This document shows positions 1 through 37,377 of a stretch of 37,377 bases of DNA, piece by piece (the first letter of the stretch is position 1; each line of letters opens with the position of its first letter). The stretch covers positions 1-37,377 of IMG/VR virus record IMGVR_UViG_3300046516_000145. One strand, given 5' to 3'. The notes beneath the pieces are model-generated. The model did no database searches, was not told the origin of the DNA, and was given only the letters and a program-made list of their open reading frames with translations. The DNA is from a virus. The translations under genes and the position numbers were made by a program.

Positions 1-3000
1 CTGATCATGGAGTGAGAAGCCATCTCATCCAGTTGATCCAGGATATGAGGATTACGTAGAGACCACATATGTAAGAAGGCTGCATGGGTTCCTGGTATAG
101 CTTTTTTAGCTCCTGCTACTCCTAACAGAGTGGTATAAGTAAAGGCATGGACGAAGAACTGTGCAGGAGAGAATAGACCTACCTTAGCATTAAAGACTAG
201 GGAGCGTATAGTTCTGAATGGATCAGTCATATAGGGTATGACTTTCTCAGGGACTAAAGCCCACTTAGATCCGAACTTGCTGTAGACAGAGTCTGCCAAC
301 GATTGAGCAGCTGAATGTAGGAAGGTATCCATCTTACTGGGAGTACCGATGAACTGATCTATCTTTCTCTTATTCCACATCAACTGTTTTTGCATCTCGG
401 GATTAACATTCTTGAAACTTCCGGGACCGGCTTCCATGAATACTCGATAGGGATTGTTATCCGCCTCACGAGCTATGTTATCTTTCAAGTGAGGTTTAGC
501 TTCAGTAGCCCAATGCTCTATGGCAGACATCTTGATGTCATCCATCCATAGACTCTGAGTAGCTCTGTTGACAGCCCTGTTCATCATGGGCAGAGGATCA
601 ACCTTATCTGCAGCAGAGAACTTAAATACAGGATTATGTCTGCTACCTAGATTATCTATGGACTGGAGTTCATGGACATCTCTCTCACCTGTAAATTGAA
701 CTTGACCAATGTTAGCATCTGAATAAGACCTAGTCCCATTCATCACTCTTCCATCGTTAGTATTCTTAAGTAGATCAGGATCTATATCTGTGACCATCTT
801 GTTGTTGGGTACCACATAGACCTTGGCATTCAAGTCCATCTTGGCAGGTTGGTAATTCTTGCCCTTCTGTTCGTAGTAACCATTGAAGTGATCTTCCCAA
901 GACATGTCTGGAATAGTAGTGTGATGTAAGGCACGGGCTTGATCTATTTCATTAGCTCTGATGTGACCCCTGATCTTATTCATGTTATCAGCGAAGTCTT
1001 GACCTACTCCCCGAAGATTAGAAGCAAATAGCGTTCTATCTCCCATGTAGTGCATTATACCGGTAGTCTTATCTAACTTCCACTGAGGCTCTTTAACATA
1101 GTATCCATGAGTATATTCTACGTGACCTGCGCCTCTACGAGGTAAGGAGTTCCATTGAAGCTCTCTCTGTTCGAAACGATCTGTAATTACGTATCTGAAT
1201 GGATCCTGACTTCTAGAATAGCTACTGAGTTCTCCGCGATAAGGATCGAAGATTCTAAATACTTTGACAGTACCTTTGCTGAAAGCTTCAGCCAGGCGTT
1301 TCTCAATATTGGGAGTCAACTTATCTACCACATGTTTACCATCTTTATTGACGATTAGAACTGATGAAGTACCTCTGGTATCAGATGGGAATTCTTTCAT
1401 AGGTGTCATATCTACGAAAGGAGAATAGACTTTATTACCTTCTTTACTGAAGTGAAATATTCTGATGTTCTTGACACCCATTCGATCACGGATCTTATTG
1501 ATCATAATCTGTCGGAATATGCGATCTAATTCATTGATCTGTTTGAAAGCGAAGTAACCTGCTATCTCAGCTTCAGTAGCTGTACGTCCTTTAGATCTGA
1601 TATACCAATCTTGGATATCTTCAGGACCCTTATACCATTTACCTAAGCGCCCTTCATCATCAAGCTCTTGAGTTGCCGTTCTTAATAGATCTTCGAAGTC
1701 TTTGAACGTCTGCTTATTTCTAAAGCCTCGTAGCTTCTGTATATCTGCAGCTTGTTTACGAATGAATGAAGTAAACTCGTTAGGAGCATAAGTAGCTACA
1801 ACACGGTTCAACATCTGATCCTTAGCCATAGTGTCTGCAGGATTACGTAGCAGACCTATGAATGCATTAGCCCAATTATAGGGAGTCTGAGAAGAAGATA
1901 GTTCCAGACCTAAGTTTCTTACGAATGGATCATTCTCATCAATAGGAAGTCTGATAACATACTTATAGAACTTACCTTCTTGTCTAATATCAGGATCTAC
2001 AATGTTATCAAATCCAGCCGATACGACTGCGTGTTTTCTCTCGGCAAAGAGTTCACCTTTAGTGTTGCCCCTATGAAGTTCCATATAGTGAACACCAGTG
2101 AGTTCATCAATATAAGGACCTACTAAATCTAGATTACCGTCCTTATAGGAATTGATGGTAGTTGACATACGATCTACGATACCATCCAATACCTCTTGAG
2201 ATAGCTTCAGTAGTTGAGGACGTCGTTCTGCTTTAGCTATGTTGACTACATCAGTCATCACGAATTCTCTGGCAGACTCATAGCTATTCAATAGACGAGT
2301 CAACAACTCACGAGATACATTACCTCTGCGATTGGCTATACTATACATATCGTCAGTGAGATATGAAGTCAGAGTTTGGAGATCTCTCTCTAGTTTATTA
2401 CCTCGACCTTCTATATCCTGTGCTACAGCTGCGCCTACTTTAGTAGTGGCTACTTTAGGAGTATCTCCTATGCCACGCGCAGCAGCAACTTCAGGAGTCT
2501 CTTTCAGAGCAGAAGACTTAATCAAGTCTACGGCAGCCCTACGAGTAGCATTCCACATAGATACTTTAGCAGCTAGAGCAGGAATCTTAGTTATGCCTGG
2601 TATAGAAGCTACATCAATAGCACCCATGATATTGTTGTAGAACTTATCGGAGTTAGACATTCCTGATACAGCTTGCAGAACTGTAATAGCTTCCTGAGGA
2701 TTATCATGCATTAACTTCTGCATATCGGGAATGAACTTATTTCTGAATTCATCCTCAGACATAGTCCATGCAGTAGCGGCATAGTTCTCTAAGTTCTCTC
2801 CCCATAGTCCTACAGTTCCTGTAGTCTTAAGTTGAGAGTAGAAAGGAACAGCAGACTTGGCGAAGTCTATTACCTTACCTATTGTAGTTTCATCAGACCT
2901 AGTATCCAGAGCATCTTCTAATAGATTCTGAATTTTTCTGCTTCGTGATAGGTATCCTTCAGTCAACTGGAGAGTATGCGCTACAACTTCAGGCGCTTGT

Positions 3001-3410
3001 TCTTGAGCATCTTCCCACTCGGTATGCCTCTTGCCTTCATTTAGATTAGACGCATAGGCATGAGCCCAACCGGTTTCTAACACATAATCAGGATTAGTTT
3101 TGAACTGAGGTTCAGCTAGGATCTCTTGCATTAGGTGAGGTTGATTCCTAATACGATCCAGTCTGTTTGCATTAGTTTGAGCATCTATAGAAGCAGCAGC
3201 ATGTCCTCTAATATTCTTCTCGTCACCACTCAGCATAGCTTGAGTGAGGTCTGCATAGTCCATACCTAATATGGGACCTAAGCCATACTGAGCTTGGAAT
3301 GCACGTGCCGTGGCCAAGGCAGCCGAAGGCAGAGGCTTAGTGGGCGTCAGCGCCACTTCCTGATTGTCTGGCTGTTGGTATGGGGGAGTTAGTGCTACTT
3401 CGTCAACCAG
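1..3410 (-). CDS. Large internal virion / DNA-ejection protein (3' end outside window)
   Basis: An open frame of at least 1136 codons runs off the left edge of the window. It directly follows a gp14-like gene, the place where T7-like phages encode the large inner-core proteins (gp15/gp16) that are ejected with the DNA. I translated it through and found no internal stop. The product is mostly charged and helical, with a hydrophobic patch near the window edge (around FSPAQFFVHAFTYTTLLGV). I saw no clear lytic transglycosylase motif in this part; it could lie beyond the edge. The start is odd. The frame opens just after a TAG and has no ATG until well inside. A GGAGGA at 3415-3420 sits 4 nt before a CTG (3408-3410), whereas GTG 3354-3356 would cut off the first of two EVALTP repeats. 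Role is inferred from position and size. Confidence 0.8.
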   Translation of the reverse strand, partial: MVDEVALTPPYQQPDNQEVALTPTKPLPSAALATARAFQAQYGLGPILGMDYADLTQAMLSGDEKNIRGHAAASIDAQTNANRLDRIRNQPHLMQEILAEPQFKTNPDYVLETGWAHAYASNLNEGKRHTEWEDAQEQAPEVVAHTLQLTEGYLSRSRKIQNLLEDALDTRSDETTIGKVIDFAKSAVPFYSQLKTTGTVGLWGENLENYAATAWTMSEDEFRNKFIPDMQKLMHDNPQEAITVLQAVSGMSNSDKFYNNIMGAIDVASIPGITKIPALAAKVSMWNATRRAAVDLIKSSALKETPEVAAARGIGDTPKVATTKVGAAVAQDIEGRGNKLERDLQTLTSYLTDDMYSIANRRGNVSRELLTRLLNSYESAREFVMTDVVNIAKAERRPQLLKLSQEVLDGIVDRMSTTINSYKDGNLDLVGPYIDELTGVHYMELHRGNTKGELFAERKHAVVSAGFDNIVDPDIRQEGKFYKYVIRLPIDENDPFVRNLGLELSSSQTPYNWANAFIGLLRNPADTMAKDQMLNRVVATYAPNEFTSFIRKQAADIQKLRGFRNKQTFKDFEDLLRTATQELDDEGRLGKWYKGPEDIQDWYIRSKGRTATEAEIAGYFAFKQINELDRIFRQIMINKIRDRMGVKNIRIFHFSKEGNKVYSPFVDMTPMKEFPSDTRGTSSVLIVNKDGKHVVDKLTPNIEKRLAEAFSKGTVKVFRIFDPYRGELSSYSRSQDPFRYVITDRFEQRELQWNSLPRRGAGHVEYTHGYYVKEPQWKLDKTTGIMHYMGDRTLFASNLRGVGQDFADNMNKIRGHIRANEIDQARALHHTTIPDMSWEDHFNGYYEQKGKNYQPAKMDLNAKVYVVPNNKMVTDIDPDLLKNTNDGRVMNGTRSYSDANIGQVQFTGERDVHELQSIDNLGSRHNPVFKFSAADKVDPLPMMNRAVNRATQSLWMDDIKMSAIEHWATEAKPHLKDNIAREADNNPYRVFMEAGPGSFKNVNPEMQKQLMWNKRKIDQFIGTPSKMDTFLHSAAQSLADSVYSKFGSKWALVPEKVIPYMTDPFRTIRSLVFNAKVGLFSPAQFFVHAFTYTTLLGVAGAKKAIPGTHAAFLHMWSLRNPHILDQLDEMASHSMI

Positions 3411-3969
3411 TTTGTCCTCCTACTAAACTGCCACCTAGTCTACCCAGAGGTCCTGAAGCTCCTGTAAGAGCCGAACCGAAGGAAGCGATACCCTGCCCTG
3501 CAGCAATATTACCTTGAGCTGTCGCCAACTGACTCTTGTATCCTGCCTCAGTCTCTTGTAGGCCTGTGATCTGGTTAGATAGTCCATACATAGCAGTGCC
3601 AGTCTGAATACTCTGCAGTAAGCCTCCAGAATTAAAGGCACCTCCGGCTACTGCAGCTCCTTTACCGACATTGGGTTCAGACCCGAACTGTGCTCCTGCA
3701 TTAACTGCATTACTAGATATCGAAGCCGCAGATTGCTGAGTCTTACGAAGATTCTCCATCTCCTGGCGTTTAGAACCATAAAGCATGGCCAAGTACTTCT
3801 GGTAATTCTCCTGCTGTTCTACACCTACGATTTGTCCTTCTACTCCGTAGATCTGACCCGAGATACCAGCAGCTTGTTGAGAAGCATCTACAGACTTGGC
3901 CGTACCAAACAACGTAGTGGCCAGTCCAGCTGCCGCAGTAATTCCCATGATCATTGTAACTGGATCCAT
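3403..3969 (-). CDS. Internal virion protein, gp14-like
   Basis: This 188-aa protein begins with a hydrophobic, Gly/Ala-rich segment (residues 5-22, around MIMGITAAAGLATTLFG). A Gln/Glu-rich helical region (about 45-80) follows, and then a Gly/Ala/Ser-rich tail. Small proteins of this build between tail tube B and the giant core proteins are the gp14 type, which enters the outer membrane at the start of ejection in T7. The start ATG overlaps the stop of the upstream gene (TAATG). The stop lies inside the RBS and start region of the next gene. Assignment rests on context and composition rather than on a diagnostic motif. Confidence 0.65.
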   Translation of the reverse strand: MDPVTMIMGITAAAGLATTLFGTAKSVDASQQAAGISGQIYGVEGQIVGVEQQENYQKYLAMLYGSKRQEMENLRKTQQSAASISSNAVNAGAQFGSEPNVGKGAAVAGGAFNSGGLLQSIQTGTAMYGLSNQITGLQETEAGYKSQLATAQGNIAAGQGIASFGSALTGASGPLGRLGGSLVGGQTG

Positions 3970-6497
3970 TATGCACCCATCGCTTGTTCTTCAGGTACAG
4001 CCCAGCCCATGAAATCAAAAGGTTGTCCATCTACTGAAGTAATTTTAAATTGCACTGCCAGGCCATGTCCTCGTAATTTATGGCGTCTATATAACATTCC
4101 GAACTCAGGATTCCAATTTACAACAGTCTGAACATTAGAAGTTCGTCCTAATGCATTAACATTGAAATCCCAAATAGCTTGAACCTGATATGAAGTAGGT
4201 ATTGTATTTCTGGAGAATAAATACATGTATATGGGCATCCATCTCTTGAAGGCCTGCCCATGTAACTTATACCCTGTGGTAAAAGTACTCGTATAGGTAG
4301 TACTAAATCCTGCAGTCACCCAATCTGTATAAGTTGTGAAGTTATTCTCTTCCGAATAGGTCCCTCCTGCAGGTACAAAAGTAGTATACTTAAACTGAGG
4401 ATCTAGCGTAGTGGATGAGGGATAGTCCATAAACACTATTCCTGAAATATTTAGATTGGCAGTACTGTTTTCCTTATTAGAAATTATGTATGGATAAAAA
4501 GCCTTATTGAAAATATTTAAGCTCAAGGCAGAATCGTAGACATATCTATTACCAATACCTGATTCATTGGTACTCCTATAGAGCCATTGAATTACGTAGG
4601 TAATGGGATTATACGCAGCCTTAGCATACAACTTACTATTCTGAGGTATGTTATTATAGAAAGATAAGATAGTCCCTACTGTGAGAGGATTAACTGTTAA
4701 ACCTCCGTGACCATAAGGAGATTTTTCTTGACCCAGTTGAACTGAATATATTCCTTCTAAATTCCAGAAGAAGGGTAGACCTAATACATCCACTATGGAA
4801 GAAGGAGATAGAATCTTAACTTTAGATATTTGTGATATCAGATAAGAAGTAGGATCAAATCCAAATCCAGCAGAACCTGATATTAACCATATACCATTTT
4901 GAGCCATTACCAATAGACCATTGGCAATGGGGAATAGTTTATATATGGCTCCCGTACCTTGGATAATTATTATTCCTCCATCAGTAGACAGAGGACTGAA
5001 GAATGTTTCGTCCGTAGGATCATTGACAGAATAGCACCGTCCAAAGTCTGATTGATTGCCCACTATTTGAGAGTAGTAGATATTCTCAGTCCAAGTATAG
5101 GCCGGAGCATCACCACCGGATGGAGAGGATACGCTGGCACCTGAGTACCATACACGTCCTGCGAAGAAGGCACCTGTAGACGGGCGTCCCGAATTATACA
5201 TTGCTTGTATATTTGGTATACCTGAAGCTGCCGTTCTATCTTGAAAGAAGGCGTCTAAGATAAAGTGACCTGCCGGTGCTCTAGTATTTGCTAGCGTTAC
5301 ATTGAGAATGGAAGCTACGGAAGGATTAAAGACATTGGTAGTATCTTTGAACTGCCACCAAATATCTGCATTAGACGGGTAGTTTTTTATGGCTGCGTTC
5401 CACGTAGTGATTTTACTCCCTACGTTAGTTTGCTGAAAGCCCGCTGCCTCTGCTGTAATAGTAGCAATAGTATGAGGAAAATCAAAAGCATAACCCGTAG
5501 GTAATGAAATCGCAATAGGAATATTTAGAACTAGCGTAGTACCACTGTAAGAAACCACAGTACCCATGATGGCTACATCAAGGGCTTGATTAGTGGTAAG
5601 AACATGACCACCATTAAAATAGGAAATTAGAATATGGATACTTCCCTGCCAAGTCTGACCTACGGTAGGAGTAGGAGTAATGGCTGAAGCTACATTCGCG
5701 AATGAATAATTACCTGAGGGAAGATTATAAAACCAGACGACATTATTATTACTCGTACTGCCTATTATAGCAGCAGGATTAGACGCGGCTGCCCAACCTG
5801 CAGTTTCAGTCCATCCTTGATTCTGTAGATTATAATTGTGCTCATTACTTAAAGTCGCAGGTCGAGTAGTTAAAGATGAAGCATTTCCTTGTACACCCAG
5901 ACTATCCGGAATTCCATCCAAGTCTCTGATATTAATCGTAATAGCATTATAGTTTATAATAGCAGTAGAAGGAGTATATGTTACATACACAGGACTACAA
6001 TAAGGATGAAAGATAAATAGGAAACCGTTGCCATCCGAATACTGACACTCTTGAGTATCTGGAATAGGATTGCCAGCAATCAGAAAACTATTCAGATCTA
6101 ATGAGGTAGATAAAATGTTCTGCGATATCCCCGTATTCGAGGTACCTGCAGCTGAAGTGAGAAAGAAACTTATTATATTGTTAGTTTGTTGAACTAAGAT
6201 TTCAGACTGACCATCCCCACCTGCATTTCGCCATCTATAAGTTGTATGCGCTCCTCCCGCAGGAAAAGGATTAATTTGACTCGAAGGTTCATAATCAAAA
6301 CCTCCACGTCGAGTTACATCCCCTATTAGAGAGAAGACACAATTCTCCGTCTGCGTACAAGCATTCTCAGGAAAGTTAAGGCCCGTGAACTCTGTCTTTA
6401 AACCGCCGGTGAAGTTATTCTCCACCGAGATAGACTGAGGCGCGGGCCGCATACTTCTATAATAAGGTGCTATATTTTTTGAAGTTCGTCTGACCAT
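3969..6497 (-). CDS. Tail tubular protein B (nozzle, T7 gp12-like)
   Basis: This is an 842-aa virion protein. Its N-terminus carries the pattern shared by podovirus tail tubular B proteins: FTGGLKTEFTGLNFPENAC at about residues 29-47, followed by C-x-F and an RRGGFDYE segment (residues 63-70). In T7 this protein forms the nozzle below the adaptor ring and holds the DNA in the mature particle. The rest is beta-rich with many Asn, Ser and Thr, as expected for a propeller or beta-barrel nozzle. The length is close to T7 gp12 (about 800 aa). The start ATG follows the stop of the 101-aa gene immediately. Confidence 0.88.
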   Translation of the reverse strand: MVRRTSKNIAPYYRSMRPAPQSISVENNFTGGLKTEFTGLNFPENACTQTENCVFSLIGDVTRRGGFDYEPSSQINPFPAGGAHTTYRWRNAGGDGQSEILVQQTNNIISFFLTSAAGTSNTGISQNILSTSLDLNSFLIAGNPIPDTQECQYSDGNGFLFIFHPYCSPVYVTYTPSTAIINYNAITINIRDLDGIPDSLGVQGNASSLTTRPATLSNEHNYNLQNQGWTETAGWAAASNPAAIIGSTSNNNVVWFYNLPSGNYSFANVASAITPTPTVGQTWQGSIHILISYFNGGHVLTTNQALDVAIMGTVVSYSGTTLVLNIPIAISLPTGYAFDFPHTIATITAEAAGFQQTNVGSKITTWNAAIKNYPSNADIWWQFKDTTNVFNPSVASILNVTLANTRAPAGHFILDAFFQDRTAASGIPNIQAMYNSGRPSTGAFFAGRVWYSGASVSSPSGGDAPAYTWTENIYYSQIVGNQSDFGRCYSVNDPTDETFFSPLSTDGGIIIIQGTGAIYKLFPIANGLLVMAQNGIWLISGSAGFGFDPTSYLISQISKVKILSPSSIVDVLGLPFFWNLEGIYSVQLGQEKSPYGHGGLTVNPLTVGTILSFYNNIPQNSKLYAKAAYNPITYVIQWLYRSTNESGIGNRYVYDSALSLNIFNKAFYPYIISNKENSTANLNISGIVFMDYPSSTTLDPQFKYTTFVPAGGTYSEENNFTTYTDWVTAGFSTTYTSTFTTGYKLHGQAFKRWMPIYMYLFSRNTIPTSYQVQAIWDFNVNALGRTSNVQTVVNWNPEFGMLYRRHKLRGHGLAVQFKITSVDGQPFDFMGWAVPEEQAMGA

Positions 6498-6803
6498 TTA
6501 ATCCAAGATTTCCACTACCTCTATATTCCTTCTGCTGAAATAATTTTTTACATAATCTAAGCATTTACCGAATGAAGTGAAGCTCTGTCTTAACGGAGGA
6601 GGTAGATTTCCTGCATCGTACTTGAGGCTCCAGAACATAAAATTTTTATCTAGTATTGCATGTATTCTATTCTCTCCATTTAACAATCTTCGATCCACGG
6701 CTAATCCAGAAGTTAAGGGTAATTCACCTTCTTTAGGTTTGAGAATTAAGATACGGTCATCTGTTTTCATCTTGGTCTTGTTTTGTGTGCGGTCCACATT
6801 CAT
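6498..6803 (-). CDS. Hypothetical protein between tail tube A and B genes
   Basis: This 101-aa protein has no family I recognise. It is basic near the N-terminus and mixed alpha/beta, with no membrane segment. Its start is an ATGA overlap with the stop of tail tubular A, and its stop touches the start of tail tubular B, so all three are translationally linked. Insertion exactly between the two tail tube genes suggests a tail assembly or accessory role (inference). Confidence 0.75.
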   Translation of the reverse strand: MNVDRTQNKTKMKTDDRILILKPKEGELPLTSGLAVDRRLLNGENRIHAILDKNFMFWSLKYDAGNLPPPLRQSFTSFGKCLDYVKNYFSRRNIEVVEILD

Positions 6804-7906
6804 CTCCCGAAGTTAGGTAATTCTCTGAAGAACATATCCTTTTCATCTGATACACGTCCTGCGATAGCTTTCCATTTCTGTAGCGCCGTCAACTGTCGTC
6901 CTACCTCTTCTTCAGCTTTAGCGTGAGGCATCTGCTTCTGTTCGAAGAAAACCAGAGCCTTGGCATCATTGAGAAGAATGGGAAACTGTTGAGCATCTAA
7001 GTCAGGTACGAATGTATCCACCATAGTGAAAGTAGGATATATCCATCCCCAGACCATGGTCTTACTGGCCTGTAAAGTAGTATCTTGAGTCTGGTCATAA
7101 GAATCAAATACTACGTAGTAGTTACTCAGAACAGTACAAAATCGAGGTTGTCTATTATTGAAGAACCTGAATTGAAATAGGTTGGTAGTGTTAGTAGCAG
7201 GATCAATTACGGATAGCTGTTGAGTTCCTACGTCCCCTACTTGAGAGTTGAAACTTGCAGTATAATTAATAAACTCATCTATAGGCAAGATCTTTATGTC
7301 TTTGTATCCAGGGACTTGTGTAGGAGATCCTGAGAATATAATCCAACTATTGAATGTACCTACACCTTGAATAGCTGTTACATTCATAATTAAAGTATTA
7401 CCTGAATAACTAGTTATGGTACCCGTCATAAAGTTAGTACCTGATTGAGCCGTTACAGCTTGACCTACTATTGCGGGTAATCCTGCACCTACTGTAAAGG
7501 TCGAAGAACCAGTCGCAATAGTATTGGAAGATGTCGAAGTAGTAGACCAGGATTGCGTATTAACGATATCTGTATTTAAACTATGTGAAAACGATCCGAA
7601 CTGAGATACCTGTGTAGAATCGCTTGGATTAGTATCGAAGTACTTAATCCATTCAATACGCGTACAGCCTTCCGGACGGAACATCAGACAAGGTGTAGTA
7701 GGATCATTAGCAGGGTCTAATTGAAATAGTCTATTATGTTCAGGTAAGTCGTATCTGCCTAACATATTCCAATAAGTCTGTTCTATTGACCTAGCAACCT
7801 GAAGAGACTCTGCAGTATCTGATATGGAATTAACCTCATCAGAGTTCATGGAGGAAAGTATACTCTGCACCATTTGGAGCAGAGTCATCTTCATATTGTC
7901 AGCCAT
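6800..7906 (-). CDS. Tail tubular protein A (adaptor / gatekeeper, T7 gp11-like)
   Basis: This is a 368-aa protein. The N-terminus matches the T7 gp11 family pattern: MTLLQMVQSILSSMNSDEVN (about residues 7-26), then ISDTAESLQVA and a T-Y-W-N-M-L segment. In T7 this protein forms the 12-mer ring that joins the portal to the nozzle. It is longer than T7 gp11 (about 196 aa). A Thr/Ser/Gly-rich insertion at about residues 115-200 interrupts the helical body and looks like an extra beta domain, possibly displayed outside the tube. The ATG overlaps the stop of the holin gene. Confidence 0.87.
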   Translation of the reverse strand: MADNMKMTLLQMVQSILSSMNSDEVNSISDTAESLQVARSIEQTYWNMLGRYDLPEHNRLFQLDPANDPTTPCLMFRPEGCTRIEWIKYFDTNPSDSTQVSQFGSFSHSLNTDIVNTQSWSTTSTSSNTIATGSSTFTVGAGLPAIVGQAVTAQSGTNFMTGTITSYSGNTLIMNVTAIQGVGTFNSWIIFSGSPTQVPGYKDIKILPIDEFINYTASFNSQVGDVGTQQLSVIDPATNTTNLFQFRFFNNRQPRFCTVLSNYYVVFDSYDQTQDTTLQASKTMVWGWIYPTFTMVDTFVPDLDAQQFPILLNDAKALVFFEQKQMPHAKAEEEVGRQLTALQKWKAIAGRVSDEKDMFFRELPNFGR

Positions 7907-8222
7907 TAGTATGCTCGTTTTTAACTACATTAGGAACCGTAATATCTTTGACTATAGCCTCAACAGAGGTATCATTTTTAAGAACATGCTCAGGTATCGA
8001 GATTCTAATCATCGGATCAATAGAAGCTACTGACTCAATCTTAGATGCATCAGTATGTGCGACAAAAGACCATAGCACAGAACCTATAGTGATAATGGCT
8101 ACTGTAATGTCTGTTACAATAGTACTATCACTAAATTCCTTGAATCCTTGAGCTGCTAACCATGCGCATACAGCGGGTACTAAAATACGCAGAGACCCTG
8201 TAAATTGTTCTCTATTGATCAT
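7899..8222 (-). CDS. Putative holin (two-helix phage holin)
   Basis: This 107-aa protein has two hydrophobic segments, residues 13-27 (ILVPAVCAWLAAQGF) and 38-55 (around ITVAIITIGSVLWSFVA). A polar C-terminal tail follows. Size, topology and the conserved-looking WSF after helix 2 fit small phage holins of the Pam3-gp28 kind, which permeabilise the inner membrane and release the endolysin. It lies two genes after the endolysin and starts with an ATGA overlap, so the lysis genes are co-translated. Membrane topology is seen; the lysis role is inferred. Confidence 0.7.
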   Translation of the reverse strand: MINREQFTGSLRILVPAVCAWLAAQGFKEFSDSTIVTDITVAIITIGSVLWSFVAHTDASKIESVASIDPMIRISIPEHVLKNDTSVEAIVKDITVPNVVKNEHTNG

Positions 8223-8425
8223 GCTTTGACCGGAGCTGTCGCCACCGGATGTGCGCGGAATTTATCTATAGAGTTAATAGCTGTGGTCGCCATCAGAGCC
8301 GACAGATGAGGAACTAGATCCGTAGGGATCATGACTCTCTCGAAAGAAGGGAGCTTGCTCACCTCTACAGTTAGAGCCTGATGTAAGTCTGTTGCAACGT
8401 GATTGATTTCTTCCTTAGTGGCCAC
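8219..8425 (-). CDS. Small lysis-cassette protein, function unknown
   Basis: This 68-aa protein lies between the endolysin and the holin. It uses a GTG start at 8425, preceded by a good AAAGGAG RBS at 7-nt spacing and overlapping the end of the endolysin gene. No membrane segment or known motif is visible; the C-terminus is Ala/Pro-rich. Its position suggests a helper of lysis, but nothing in the sequence proves this. Confidence 0.72.
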   Translation of the reverse strand: MATKEEINHVATDLHQALTVEVSKLPSFERVMIPTDLVPHLSALMATTAINSIDKFRAHPVATAPVKA

Positions 8426-9428
8426 TGTGTATCTCCTTTATGCGTTTGAATATAATATCTTGAGATTGCCCCCAATCGTCTGGATGAGGAGCTTCTATGG
8501 GAATTAGACTTAGCTTAGTTCTCTTATTACCTGGTGCTAGAGACCAAGGATAGTGTCCTAAACCTATTGTCTGTATCCATGTAGGATTATAGATGCATAC
8601 TGCTTCAGCTACGTTAGCTGGTACTTGAATGTGTTCTCCCCATTCAGAAGGCTGGAAGCCAAAAAGTAGATCTATGTTATGTTTGGTTGACGCGGCTATT
8701 CGTGGAGCTTCATTAGCACCTAGAGAATCCCCACCTACAATGATCTTAGTATCTGATTTATCAATATCTGCAACGATAGCGTTGATATCGCTCCATTGAT
8801 ATGGACTATTCCTAGTATCTATGCCAATGCCTTTGCAGCGTTCTACCAGTTGTTTCTCCCCACCGGCAGGATCAAAAACAGATCCACCCATACCGAAGGA
8901 TATCCATGCTCTGGTCAGATGTTGTACTACAGGAATAGTCGCAGTAGGTGTAGTTACTTTATGAGCCATCACGATTGATAGAGCTCGTACATGAGCCACT
9001 CGGGTAGTCCAACCTTGTCCAAATCGACGGAAGGTACCTAAGCGCCTCAAGAAGTTGATACGCTCATCACAGATAGCATTAATTGCTTTTACAGGATCTG
9101 TTTTAATTACAGTTGGGAACTCGCCCAGAATTCGTTTAGCTCGGCCAATTCCAGAGTTAACTCCATAATCAAATACACAATAATCAATCCCACTAGGAAG
9201 TAGATCGCATCCCACAGCATCCCAATACTTACTCTTGTAAATTGTTTTGGCTTGGTCAAGGGTCATTCTCCTCACATCTTGGGCAGTACCGTGAGCATTA
9301 ATATAACTCCTATAATCATTGATAGTGATACCGAAATTAGTAGGTCCACCAGGATCTCCTGGATCATTAGAATAGCCCCCCTCTGACTTGAGTACTTCAG
9401 TTAAAGCCTGCTCGTAATTTTCTTTCAT
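8415..9428 (-). CDS. Endolysin: GH108 muramidase fused to a serine-hydrolase-like domain
   Basis: This is a 337-aa protein. Residues 1-165 are a GH108-type N-acetylmuramidase. The catalytic motif SEGGYSNDPGDPGG starts at residue 15, with E16 the expected acid, followed by NFGIT. The VFDYGVNSG segment belongs to the peptidoglycan-binding part that normally ends such enzymes. Here about 165 further residues follow. They contain VGGDSLGANEA, a GxSxG nucleophile elbow with S235, in an alternating strand/helix pattern that ends with EAPHPDDWGQ, a possible site for the catalytic His. This resembles an alpha/beta hydrolase (esterase, lipase or amidase). The muramidase call is firm; the second activity is inference. 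The gene starts by a TAATG overlap with the tail fibre stop. Confidence 0.9.
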   Translation of the reverse strand: MKENYEQALTEVLKSEGGYSNDPGDPGGPTNFGITINDYRSYINAHGTAQDVRRMTLDQAKTIYKSKYWDAVGCDLLPSGIDYCVFDYGVNSGIGRAKRILGEFPTVIKTDPVKAINAICDERINFLRRLGTFRRFGQGWTTRVAHVRALSIVMAHKVTTPTATIPVVQHLTRAWISFGMGGSVFDPAGGEKQLVERCKGIGIDTRNSPYQWSDINAIVADIDKSDTKIIVGGDSLGANEAPRIAASTKHNIDLLFGFQPSEWGEHIQVPANVAEAVCIYNPTWIQTIGLGHYPWSLAPGNKRTKLSLIPIEAPHPDDWGQSQDIIFKRIKEIHSGH

Positions 9429-11734
9429 TATGAATTTCCTGTTGTTACTGCTGTACCGTTATTAATCACTGTACCACCGGGATTATTGACTCCAATATTT
9501 CCTATTACAGCTCCAGATGAATTTGCAGTTAAGAACATACCCGCAGCACCCGTGAGATTATCAGTCATATGATTACCTACTGCAGATACTTTACAAGCAC
9601 TAAAATAAGCTCCTTCTCCATTAATAGGTGTAGTAGTGTTTCCTATATTATTTTGAATAAATACACAACCGGTGACAGAGGCTCTTAAATTAGTAGGAGA
9701 ACTGGTGTTACCATTTAGTACTAATCCCGTAAACTTATTCTCTTCACATCTGCAACTAGCTAAGTTAATAGTAAGTTTAATTGTAGAGAGAGCAGTAGTA
9801 TCAACAACCATCCCAGAGCCTATGAAATTACCTACTCCTGGATTAGTGTTCTGAGAAAAATTACTCCAGGTATGAGTCATGTTAACATAATACCCAATCG
9901 AAGGCATACCTGATATACTATTATAAAAGAGATTAGTAGCATAATTCCCACAACCGTCCATAATACAATTATTAGCACTGAAACTACAATTGGTTGCTGC
10001 AAAACCGATATTGGTACAACTATTACACTGGACATTTTCCATTACAAAAAAAGTACCTGCCGCCGCATCTCCTACTGCATTAACTCCTATATTACCACCA
10101 CCAATATCTATATCTCGCAGAACAGCATTTAATGCATTAGATCCATTCAAAACAATGGCGTTTCCGACATTATTTATACGGCAATTATTAATTCTATTCC
10201 AATAACCACCAAGACCACTGCCTGAAAAAACAATACCGTTAGAAATGGTAAAGCCCGTACCTTCAATATTGACATTGTCAATTAGAGCAAAACCCATATT
10301 CGAAACGTTATTATCACTGATTGCGTTAGTACAATTTCCAGTTATACCTAAATCTCGAATACAAATTCCACTGCTAGGCGCAGCTAAATTTATTAGGCTG
10401 CCTGCAGCTGCTGATGTGATGACAGTGGCCATAGGACCCATACCACGTAAGGAACAACCAGAGGGTACACTAATGTTGCCTAACGTATATGTAGGAGATA
10501 CTAACCATACAGTGCCACCACCTGAAGAATGCAGAGTAGATAGAGCGTTGTTAATAGAGTTAGTATCGTTAGTTACGTTGCCAGTAGAAGCAACGGTAGT
10601 AAAGCCAGTATTAACGGCATTACTCGTCCAAGTAGGATCAGCACCTGCACCATTAGTAGTGAGATGAAATCCAGCTGTACCTGGAGCTATGGCCGACCAT
10701 GCGCTTGCACCTCGATATAAAACACTGCCTCTGGTAACACTCACAGAATCCATTAGATTGGGAATGAACACATCCGTAGGAATTGCCGTACCACCAGTCA
10801 AATTAGCTTTAGCAGTAAAAGGAGACATAGTGGCTAGATTGGCATTAGCCACACCACCTACAGGAAGATCTGCACCTACTAGAGCTCTATAAGCAGGAGT
10901 AGTCGCAGCACCTGTAGTAGGACCAGCTAAGATAGTATTAGCTGCTTGATTGTTAGCTGTTATAGCTAAGGTGCCTGAAGTAGTAACGGGCGAGCCAGTT
11001 ACCGTCTCATATGCCGGGACAGTCATAGCTACGCTAGTAACTGAACCTGAACCTACTCCTGCACCCGGAGCTACAGTCCAAGTTGGATTAGTACCAGCCC
11101 CGTTGGTAGTAAGTACAAAGCCATTAGTTCCAGGAGGAAGAACATTCCATCCTGCTGTATCCCTATATAAGACATCACCTTTAGTCAGACCTACTGTATC
11201 TAAGACTTGAGATGCAGTTAAGTATGTAGCTGGTTGAGTAGTACCTGCGTTATTGCCTATTACTGAATTAGCAGGAACAGTAGCTAACTTAGAGTTAGCA
11301 ACCACTCCAGTACCAATAGTAGTAGAGGTACCTGCAGAGGTTACATCTCCTACCAGATTTTGGGTAGTTAATGTACCTCCTGAAAAGGATAGCAATCCTG
11401 ATATAGGAACACCTGTACCAGCTGCTGAACCTCCGGTAGGATTACCATACAAATTATTAGCAGGCAAATTGATATTAAGCGCAGAAGAAGCTACCCCTCC
11501 TGATAAGTCTTCTAATCTGACTACATCAGTAGGACTAATAGGGACAGGTAGATTTAATATCCTATTCCCATTCATATCCAGAGCTGAACTCATTGCATTA
11601 GGAGTCTGTCCACTCCTAGATACAGCATCCGATAAGGCTGCGGCAATAGTATTACTATTAATATTAATAGTGTTAGCTGCAGTAGAGGTATCCTGCAGAC
11701 TAGCTACATTATTTAGGGATACATTAATAGCCAT
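9428..11734 (-). CDS. Tail fibre / tailspike with predicted beta-helix
   Basis: This 768-aa protein opens with a short assembly region containing the DMNGNRILNLPVP phrase common in phage fibres (about residues 50-62). Low-complexity Gly/Thr/Ala repeats follow. Two copies of a unit read DVLYRDTAGW...LTTNGAGTNPTW and SVLYRGASAW...LTTNGAGADPTW. From about residue 380 to the end, regularly spaced Asn/Gly turns and short strands suggest a right-handed parallel beta-helix like pectate-lyase-fold tailspikes. It is probably the receptor-binding or capsule-degrading protein. No catalytic residues can be assigned. The very long antisense open frames over this gene come from its biased composition. Confidence 0.85.
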   Translation of the reverse strand: MAINVSLNNVASLQDTSTAANTININSNTIAAALSDAVSRSGQTPNAMSSALDMNGNRILNLPVPISPTDVVRLEDLSGGVASSALNINLPANNLYGNPTGGSAAGTGVPISGLLSFSGGTLTTQNLVGDVTSAGTSTTIGTGVVANSKLATVPANSVIGNNAGTTQPATYLTASQVLDTVGLTKGDVLYRDTAGWNVLPPGTNGFVLTTNGAGTNPTWTVAPGAGVGSGSVTSVAMTVPAYETVTGSPVTTSGTLAITANNQAANTILAGPTTGAATTPAYRALVGADLPVGGVANANLATMSPFTAKANLTGGTAIPTDVFIPNLMDSVSVTRGSVLYRGASAWSAIAPGTAGFHLTTNGAGADPTWTSNAVNTGFTTVASTGNVTNDTNSINNALSTLHSSGGGTVWLVSPTYTLGNISVPSGCSLRGMGPMATVITSAAAGSLINLAAPSSGICIRDLGITGNCTNAISDNNVSNMGFALIDNVNIEGTGFTISNGIVFSGSGLGGYWNRINNCRINNVGNAIVLNGSNALNAVLRDIDIGGGNIGVNAVGDAAAGTFFVMENVQCNSCTNIGFAATNCSFSANNCIMDGCGNYATNLFYNSISGMPSIGYYVNMTHTWSNFSQNTNPGVGNFIGSGMVVDTTALSTIKLTINLASCRCEENKFTGLVLNGNTSSPTNLRASVTGCVFIQNNIGNTTTPINGEGAYFSACKVSAVGNHMTDNLTGAAGMFLTANSSGAVIGNIGVNNPGGTVINNGTAVTTGNS

Positions 11735-12264
11735 TAGAAGTAGACCGTATACGCTTCAGCACCATTAGTGACATTAGTGAAACGAACTGTAACCCACTTA
11801 GAAGTATTGGTAACAACCGTTCTACTTGCTTGGTTGGTATCGAAAGAACCTGAAGCAGGTACAGCTAGAGTAATGGTCGAGCCACCACTATTGATTAGTA
11901 GACAAGATACTTGATCACCAATAACAGCACCGGCTGAAATAGTATTAAGAACTGCAACCATATTGGCAGCTGAATCGAAAGTAGCTGTCAGCGGAGCACC
12001 AGCGTTAATCGTAATAATACCTGTGAGCAAATCACCCATAGATATTGCAACGGCAGAGCTAGTACTTACAGTTCTAGGAGCGCCAAAAGATCCGTAGTTA
12101 TTCTGTCCTAGTTTAGTAGTTTGATATGTAGCAGGAGAACCGACTGTAGCATTTAGAGTAACTGGAAGAAATGTAGCACGAGCGCGCTCATTACCTATAA
12201 TCTCATCTATACCGCTAAAGTCTTCTGATCTTGAAGAGTCAAAGAGACCTGAGTTAGTAGCCAT
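11734..12264 (-). CDS. Small beta-rich virion protein (possible head or fibre decoration)
   Basis: This 176-aa protein is rich in Thr, Ser, Val and Ala and ends in YTVYF. I do not recognise a family. It has an AAAGGAAA RBS and directly precedes the tail fibre, overlapping its start (TAATG). The composition and the location between capsid genes and fibre fit a capsid decoration protein or a fibre partner. Confidence 0.75.
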   Translation of the reverse strand: MATNSGLFDSSRSEDFSGIDEIIGNERARATFLPVTLNATVGSPATYQTTKLGQNNYGSFGAPRTVSTSSAVAISMGDLLTGIITINAGAPLTATFDSAANMVAVLNTISAGAVIGDQVSCLLINSGGSTITLAVPASGSFDTNQASRTVVTNTSKWVTVRFTNVTNGAEAYTVYF

Positions 12265-12283
12265 TTATTTTCCTTTCTATGAG

Positions 12284-12308
12284 GTGGTGGCCCGTTAAGA
12301 GCCACCAC
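12284..12308 (-). terminator. Intercistronic hairpin without U-tract
   Basis: A perfect 8-bp stem GTGGTGGC/GCCACCAC with a 9-nt loop lies between the 245-aa structural gene and the next gene. No U-run follows, so it is more likely a 3'-stabilising or partly attenuating element behind the highly expressed capsid genes than a full terminator. Confidence 0.45.
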
Positions 12309-12320
12309 ACCAATGAACGA

Positions 12321-13058
12321 TTAGAAGTTAATCGAACCGTAGTAGTTATACCGAACACGAAGCTTATTCAAGCCTCCTGCGCTAGTGCCTGTATATGGAC
12401 CACCAGAACAGATGGCCGAGATATAGGCTTTCTCCACGACGGGCGAGAAGCCAGTCATCAGAGGAACGTTACCTAGCCAAGCCGGTGCAGTAGGCGGAGT
12501 ACCGGTTCCAAATTCGGAACCATCCGCGTAGAAGGTATAGTGCATACCAGCTGCCATCTTAGCAGTCGTACATGCTCCTAATAGCTGGACACCAGCGTTA
12601 GGACCAATCTGAACGAATGCCTGCGTAGCAGGATTGATAGCCGCTAGACCGATACCGGTGAGGCCTGTTGCACCGCCAGTACCAGCAACTGCGGGAATGA
12701 CGACTTCGAAATCAATCTGATCAATGAATAATTGAGGTTGAGTGATTGAGAGTACGCCACCCGAAGATGCAGTAGTAACGGGTGCAGTATCCATCAGCGG
12801 GAACATCGTAGTCATAGACACGATACCTGCAGATGTAGTTGTTCCTGCGGGAGTACCAGTACCTGTGAAGGTGCTGGGAAGCCCTGGGAACGAAACGGCT
12901 CCAGCGGGTCCTATGGTAGTGACACCGAGAGGAATATAAACTTCCACCTCTCGGTTCTCACCGTACATCACATAGTCGCCACCTTGCTCGGGAATAGCCT
13001 TCTGCGTGCCAAACTGCAGCGGAAGCCCATCAGCGTTAATATAAAATCCTGAACTCAT
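12321..13058 (-). CDS. Putative capsid-associated structural protein
   Basis: This 245-aa protein sits 16 nt downstream of the major capsid gene and has a strong AGGAGA RBS. It is rich in Gly, Thr, Pro and Ala, with beta-strand character and a Tyr/Arg-rich C-terminus (LRVRYNYYGSINF). It looks like a head decoration or capsid fibre protein. No family motif is recognised. Confidence 0.75.
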   Translation of the reverse strand: MSSGFYINADGLPLQFGTQKAIPEQGGDYVMYGENREVEVYIPLGVTTIGPAGAVSFPGLPSTFTGTGTPAGTTTSAGIVSMTTMFPLMDTAPVTTASSGGVLSITQPQLFIDQIDFEVVIPAVAGTGGATGLTGIGLAAINPATQAFVQIGPNAGVQLLGACTTAKMAAGMHYTFYADGSEFGTGTPPTAPAWLGNVPLMTGFSPVVEKAYISAICSGGPYTGTSAGGLNKLRVRYNYYGSINF

Positions 13059-13074
13059 AATTTATTCTCCTCTA

Positions 13075-14037
13075 TTACGGCTGCACGACGGTGTTAGCCG
13101 CAGTGAGAATGGAAATCATGTTCTCAGGTCGATACAGCTTGAAACCCCACTCGGCGATCGTGAGATACTCTTCTTGCTGGAGATCTTTGTTGAACTCCGA
13201 GTAGACGGTAGGCATCTGACGGAAACCACCCACCCAAGGGAGAGTATCGCCAGGAGCTGCCGAGAAGAGTAGATTAGGAACACCGTTGGTGACCGATGCC
13301 GCACCAACAGTCTCCGAAGCAATTGCAGGGAGATAGTTGGACACGTAAAGGTCGAAGCCATAAATGTTGAACTTGAACTTAAATCCGCTCATTGCGCCTT
13401 CGTAAGGAATACGTTGCCACATGGGTGCGGGAGTGATCAAGTTGACCAAGTTAGTCTGCGTCTGTAGTGTGTAAGCCACGGTAGGATCGACAATGGCACA
13501 CAGATCAGACAGAGGAACGTTAGCCTTAGTAAGGGCGAACTGTGCCGCTGCAAAATCTGGTAGTGTAATTGTCTGGCCTGGACCCTGACCAACCCATCGG
13601 TGGTACGCAGTATTGATGGTATTGGTAGATGCCGCAGTTTGTCCGGCATTCGCTTTCGCAAGAATGTTAGTCTCAATAGCTTCCATCAGCGCACGATGTT
13701 GTCGAGGCACGAATGCCGAGATAACATCAGCTGAATAGAAAGAGTCGCGCTTGAACTTCTCCGAGATTGCGTTAGCCGAGTACTTATAGGTATCGAACGA
13801 GAATACAAAGTTACCTGTATCCATCGCGTTATACTTAATAGCCTGACCTTCTGTAAAGTCAGCAGTCTCAGCTTCACCAATCGACGGGATGTTCAATGTG
13901 ACACCGTCAGGGAAATCTGTCAAGATTCGGACAAACTTCATGGCATTCAAATCATCCAAGAGGAGTTCTTTGATCTGACGAGACCAAAGATTAGTCCTCA
14001 AGAGATAATTTGTGTTGGTTGTCATAAAACCAGCCAT
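13075..14037 (-). CDS. Major capsid protein (HK97-type)
   Basis: This is a 320-aa protein. Features typical of phage major capsid proteins of this size include an N-terminal helical arm, a TADFTEGQAIKYNAM stretch (around residues 58-72) like the E-loop border, and a central helix at about residues 106-125. A PWVGGFRQMPTVYSEFNKD segment near residue 255 precedes a C-terminal WGFKLYRPENM. It lies just after the scaffold gene, as is usual. The RBS CAGGAG is followed by 8 nt and ATG. GC content and codon use are higher than in neighbours, as expected for a very highly expressed gene. Confidence 0.88.
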   Translation of the reverse strand: MAGFMTTNTNYLLRTNLWSRQIKELLLDDLNAMKFVRILTDFPDGVTLNIPSIGEAETADFTEGQAIKYNAMDTGNFVFSFDTYKYSANAISEKFKRDSFYSADVISAFVPRQHRALMEAIETNILAKANAGQTAASTNTINTAYHRWVGQGPGQTITLPDFAAAQFALTKANVPLSDLCAIVDPTVAYTLQTQTNLVNLITPAPMWQRIPYEGAMSGFKFKFNIYGFDLYVSNYLPAIASETVGAASVTNGVPNLLFSAAPGDTLPWVGGFRQMPTVYSEFNKDLQQEEYLTIAEWGFKLYRPENMISILTAANTVVQP

Positions 14038-14059
14038 AAGTTAGTCTCCTGAAGATGCA

Positions 14060-14815
14060 CTACATACCATAGGCTTTAAAGTCGCCATCCTCGAAGTCTG
14101 TTCCGAGTTCCTGGTAGTCTTTGTGCATCTGGTTAGTTGTTTTAGGATCCAGATATAACTTAGGGTTAGTCTTCTTCAGTTCCTGATAGTAAGTCCAAGT
14201 TCTCTTAGTCTCGCCTTTATTTGCGGGTCTGTTTACAGAGTTCCTGGGAGGAGCTGGAAAATCTTCTCTCTGAGGCGGTCTGTCTATCTCTAAAGCCTTG
14301 AAGACCATCTGTGGATAGTTCTGTGCCATTTGGTTGAAAACTTCTTCTGTGATTCCTAAGTCTTGTATCTGTTCCTTGACAGTGCTCTGGTAGTTCTTAC
14401 CAAAGCGTTCGATTAGTTTATCCTTCACTGTCTTGAGATTGACTCTCTGACGATTAGCTAATTCATAAGCATTAATCTTCTCGCCAAAGATACGATCTAA
14501 TTCAGCAGGATCTAAGGGCTTCACTGCGGTGTCATCGGGTTTCTTGTTTTCACCGGACAACTGTTTACTATGTCGGTCTATTAGCTCTTCTAGTTTAGCC
14601 TTGGCCATGGTCTCTTCTCTCATCTTCAAATAGTCAGCACGGAGTTCGTCCTTCTGACGTTTCAAGATTTCGATATAAGAATCGGCCTCAAATTTACTTC
14701 GGGCAAGAGCTTCGGGATCTTTGAACTTCCTGCCTTCTCCTACGAGTTCTTCGTAGTACTTTTTAGTTTCATCTAACTGTGGTGGTTGTAGGTCGTCCTC
14801 TTCCAGTAGATTCAT
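14060..14815 (-). CDS. Scaffold protein
   Basis: This is a 251-aa, highly charged, mainly helical protein (Lys/Glu/Asp-rich; coiled coil likely in residues 25-95) immediately upstream of the capsid gene. Position and composition are those of podovirus head assembly scaffolds, which fill the procapsid and leave before packaging. An AGGAG RBS lies 6 nt before the ATG, inside the preceding gene. Confidence 0.78.
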   Translation of the reverse strand: MNLLEEDDLQPPQLDETKKYYEELVGEGRKFKDPEALARSKFEADSYIEILKRQKDELRADYLKMREETMAKAKLEELIDRHSKQLSGENKKPDDTAVKPLDPAELDRIFGEKINAYELANRQRVNLKTVKDKLIERFGKNYQSTVKEQIQDLGITEEVFNQMAQNYPQMVFKALEIDRPPQREDFPAPPRNSVNRPANKGETKRTWTYYQELKKTNPKLYLDPKTTNQMHKDYQELGTDFEDGDFKAYGM

Positions 14816-15074
14816 CTTCGCTCCTATGGTCTAAGGTTGTTAATCGTATTAAGTTCTTAAGTGTAGAACGTTGTCCGTTCCGGAATGCCTGTCTAAAAGA
14901 CCAATTAGGATCATCGAAGTCTGTAGAAGATACTTCTCTGGAATCCAATTGTGACAGGTTTTCGTGCAATATTTCTTTCAATCGGTCCAGTAGTCTTGTG
15001 GAACCGCGAACATATTTCTCGAATTCATCTATATCTTTAGCTGTCTTTAAATTCTTGGTCCACGCAGTAATCAT
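14769..15074 (-). CDS. Hypothetical protein before scaffold
   Basis: This 101-aa, Arg/Asp-rich, helical protein overlaps the scaffold start by 47 nt and begins as a TAATG overlap with the gene upstream. No family is recognised. It probably acts in head assembly, judging by its place between portal and scaffold. Confidence 0.7.
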   Translation of the reverse strand: MITAWTKNLKTAKDIDEFEKYVRGSTRLLDRLKEILHENLSQLDSREVSSTDFDDPNWSFRQAFRNGQRSTLKNLIRLTTLDHRSEDESTGRGRPTTTTVR

Positions 15075-15535
15075 TATGAACCATCGTTCGCAGGCTCTAC
15101 AGGCACAGTACCCTTAAGAACCTGAGGATTTGTAGTAGCATGCTTGAGGACAGCGTTGACCGCAGTCTGAGCGTCTTTCACAGCGTGGTAAGCATTGACT
15201 GCGGTGCTCAACGGAGTAGAGCCTGCAATCACTGACTTAGACAGTACATTGACGGCTACAGTGGCTACGTTGATAGCTTCCGTAGCTGCAGCAACTCCTG
15301 GGCCTATGCCGGGAATAACAGCTCCCACTATTGTCATGGCAGACAGCGCTTGCTGGAAGATGGCCAGAATATTACCCTGATGGGTTTGAATCCAACTGAA
15401 GATATTATGTATGTCAACATCAACGGTATGCCCTACTGTTTGCAGTAGTTGCCAGCCTTTAGTAATTTCGGATAGAACCCATTGTTCATCCTTAACAAAG
15501 CCAGCCTGTAATTTCTCGAAAAATGAAAGGGTCAT
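15074..15535 (-). CDS. Hydrophobic helical protein between portal and scaffold
   Basis: This 153-aa protein has a long Ala/Val/Ile/Gly-rich middle (about residues 57-100, including MTIVGAVIPGIGPGVAAATE) that could be one or two membrane helices or a membrane-active hairpin. The ends are polar. AAAGGA RBS. It could be a membrane or pore protein or an injected virion protein; nothing decides between these. Confidence 0.72.
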   Translation of the reverse strand: MTLSFFEKLQAGFVKDEQWVLSEITKGWQLLQTVGHTVDVDIHNIFSWIQTHQGNILAIFQQALSAMTIVGAVIPGIGPGVAAATEAINVATVAVNVLSKSVIAGSTPLSTAVNAYHAVKDAQTAVNAVLKHATTNPQVLKGTVPVEPANDGS

Positions 15536-15545
15536 TATATTTCCT

Positions 15546-17414
15546 TTATTGGGTGGCCAATAGGCCTCCGGGTTCAGCTGATTGAGACGGTTCTCTCTTC
15601 AAGTTGAATGGGGATGATTTACCACCGGGTGGAGCATTCATCGCTTCCATATCAAAGTCTGTACCCATACCTGAAGCAGTACCTGTTTGCTTATGCAACT
15701 GTTCTTGTAAGGATTGCATTTGCATCTGTGCTTCCGCTTGTTCAGCAATCTGCACGAAAGGTAGAACTATCTCATAGTCTTTCAAGTTAAGAGCCTCTTC
15801 GACAACCTTAGCCAACTTAACTGAAGAGAAGTGAGGAGACACTGATTGCCAAATGGCAGAGCCCGTCATGTTAGTTAAATTTTGTATTAGCTGGGCTTGT
15901 TCTGCAAAGTGTCTGGCTGCGATGGGCTTGATACGACCTATGCCAGTAATATCTTCTGCTGTCAAGTCTTGGAACGAAGAGATCTTAAAATCATCATCGA
16001 ATATTCTGATGGTAGTTGCATCCACCATATTACGCCGGGCAAGTTCCAACATGGCGTTCAGTAGTGGTTCCAACATCTGTTCTTCAAACTGAGCAATCTT
16101 ATTTTGGAAGATTCTGGAGGCAGCGTTCTCCATTCGCTGTACCTCATAGGCTGTCTTCTCTCCAGGACTACGGAAGCCCATGGCTTCTTTAGGGGCACCT
16201 GCCATCTCTTCCATTAGCGCTGCTATCTGGGCTATTTCTATATTCGCGTTAAGTGGTTGTGTCTCGGGGTTAACCAGTTCCACATCACCTTCGTCTCCTA
16301 TGAAGATCTTCTCACCAGGTTGCCAGACATAGTCTTCTACGAATCCTTTAATCTTTTGTACTGGGTATGTGACCAGATCGAAGATATCCGCCTTCATGTT
16401 CTCGATATGATCCATTCGATACTGCATACCGACTAGATTATCTAGAGGCCCCATACCCCAGAGGTTATCTGGCTTCTTTCGCCAGGGAACATGAAAGATA
16501 GGAGCGTATCCGAAGAAGGAAGCGTTTGATCTGTTGTTAACCAAGCGATGGCGGTCGATGACCGTAATGACTCGATTCTTTTCGAAGTGGTCGTTGTAGT
16601 CGTCGTACCAGTCCCCATAGAAAGTTAAGACTTCGACAAAGTCTTGAAGTAAGTACGCACGGAAGGATGTGAAGCCATCCATAGCATATAATCTATCTCG
16701 CTGAATCCAATCTCCCTGAAAAGTTCGGGCATGGTATCGGATCTTCTTGAGGTACTCATATAGATTCTCCAGTTCCACCCTATTCTCATCCGTAGACATT
16801 CGAGCTAACATCTCTCGTATTTCACCTAGAGATATAATAGAACGTATTAATTTAGGGGATTGGATGAAGTTCTCTGCCGTGGGATTCATCACTATATCAT
16901 AAGGATTAATCCTACGGATCATAGGTCCTACGTATCCCACTTGAGTCTTGTCTTGTAATTCTACTCTCTGGTCCATCCACTCTACAGTAGCGAAGCAATT
17001 ACCGTAGTGGATGTAGTCCATGATAACTTTATCTATCTCATGTTTGAACATAGGCTGATCTATGCACCAAGACATGTAATTTACGATAGCATCCCTCTTA
17101 CTAACTTGGTTAGAATCTTTATTATTTGCCTCCCATACCAACCATTTACGCTTAGGAAATAACGTGGCAGTATAATTAGCAAATAGATTGTCCCTGATCT
17201 GACACAGTTTCGGAACCACAGTTCTATTTTTCCAGGGATTCTTGACGTTGGTAGTTTGAGTAGTATCAGTAGCATAGACGTATCTTACTATCTCCTCCCA
17301 GTCATTCTTCTTCTGTTGACGAAGAGTTTCCCACTCCACATAACGTTCTGTAAGTCTGGTAGCCAGCATGTCGGGACTTAGGACATCCCTGAGTTCCATT
17401 ACCTTACCGGTCAT
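15546..17414 (-). CDS. Portal (head-tail connector) protein
   Basis: This 622-aa protein follows TerL directly and matches large podovirus portal proteins in layout. It has an N-terminal helical region, a long middle with many aromatic/Arg segments, the NIEIAQIAALMEEM...APKEAMGFRSPGEKTAYE type wing/stem part (about 390-440), and a Gln/Met-rich C-terminus. The dodecamer forms the DNA channel and docks the terminase. The start is taken as ATG 17414 (ATGA overlap with the TerL stop, AGGAG 4 nt upstream) rather than the in-frame GTG at 17429. Confidence 0.87.
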   Translation of the reverse strand: MTGKVMELRDVLSPDMLATRLTERYVEWETLRQQKKNDWEEIVRYVYATDTTQTTNVKNPWKNRTVVPKLCQIRDNLFANYTATLFPKRKWLVWEANNKDSNQVSKRDAIVNYMSWCIDQPMFKHEIDKVIMDYIHYGNCFATVEWMDQRVELQDKTQVGYVGPMIRRINPYDIVMNPTAENFIQSPKLIRSIISLGEIREMLARMSTDENRVELENLYEYLKKIRYHARTFQGDWIQRDRLYAMDGFTSFRAYLLQDFVEVLTFYGDWYDDYNDHFEKNRVITVIDRHRLVNNRSNASFFGYAPIFHVPWRKKPDNLWGMGPLDNLVGMQYRMDHIENMKADIFDLVTYPVQKIKGFVEDYVWQPGEKIFIGDEGDVELVNPETQPLNANIEIAQIAALMEEMAGAPKEAMGFRSPGEKTAYEVQRMENAASRIFQNKIAQFEEQMLEPLLNAMLELARRNMVDATTIRIFDDDFKISSFQDLTAEDITGIGRIKPIAARHFAEQAQLIQNLTNMTGSAIWQSVSPHFSSVKLAKVVEEALNLKDYEIVLPFVQIAEQAEAQMQMQSLQEQLHKQTGTASGMGTDFDMEAMNAPPGGKSSPFNLKREPSQSAEPGGLLATQ

Positions 17415-18973
17415 AGAACTCCTCCCCACTTAGGATGAAAAGTTCCAGTGTCTTTCGTTGATACAGGTCTATACAGGTTAATCGGTGGTACTGCGAAGTC
17501 CACTGCCGAAGCCAGAGCATCCTTGATGTCGTCATGTGAAGGATTAGCAAAAATTAATTCCTCTTCTAGAGTCTGGCAGTTACCGCCAGGATAATGCCAT
17601 ACTTGGCCATTAGCATATTTAGGTTCCAGTGCCGCTAAGATACGTTCTTCCTTAGACCCCTGCCAACGAGAGGGTCTGAATTCATCTATGATTAGACTTA
17701 ACCCATGAGGCTTGACATAGTTCTCTTTCAAGTCTTTGACTATTACCTGCTGGGCCACAGACACTTCAGCTCTTATTTTTCTGAAGTTCCACTTCTCGAA
17801 CAGCTTTAAGATCCTATTAAAATATTCTGAAATCTTATCTGTTTTGAAGCGATCTATGTCCAGCACGTAATAATTACCTAGACCATCTAGACCTACCACT
17901 ACAATGGAAGAAAAATCACTCTTCTTACCCATTGAATAGGCGAAGTCTACTGCAGCTACTACATTGATTCTTTCACGTTTGAAGAACCATCGTCCTTCTC
18001 TTCTAGAGAGGTAGCTGGGGTCGTAGTATTGGAAGAGTTCTCGTTTGATGACTGATGAGTCAACGTCATGAGGGTCATTGTAGTATTGGGCCCTAAAGTG
18101 TACCTTGTTAAGGTATTGGGCCCTTTTCTTAGCCAGGATCTCGGAATTGAATCCGAACCACTTTCCATCGGTTCGTTGTTGGAGAGGCCAAAGAAATTCT
18201 CCAGTTCCGTCTCCGATAGATTCCACCTGTCGCTCAAAAACCTCGAAAAGAGGGGTGGCCTTAGAAACATTTCCCAATTCATCGTATTCTTCAATCTCCA
18301 TTCCTAATAGATCTGAATATAAGTCTCGGGGGTGATACCGGGTACCAACCACCCATTCTTGTGCATTTGCAGTTTCTACCGAAGAAAGAAGGGAGTATTG
18401 ATCCTTAACCTTCTCACGTCCTTCTTCAAGGTATGCATTTCCCTGGACAACCACGTCGTCCATAACAGCGATATCGCAGTGCAGACCAACAATATTGCTA
18501 GTAAGCCCTGCTGTAAATATAGAGGGATCTCGTATGGACTCAAGCTTTCGCAATGGGTGATCAACGGATATCTCCTTCTCAGTCCACTTCTCTCGGAGAG
18601 CCTCTTCCTTAATGACCATCTCAGGCCAGAACATTCGATATACATCGGACGTTAAGATATCTTTGATGAACTTAAGTTGTTTGACGGCTAGGTTAGAAGT
18701 AGACGAAATAATAAGAATTCTTTTGGTGGGATCTCGTGTTAATTCCCAAGCCACTCGATATACTACGAGAGTACTCTTCATATGATCTCGTGGTAAGAGA
18801 ATCAGTTGATGCTGCTTAGCTTCAGGCCGTGTCCACCATCGAATAATTTCTCGATGTACATTCCCTAGCAGACGACGAGGATGAACTAATTCAATGAAGT
18901 ATTCTAAATCAGACTCAGCTTTAAGTCTACGATTTTCTCTCTCGGTATTAACCTTTTTAGGTTTTGAGACCAT
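17411..18973 (-). CDS. Terminase large subunit
   Basis: This is a 520-aa packaging motor ATPase and nuclease. The Walker A-like segment LLPRDHMKST is at about residues 59-68, in the deviant form common in T7-like terminases. Walker B is the CDIAVMDDVVV stretch near 165-175. The RNase-H-like nuclease begins with AAVDFAYSMGKKSDFSSIV, whose first Asp is the expected metal ligand. The ATG lies inside the upstream gene (17-nt overlap). No small terminase was recognised; one of the small genes upstream may fill that role. Confidence 0.93.
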   Translation of the reverse strand: MVSKPKKVNTERENRRLKAESDLEYFIELVHPRRLLGNVHREIIRWWTRPEAKQHQLILLPRDHMKSTLVVYRVAWELTRDPTKRILIISSTSNLAVKQLKFIKDILTSDVYRMFWPEMVIKEEALREKWTEKEISVDHPLRKLESIRDPSIFTAGLTSNIVGLHCDIAVMDDVVVQGNAYLEEGREKVKDQYSLLSSVETANAQEWVVGTRYHPRDLYSDLLGMEIEEYDELGNVSKATPLFEVFERQVESIGDGTGEFLWPLQQRTDGKWFGFNSEILAKKRAQYLNKVHFRAQYYNDPHDVDSSVIKRELFQYYDPSYLSRREGRWFFKRERINVVAAVDFAYSMGKKSDFSSIVVVGLDGLGNYYVLDIDRFKTDKISEYFNRILKLFEKWNFRKIRAEVSVAQQVIVKDLKENYVKPHGLSLIIDEFRPSRWQGSKEERILAALEPKYANGQVWHYPGGNCQTLEEELIFANPSHDDIKDALASAVDFAVPPINLYRPVSTKDTGTFHPKWGGVL

Positions 18974-19193
18974 TACGATTCAACCTAGCTTCCAGTTCAC
19001 CTGTAGTAGGTCTGGTATCTTCTAATCTCACTAATTGCCCATGAATCTTATCGAACTCTCTGAAGATAGAAGACATGAATTCTTGATGTTCTCGGATAGT
19101 AAAATAGCGAGAAGAACTGGCTAGATAAAAACCTGCTAATCCTACTACGAATAAACCAATAGAAATTAATAGGCTAGTATGCTCGAAATTCAC
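18957..19193 (-). CDS. Small membrane protein (one TM helix plus coiled coil)
   Basis: This 78-aa protein starts at GTG 19193. Residues 8-26 form a transmembrane helix (around LLISIGLFVVGLAGFYLAS), and residues 33-72 are charged and helical. The N-terminal anchor with a charged helical tail resembles an inner-membrane spanin or a holin-like protein, and T7 keeps its holin and spanin next to the terminase genes. It is shorter than typical i-spanins, so this remains a guess. Confidence 0.7.
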   Translation of the reverse strand: MNFEHTSLLISIGLFVVGLAGFYLASSSRYFTIREHQEFMSSIFREFDKIHGQLVRLEDTRPTTGELEARLNRNGLKT

Positions 19194-19195
19194 AA

Positions 19196-19408
19196 TTACT
19201 TACCTTTGGTAAGTCCGCCAGTCTTAATACCTTTAGTTTGCTTGGTATTCTTCTTGTCGCCGAAGAGAATCGAATGATGTCCTCTGGCCTTACCAGAAAT
19301 CTTCTTACCGGATGCTGATCCAGTCTTGCCCTTCACTTTAACTCCATGAGTCTTGCCACCTTTGTGGCCATCCATATGACCCTTAGCGACGCCTTTAGAT
19401 GTTGCCAT
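19196..19408 (-). CDS. Lys/Gly/His-rich basic small protein
   Basis: This 70-aa protein is almost entirely Gly, Lys, His, Thr and Ser (about 30% Lys), with repeated K-G and G-K-x steps and no hydrophobic core. It should be disordered and could bind nucleic acid or act as a packaged polycation. An AAGGAG RBS precedes ATG 19408. No homologous family is recognised. Confidence 0.7.
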   Translation of the reverse strand: MATSKGVAKGHMDGHKGGKTHGVKVKGKTGSASGKKISGKARGHHSILFGDKKNTKQTKGIKTGGLTKGK

Positions 19409-19421
19409 TTATTATAACTCC

Positions 19422-20600
19422 TTAATAATGTAAGAATGCTCCTAGCGTACCTACTGTTGAACCTGGGAATTGATGATAATGTAGAGGTTGCAAGGTAACT
19501 ATAGGAGGTGGGAATAGTAGAACTATGTTCTGGTTAAAATCCCTGAACCAATATACTGGTTGAGGGTTGACCCAATCTGTCTGCAAGAAAGGTTTGGCAG
19601 TAGATGGAGCTATAGTAGATTCAAGTAGAGTAGACCCTAAGAATTGATCTAGTCTATTGAAGGGTATTGGGTTAGGCCAATCCTGTTGATTAAAAGGCTT
19701 AGGACCGGCAGGTATGATTAGAACTAGATTCTGGTTCCAATCCTGATACCATTGAGGTTTAGGAGGATTAGGCCAATTCTTCTCCAAGTAAGGTATAGGG
19801 AGAAAGAAAGGTGTTTCTAGTAGATTACTTGTAGAACTTCTATCCCAATATCTAGGGGGTACGGGGGTAGGCCAATCCTTTTGATTGAAAGGGGGTAGAA
19901 GTGTACTAGGACCTAATGTAAAGGCTGTGGTAAAATCAGGTCTAGGATAGCTTCTGGGATTAGCCCAGTCGTATTGATTGAAGGGATACGGAGGTACAGG
20001 ATAAGGACTCTGTGACCAGAATCTATCCCATTCCCTCCTAGTAGGCAGAGGCCAATCTAATTGTGAGAAAGGCGCTTGAACTGCTGCGGGAGGTACTGCA
20101 GGACTCTGTGACCAGAACCGATCCCAATAGGGTTTAGTAGATAGAGGCCAATCTTGTTGACGGAAGGGATTGGTGCCTAGCGTTCTGATATCAAACGTTT
20201 GATTCCAGAAGATATTCCAATTGACTCGCTGAGGATTAGGCCAATCGAACTGGAGGAACGGAGGCTTGAGTAATTCTTCTTCTAGAAGATTCTGGCTCCA
20301 GAAGATATCCCAGTACCTAGATTTAGGATTGGGCCAGTCATCCTGGTTGAAAGGTGGAGTACCTAGGGTATTAAGATCGAATGACTGAGACCAAAAGATA
20401 TTCCAGTAAGGTCTCTGAGCAATAGGCCAGTCATCTTGGTTGTTAGGAATACTGACTGTTGCCGAAGGAATGGCAGGACCTTGCGACCAGAAGATATTCC
20501 AGTATCTGGGGGCTGCCGGAGGTAATTGATAATTATATGTTTGCTGATGTTGGAAGGGATCCGGTACAGCAAAGGGTAAGGGTCTAATGCCGAAGGCCAT
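19422..20600 (-). CDS. Trp/Pro repeat protein (about 10 copies of PFNQxDWPNP...YWDxFWSQ)
   Basis: This 392-aa protein is built from about ten units of 30-40 residues. Each carries a P-F-x-Q-x-D-W-P-x-P box followed by (R)YW(D/N)xFW(S/N)Q. The box is clear at DDWPIAQ, DDWPNPK, FDWPNPQ, QDWPLST, LDWPLPT, YDWANPR, KDWPTPV, KNWPNPP, QDWPNPI and TDWVNPQ. A degenerate first unit ends in RYWNIFWSQ. Linkers vary in length and are Pro/Ala/Leu-rich. The ends are non-repetitive. It contains almost no Lys and very much Trp, Pro and Phe. Location among virion genes suggests a structural or adhesive surface protein. I do not recognise the family. Confidence 0.82.
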   Translation of the reverse strand: MAFGIRPLPFAVPDPFQHQQTYNYQLPPAAPRYWNIFWSQGPAIPSATVSIPNNQDDWPIAQRPYWNIFWSQSFDLNTLGTPPFNQDDWPNPKSRYWDIFWSQNLLEEELLKPPFLQFDWPNPQRVNWNIFWNQTFDIRTLGTNPFRQQDWPLSTKPYWDRFWSQSPAVPPAAVQAPFSQLDWPLPTRREWDRFWSQSPYPVPPYPFNQYDWANPRSYPRPDFTTAFTLGPSTLLPPFNQKDWPTPVPPRYWDRSSTSNLLETPFFLPIPYLEKNWPNPPKPQWYQDWNQNLVLIIPAGPKPFNQQDWPNPIPFNRLDQFLGSTLLESTIAPSTAKPFLQTDWVNPQPVYWFRDFNQNIVLLFPPPIVTLQPLHYHQFPGSTVGTLGAFLHY

Positions 20601-20604
20601 GGCA

Positions 20605-21369
20605 CTAGATAATTACATTGCGGATAATCTGGCTTTGCGGAGGTCGTATAGTAGTGGAAAGCACATAGGGACACGGAGGACCGATTGTAGGTTGCCCGGA
20701 AACTGTCCAAATTTGTGCTATCTGTTGATAATTATAACCAGTAACATGTGATGTTGGCAGCGGACTACCAGCTGTCACATCTGAGTCTTGCATAAAACTT
20801 TTATATTCATCCATGCTGGTTGACTGAAAAGTTGGAACTGACCAGATTCCATTGAATGCCGCTTGCATTACTTGATCTTGTCTGGGACCAGCGCTAAGAT
20901 TACCTAGAGGAGTAGCATTGAGCAAGAACCATTCAGCAACCAGTCCGACAATATTTTGCCCACCTGTTTGCGATCGTCTACCACCTATTACCAAACCGTT
21001 TATTGCAGGCGTGGCACTAGAAGATGAAGTACCACTACCATAGGACCCAGTATTGGGATCAAAGCAAGCCACCCATTTGCTAGTGGCACTTACTCCTCCG
21101 GCCATAGCATAGAACCAATTTCCCATGGCCGGGAATACACCTGTAAGCCCGGATTGGACTGTTCCCCCACCATTAAAATTAACTTGAACTTGACCGGAAC
21201 TTATTACCAAATCAAAGAAATTAGTATTGTTGGCTGTAGAGCCTAGTGAACAGAAAGAACCTGCGCCTCCATCTAAAGACATGAACCAACCTCCCATAGT
21301 ATAGGAGAATGCTGTCACTAGCGTAGCAGAATTAGAGACTAAAGAAGATCCATCCAATTGAAGACTCAT
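20605..21369 (-). CDS. LamG / ConA-like lectin-fold protein
   Basis: This is a 254-aa protein. Residues about 1-180 read like a LamG/concanavalin-like jellyroll: MSLQLDGSSLVSNS at the start, FSYTMGGWFMS, NNTNFFDLVISSGQVQV, NWFYAMAG and a late VGLVAEWFLLNATPL. Phages use such domains on virions to bind glycans. The C-terminal 70 residues are Pro/Thr-rich. It overlaps the preceding gene by TAATG. Confidence 0.72.
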   Translation of the reverse strand: MSLQLDGSSLVSNSATLVTAFSYTMGGWFMSLDGGAGSFCSLGSTANNTNFFDLVISSGQVQVNFNGGGTVQSGLTGVFPAMGNWFYAMAGGVSATSKWVACFDPNTGSYGSGTSSSSATPAINGLVIGGRRSQTGGQNIVGLVAEWFLLNATPLGNLSAGPRQDQVMQAAFNGIWSVPTFQSTSMDEYKSFMQDSDVTAGSPLPTSHVTGYNYQQIAQIWTVSGQPTIGPPCPYVLSTTIRPPQSQIIRNVII

Positions 21370-21857
21370 TAGGCACTCTGATAGTTGACGGGTGTATACT
21401 TAGTCTCACCACCAGCTGCTAACGCAGTACCGGTGTTCTGAACTATGTATATCCCCCATTTAATGGGACAAACTCCTCCGAATGCTTGAGCTACTGAATA
21501 GGGTCCCCAGGCATATGTTACTGCTGTAGTAGTAATATTAGGTATTATACACAACATCTTGAGCAAGTTCTTGGCACCTGTATCTAGCGTTATGTTCGCA
21601 TCACTACCGGTAATACCTCCCGTATACGTAGTACCGTCATATGAACCATAAGCCCATATCTGAATTACAGTATTGGTGGTAGTTGTAGCAGTAGTGACTA
21701 ACTTACCACCTACCAAGAAATCTACGTTCTTAGTGGAACTATTATCTACTGCAGTACTAGCTCTACCTGCTAACAAGCCTGCGGTAGAAGCTAGACCTGA
21801 ACTAGTCAGGGTAATGGTACCGGCGCCAGCATAGACAATAGATGCAGTAGTGGTCAA
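21369..21857 (-). CDS. Beta-rich virion protein
   Basis: This 162-aa, Thr/Gly/Ala-rich, strand-rich protein begins at a TTG (21857) that overlaps the upstream stop (TTGA), with AGGAG 7 nt before it. No motif is recognised. Composition and neighbours suggest a small capsid or fibre decoration protein. Confidence 0.72.
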   Translation of the reverse strand: MTTTASIVYAGAGTITLTSSGLASTAGLLAGRASTAVDNSSTKNVDFLVGGKLVTTATTTTNTVIQIWAYGSYDGTTYTGGITGSDANITLDTGAKNLLKMLCIIPNITTTAVTYAWGPYSVAQAFGGVCPIKWGIYIVQNTGTALAAGGETKYTPVNYQSA

Positions 21858-22129
21858 GTTATTACTCCTAAGGCATTAGTCTGAATGTTGACGTCATTAG
21901 CAATGATATTCTTGATATCCCAGAATATGGCATTAGAATCTGCCACATTGAAGGGATAGGAGATAGTAACCATACTAGAATTCTGCTGCGAGTCTAAGAC
22001 CTGCAACATGATTTGCGCCACAGTACTGTTAGCCGAAATAGCGGCGGCTAGATCGGCTACAGCTTTATTCAGATTTTGTAGTTGAGCTATGTACGGCTGA
22101 GCTGCGATAGCACCCGCTAACGTGACCAT
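21854..22129 (-). CDS. Small helical virion-operon protein
   Basis: This 91-aa protein has an Ala/Leu-rich amphipathic N-terminal helix (residues 5-50) and a more strand-like C-terminus. Both ends overlap neighbours by a few bases. Function unknown; probably co-assembled with the flanking beta-rich proteins. Confidence 0.7.
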   Translation of the reverse strand: MVTLAGAIAAQPYIAQLQNLNKAVADLAAAISANSTVAQIMLQVLDSQQNSSMVTISYPFNVADSNAIFWDIKNIIANDVNIQTNALGVIT

Positions 22130-22650
22130 TAATAGGTCTCGTAGATGATGTGTGCGTCTGCCAGACCTGTAACACCACCGGCGGTTAAGCTATTCCAGAG
22201 AATAGACGCACCGAAGGGGGCTGTGTTGCCTACCATAGTCCATTGCTGCGTAGGAGCTGCGTTCCATCTGATGATACCACCGAACAGATTCAGACCTAAG
22301 TTAAGATGTGCGTCTGTAACTGTATTGGATGGAGTAGGCCCAGTAGAAGCTGCTACATACGAGACCACTGGAGCTGCTAGAGCTGCAGTAGCGGGATGCA
22401 GAGGACCATCTGAGTGAGGGGCTGCTAGAGTTGTAGGAGTAGTCTCCAGAGTTGATTCTCTAGTGAACTCCATTGCAGCTACAGTAGACGAAGTCTGTTT
22501 ACCTGAAATTAGGATTTCTAGAACGTCTGTAGTCTGCGTACCGGAGGCTCCCTTGAGGGCCATGAAAGTAGCGGTAGAACCTGCAGTAGCAGAACCAGCG
22601 TTGGAAGCTGTGTAAGTAATCGCTGCAGAAGTAAAGATTCTTTTAGCCAA
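22129..22650 (-). CDS. Beta-rich virion protein
   Basis: This 173-aa, Ala/Thr/Ser-rich protein is without recognised motifs. It uses a TTG start (22650) with AGGAG at 8-nt spacing, overlapping the end of the zinc protein gene. It is similar in texture to the 162-aa and 176-aa proteins nearby, so it is probably structural. Confidence 0.7.
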   Translation of the reverse strand: MAKRIFTSAAITYTASNAGSATAGSTATFMALKGASGTQTTDVLEILISGKQTSSTVAAMEFTRESTLETTPTTLAAPHSDGPLHPATAALAAPVVSYVAASTGPTPSNTVTDAHLNLGLNLFGGIIRWNAAPTQQWTMVGNTAPFGASILWNSLTAGGVTGLADAHIIYETY

Positions 22651-22972
22651 TTGAGTTGCTCCTTGTAATTATGTCCACTGTTTCGTGGATTGTTCGATGT
22701 ATGTAATCGGGTTGTTGTCGGGCCGCCTCACAGTAATCACATATATACCGATTACATTTAGAGCAGAAAGCTCTGGCACGTACCCTGTTAGGATTTAGTA
22801 CTACATGACAGCCACAATGAATGCATCCTAGTGTAGGAGCTTCGTAGACTTGTCCTTCCTTGACTGACGAAGGAGGTAAGCCCATTTGAATTGCTTTCTC
22901 TTCAGGTATGCCTGGAGAGGCTCGATGATCTACGAAAAGATAGCCTTCGTGAGACCGTTGCGAAAAGGTCAT
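22643..22972 (-). CDS. Zinc-binding phage protein
   Basis: This 109-aa protein holds CIHCGC, then CSKCNRYICDYC, spread over about 28 residues (about 50-82). Together they can bind one or two zinc ions. The N-terminal HEGYLFVDHRASPGIPEE stretch has the look of a conserved phage protein. The ATGA overlap couples it to the coiled-coil gene. Its role in the virion operon is unknown; DNA contact or a structural zinc site are possible. Confidence 0.77.
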   Translation of the reverse strand: MTFSQRSHEGYLFVDHRASPGIPEEKAIQMGLPPSSVKEGQVYEAPTLGCIHCGCHVVLNPNRVRARAFCSKCNRYICDYCEAARQQPDYIHRTIHETVDIITRSNSIG

Positions 22973-23484
22973 CGTCTAATTATTGTTGTGAGCTGATCCA
23001 TACGAGTTTGATACTCGGATTTTATCTTAGCAGCTTCAGTAGAGAGCTTATCAACATTGTGCTCTTTATCTAGAATCTCTTCTTGTCTTTTATCCAGAAA
23101 AGCTTCTCTAGCTCTATGGTTTTTTTCAGTCTCCGTTACTGCTCGCTCACGGGCAGACAGATCCATATCACGTTGCTGTAGAGCTTTCTCTCGGGTTTCT
23201 ACCGAAGTCCTCTTAGCCACATATTCTGAAACATTGCTATCCAGAGTTTCTTTAGTCTCCCGCAATTGTCTCTCTCTAGCAGCCATAGCTGCTTCTGCAG
23301 CTCTACGTTGATTATCTACCGTAACCTGTTCCAATCTTAGTTTCGTCAGAGATGCTGTGGCTTCATCGGAAGCTTTCTTCAACTGCGCGACGTTATCTTT
23401 AATTGATTGAGGACTAGATAAGACAGCCAGAAGCGTATTGAGATCTACCGAAGAAGATCCTGCTGGCATAATTACTGAGGTCAT
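22969..23484 (-). CDS. Long coiled-coil protein
   Basis: In this 171-aa protein, residues about 30-165 are an almost uninterrupted charged heptad pattern rich in Glu, Arg, Lys, Gln and Ala. The N-terminal 30 residues contain a Leu-rich helix. It may be a virion assembly helper or a second scaffold-like protein. AAGGA RBS; ATGA overlap at its end. Confidence 0.75.
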   Translation of the reverse strand: MTSVIMPAGSSSVDLNTLLAVLSSPQSIKDNVAQLKKASDEATASLTKLRLEQVTVDNQRRAAEAAMAARERQLRETKETLDSNVSEYVAKRTSVETREKALQQRDMDLSARERAVTETEKNHRAREAFLDKRQEEILDKEHNVDKLSTEAAKIKSEYQTRMDQLTTIIRR

Positions 23485-23492
23485 GTGTTTCC

Positions 23493-23807
23493 TTATGCGC
23501 TGGTTACTGCAGCAACTTTATAACTGGCACCTTGTGGCACTCCGAAATATTCAGTTTGATTTGCTGCCATGCGTGCTGTTTGAAGGGCTACTGCAGTGGG
23601 ATTAGTTCCGAATTCAATGGTACAACTTACGTCGGTATGAAGACGGACAAATTTGGTATTAGCGTTGAATGCCGAAGACTGTGCTGAGGAACCTGAAATG
23701 GTGAAGAATTGCTCTGCCAAGGGAGGCACTATAGCAATAGACGCTTGCCCTACACCTATGGTATTAGGCATTGTATTCTGAAATTCTGTTACATATAAGA
23801 TTGACAT
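23493..23807 (-). CDS. Small beta-rich protein
   Basis: This 104-aa protein has predicted strands and a segment TKFVRLHTDVSCTIEFGTNPTA, the pattern of small phage head decoration proteins. The TAA of the upstream gene abuts its ATG. Function inferred only from context. Confidence 0.7.
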   Translation of the reverse strand: MSILYVTEFQNTMPNTIGVGQASIAIVPPLAEQFFTISGSSAQSSAFNANTKFVRLHTDVSCTIEFGTNPTAVALQTARMAANQTEYFGVPQGASYKVAAVTSA

Positions 23808-24047
23808 TTATTCGCCTTTAATTTCGAAATCAGATTTAGGATATAATCTTTTTAAACTTTGATGCTGTTTCAAAGCTTCTCCCAAATCCCTGGTAGGAGG
23901 TAATTTAGACATTCCACCTTTAGCTCCCACTGAATATTTGACTAAACTGTTCTCATCATTTTCTGCTATTTGTCTGGCAGGCATACGACGTTTACCTACG
24001 TCATCGGGATGTGTGGGTTTACCTTGTTTAGGATACTCACTAACCAT
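23808..24047 (-). CDS. Hypothetical basic protein
   Basis: This 79-aa, Lys/Pro/Asp-rich and probably partly disordered protein takes its start from ATG 24047, which shares its A with the preceding TGA; GGAG lies 9 nt upstream. An in-frame upstream start would add 5 residues. Function unknown. Confidence 0.65.
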   Translation of the reverse strand: MVSEYPKQGKPTHPDDVGKRRMPARQIAENDENSLVKYSVGAKGGMSKLPPTRDLGEALKQHQSLKRLYPKSDFEIKGE

Positions 24048-24370
24048 CAGAGAGCACTCCAATTTTCTTTCATGGTCTTAGCTTTTAAGTCTGCCTTCTC
24101 CAGAGGGGAATCCATTTTAGATGGACGAGGCTTAGGTAAGCCTTTCTTCTGGTAGATACCTGCATATCCTTTTTCATTGTCGTTAGGATCAGTAGCTTCG
24201 TCAGTATCTGTAGTACCTGTGTGAAACTTCCATTCGTTGTTCTTCAAGTCTGCCAGAGAGTAGTATTTCTTCTCTCGGTATCCTTCGAAGTTACGTCGTG
24301 CTTTCTGAACGTCAATTACTGGAAGATCAAACTTCTCAGCCTTATGACTGTCTTCGCCGGTAACGGGCAT
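24047..24370 (-). CDS. Hypothetical charged protein
   Basis: This 107-aa protein is highly charged (Lys, Asp, Glu), with the segments REKKYYSLADLKNNEW and EKGYAGIYQKKGLPKPRPSK and no hydrophobic core; it is probably disordered. An AAGGAAG RBS lies 7 nt before the ATG. Confidence 0.68.
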   Translation of the reverse strand: MPVTGEDSHKAEKFDLPVIDVQKARRNFEGYREKKYYSLADLKNNEWKFHTGTTDTDEATDPNDNEKGYAGIYQKKGLPKPRPSKMDSPLEKADLKAKTMKENWSAL

Positions 24371-24422
24371 ATTTTTCTTCCTTAGTTTTAACGTCGAACA
24401 TTTTACTCAGATGTTTGGTCAT
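24345..24422 (-). CDS. Possible 25-aa basic peptide
   Basis: A short frame (MTKHLSKMFDVKTKEEK...) starts by an ATGA overlap with the stop of the upstream gene and spans the only notable gap in this part of the operon. It ends inside the next gene. No separate RBS; it may be translated by coupling. Existence is uncertain. Confidence 0.35.
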
Positions 24423-24622
24423 TTCCATGCCGGAACATAGACGGTACTACCATCTTCAGTTTTCATTATTAGCCAGGCATACGGTGTTGAAGCATCAACT
24501 GCAGGACAGTTAGTCCCTAACAGAGGAGTTCCGCTCGCTGTCGTACTTGCAAAAGGAACGGTAGTTTCTGCGGATCCACGTTGATCGTGAACCCATGTGG
24601 TGGAAGTAGATGTACTAGTCAT
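24419..24622 (-). CDS. Small Thr/Ser-rich protein
   Basis: This 67-aa protein is strand-like with a C-terminal YAWLIMKTEDGSTVYVPAW. AGGAG is upstream of the ATG. Unrecognised; probably a minor virion component. Confidence 0.65.
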   Translation of the reverse strand: MTSTSTSTTWVHDQRGSAETTVPFASTTASGTPLLGTNCPAVDASTPYAWLIMKTEDGSTVYVPAWK

Positions 24623-24623
24623 A

Positions 24624-25013
24624 TTAACCTTTACTCCTGTTGAATGCTAAGTCAGAACGATCACCTTCATGATGTTCTGTAGCTTTGGGTATTCTGTTGG
24701 TACCTACTTTACTGGGATGAAGAGGAGTAGCAGTAGGAGGATAACGACTAGACTCAGTATTAAGATTGTCTGTCTTCCAATCTCGCGTTGTCTTCGTAGG
24801 ATACCATTCCGCGTTTCTTTCATAATCCTCTCTCAGAGAGTAAGCTTGAATGGGAGTATCATCTCCCATGTGTCGTATGTAATTAGGAGATCTGTCAAAT
24901 CCTTTTACGGGAGGGCCATCTAGATATGCTGGAGGTCTATTGCGAGGGAGACCTGATTGGTACTCCTCTCCTGGAGGAGTAGCCATAATAGGTCTATCAA
25001 GACTTAACGCCAT
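24624..25013 (-). CDS. Pro/Arg-rich hypothetical protein
   Basis: This 129-aa protein is rich in Pro, Arg, Asp and Tyr and is likely disordered. ATG 25013 is chosen over an in-frame GTG at 25022. The RBS is weak, and the gene overlaps the end of the one upstream by 17 nt. No known family. Confidence 0.65.
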   Translation of the reverse strand: MALSLDRPIMATPPGEEYQSGLPRNRPPAYLDGPPVKGFDRSPNYIRHMGDDTPIQAYSLREDYERNAEWYPTKTTRDWKTDNLNTESSRYPPTATPLHPSKVGTNRIPKATEHHEGDRSDLAFNRSKG

Positions 25014-25218
25014 TTTGTGCACATATCCAGGTTACATCATCATGTAGATATTGAGTCAACCAAGACTTGTCGTGAAGCCATGTAGGGTCTGTACCATTGA
25101 AGAAATCTAGACACTTCTCCAGAGACTCGAAGCCCATTACATTCCAGGTTTCTACTACACCTGTATGTTCTGCTATAGCTTTAATATACCATAAGTTATC
25201 TATTAGTTGAGACAACAT
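24997..25218 (-). CDS. Hypothetical Trp-rich small protein
   Basis: This 73-aa acidic protein has five Trp and the segments FESLEKCLDFFNGTDPTW and TQYLHDDVTWICAQNG. GGAG lies 11 nt before the ATG; a TTG directly upstream is the alternative start. Unrecognised. Confidence 0.65.
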   Translation of the reverse strand: MLSQLIDNLWYIKAIAEHTGVVETWNVMGFESLEKCLDFFNGTDPTWLHDKSWLTQYLHDDVTWICAQNGVKS

Positions 25219-25221
25219 CAA

Positions 25222-25335
25222 TTAGTGTACTCCATGAGATAGGAGTTGAACTATGAGTGCTAGGACTGCGCCGGCTACGGCGAATCCCATTCCGAAACAT
25301 AGACCGAATAAAAATCTATCTACTGCTTGTGCCAT
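25222..25335 (-). CDS. Single-helix membrane micro-protein
   Basis: This 37-aa protein is almost entirely one transmembrane helix (about residues 8-32, including GMGFAVAGAVLALIVQLL). AAGGA lies 8 nt before the ATG, and the start shares a base with the preceding TAA. It could be a small holin-like or regulatory membrane peptide. Confidence 0.65.
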   Translation of the reverse strand: MAQAVDRFLFGLCFGMGFAVAGAVLALIVQLLSHGVH

Positions 25336-25481
25336 TATTTTCTTCCTTTACCGACGGTTTCACCGCCTTTGTGTTTAGAGTTCCAAATCATTGCTGCCTT
25401 CTTCTGGGCTGATTTGTACTTAGGTCCTGACTTCTGTCCACCTGCGAACTTATCCCGCATCTTCTCGTAACCTGCAGGCAT
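25335..25481 (-). CDS. Basic micro-protein
   Basis: This 48-aa Lys/Gly-rich protein contains EKMRDKFAGG and KKAAMIWNSKHKGG, a pattern seen in small phage proteins of unknown role. AGAGGAAG RBS; ATG directly follows the upstream TAA. It may bind nucleic acid. Confidence 0.65.
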   Translation of the reverse strand: MPAGYEKMRDKFAGGQKSGPKYKSAQKKAAMIWNSKHKGGETVGKGRK

Positions 25482-25592
25482 TTAATCTTCCTCTCGTGGA
25501 GTGTCTATTAATTTACTATGACATCTGGGACAGATCCATCTGTCGGTGAAGAAGTTTTTTCTACAGACGGGACAGTACCGGTAATCTTTCAT
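25482..25592 (-). CDS. 36-aa zinc-ribbon micro-protein
   Basis: The frame encodes CPVC, ten residues, then CPRC, a complete four-Cys zinc ribbon in 36 residues. The RBS is poor, so translation probably couples to the gene just upstream (stop 5 nt away). Its function may be to contact DNA or RNA or to modify a host protein (inference). Confidence 0.65.
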   Translation of the reverse strand: MKDYRYCPVCRKNFFTDRWICPRCHSKLIDTPREED

Positions 25593-25596
25593 TCAC

Positions 25597-25779
25597 TTAG
25601 TAACCACCGGGTTTACCTGGAGGGCCTCCACCGGGAGGGCCACCTGCTGCGAAGGGACCTGGACCACTCATGGCAGACTGCATTTCAGGAGTCATGCCCG
25701 GAGGACCGCCACCAGTGGGATATCCAGACTTAGCGCCTTTCAATCTACTAGGGCGGCTTCCACGCTTCTTCTTGGCCAT
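25597..25779 (-). CDS. Gly/Pro-rich small protein
   Basis: This 60-aa protein has a basic N-terminus (MAKKKRGSRPSRLKG) followed by a Gly/Pro tail with GGGPPG-type repeats. It is disordered. TAATG overlap with the preceding gene. Function unknown. Confidence 0.65.
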   Translation of the reverse strand: MAKKKRGSRPSRLKGAKSGYPTGGGPPGMTPEMQSAMSGPGPFAAGGPPGGGPPGKPGGY

Positions 25780-26072
25780 TAAACTGCGGGAGTCTTAGGA
25801 GCGACCGACGCTGTCAGTGTCGCTGCGTCACGAGCCATGTTGGCTGAGACTGTTGAAATGTTAGTTGCGGCTGTGGAGATAGCGGCAGAATTACCTGCGT
25901 CTAGCGCATCCGTGAGAGCCACGACTTCTGCCTGGATGGCAGTGTCTAGCGTGTCGAAAGAGCTGGACAGTGTAGTCACAGCTGTGTTGAGATCGTCGAG
26001 TACCGTCATGATATAGTTTACCTTTTCGTTGATTATTTGTAAGTACTGTCTATTAGTATAGAAAGTTTTCAT
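25779..26072 (-). CDS. Helical small protein (first larger gene of the virion operon)
   Basis: This is a 97-aa protein. Residues 22-97 are a long Ala/Thr/Ser amphipathic helix (MTVLDDLNTAVTTLSSS...). An ATGA overlap with the 26-aa leader peptide supports the start at 26072. ATG 26009 gives the core helical protein and is an equally likely start. Possibly a small trimeric coiled-coil virion protein. Confidence 0.65.
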   Translation of the reverse strand: MKTFYTNRQYLQIINEKVNYIMTVLDDLNTAVTTLSSSFDTLDTAIQAEVVALTDALDAGNSAAISTAATNISTVSANMARDAATLTASVAPKTPAV

Positions 26073-26149
26073 TTAGGTTTCTTTGAGGTTGTAATTATCT
26101 TGGATAATTGATAATATCCTTGACAGTGATGTATCTTAGGCTTAGCCAT
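26069..26149 (-). CDS. 26-aa leader peptide of virion operon
   Basis: This basic short frame (MAKPKIHHCQGYY...) starts about 14-20 nt after the probable transcription start of the operon promoter. GGA sits close to its ATG (3-4 nt). Its TGA overlaps the next ATG. It may be translated or serve only to couple ribosomes onto the operon. Confidence 0.4.
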   Translation of the reverse strand: MAKPKIHHCQGYYQLSKIITTSKKPK

Positions 26150-26170
26150 AGTTCCTTCACAAAAGTAGTT

Positions 26171-26199
26171 TATATAACACAAATGAAAGTAAATGTCAA
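26171..26199 (-). promoter_or_regulatory. Sigma-70 promoter of the virion operon
   Basis: On the minus strand TTGACA (26194-26199), a 17-nt spacer and TATATA (26171-26176). It is the only strong promoter seen for the whole structural operon and lies just ahead of its first frame. This implies that the host RNA polymerase can transcribe the late genes. Confidence 0.75.
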
Positions 26200-26382
26200 G
26201 TGAAGAAGAATAGTAAACTATTAGGTAATCTTAGTTACCTCAATAACAAGCCTCAGATCATCTGGTGGAATGTAATAGCCCCTTCAGGGGCAAAATTATC
26301 TATTTTACAGGAATATGATAAAATCTTCGATGATTACGATAGACGGATCCGGAAGCTCGACTTCACGTACAATGCCCCGTAA
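26200..26382 (+). CDS. Possible plus-strand 60-aa protein
   Basis: This frame starts at GTG with a weak RBS and has a natural-looking product (contains PQIIWWNVIAPSGAKL and IFDDYDRRIRKLDF). Its stop overlaps an intrinsic terminator reading the same way, which supports plus-strand transcription here. No plus promoter is obvious. It could be a gene remnant or part of a small RNA. Confidence 0.35.
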   Translation: MKKNSKLLGNLSYLNNKPQIIWWNVIAPSGAKLSILQEYDKIFDDYDRRIRKLDFTYNAP

Positions 26383-26413
26383 ACGCCCAGAGAAGCTCAC
26401 TGGTGCGTTTTTT
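26381..26413 (+). terminator. Intrinsic terminator (plus strand)
   Basis: The hairpin AAACGC-CCAG / CTGG-T-GCGTTT is followed by TTT. It lies upstream of the divergent virion operon and would stop transcripts from the left reading toward the central repeat block. Confidence 0.65.
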
Positions 26414-26761
26414 ACTTCGTAAGGTAGGTAGGTAGCCAAATAAATACAAAACTCACCAGTGAGGCTCCTAGGTACCGTAGCGTCGATTTCGTACTTTTCA
26501 AATTTTGGGGCGATATTTTTGAGGTGTAATTCATTGCAGCTTCGTGGGGGGTGTCCCCCCTGGGTGGGTGGCACGACGTCAGAGCAAACAAACAACAAAC
26601 AAACAGTTAAACTTATTAGATCACTACACATCTAATCGCTAGTCATTACATCAAACAAACAAACCGTAATGATCTGATTAGTTCCGTGTGAAGCAAACAA
26701 ACAGTTAACTAATAAGAGCACTATAAGATAAGAGCAAACAAACAACAGACAACAAACAAAC
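26414..26761. other. Non-coding repeat-rich region
   Basis: No convincing gene. It holds a tight GGGGGG-TGT-CCCCCC hairpin (26546-26560), then CAAACAAAC tracts and nested inverted repeats (26581-26746). The part 26414-26540 shows nothing clear. Confidence 0.6.
26581..26746. repeat. Nested inverted and direct repeats with CAAAC tracts
   Basis: Two direct repeats bracket the element: AGAGCAAACAAACAAC (26581-26596 and 26731-26746) and CAAACAAACAGTTAA (26596-26610 and 26694-26708). Between them three inverted pairs are nested: CTTATTAG/CTAATAAG (26612-26619, 26709-26716), CTAATC/GATTAG (26632-26637, 26676-26681) and TCATTAC/GTAATGA (26643-26649, 26666-26672). The apex shows CAAACAAACAAACC. It could be an origin, a protein-binding array or a structured RNA. 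Confidence 0.6.
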
Positions 26762-26812
26762 AAAAAAAGAACCCCGCCAAGCAATCTGTTAAGATCACTT
26801 GACGGGGTTTAT
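26762..26812 (-). terminator. Terminator of the three-gene cassette
   Basis: The minus-strand stem AACCCCG-CAAG / CTTG-CGGGGTT (one mismatch or bulge) is followed by TTCTTTTTTT. It lies about 40 nt behind the 467-aa gene and probably ends its transcript. The plus side also has a short T-run, so it may act both ways. Confidence 0.75.
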
Positions 26813-26851
26813 TAGTTTGTTAGTTCATGCGGCTTATGAGATGTTTGTTTG

Positions 26852-28255
26852 TTAGGCTGTTGCTGCCTCTTGCTCTACCGCTGGACCATCGGTTCGAGCT
26901 AGCTTCGCCGCGCGCTCGGTATCTTCACGCTTGCGAATAGCAATTTGCTCTTGCAGGGCGTTGTGCGCTTTGTCGCGCCTCTTGACATCGTTGAAGTATA
27001 TGCGCGCCGCCTGCATTAGCTTTAGTAGATCGACGGAAGCATCCAGTCCCGATGCACTATCGAGGAAGGCCACAACGTCATTTGTTTTCTTTGCAGTGCC
27101 TAGCACAAGCATGTCGCTCACGATTGGATTGTCGCCAATCCAGTAAGCAACGTTCTCTGCAAGGTTCTCTGCAAACGTGTCAACGTCTGCAACGGCCTTG
27201 TCTAAGTCGGCGCCGTTATCAGTGTCACCCGACTTAGCTTCCTTTTCGCCGGTAGCAATCAGATTTGCTACGTTGATTGCTTCCGTTTCCGGGATAGCGT
27301 CTAGGTTCAGCTTGATTAGATCAGCAACACTGATCGAAGTTTCGCCGCTGATTTTGGGCGTCCCCTTTTTGCCCACAGTGTAGTCGTAAAGTTTAATGAC
27401 ATTGGCTTGTGTGGGGTCAAGCCATGCACCGCTTTCCCATACCGGCTCTTTATCATCGTGTTCTAGTACCTCAGCCGGTAGCTGATACGCGTTGTCAGTG
27501 GGCTTCTCTGACACGCAATAGAATTGAATGCCGATGGTGGGGCATTCGTTAATTGCGTGCACAGTCTGAATTGCCTTGAAGCCCTTGGCGTGCAAGCGAA
27601 CTAGCTTCGCAAGTTTCTTGCTTCGATCAGACAATTCGGAAGCCATCTTACTTCGCGCCGCGACCGACATTTTGTTGTCGGGCGCAAGTTTCTTTTTGAG
27701 ATCAGATATCTGGGCGACTAACCTGATACCTGTAGGATGTTCCAGTTCCACAAAATCTTGAACGCGATTGCGTGTCTTTGCTTCCGCGCCGCGCCCTTTG
27801 CCTTTGGTTGCCTTGCGGTTGCTGGTACGCTTGCCCGTGCTCTTGCTTGGCTTCTTAGGCAGTTCATATATGTCCGGCCTGTCTGTTAGCTTGCGCTTGG
27901 CGTTAAGCGTAGGCGTTGCTTTCAGATAGGGGACCAAGCAAGTGGCGTCGCTTGCCGTGCTTCCGACGCGCGGGAACTCGGCGAACTCCTTGGGCATGGT
28001 AGTGGCAAAGTCTAGGCCAAGCGGCAGAGGTAGCAGTTCAATGTCCTTGTCTGCCGCCAGATACCTGTCAGACAATGCCACGGCCGTGTCAGACACCTTG
28101 CGCCCAAAGTTAACGAGCCACTTGGGCAAGCCCGTTGTCTGCAACGTTGACACGGCGTCCTGTGTGTCGTCCGTCGGTTGATTGTCAGATACGTCGACAA
28201 CACGATCCGCCGCCGGAATGTCCTTTGTGGAACGTAGGGTTTTCTTATTAGACAT
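26852..28255 (-). CDS. 467-aa Lys-rich orphan protein
   Basis: No family recognised. Start ATG 28255 has GAGG 6 nt upstream; an in-frame start at 28279 would fall in the hairpin stem. Residues about 135-165 are very Lys/Arg/Ser-rich and likely touch nucleic acid. Next comes a helical basic segment (about 180-235), an acidic middle, and a helical charged C-terminus with IAIRKREDTERAAKLA. It lacks signal or membrane segments. Codon use is more GC-rich than in the neighbouring AT-rich virion genes. A hairpin lies in its leader and CAAACAAACA follows directly after its TAA. It is the main product of a separate transcript. Confidence 0.8.
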   Translation of the reverse strand: MSNKKTLRSTKDIPAADRVVDVSDNQPTDDTQDAVSTLQTTGLPKWLVNFGRKVSDTAVALSDRYLAADKDIELLPLPLGLDFATTMPKEFAEFPRVGSTASDATCLVPYLKATPTLNAKRKLTDRPDIYELPKKPSKSTGKRTSNRKATKGKGRGAEAKTRNRVQDFVELEHPTGIRLVAQISDLKKKLAPDNKMSVAARSKMASELSDRSKKLAKLVRLHAKGFKAIQTVHAINECPTIGIQFYCVSEKPTDNAYQLPAEVLEHDDKEPVWESGAWLDPTQANVIKLYDYTVGKKGTPKISGETSISVADLIKLNLDAIPETEAINVANLIATGEKEAKSGDTDNGADLDKAVADVDTFAENLAENVAYWIGDNPIVSDMLVLGTAKKTNDVVAFLDSASGLDASVDLLKLMQAARIYFNDVKRRDKAHNALQEQIAIRKREDTERAAKLARTDGPAVEQEAATA

Positions 28256-28270
28256 AGCAGTCCTCATAAA

Positions 28271-28321
28271 CCGCAACACTGTATAGCAAACGGTTTGTTT
28301 GCTTTCAGTACAATGTTGCGG
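28271..28321 (-). promoter_or_regulatory. Two-part hairpin in the leader of the 467-aa gene
   Basis: The outer arms are CCGCAACATTGTA and TACAGTGTTGCGG, 13 bp with a single G-T pair in RNA. The inner arms are GCAAAC and GTTTGC around the loop AAACC. The structure ends 15 nt before the start codon and just before the RBS. It is a likely site for translational or transcriptional control, or a dimeric protein operator. Confidence 0.6.
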
Positions 28322-28348
28322 CGGAAGCGGCGCTGTCTGTTTGTTAGG

Positions 28349-28564
28349 TTATTCTCGGATTGTGTTTCGTTTCCAGTTAATGCCGTGTCTGATTATTAGA
28401 TCATATACGGCACGTCTGGATAGTCCGACGGCCCTTGCGGTACGGGTTATTGTCCCATATCGCTTTATTTGGTGAATGATGTAGTCACGTTCGAATTGCT
28501 TGATAGCATCATGGAACGTAAACTCGCGATAACGTTCCATGTTAGCAATAGTCCGGAATGTCAT
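28349..28564 (-). CDS. Fis-type helix-turn-helix DNA-binding protein
   Basis: In this 71-aa protein, residues about 20-66 match the Fis / NtrC C-terminal HTH (HTH_8): FERDYIIHQIKRYG, then ITRTARAVGLSRRAVYDLI and RHGIN. This small DNA-bending, dimerising domain fits a regulator of the nearby repeats. It overlaps the upstream stop by 23 nt if ATG 28564 is used; ATG 28540 directly after that stop is the alternative. CCTAACAAACAGAC follows its TAA. Confidence 0.83.
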   Translation of the reverse strand: MTFRTIANMERYREFTFHDAIKQFERDYIIHQIKRYGTITRTARAVGLSRRAVYDLIIRHGINWKRNTIRE

Positions 28565-28775
28565 AGCGCCATATCTCGTCCCAAGCTAATCCGTTATCCG
28601 TGCCGCACCATTGCCCGTTATATCGGCCTAACAATAAAACGGTCGCGGTATCTGCTAGTGCTGGAACGGGATAGCGCGGGGGTTCGCACCCTAGCATGTA
28701 ACCATTGTCAGCATGTCCAGCGGGCATGATATACGCGCCACTGTTTCCCACTATCTTGATTGTAGGAACTCGCAT
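28542..28775 (-). CDS. Small hypothetical protein, first gene of cassette
   Basis: This 77-aa protein starts at ATG 28775 with GGAG 9 nt upstream. It is Gly/Tyr/Trp/Pro-rich (MLGCEPPRYPVP, GRYNGQWCGTDNGLAWDEIW) and globular, with no known motif. It shares a transcript with the Fis-like gene. Confidence 0.65.
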   Translation of the reverse strand: MRVPTIKIVGNSGAYIMPAGHADNGYMLGCEPPRYPVPALADTATVLLLGRYNGQWCGTDNGLAWDEIWRYDIPDYC

Positions 28776-28963
28776 TTGATTTGCTCCATGTTGGAACAAA
28801 CAAACAAACGCCGCTTGCATAGCAACATTGCCACACGACCATTGCAGGTCGCGCGGTTGCGTTAGTACCTATTCACTTATCAAACAGCGCGAACGGACCA
28901 TCCGATCCGGGGGCAAAGCCCGCTATTCGCCGGGAAATTCATTCCCGTTTTGTTCTTTTTTTT
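28776..28963 (-). promoter_or_regulatory. Structured leader of the cassette mRNA
   Basis: About 190 nt lie between the promoter and the first start codon. From the 5' end there is an A-rich purine run, the hairpin CGGGAA-tgaat-TTCCCG, a GGGC-TTT-GCCC hairpin, and GTTTGTTTGTTTGTT just before the RBS. The U-rich run can pair with CAAACAAAC tracts in the same transcript. No known riboswitch is recognised. Confidence 0.5.
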
Positions 28964-28969
28964 CTTTTC

Positions 28970-28998
28970 ATTGTAAAGGGTTGTTCCGGCCTAGTCAA
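28970..28998 (-). promoter_or_regulatory. Sigma-70 promoter of the three-gene cassette
   Basis: On the minus strand TTGACT (28993-28998), 17 nt, TACAAT (28970-28975). The -10 hexamer is identical to the two early promoters on the plus strand. An inverted repeat CAACCA-A-TGGTTG begins just upstream of the -35 and may be an operator. Confidence 0.72.
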
Positions 28999-29047
28999 CC
29001 AACCAATGGTTGTATTTGATGGTTACCGTTTGATACTGTAAAGATTA

Positions 29048-29082
29048 CTTCACACCATACCAGTGTGAAGCGGGCTTCACAC
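29048..29082. repeat. Three copies of CTTCACAC (two direct, one inverted)
   Basis: CTTCACAC at 29048-29055, GTGTGAAG at 29063-29070 and CTTCACAC at 29075-29082. A fourth GTGTGAAG is at 26686-26693 on the far side of the cassette. The spacing suggests binding sites for a dimeric regulator. Confidence 0.6.
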
Positions 29083-29101
29083 TACATCGAACAAGCAATC
29101 T

Positions 29102-29158
29102 GCTATTCAAATCAGACTAATTCAAATAGACGCTTTCAAATAGCGGCATTTGAATAGC
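29102..29158. repeat. TTCAAATAG repeat cluster with 11-bp inverted ends
   Basis: GCTATTCAAAT (29102-29112) pairs with ATTTGAATAGC (29148-29158). Inside are ATTCAAATAG (29120-29129) and TTTCAAATAG (29134-29143). Four phased copies of the same core look like iterons or operators. Confidence 0.6.
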
Positions 29159-29170
29159 ACCGATCAAATA

Positions 29171-29219
29171 ACAAACAAACAACAACCAACCAACAAGGTA
29201 AAAGCGAAGCGATTTACCT
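29171..29219. repeat. CAAAC tract and AGGTAAA/TTTACCT hairpin
   Basis: ACAAACAAACAACAAC (29171-29186) is followed by CAACC steps, then a perfect 7-bp inverted repeat AGGTAAA/TTTACCT (29196-29202, 29213-29219). This is the right-hand end of the CAAAC-marked block. Confidence 0.5.
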
Positions 29220-29322
29220 GTCATAACGCGCACCGCTAAGCCTGGCTCACCCCCAACGCTAATTCCTTAAACTAAAACACACACTGACGCAGCTGTGGGT
29301 CTACTCATATATGGAACGGTGA

Positions 29323-29351
29323 TTGATCCGTCATGTTCAACCTGCTACAAT
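29323..29351 (+). promoter_or_regulatory. Early promoter 1 (sigma-70)
   Basis: TTGATC (29323-29328), 17 nt, TACAAT (29346-29351). It precedes the first plus-strand gene by about 40 nt and has a near-identical copy at 30681. Confidence 0.72.
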
Positions 29352-29358
29352 ATAGATA

Positions 29359-29376
29359 GTGGGAAGCGGTTCCCAC
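29359..29376 (+). promoter_or_regulatory. 5'-terminal mRNA hairpin
   Basis: GTGGGAA-GCGG-TTCCCAC begins at about +1 of the early transcript. Hairpins at the very 5' end protect mRNA from decay; this one could also be an operator. Confidence 0.5.
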
Positions 29377-29390
29377 GTAAGGAGGACAGC

Positions 29391-29594
29391 ATGGCTTGGA
29401 AGGACTTAGGACTGAGCAAGTCTCAGTTGGAAGAGTACGAGAGACTGCAACACCAGACCGGATTGATCGGTGACGAGTTGCAGGCGTTGTGGATAGCCAT
29501 ACAGAGCGAAGTCCAACCCGCTCTGTTCGACCAGCACGACTGCTATCCCAATGGTACCCGTGTTCACCCGCAATTTGTTCTCAAGGCTAAGTAG
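29391..29594 (+). CDS. First early protein, unknown
   Basis: This 67-aa protein starts at the ATG after AAGGAGG. It is helical and acidic (LSKSQLEEYERLQHQTGL, ELQALWIAIQSE). First gene of the early transcript, a usual place for host-takeover proteins. An upstream in-frame start would lie before the promoter and is rejected. No family recognised. Confidence 0.78.
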   Translation: MAWKDLGLSKSQLEEYERLQHQTGLIGDELQALWIAIQSEVQPALFDQHDCYPNGTRVHPQFVLKAK

Positions 29595-29596
29595 TC

Positions 29597-29785
29597 ATGG
29601 AGGACAATTTGCGGCAGGAATTGGTGGATCGCACCATATGGAACCGTACGCTATTGCCTACGGCTCATTGGTGTGTAGCACCAGCTGCTCGCTGGATACG
29701 CGATGTCAGTGAGCATAACAAGGAAATCATCGCGTCACTGGAAATACAACTCAGAGGGACAAACGAACCTCTTAGCGGCTCCTGA
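29597..29785 (+). CDS. Small early protein, unknown
   Basis: This 62-aa protein follows the previous stop by 2 nt without its own clear RBS, so translation is probably coupled. It contains ILPTAHWCVAP-like text near residue 20 and a helical C-terminus. Its stop lies in a hairpin arm. Confidence 0.65.
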   Translation: MEDNLRQELVDRTIWNRTLLPTAHWCVAPAARWIRDVSEHNKEIIASLEIQLRGTNEPLSGS

Positions 29786-29892
29786 CGGGCGGCCCTCAGG
29801 CACAACCTAGTCCGTCAGGCAACTTGGCCCCCAGTTAGTCCGTGTCGTCAACCCGTTGACGGGATGGGTGAGCTAGCTGGGGGTCTTTTTAT
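29781..29892 (+). terminator. Composite early terminator
   Basis: First CCTGACGG/CCGTCAGG (29781-29788, 29812-29819), then GGCCCCCAGTTAG pairing with CTAGCTGGGGGTC ahead of TTTTT (29827-29892). A nested CGTCAA-CCCG-TTGACG hairpin sits inside. No promoter follows, so the next gene must be reached by read-through or antitermination. Confidence 0.72.
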
Positions 29893-29910
29893 TCTCAACA
29901 GGAGGGACAG

Positions 29911-30132
29911 ATGGGACTTACACGCGAACGCCGTGAAGCACGTTTCGAGCAAATTCTCGACACTGCTAAACTGTTTGCCAGAAACTTCAATGCTATCTAC
30001 TTAGTAGGTCGCGCAAGAAACCACTATTGGATAACAGCGCGTGAACAGTATCCAGGTAGGAAACCTTCAAGTACCTGGATGAAGTCGATAGCTTGTAAGG
30101 TATTCCCCGATCAAAGGATCGAATGGTTATGA
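29911..30132 (+). CDS. Small basic early protein
   Basis: This 73-aa, Arg-rich protein (LTRERREARFEQILDTAKLF, residues 3-22) is helical at the N-terminus, with a W and Y-rich end. CAGGAGGGACAG is directly before ATG. ATGA overlap with the next gene. Unrecognised. Confidence 0.75.
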   Translation: MGLTRERREARFEQILDTAKLFARNFNAIYLVGRARNHYWITAREQYPGRKPSSTWMKSIACKVFPDQRIEWL

Positions 30133-30500
30133 GTGACTTTCGCAAGTGGCCTCCTCGAATCGGTGAGCATGTAATCGACCTGGATAGGCAGGATATGGGC
30201 ATCACTGATTGGGGTAAGGTTAATGCGGTCAACTGGCATGATCGCTCTGTTCGTGTACGTTTCTTCGGCGGTAACGTCGAATACAATGGTACTCCCACCG
30301 TTCGTATCGGTGGGATTCTACATCACTACACGTATCTGATGGAACATCCAGAGCTAGCCTTCGGAGGGGGAGATAGATGCAACTATGATTTCGATCAGTT
30401 CGAGGGATGCTGGTCGTCGCACGACACTGACGTGACAGGTGGCGGCGACGGTGCATGGCTAATTGGAGGGACCAATGCCGACGATGTCGAAGAGACATAA
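30123..30500 (+). CDS. Early protein with Tudor/SH3-like texture, unknown
   Basis: This is a 125-aa protein. The first 70 residues are strand-rich with conserved-looking turns (PRIGEHVIDLD, VNAVNWHDRSVRVRFFGG), as in small SH3/KOW-like barrels. The C-terminal third is Gly/Asp-rich. The start is ATG 30123 (AAAGGA 5 nt away) or 30129, which makes ATGA with the preceding stop. The fold suggestion is only a resemblance. Confidence 0.72.
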   Translation: MVMSDFRKWPPRIGEHVIDLDRQDMGITDWGKVNAVNWHDRSVRVRFFGGNVEYNGTPTVRIGGILHHYTYLMEHPELAFGGGDRCNYDFDQFEGCWSSHDTDVTGGGDGAWLIGGTNADDVEET

Positions 30501-30684
30501 CCAGTTTTGGGAATGCATACCTTATGGGGCGCACTCCAGCGAGTATTTGTTAATGCTGGAGGACATCTCTAGAAATCTGGTGGACTCAGATGCCATTCGC
30601 TATTTGCACACTAACACACACTTCAGCAAAGCCACGGTAGTCATTTGGCTCAAATGGCTGCGAAGTAAGGATGGAATGAGTTGA
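30475..30684 (+). CDS. Small early protein, unknown
   Basis: This 69-aa protein starts at ATG 30475 with GGAGG 5 nt before it. An upstream TTG is less likely. It is helical with a Trp-rich C-terminus (ATVVIWLKWLRSK). It overlaps the previous gene by 26 nt and contains early promoter 2 at its end. Confidence 0.7.
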   Translation: MPTMSKRHNQFWECIPYGAHSSEYLLMLEDISRNLVDSDAIRYLHTNTHFSKATVVIWLKWLRSKDGMS

Positions 30685-30709
30685 TTGGACGTGTACCATT
30701 TGGTACAAT
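30681..30709 (+). promoter_or_regulatory. Early promoter 2 (sigma-70) with operator-like palindrome
   Basis: TTGATT (30681-30686), 17 nt, TACAAT (30704-30709). GTACCA-TT-TGGTAC (30693-30706) overlaps the spacer and the -10, so a bound dimer would block it. Confidence 0.72.
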
Positions 30710-30733
30710 AGATAATGGTCAAAGGAGGACAAC

Positions 30734-31357
30734 ATGACCAATCGCAGTATGCAAGTGAAGGTAAGGAAACTTCGTGCCAGTCGGCGTAAGAAGTACATGA
30801 ACTCACCCAAACATGCCGGTCCAGCTGTAGGTTGGTTGGATTGGGTGCATGGTAAGGCCATCGCCTTGACCAAGTTCGAGGCATGGTTCTTCGGTGAACG
30901 GGTGATGCTCCCGCAGGTAATGGATGCTGATCCCGGTGTGATCACGCGTGAGTCCAGCAATGCTAGACGTGCGGAACTACATGAGGAGGACAGTAGAATA
31001 AGTTTGGATTCTCCCAGGTCCGCTAAAGAGCGGGTGGAGGCAATGCGGAAGAAACTGGAAGCCGTGTTGCAAATCAAGTTGTACAATTGCATCGTACTGT
31101 TCGATGACGATATCACCAAGGTCTGTCTGGCCTGGGTATCTCAGTCGGAGTACTACATCCTAAAGAGATTCAATGATGGAACTATCTATCGCTCGATCAA
31201 GTATGAATCGAGAGATAAAGCTTTCAAGAAGTTTCATCTGGGCGCTGTCTTGTACCAGCAGAAGATTAACCTGGATGAGATAGCTCCGCCTGCTAAACCT
31301 TACCTGGTAGGTGAGGGGAACATCCCATACGAGAAAGCTTATAAGAAACTTTACTGA
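30734..31357 (+). CDS. Early 207-aa protein, unknown
   Basis: AAAGGAGG precedes the ATG. The N-terminal 30 residues are basic (Lys/Arg-rich). The middle (about 75-120) is charged and helical. The C-terminal half alternates strands (NCIVLFDDDITKVCLAWVS, YYILKRFNDGTIYRSIKYES). First gene after early promoter 2 and the only one before a strong terminator. No family recognised. Confidence 0.78.
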   Translation: MTNRSMQVKVRKLRASRRKKYMNSPKHAGPAVGWLDWVHGKAIALTKFEAWFFGERVMLPQVMDADPGVITRESSNARRAELHEEDSRISLDSPRSAKERVEAMRKKLEAVLQIKLYNCIVLFDDDITKVCLAWVSQSEYYILKRFNDGTIYRSIKYESRDKAFKKFHLGAVLYQQKINLDEIAPPAKPYLVGEGNIPYEKAYKKLY

Positions 31358-31394
31358 TCGCGCGCTGGGTCCTCTGTCCCCCGCCCAGCAGCGT

Positions 31395-31440
31395 AACCCC
31401 CGAGTTGAGTTCTGCAGCAGAGCTCCTCGGGGGTTTCTTA
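31395..31440 (+). terminator. Intrinsic terminator
   Basis: AACCCCCGAG (31395-31404) pairs with CTCGGGGGTT (31426-31435), followed by TCTTATT, with a smaller GCAG-type hairpin in the loop. It lies 38 nt after the 207-aa gene. Genes downstream have no visible promoter, so it must leak or be overridden. Confidence 0.78.
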
Positions 31441-31456
31441 TTGCATGGAGGTTACC

Positions 31457-31696
31457 ATGAAGGTAGCTCGTGTCAAGATCAACGAGATGTACTTCGAGAA
31501 ACCTAAGGCATATCGTTATCAACTGCGTGGTTACTCTAACATCCAGCTCACCATCGAACGTTCCTATAAGAACGAGGGACTTCACAAGTGGTGGATCTTC
31601 TTGATCCAAGCTCACGATGGTGTTGCCTCTGTGCACGGACCATTCGAGTCTGTGTTCGAAGCAGTAGAGTCAATCAACATGGAGGATCTCCTATGA
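31457..31696 (+). CDS. Small early protein, unknown
   Basis: This 79-aa protein starts at ATG 31457 because GGAGG lies 5 nt upstream; the ATG at 31445 sits inside that RBS. It is strand-rich (AYRYQLRGYSNIQLTIERSY, KWWIFLIQAHDG). ATGA overlap with the next gene. Unrecognised. Confidence 0.72.
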   Translation: MKVARVKINEMYFEKPKAYRYQLRGYSNIQLTIERSYKNEGLHKWWIFLIQAHDGVASVHGPFESVFEAVESINMEDLL

Positions 31697-32013
31697 TCTG
31701 GCTATGGAACGCTTTCGCGTGGGTAATCAATACTCCGCTGCGCATTCGTCTGGGGAGACAACGAATGAATCAAGAACGAGAGCATAACGATTATGTGGAT
31801 CAGGTAGTCAACCAGCGTTTCTCGGAGATGCTGGACTACATGGTCAAGGCTGGTGAGATTGATACTGAGGATGCTGTGCGTATTAGGGAGAAGATCGATT
31901 GGGACTTACCTGTTTGTAAGTCCAACATAGACTTCATTAGTTTGGTTGCGCAACTTCAACAGAAAGAAGGAGAAGAGCCGCCCAAGCAGAAGAAAGTCTT
32001 GAAGTCAGCCTGA
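31693..32013 (+). CDS. Small early protein with hydrophobic N-terminus
   Basis: This 106-aa protein starts at ATG 31693 (GGAGG 7 nt before, ATGA overlap). The N-terminus MIWLWNAFAWVI may contact membrane; the rest is a charged helix rich in Glu, Gln and Arg. Longer in-frame extensions into the upstream gene are not used. Function unknown. Confidence 0.72.
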   Translation: MIWLWNAFAWVINTPLRIRLGRQRMNQEREHNDYVDQVVNQRFSEMLDYMVKAGEIDTEDAVRIREKIDWDLPVCKSNIDFISLVAQLQQKEGEEPPKQKKVLKSA

Positions 32014-32038
32014 ACCCCAAAGCATAGAGGAGAACTAA

Positions 32039-33316
32039 ATGCGTAAGGGGATTATTGCTATCGAGAAGTCCGGACAGACCATCGACATGGAGCTGTTGAC
32101 TACAGCATGCAAGCTGTATCCCACTGGCTTCGGTGTGTCGGTAGTAGTCGAGGACGACAAGGGCAACAAGAGCCTGGAGACATTGGCGGAAGTTGTCGAC
32201 GGAGGCAATGACGCCGCGGCTCTCACGATCGTGAAGGAATCGTTCACCGAAGACTTCGTGATCATGACGTTGTTCAAGCAGGACGGTGACGTCAAGGAGG
32301 ATGATCTTCAGCCGTACGTTCTTTTCAAGGACGGCGACAACCCTTTGATCGTCTGCTTCGTCTCTGGCGAACTGAAGAAGTATCAAGACAAGTCCGGCTA
32401 CTCTGCCGAACATCAGTTCGTGGAACTGTTTCTCAAGAACAAGGTCAACGAGTTGTTCGAGAAGACCGAAGGCTGCGAGACAGTCGAAAACCTGATGGAC
32501 GAGATCGCTACGAACACCGACTTTCAGAACGCGGTTACGTCCGAAGCTGGCGGGGATACCGTCGTAGTTTTCCATTCTAAGGATGACGCGTCGGCAACAC
32601 TCTCGGCCACTAAGAAGGATCGGAGCTTCACCTGGGGATACCTATCCGATGGTGAAGGATTCGATCCACCCACAGTAGGGAAGAAGAAGTCCCTGCTGCC
32701 CACCAAGTCCGCCGTCGGCTCCGACTCCACTCTGATCAAGGCCAAGCCCGCTCCTTCCGATGAGCCCAAGCTGGTCGTGGTCTCCATACCTGAGACCATG
32801 ACGGACAATCAGAGGCGGGTGTTCATCCATAAGCGGATGGGCTCCTTGCCTACGGATTGGAAGACGTTGAAGGAGATCTTGATTCCTTATTCCAAGGCTC
32901 TGGAATGTGGGGATGTGGGGACCAAGGACTTCAAGGACTTGAAGGGAAAGGTGGGAGAGTATCCGGAAGGGAAGCAGGCGCCTCAGCCGTATATCCCATT
33001 GATCCCAGCTGAGTCCAAGAAGAAGGGAGACAAGTTCTTCGATTCTTTGGATCCTTCCAAGTGGAAGGTGGAGGAGGACAAGGTGTCCGACTGGTCGTCC
33101 CAGACGGCACACGATCTGTTCACCGGGGACAAAGCTTTCGTCAAGTGGCCCGCAGGTGAGATCAAGCGTTACGTGACTGAAGTCGATGCCGATCACATTA
33201 CGTCCTTGTTGTTCCAGCTTCGCAAGTATGCCATTGCGATTCAAGCCAAGAGCGGCAAGGTCGAAGATAAGGCCAACGGCAACGGCAAGGCCAAGAAGCA
33301 GTTGAAGGCCAGCTAA
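32039..33316 (+). CDS. 425-aa early protein, unknown
   Basis: A strong GAGGAG RBS precedes the ATG. Residues 1-150 look globular alpha/beta. About 180-240 is Lys/Ser/Pro linker-like, and about 245-400 holds helical and Trp-containing segments (FFDSLDPSKWKVEE, LFTGDKAFVKWPAGEIKRYV). The C-terminus is Lys/Gly/Asn-rich. GC content and codon bias (AAG, GAC, TTC) are stronger than in neighbours, which suggests high expression. It is upstream of the primase; a DNA-metabolism role such as single-strand binding is possible but not shown. Confidence 0.8.
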   Translation: MRKGIIAIEKSGQTIDMELLTTACKLYPTGFGVSVVVEDDKGNKSLETLAEVVDGGNDAAALTIVKESFTEDFVIMTLFKQDGDVKEDDLQPYVLFKDGDNPLIVCFVSGELKKYQDKSGYSAEHQFVELFLKNKVNELFEKTEGCETVENLMDEIATNTDFQNAVTSEAGGDTVVVFHSKDDASATLSATKKDRSFTWGYLSDGEGFDPPTVGKKKSLLPTKSAVGSDSTLIKAKPAPSDEPKLVVVSIPETMTDNQRRVFIHKRMGSLPTDWKTLKEILIPYSKALECGDVGTKDFKDLKGKVGEYPEGKQAPQPYIPLIPAESKKKGDKFFDSLDPSKWKVEEDKVSDWSSQTAHDLFTGDKAFVKWPAGEIKRYVTEVDADHITSLLFQLRKYAIAIQAKSGKVEDKANGNGKAKKQLKAS

Positions 33317-33411
33317 CTCCCCACGCTGTCGGCGATGCGCACAGGACCGGCAGAGCCAGTGGCAGGAGTTGTCAACTTGCGCGACTGGCACCTATTAACA
33401 GGAGGACCCAT

Positions 33412-34281
33412 ATGAACGTCATGGAACGTGCTCGTAAGTTACTGGTGACGGGAGCCAGCGCCGTGATCAATCACGACAAGGACAAACGGTTCTTCGATAC
33501 CTTGAAGCTACCCAAGTATACCCCTGACGTGGCACACCTAGCCCGCTTCCAGCATCAGTTCATATTCAACTATGCGCCGGGGTTCTTGAATGGTATTCCT
33601 GACGAGCATTTGGATATCAAAGGATATGGCTTCACCGAGGATGACGGACTCATCATGTGGAAAAAACTTCTGGGAGACCTGTCATATCCAGTTCCGATGG
33701 GCCATGACGACACCGTGCCCGACAAATCCCATCTAAATAAGCTGTGGGTCCGTCGAGATGGCATGGATTCGAAGCGCGAACTGCTGTTCCCTCCCGCTCG
33801 TGTCCGAGGGTTCCTGTGTAAGATAAAATATCCCGAGCATTGGTTCCAATTGCTTGACGAACGTACCTTTAATGGTGTAATGTTCGTCCGAGAACGGGTC
33901 AAGGTCATGATCATGTACCATGCCCCTGATACACCTATTTGGGATCCCCTGGTTACCTACGTCACTGCGTGGATGTATAAGGGGGAGCCTGACTATTGGA
34001 AGGATCAGATTATCAAGTCTGATGATCCCATGAGACAGACCCTGGTCAAACCAGTGGATGTCTTCCGTGCCAAGAACAAAAACATCGGTAGTTATTATTA
34101 CTTTTCTGAATTAGAATACAAGAATGATCCTGTTCCTGCCATGGATTGGGCACCGACTACCTGGACCTTCGGTCATGAGGGTACTCCCGAACAGCGTCGT
34201 AAGCGTCTAATTAATTTGAATAAGGAATTGCTCGTTGTCAAACCTCGTCGAAGGAAAATTACCCTGCCCCTCCTGCCCTAG
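33412..34281 (+). CDS. 289-aa protein, faint gamma-glutamylcyclotransferase-like resemblance
   Basis: AGGAGG is followed by ATG. The middle (about 125-200) reads PPARVRGFLCKI, then FVRERVKVMI and YVTAWMYKGEP. That order of strands faintly recalls GGCT-like folds, but the usual N-terminal YGSL box is not clear. The C-terminus is basic and overlaps the primase start by 47 nt. I do not assign a function with confidence. Confidence 0.8.
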   Translation: MNVMERARKLLVTGASAVINHDKDKRFFDTLKLPKYTPDVAHLARFQHQFIFNYAPGFLNGIPDEHLDIKGYGFTEDDGLIMWKKLLGDLSYPVPMGHDDTVPDKSHLNKLWVRRDGMDSKRELLFPPARVRGFLCKIKYPEHWFQLLDERTFNGVMFVRERVKVMIMYHAPDTPIWDPLVTYVTAWMYKGEPDYWKDQIIKSDDPMRQTLVKPVDVFRAKNKNIGSYYYFSELEYKNDPVPAMDWAPTTWTFGHEGTPEQRRKRLINLNKELLVVKPRRRKITLPLLP

Positions 34282-35830
34282 CTCTGATGCCTACCATCTA
34301 TACGATGATGGTCACGGCTACTGCTTTTCATGTCAGTACTACAAACCTCCCGAAGGAGCTCCAGATGCCAGAGAATCAGGAGAATTCACGTACCAGTATG
34401 TACCCCTACGAGGTGTGTCTGCGGAAACATTCCGGTATTATGGAATTAAGACTAAGGTTGACCAAGGAGGAAGCCCTAGTGCTATTGGATATCCTTACCC
34501 GAACGGATCCACGAAAATTAGAAGATTGGATAAAAAAGAATTCTACTGGAGCGGGACTCATAGCCCTGGCCTCTTTGGAATAGATCGTTTCGCAGCAGGG
34601 TCGCATCAGTATGTGACCATAACGGAAGGAGAACTAGATGCTCCAAGTCTTTACCAAGTCATTCGGAGCCCTGTGGTATCTGTACAAGCTGCTGGCAGTG
34701 CTGTCGCTGACGTGGGCGCTAGCCGTGATTGGCTATCCTCATTTGAGAGAGTATACCTCGCGTTTGATGGGGACGCCGCAGGGCGTGAAGCTGCAGCAAA
34801 AGTTGCAAAACTATTCGACCCGGACCGAGTCTTTCACGTACGATTTACTCGACCGGACCGAAAAGATGCTAACTCCTACGTGGAACTCGGCGAAGGAGAA
34901 GAGCTCCGAAATCTTTGGAACAACGCAAAAAGATACTTACCCGAACAGGTAGTATCCTCTAACGCTGAGTTCAAGAAGATCCTGGAAGAAGATCACCGGC
35001 GCGGTGTGCCATATCCATTCACTGATCAACTCAACGAGATGACATATGGTATCCGCACCGGTGAGTCGGTTCTGATCACCGCCCAAGAGGGCATTGGCAA
35101 GACGGAGTTCATGCATGCCATCGAACACAAGCTTCTCAAGGAGACCGACACCAACGTCGCCGCTATTTATCTGGAGGAACTACCACGTCGCCATCTTCAG
35201 GCTCTGGCTGGCATTGAACTCCAAAAGCCAGTACATCTTCCAGACTCAGGTGTGGGACAGGATACCGTATATCAGGCACTTGAGACACTACTTAAGAAGG
35301 ATGACCGTCTATACTTGTTTAATCACTTTGGGAGCAACGATCCAAGGAGCCTCTTGGATACCATTAGGTTCCTGGTTGTGGCTTGTGGGTGTACTTACGT
35401 CCTGTTGGATCATATCACTATGGTTCCTATCGGAATATCAGGAGAAGATGAACGCAAGGCACTTGACTGGTTCTCTTCGCAAGTAGAATCCATGGTGAAG
35501 GAGCTGGACTATGCGCTTCTTATCGTATCTCACGTCAACGATTTTGGACAGACTCGTGGCTCTCGCTATATCAGTAAGATTGCTGATATACGCATTGATC
35601 TTTCTCGGGATGTCCTTAATCCTGATCCTATCCTGCGCAATACTACCCCGATCATGGTATCGAAAAATCGGTTCTCTGGTCGTACGGGAGCTGCAGGAGA
35701 TGTTGTGTTCGATACCCTAACCGGCTGTTACAAGGAGGTTCAGTCATGGCCGACATCAAAATCTCCCAAGGTAAGTTCAGATGTACCGTCCTATCCGACT
35801 CCACTGACGGAAGGGACTGGATTGCAATGA
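34235..35830 (+). CDS. T7 gp4-type primase-helicase
   Basis: This is a 531-aa replicative protein. The Zn ribbon uses C11, C14, C30 and C33. TOPRIM motifs are EGELD (131-135), DGDAAGR (178-184) and KDAN (about 210-213). The helicase Walker A is AQEGIGKT (283-290) and Walker B ends at D392 in VLLDH; a VSHVNDFGQTRGS segment follows. It makes RNA primers and unwinds DNA at the fork. Size matches T7 gp4 (566 aa). The start is TTG 34235 with AAGGA 8 nt upstream, the only start ahead of the zinc cysteines. Confidence 0.93.
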   Translation: MSNLVEGKLPCPSCPSSDAYHLYDDGHGYCFSCQYYKPPEGAPDARESGEFTYQYVPLRGVSAETFRYYGIKTKVDQGGSPSAIGYPYPNGSTKIRRLDKKEFYWSGTHSPGLFGIDRFAAGSHQYVTITEGELDAPSLYQVIRSPVVSVQAAGSAVADVGASRDWLSSFERVYLAFDGDAAGREAAAKVAKLFDPDRVFHVRFTRPDRKDANSYVELGEGEELRNLWNNAKRYLPEQVVSSNAEFKKILEEDHRRGVPYPFTDQLNEMTYGIRTGESVLITAQEGIGKTEFMHAIEHKLLKETDTNVAAIYLEELPRRHLQALAGIELQKPVHLPDSGVGQDTVYQALETLLKKDDRLYLFNHFGSNDPRSLLDTIRFLVVACGCTYVLLDHITMVPIGISGEDERKALDWFSSQVESMVKELDYALLIVSHVNDFGQTRGSRYISKIADIRIDLSRDVLNPDPILRNTTPIMVSKNRFSGRTGAAGDVVFDTLTGCYKEVQSWPTSKSPKVSSDVPSYPTPLTEGTGLQ

Positions 35831-35955
35831 ACGCAACAGCGTATAATACGGATGAAGAGGGGGAGTATTTTTATTTGATTAACAGAGAGTATCTTGACGA
35901 TCTATTGCAGGAGATGGCTGCGAGCGGATTGGAGGTCGAAGTGAGGAACAGATGA
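35746..35955 (+). CDS. Small acidic protein after primase
   Basis: This 69-aa protein has a strong AAGGAGG RBS inside the end of the primase gene, which it overlaps by 85 nt. It is acidic and mixed alpha/beta (ISQGKFRCTVLSDS, LINREYLDDLLQEMA). ATGA overlap with the glycosylase gene. Unrecognised. Confidence 0.75.
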   Translation: MADIKISQGKFRCTVLSDSTDGRDWIAMNATAYNTDEEGEYFYLINREYLDDLLQEMAASGLEVEVRNR

Positions 35956-36623
35956 CATGGGATGATTTAGAATATTGGAGATCTGACGCTTGGAGAAAAG
36001 TTGAGGAGAAGTTAGATGAGCTGGATAAACATGGTACTCTCCTGTGTCCTCGTAGGGAACTTCTTTTCAATGCTCTCGATCACGTATGTCTTGAACGTGT
36101 TAGGGTGGCCATCGTGGGGCAAGATCCTTATCCCGATATTGCTGACGCAACTGGCATTGCTTTCTCTATTCCTGGGAATCTCACTGTATTCCCATATACT
36201 CTAGGTGTAATCCTGAGGGAGTACCAACATGACCTCCATTATCCCATCCCTAGTTCGGGCGATCTTACGGAATGGTCTAAGAGGGAAAACGTCCTACTCT
36301 GGAATGCAATACCTAGTACCGTACATGGGCAGTCTCTGGCTCATTACAGCTGGACGGAATGGCAATCTCTCACTGAGGAGATTGTCAGGACACTGGACAG
36401 TCGAGGCGTGGTACTGGCGTTCCTGGGAAGAGTTGCACAGGAGTATGCGAGATTCGCGACCTCAGGAAACTCAAAAGTTATACGGAGAGCTCATCCGGCG
36501 GCGGAGCGCTATCGCGGAAGCAAGGGAGGACATAACCTTTTCAGTGGTTCCCGATTCTTTACGACCATCAATGATTCGTTAGTCTCTTTAGGACAGAAAC
36601 CCGTAAACTGGAGATTGACATGA
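35952..36623 (+). CDS. ung: Uracil-DNA glycosylase, family 1
   Basis: This 223-aa enzyme removes uracil from DNA. Family 1 motifs in order: VGQDPYPD (catalytic Asp and base-stacking Tyr), GIAFSIP (Phe of the uracil pocket), VLLWNAIP (the Asn that reads uracil), AHPAAE (catalytic His) and F...ND.L...GQKPVNWRL at the end. The usual GQDPYH is PYP here and HPSPLS is HPAAER. These changes lie next to active-site residues and may tune activity. It is coupled by ATGA overlaps on both sides, right after the primase, suggesting replication or repair. Confidence 0.9.
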   Translation: MTWDDLEYWRSDAWRKVEEKLDELDKHGTLLCPRRELLFNALDHVCLERVRVAIVGQDPYPDIADATGIAFSIPGNLTVFPYTLGVILREYQHDLHYPIPSSGDLTEWSKRENVLLWNAIPSTVHGQSLAHYSWTEWQSLTEEIVRTLDSRGVVLAFLGRVAQEYARFATSGNSKVIRRAHPAAERYRGSKGGHNLFSGSRFFTTINDSLVSLGQKPVNWRLT

Positions 36624-36961
36624 AGACGGGGAAGAAGCTCAAGACTACGAAGAAGACGGTAGCAGAGCGTATGGAAAGAGATGGGTTCGCTAAGTTCTGG
36701 GTAGTTTCGTTAAGTAATGGGACTTCCAGTAAAGCCTTCGATTCATTTGTGGATACTTTCGATTGGTTGCTAGATCATGTTGATGAGAATATCATTAGTG
36801 GTATTCTGATTCAACGTAAGTGGAAGACTAACAAACCTAAAGGTATTAAGGTTAAAGGTATTGCCAGTCCACGCAAGGGTAAGATGGCAGTCATCAAGCC
36901 ACCCAAGACACAGAAACTTAACAAGGGTACCAAGATCATAGTCTACAAAGGAGGAACCTAA
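36620..36961 (+). CDS. Basic protein after ung
   Basis: This 113-aa protein has a very Lys-rich N-terminus (residues 1-14), a globular middle with three Trp (AKFWVVSLSNG, FDWLLDHVDEN), and a Lys/Pro/Gly tail with repeated K-G-I-K/V-K-G. It probably binds nucleic acid. ATGA overlap with ung; AAAGGAGG for the next gene lies at its end. Confidence 0.75.
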   Translation: MKTGKKLKTTKKTVAERMERDGFAKFWVVSLSNGTSSKAFDSFVDTFDWLLDHVDENIISGILIQRKWKTNKPKGIKVKGIASPRKGKMAVIKPPKTQKLNKGTKIIVYKGGT

Positions 36962-37092
36962 TGACGTTAGAGCTGGTCAAGTATCGTGGAGTCTGGCAAC
37001 TTCGAAGAGGATGGTTCCATGGCCTACGTACGTTTGTCCAGAAACAAATACATCCTTGGCGTAGAACTCAAGGAAGTATTCCCCTGCACTGA
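36961..37092 (+). CDS. Apparent 43-aa frame, likely 5' part of a frameshifted HTH gene
   Basis: It has the best RBS of the area (AAAGGAGG, 6 nt) and a TAATG overlap. The start MTLELVKYRGVWQLRR looks natural, but the rest is Trp/His/Gln-rich like out-of-frame text. The following HTH frame lies +1 of it. See findings. Confidence 0.45.
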   Translation: MTLELVKYRGVWQLRRGWFHGLRTFVQKQIHPWRRTQGSIPLH

Positions 37093-37300
37093 GATTAAAG
37101 CTCAGTTGTTTATCCGTAGACTGCAGCTCAATATGGATAGGGTATACGTGTCCGTTGTGTCGGGGTATACCCCACAAACCATAGAACGATGGGAGAACAA
37201 CCCCCGTAGAACTATTCCCCTAATGCATTTAGTTGATTGGGCTAACGCCCTGGGGTACGATCTACAGTTCAAATTGACACGGATGACCCCAGGTACCTAA
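37019..37300 (+). CDS. XRE/Cro-like HTH protein
   Basis: This 93-aa protein ends with SGYTPQTIERWENNP and MHLVDWANALGYDLQFKL. These are the recognition helix and last helix of a Cro/XRE type domain, with a probable strand-helix N-terminus (YILGVELKEVFP). It is a likely transcription regulator. ATG 37019 has GAGG 8 nt before it. GTG 36986, or a frameshift from 36961, would lengthen it. Confidence 0.65.
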   Translation: MAYVRLSRNKYILGVELKEVFPCTEIKAQLFIRRLQLNMDRVYVSVVSGYTPQTIERWENNPRRTIPLMHLVDWANALGYDLQFKLTRMTPGT

Positions 37301-37351
37301 AAGAAATTTAAACGCACCAGCGGCCATTTGTGGGCGATTGAGAGGCATTCT

Positions 37352-37377
37352 ATGAAGCACCTAAAGAGAGTTACTAC
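37352..37377 (+). CDS. Start of a further gene (cut by window end)
   Basis: ATG at 37352 has GAGAGG 6 nt upstream; only MKHLKRVT is visible. Nothing more can be said. Confidence 0.45.

What the first reader, a model, noticed from the sequence alone, without database searches (positions are those of the whole stretch)
8415..9428. Endolysin fused to a serine-hydrolase-like domain
After a complete GH108 muramidase with E16 in SEGGY, about 165 residues carry VGGDSLGANEA (S235 in a GxSxG elbow) and a late HPDDW. A lysozyme joined to an alpha/beta hydrolase would attack the wall and a second target such as lipid, ester or peptide. This is unusual for phage lysins and may reflect a host with a modified envelope.
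Basis: partly seen in the sequence, partly recalled or inferred. Interest (0 to 1): 0.65.

Follow-up and report, generated by a model that had tools for sequence, protein, structure and literature searches.

The report
Phage lysozyme fused to a hydrolase
A bacteriophage gene joins a wall-cutting lysozyme to a second enzyme-shaped (alpha/beta hydrolase) domain that other phages keep as a separate gene next to their lysozyme, suggesting a two-step envelope-breaking lysin, although one of the three expected catalytic residues of the second domain has changed.

Summary
Window 8415-9428 (-) is one 337-residue ORF: residues 1-155 are a GH108 muramidase with E16 conserved, and residues 170-337 are an alpha/beta hydrolase domain. 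Sequence libraries missed that domain. I found its relatives as a separate gene beside the lysin: next to GH108 in 17 of 21 related viral loci, and beside other wall-lysis genes in two more. A profile built without the query hits only this place in the 37-kb record (E 7.6e-7). AlphaFold2 on the 20-sequence family gives pLDDT 84 and pTM 0.85, and all 50 listed aligned PDB matches are alpha/beta hydrolases (Z up to 15.5). S235 sits at the nucleophile elbow and H315 after the last strand. The acid slot, Asp in all 54 relatives, is Gln (Q259), and the query is a very long branch. Fold and fusion are solid; catalysis is open. Exported chromosomal relatives occur in 50 of 397 sampled Rhizobiales genomes and in none of 289 sampled at class level. 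Best reading: a natural muramidase plus LysB-like envelope hydrolase. Main rival: the hydrolase domain is now non-catalytic. New variant of a known kind.

The parts
8415..9428 (-). fused lysis gene, 337 aa: GH108 muramidase + alpha/beta hydrolase domain
9435..9440 (-). Shine-Dalgarno-like AGGAAA before the ATG at 9428
   Evidence: read from sequence
8964..9428 (-). GH108 muramidase domain, residues 1-155
   Evidence: PF05838 E 1.8e-29; phrog_315 endolysin 3e-42 over residues 1-164; alignment A1
9381..9383 (-). E16, catalytic Glu of SEGGY
   Evidence: invariant in 15 sequences; catalytic role from knowledge of GH108
8922..8963 (-). Thr/Pro-rich linker, residues 156-169
   Evidence: sequence
8418..8921 (-). 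alpha/beta hydrolase domain, residues 170-337
   Evidence: AF2 pLDDT 84.2, pTM 0.85; PDB Z up to 15.5; profile hit E 7.6e-7
8724..8726 (-). S235, nucleophile of the GDSLG elbow
   Evidence: invariant in the family; between strand 59-65 and helix 67-78 of the model
8652..8654 (-). Q259, in the slot of the catalytic Asp
   Evidence: Asp in all 54 relatives, Gln only here; directly after strand 85-89 of the model
8484..8486 (-). H315, catalytic His
   Evidence: invariant in A5; in the loop after the last strand 136-141
8219..8425 (-). 68-aa gene overlapping the end of the lysin gene, no family
7899..8222 (-). holin-like gene, 107 aa (Phage_holin_10, Pam3 gp28 family)
   Evidence: E 9e-6, 26.1 bits, just under the 27-bit cut-off

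Best explanation
This is a natural two-domain phage lysin, formed by fusion of two neighbouring lysis genes: a GH108 N-acetylmuramidase and a small (about 168 aa) envelope-acting alpha/beta hydrolase of a family that usually stands as a separate gene beside the lysin. Shown: one ORF, both domains, the family relationship, and S235 and H315 in triad positions. Inferred: the protein has no signal peptide and is released through the downstream holin-like protein. In the periplasm the GH108 half cuts glycan strands, while the hydrolase half cleaves an ester (or related acyl) bond of another envelope layer, in the way LysB does for mycobacteriophages. The substrate is unknown. The Asp-to-Gln change at 259 means any hydrolysis would run on a Ser-His pair or with a substitute acid (Glu262 and Glu265 lie in the same loop).
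For: GH108 with its catalytic Glu. AF2 model with the canonical strand/helix order and Ser, acid slot and His in the right places. All 50 listed aligned PDB matches are alpha/beta hydrolases: esterases, lipases, thioesterases, cutinases, including minimal lipase LipA at Z 13.2. Homologous stand-alone genes lie next to GH108 on the same strand in 17 of 21 loci found by hydrolase sequence alone, next to a PF11860 muramidase in L143/L184, and next to a PG_binding_1 protein in L133/L176. One homologue carries its own PG_binding_1 domain, E 2.2e-11. Signal sequences are seen in L142, L143 and L145 and in most Rhizobiales copies, several with a lipobox. One relative passes the Abhydrolase_6 cut-off.
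Against: The family-invariant Asp is Gln in this protein. Its branch is extremely long, 4.5 changes per column against a median of 0.09, as relaxed constraint would give. No activity is known to me for any member. The fusion is known from a single metagenomic record.
Confidence: 0.55

Rival explanations
1. The second domain is a former hydrolase that lost catalysis and now serves as a binding or spacing domain that holds the muramidase at the wall or outer membrane.
For: Asp to Gln at the acid slot, unique among 55 sequences; long branch; the elbow His of GHS is Asp here. Close GH108 relatives carry at this place a C-terminal membrane segment, i.e. a non-catalytic tail.
Against: Ser and His, the elbow glycines and the VPANV motif are all kept, which a pure binding domain would not need; the ORF is intact and its codon-position G+C is close to that of the muramidase half.
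Confidence: 0.32
2. The domain is a peptidoglycan O-acetylesterase-like helper that removes O-acetyl groups blocking the muramidase, rather than acting on a membrane layer.
For: Fusion and adjacency to muramidases of two families and a PG_binding_1 domain on one homologue fit a wall substrate.
Against: Known O-acetylpeptidoglycan esterases are SGNH/GDSL enzymes (own knowledge); several chromosomal relatives look like lipoproteins, which fits a membrane-facing role as well; no direct evidence on substrate.
Confidence: 0.1
3. The C-terminal half is an ordinary cell-wall-binding domain and the GxSxG motif is a coincidence.
For: No library family matched it directly.
Against: Profile homology to a hydrolase family and a confident alpha/beta hydrolase model.
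Confidence: 0.02

Closest known systems
Mycobacteriophage LysB (mycolyl-arabinogalactan esterase; PMC5707550, PMC8309991, PMC9671378)
   Same: alpha/beta hydrolase with a GxSxG serine, often in the lysis cassette with the endolysin; some LysB proteins have an N-terminal peptidoglycan-binding region, as the homologue in L132/L182 has
   Different: LysB is a separate, larger protein with a full Ser-Asp-His triad that acts on mycolic-acid envelopes; here the domain is about 168 aa, fused to GH108, has Gln for Asp, and its chromosomal kin are in Rhizobiales. Sequence kinship to LysB was not shown
Lipase of a Pseudomonas syringae pv. actinidiae phage and the engineered endolysin-lipase chimera ELP-E10 (PMC12173070)
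   Same: lipase gene beside holin and endolysin in a Gram-negative phage; the engineered order endolysin-N, lipase-C is the order found here in nature
   Different: that lipase is described as GDSL-like, a different fold; the fusion there is man-made
GH108 endolysins of related phages (L002-L015), Pseudanabaena phage Pam1 and Sinorhizobium phage phiM5
   Same: same muramidase domain, mostly 50-62% identity to the viral-contig relatives, 46% and 41% to the two named phages
   Different: most of the viral-contig relatives end in a C-terminal membrane segment and none has a hydrolase domain
Exported alpha/beta hydrolases of Rhizobiales chromosomes (50 of 397 genomes)
   Same: same hydrolase family, aligned over the whole domain
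   Different: stand-alone, with signal peptide or lipobox, often two per genome; function not known to me

Membership tests
GH108 muramidase (PF05838) | match over the whole model with the catalytic Glu of the EGGY motif | tested here: met
   E 1.8e-29, positions 2-85 of 85; E16 invariant
GH108 muramidase (PF05838) | muramidase activity | not testable with these tools
   needs an assay
alpha/beta hydrolase fold | central sheet with helices in hydrolase order, nucleophile elbow after strand 5 | tested here: met
   model m9473555732e7; 50 of 50 listed PDB rows are alpha/beta hydrolases, best 2qjw_A Z 15.5, rmsd 3.0, 150 aligned
alpha/beta hydrolase fold | complete Ser-acid-His triad with the acid in the family's usual slot | tested here: not met
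   S235 and H315 present, acid slot is Q259; a substitute acid such as E262 or E265 cannot be excluded without coordinates
lysin-adjacent hydrolase family described here | profile homology over the elbow and VPANV region | tested here: met
   33.5 bits to a 54-member profile; E 7.6e-7 in the record with a profile lacking the query
LysB | sequence or structure kinship to D29 LysB (3hc7) | tested here: inconclusive
   not among the PDB rows shown; one weak viral fold match to a Lysin B, E 0.064
LysB | esterase releasing the outer layer from the wall | not testable with these tools
   needs an assay
GDSL/SGNH lipase | SGNH fold | tested here: not met
   the letters GDSL occur at 233-236, but the model has alpha/beta hydrolase topology with the Ser after strand 59-65

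The most novel reading that the evidence does not exclude
A natural one-piece lysin in a Gram-negative phage joins muramidase to a LysB-like hydrolase and so performs wall cutting and outer-layer release with one polypeptide, possibly in place of a spanin, against an envelope feature of Rhizobiales-type hosts.
Probability: 0.25. Interest if true: 0.75.

Novelty: new variant of a known kind. Interest (0 to 1): 0.5.

Why it matters
It points to an uncatalogued family of small envelope hydrolases that travels with phage muramidases (mostly GH108) and has exported chromosomal relatives in Rhizobiales. If active, it would be a LysB-like third lysis step outside mycolic-acid bacteria. The natural fusion mirrors the endolysin-lipase order that engineers found most effective (PMC12173070), so it is a ready test of whether joining the two activities helps lysis.

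Tried and rejected
Direct searches with the domain alone found nothing: viral and genome contigs, tblastn of phages and plasmids, PDB sequences, NCBIfam, and two hand-made DNA patterns (no hits, then unrelated hits). A search of 397 Rhizobiales genomes with the single sequence gave only chance-level hits. A single-sequence AF2 model was poor (pLDDT 53) and its viral fold search meaningless. Foldseek in PDB mixes in flavodoxins at similar E-values, so I rely on the aligned Z-scores. A lipobox scan for spanins was uninformative: 0 of 41 hydrolase loci and 5 of 91 others; none convincing was seen in the window. The tree position is unsure because of the long branch. The idea that GDSLG means a GDSL lipase was rejected on fold. 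D29 LysB was not among the PDB rows shown, which excludes nothing.

Full report
OBSERVATION. The window is a 37,377-base IMG/VR virus record. The ORF 8415-9428 (-) is 337 aa with an ATG start preceded by AGGAAA. Residues 10-93 match Glyco_hydro_108 over the whole model, E 1.8e-29, and residues 1-164 match a PHROG endolysin family, E 3e-42. E16 is invariant in 15 aligned sequences.

THE DOMAIN WAS INVISIBLE TO DIRECT SEARCH. With the C-terminal 168 residues alone (P0002) I found nothing in phages, plasmids, viral contigs, genomes or PDB sequences, and only weak hints in family libraries: Abhydrolase_11, E 0.18, aligned on the elbow. Close GH108 relatives from the same kind of phage (same gene order) mostly end in a membrane segment instead.

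FINDING ITS FAMILY. A GH108 profile fetched 80 loci. Among their ORFs, several genes lying directly next to the GH108 gene matched the domain and each other strongly. They carry GHSxGA(D/N) or close variants, VP(A/L)NV and a late His, and one passes the Abhydrolase_6 cut-off (P0003 at 27.7 bits, cut-off 26.3). A profile of eight of them, without the query, found 21 viral loci, 50 of 397 Rhizobiales genomes, and in the window record only 8586-8783 (-), E 7.6e-7. A 54-member profile scores the query 33.5 bits. This is the statistical basis for calling the domain a member of the family.

CONTEXT OF THE FAMILY. In 17 of the 21 viral loci GH108 is adjacent on the same strand, up- or downstream. In L143/L184 a PF11860 muramidase is adjacent, and in L133/L176 a PG_binding_1 protein. 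The homologue in L132/L182 has its own PG_binding_1 domain, E 2.2e-11. L142, L143 and L145 begin with hydrophobic signal sequences. Most of the Rhizobiales chromosomal copies begin with signal peptides, several with a lipobox such as LAGCQT. In a class-level sample of 289 genomes none matched, and all 7 matches of the phylum-level sample were genomes already seen in the Rhizobiales draw. No other ORF in the collected loci matches both GH108 and the hydrolase, so the fusion is so far unique.

STRUCTURE. With a 20-sequence alignment AlphaFold2 gives pLDDT 84.2, pTM 0.85: strand 3-9, helix 21-31, strand 35-40, helix 46-54, strand 59-65, S66 (= S235), helix 67-78, strand 85-89, Q90 (= Q259), strand 106-111, strand 136-141, H146 (= H315), helix 151-165. 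This is the alpha/beta hydrolase order. VIA-align gives Z up to 15.5, and all 50 listed entries are alpha/beta hydrolases, including LipA, the minimal lipase, at Z 13.2. The poor single-sequence model already leaned the same way.

THE CATALYTIC PROBLEM. The residue after strand 85-89 is Asp in all 54 relatives (usually followed by Pro) and Gln in the query. The elbow residue before Ser is His in the relatives and Asp here. The tree gives the query an end branch of 4.5 changes per column, against a median of 0.09, on the viral side of a split from the chromosomal copies (98/91 support), but long branches make its exact place unsure. So the fold and the Ser/His pair are shown, a complete triad is not, and activity is an open question. 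Glu262 and Glu265 in the same loop could replace the acid; I had no coordinates to test this.

MECHANISM. Release through the holin-like product of 7899-8222 is inferred from the lack of a signal peptide. GH108 then cuts glycan strands (established for the family). The second domain is inferred to cleave an ester or related bond in the envelope, because its kin are exported, sit with lysins and can carry a wall-binding domain. LysB is the working analogy: an alpha/beta hydrolase of the phage lysis system that separates the outer layer from the wall, with peptidoglycan-binding N-termini in some (PMC5707550, PMC8309991). A lipase next to holin and endolysin is also known in a Pseudomonas phage, and an engineered endolysin-lipase fusion works best with the lipase at the C-terminus (PMC12173070).

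ASSEMBLY AND EXPRESSION CHECKS. The two halves have the same G+C (0.42 and 0.43) and nearly the same codon-position G+C, unlike the roughly 55-70% G+C of nearly all other phage loci with the homologue, so the domain has probably long been in this genome. Met153 could be an internal start but lacks an upstream Shine-Dalgarno sequence (read).

VERDICT. Observation confirmed; interpretation partly supported. New variant of a known kind: a natural GH108-hydrolase fusion of a lysin-associated family that has no model of its own in the family libraries I searched.

Noticed in passing
L002, L004, L005, L007, L008, L011, L013, L015 and many of L045-L124: GH108 endolysins of related phages carry a C-terminal hydrophobic (likely transmembrane) segment after the muramidase, an unusual place for a membrane anchor in an endolysin.
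   Followed up: partly
L182:3249-4016 (= L132): The same hydrolase domain fused behind a PG_binding_1 domain, next to a GH108 gene: a second architecture of the family, like LysB with a peptidoglycan-binding N-terminus.
   Followed up: partly
L153, L157, L159, L160, L172 (Rhizobiales genomes): Two copies of the hydrolase in tandem, with lipobox-like starts; an uncharacterised exported hydrolase family of Rhizobiales.
   Followed up: partly
L176:2708-3493: Gene beside the hydrolase L133/L176 with PG_binding_1 and about 190 residues without a Pfam match, possibly an undescribed lysin catalytic domain.
   Followed up: no
window 11734-12264 (-): 176-aa gene between structural genes with a weak match to glycerol-3-phosphate acyltransferase (E 0.0094), likely chance; related ORFs in three relatives.
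   Followed up: no
window 3-3356 (-): Large ORF runs off the record's start, so the record is a fragment or is cut inside a gene.
   Followed up: no
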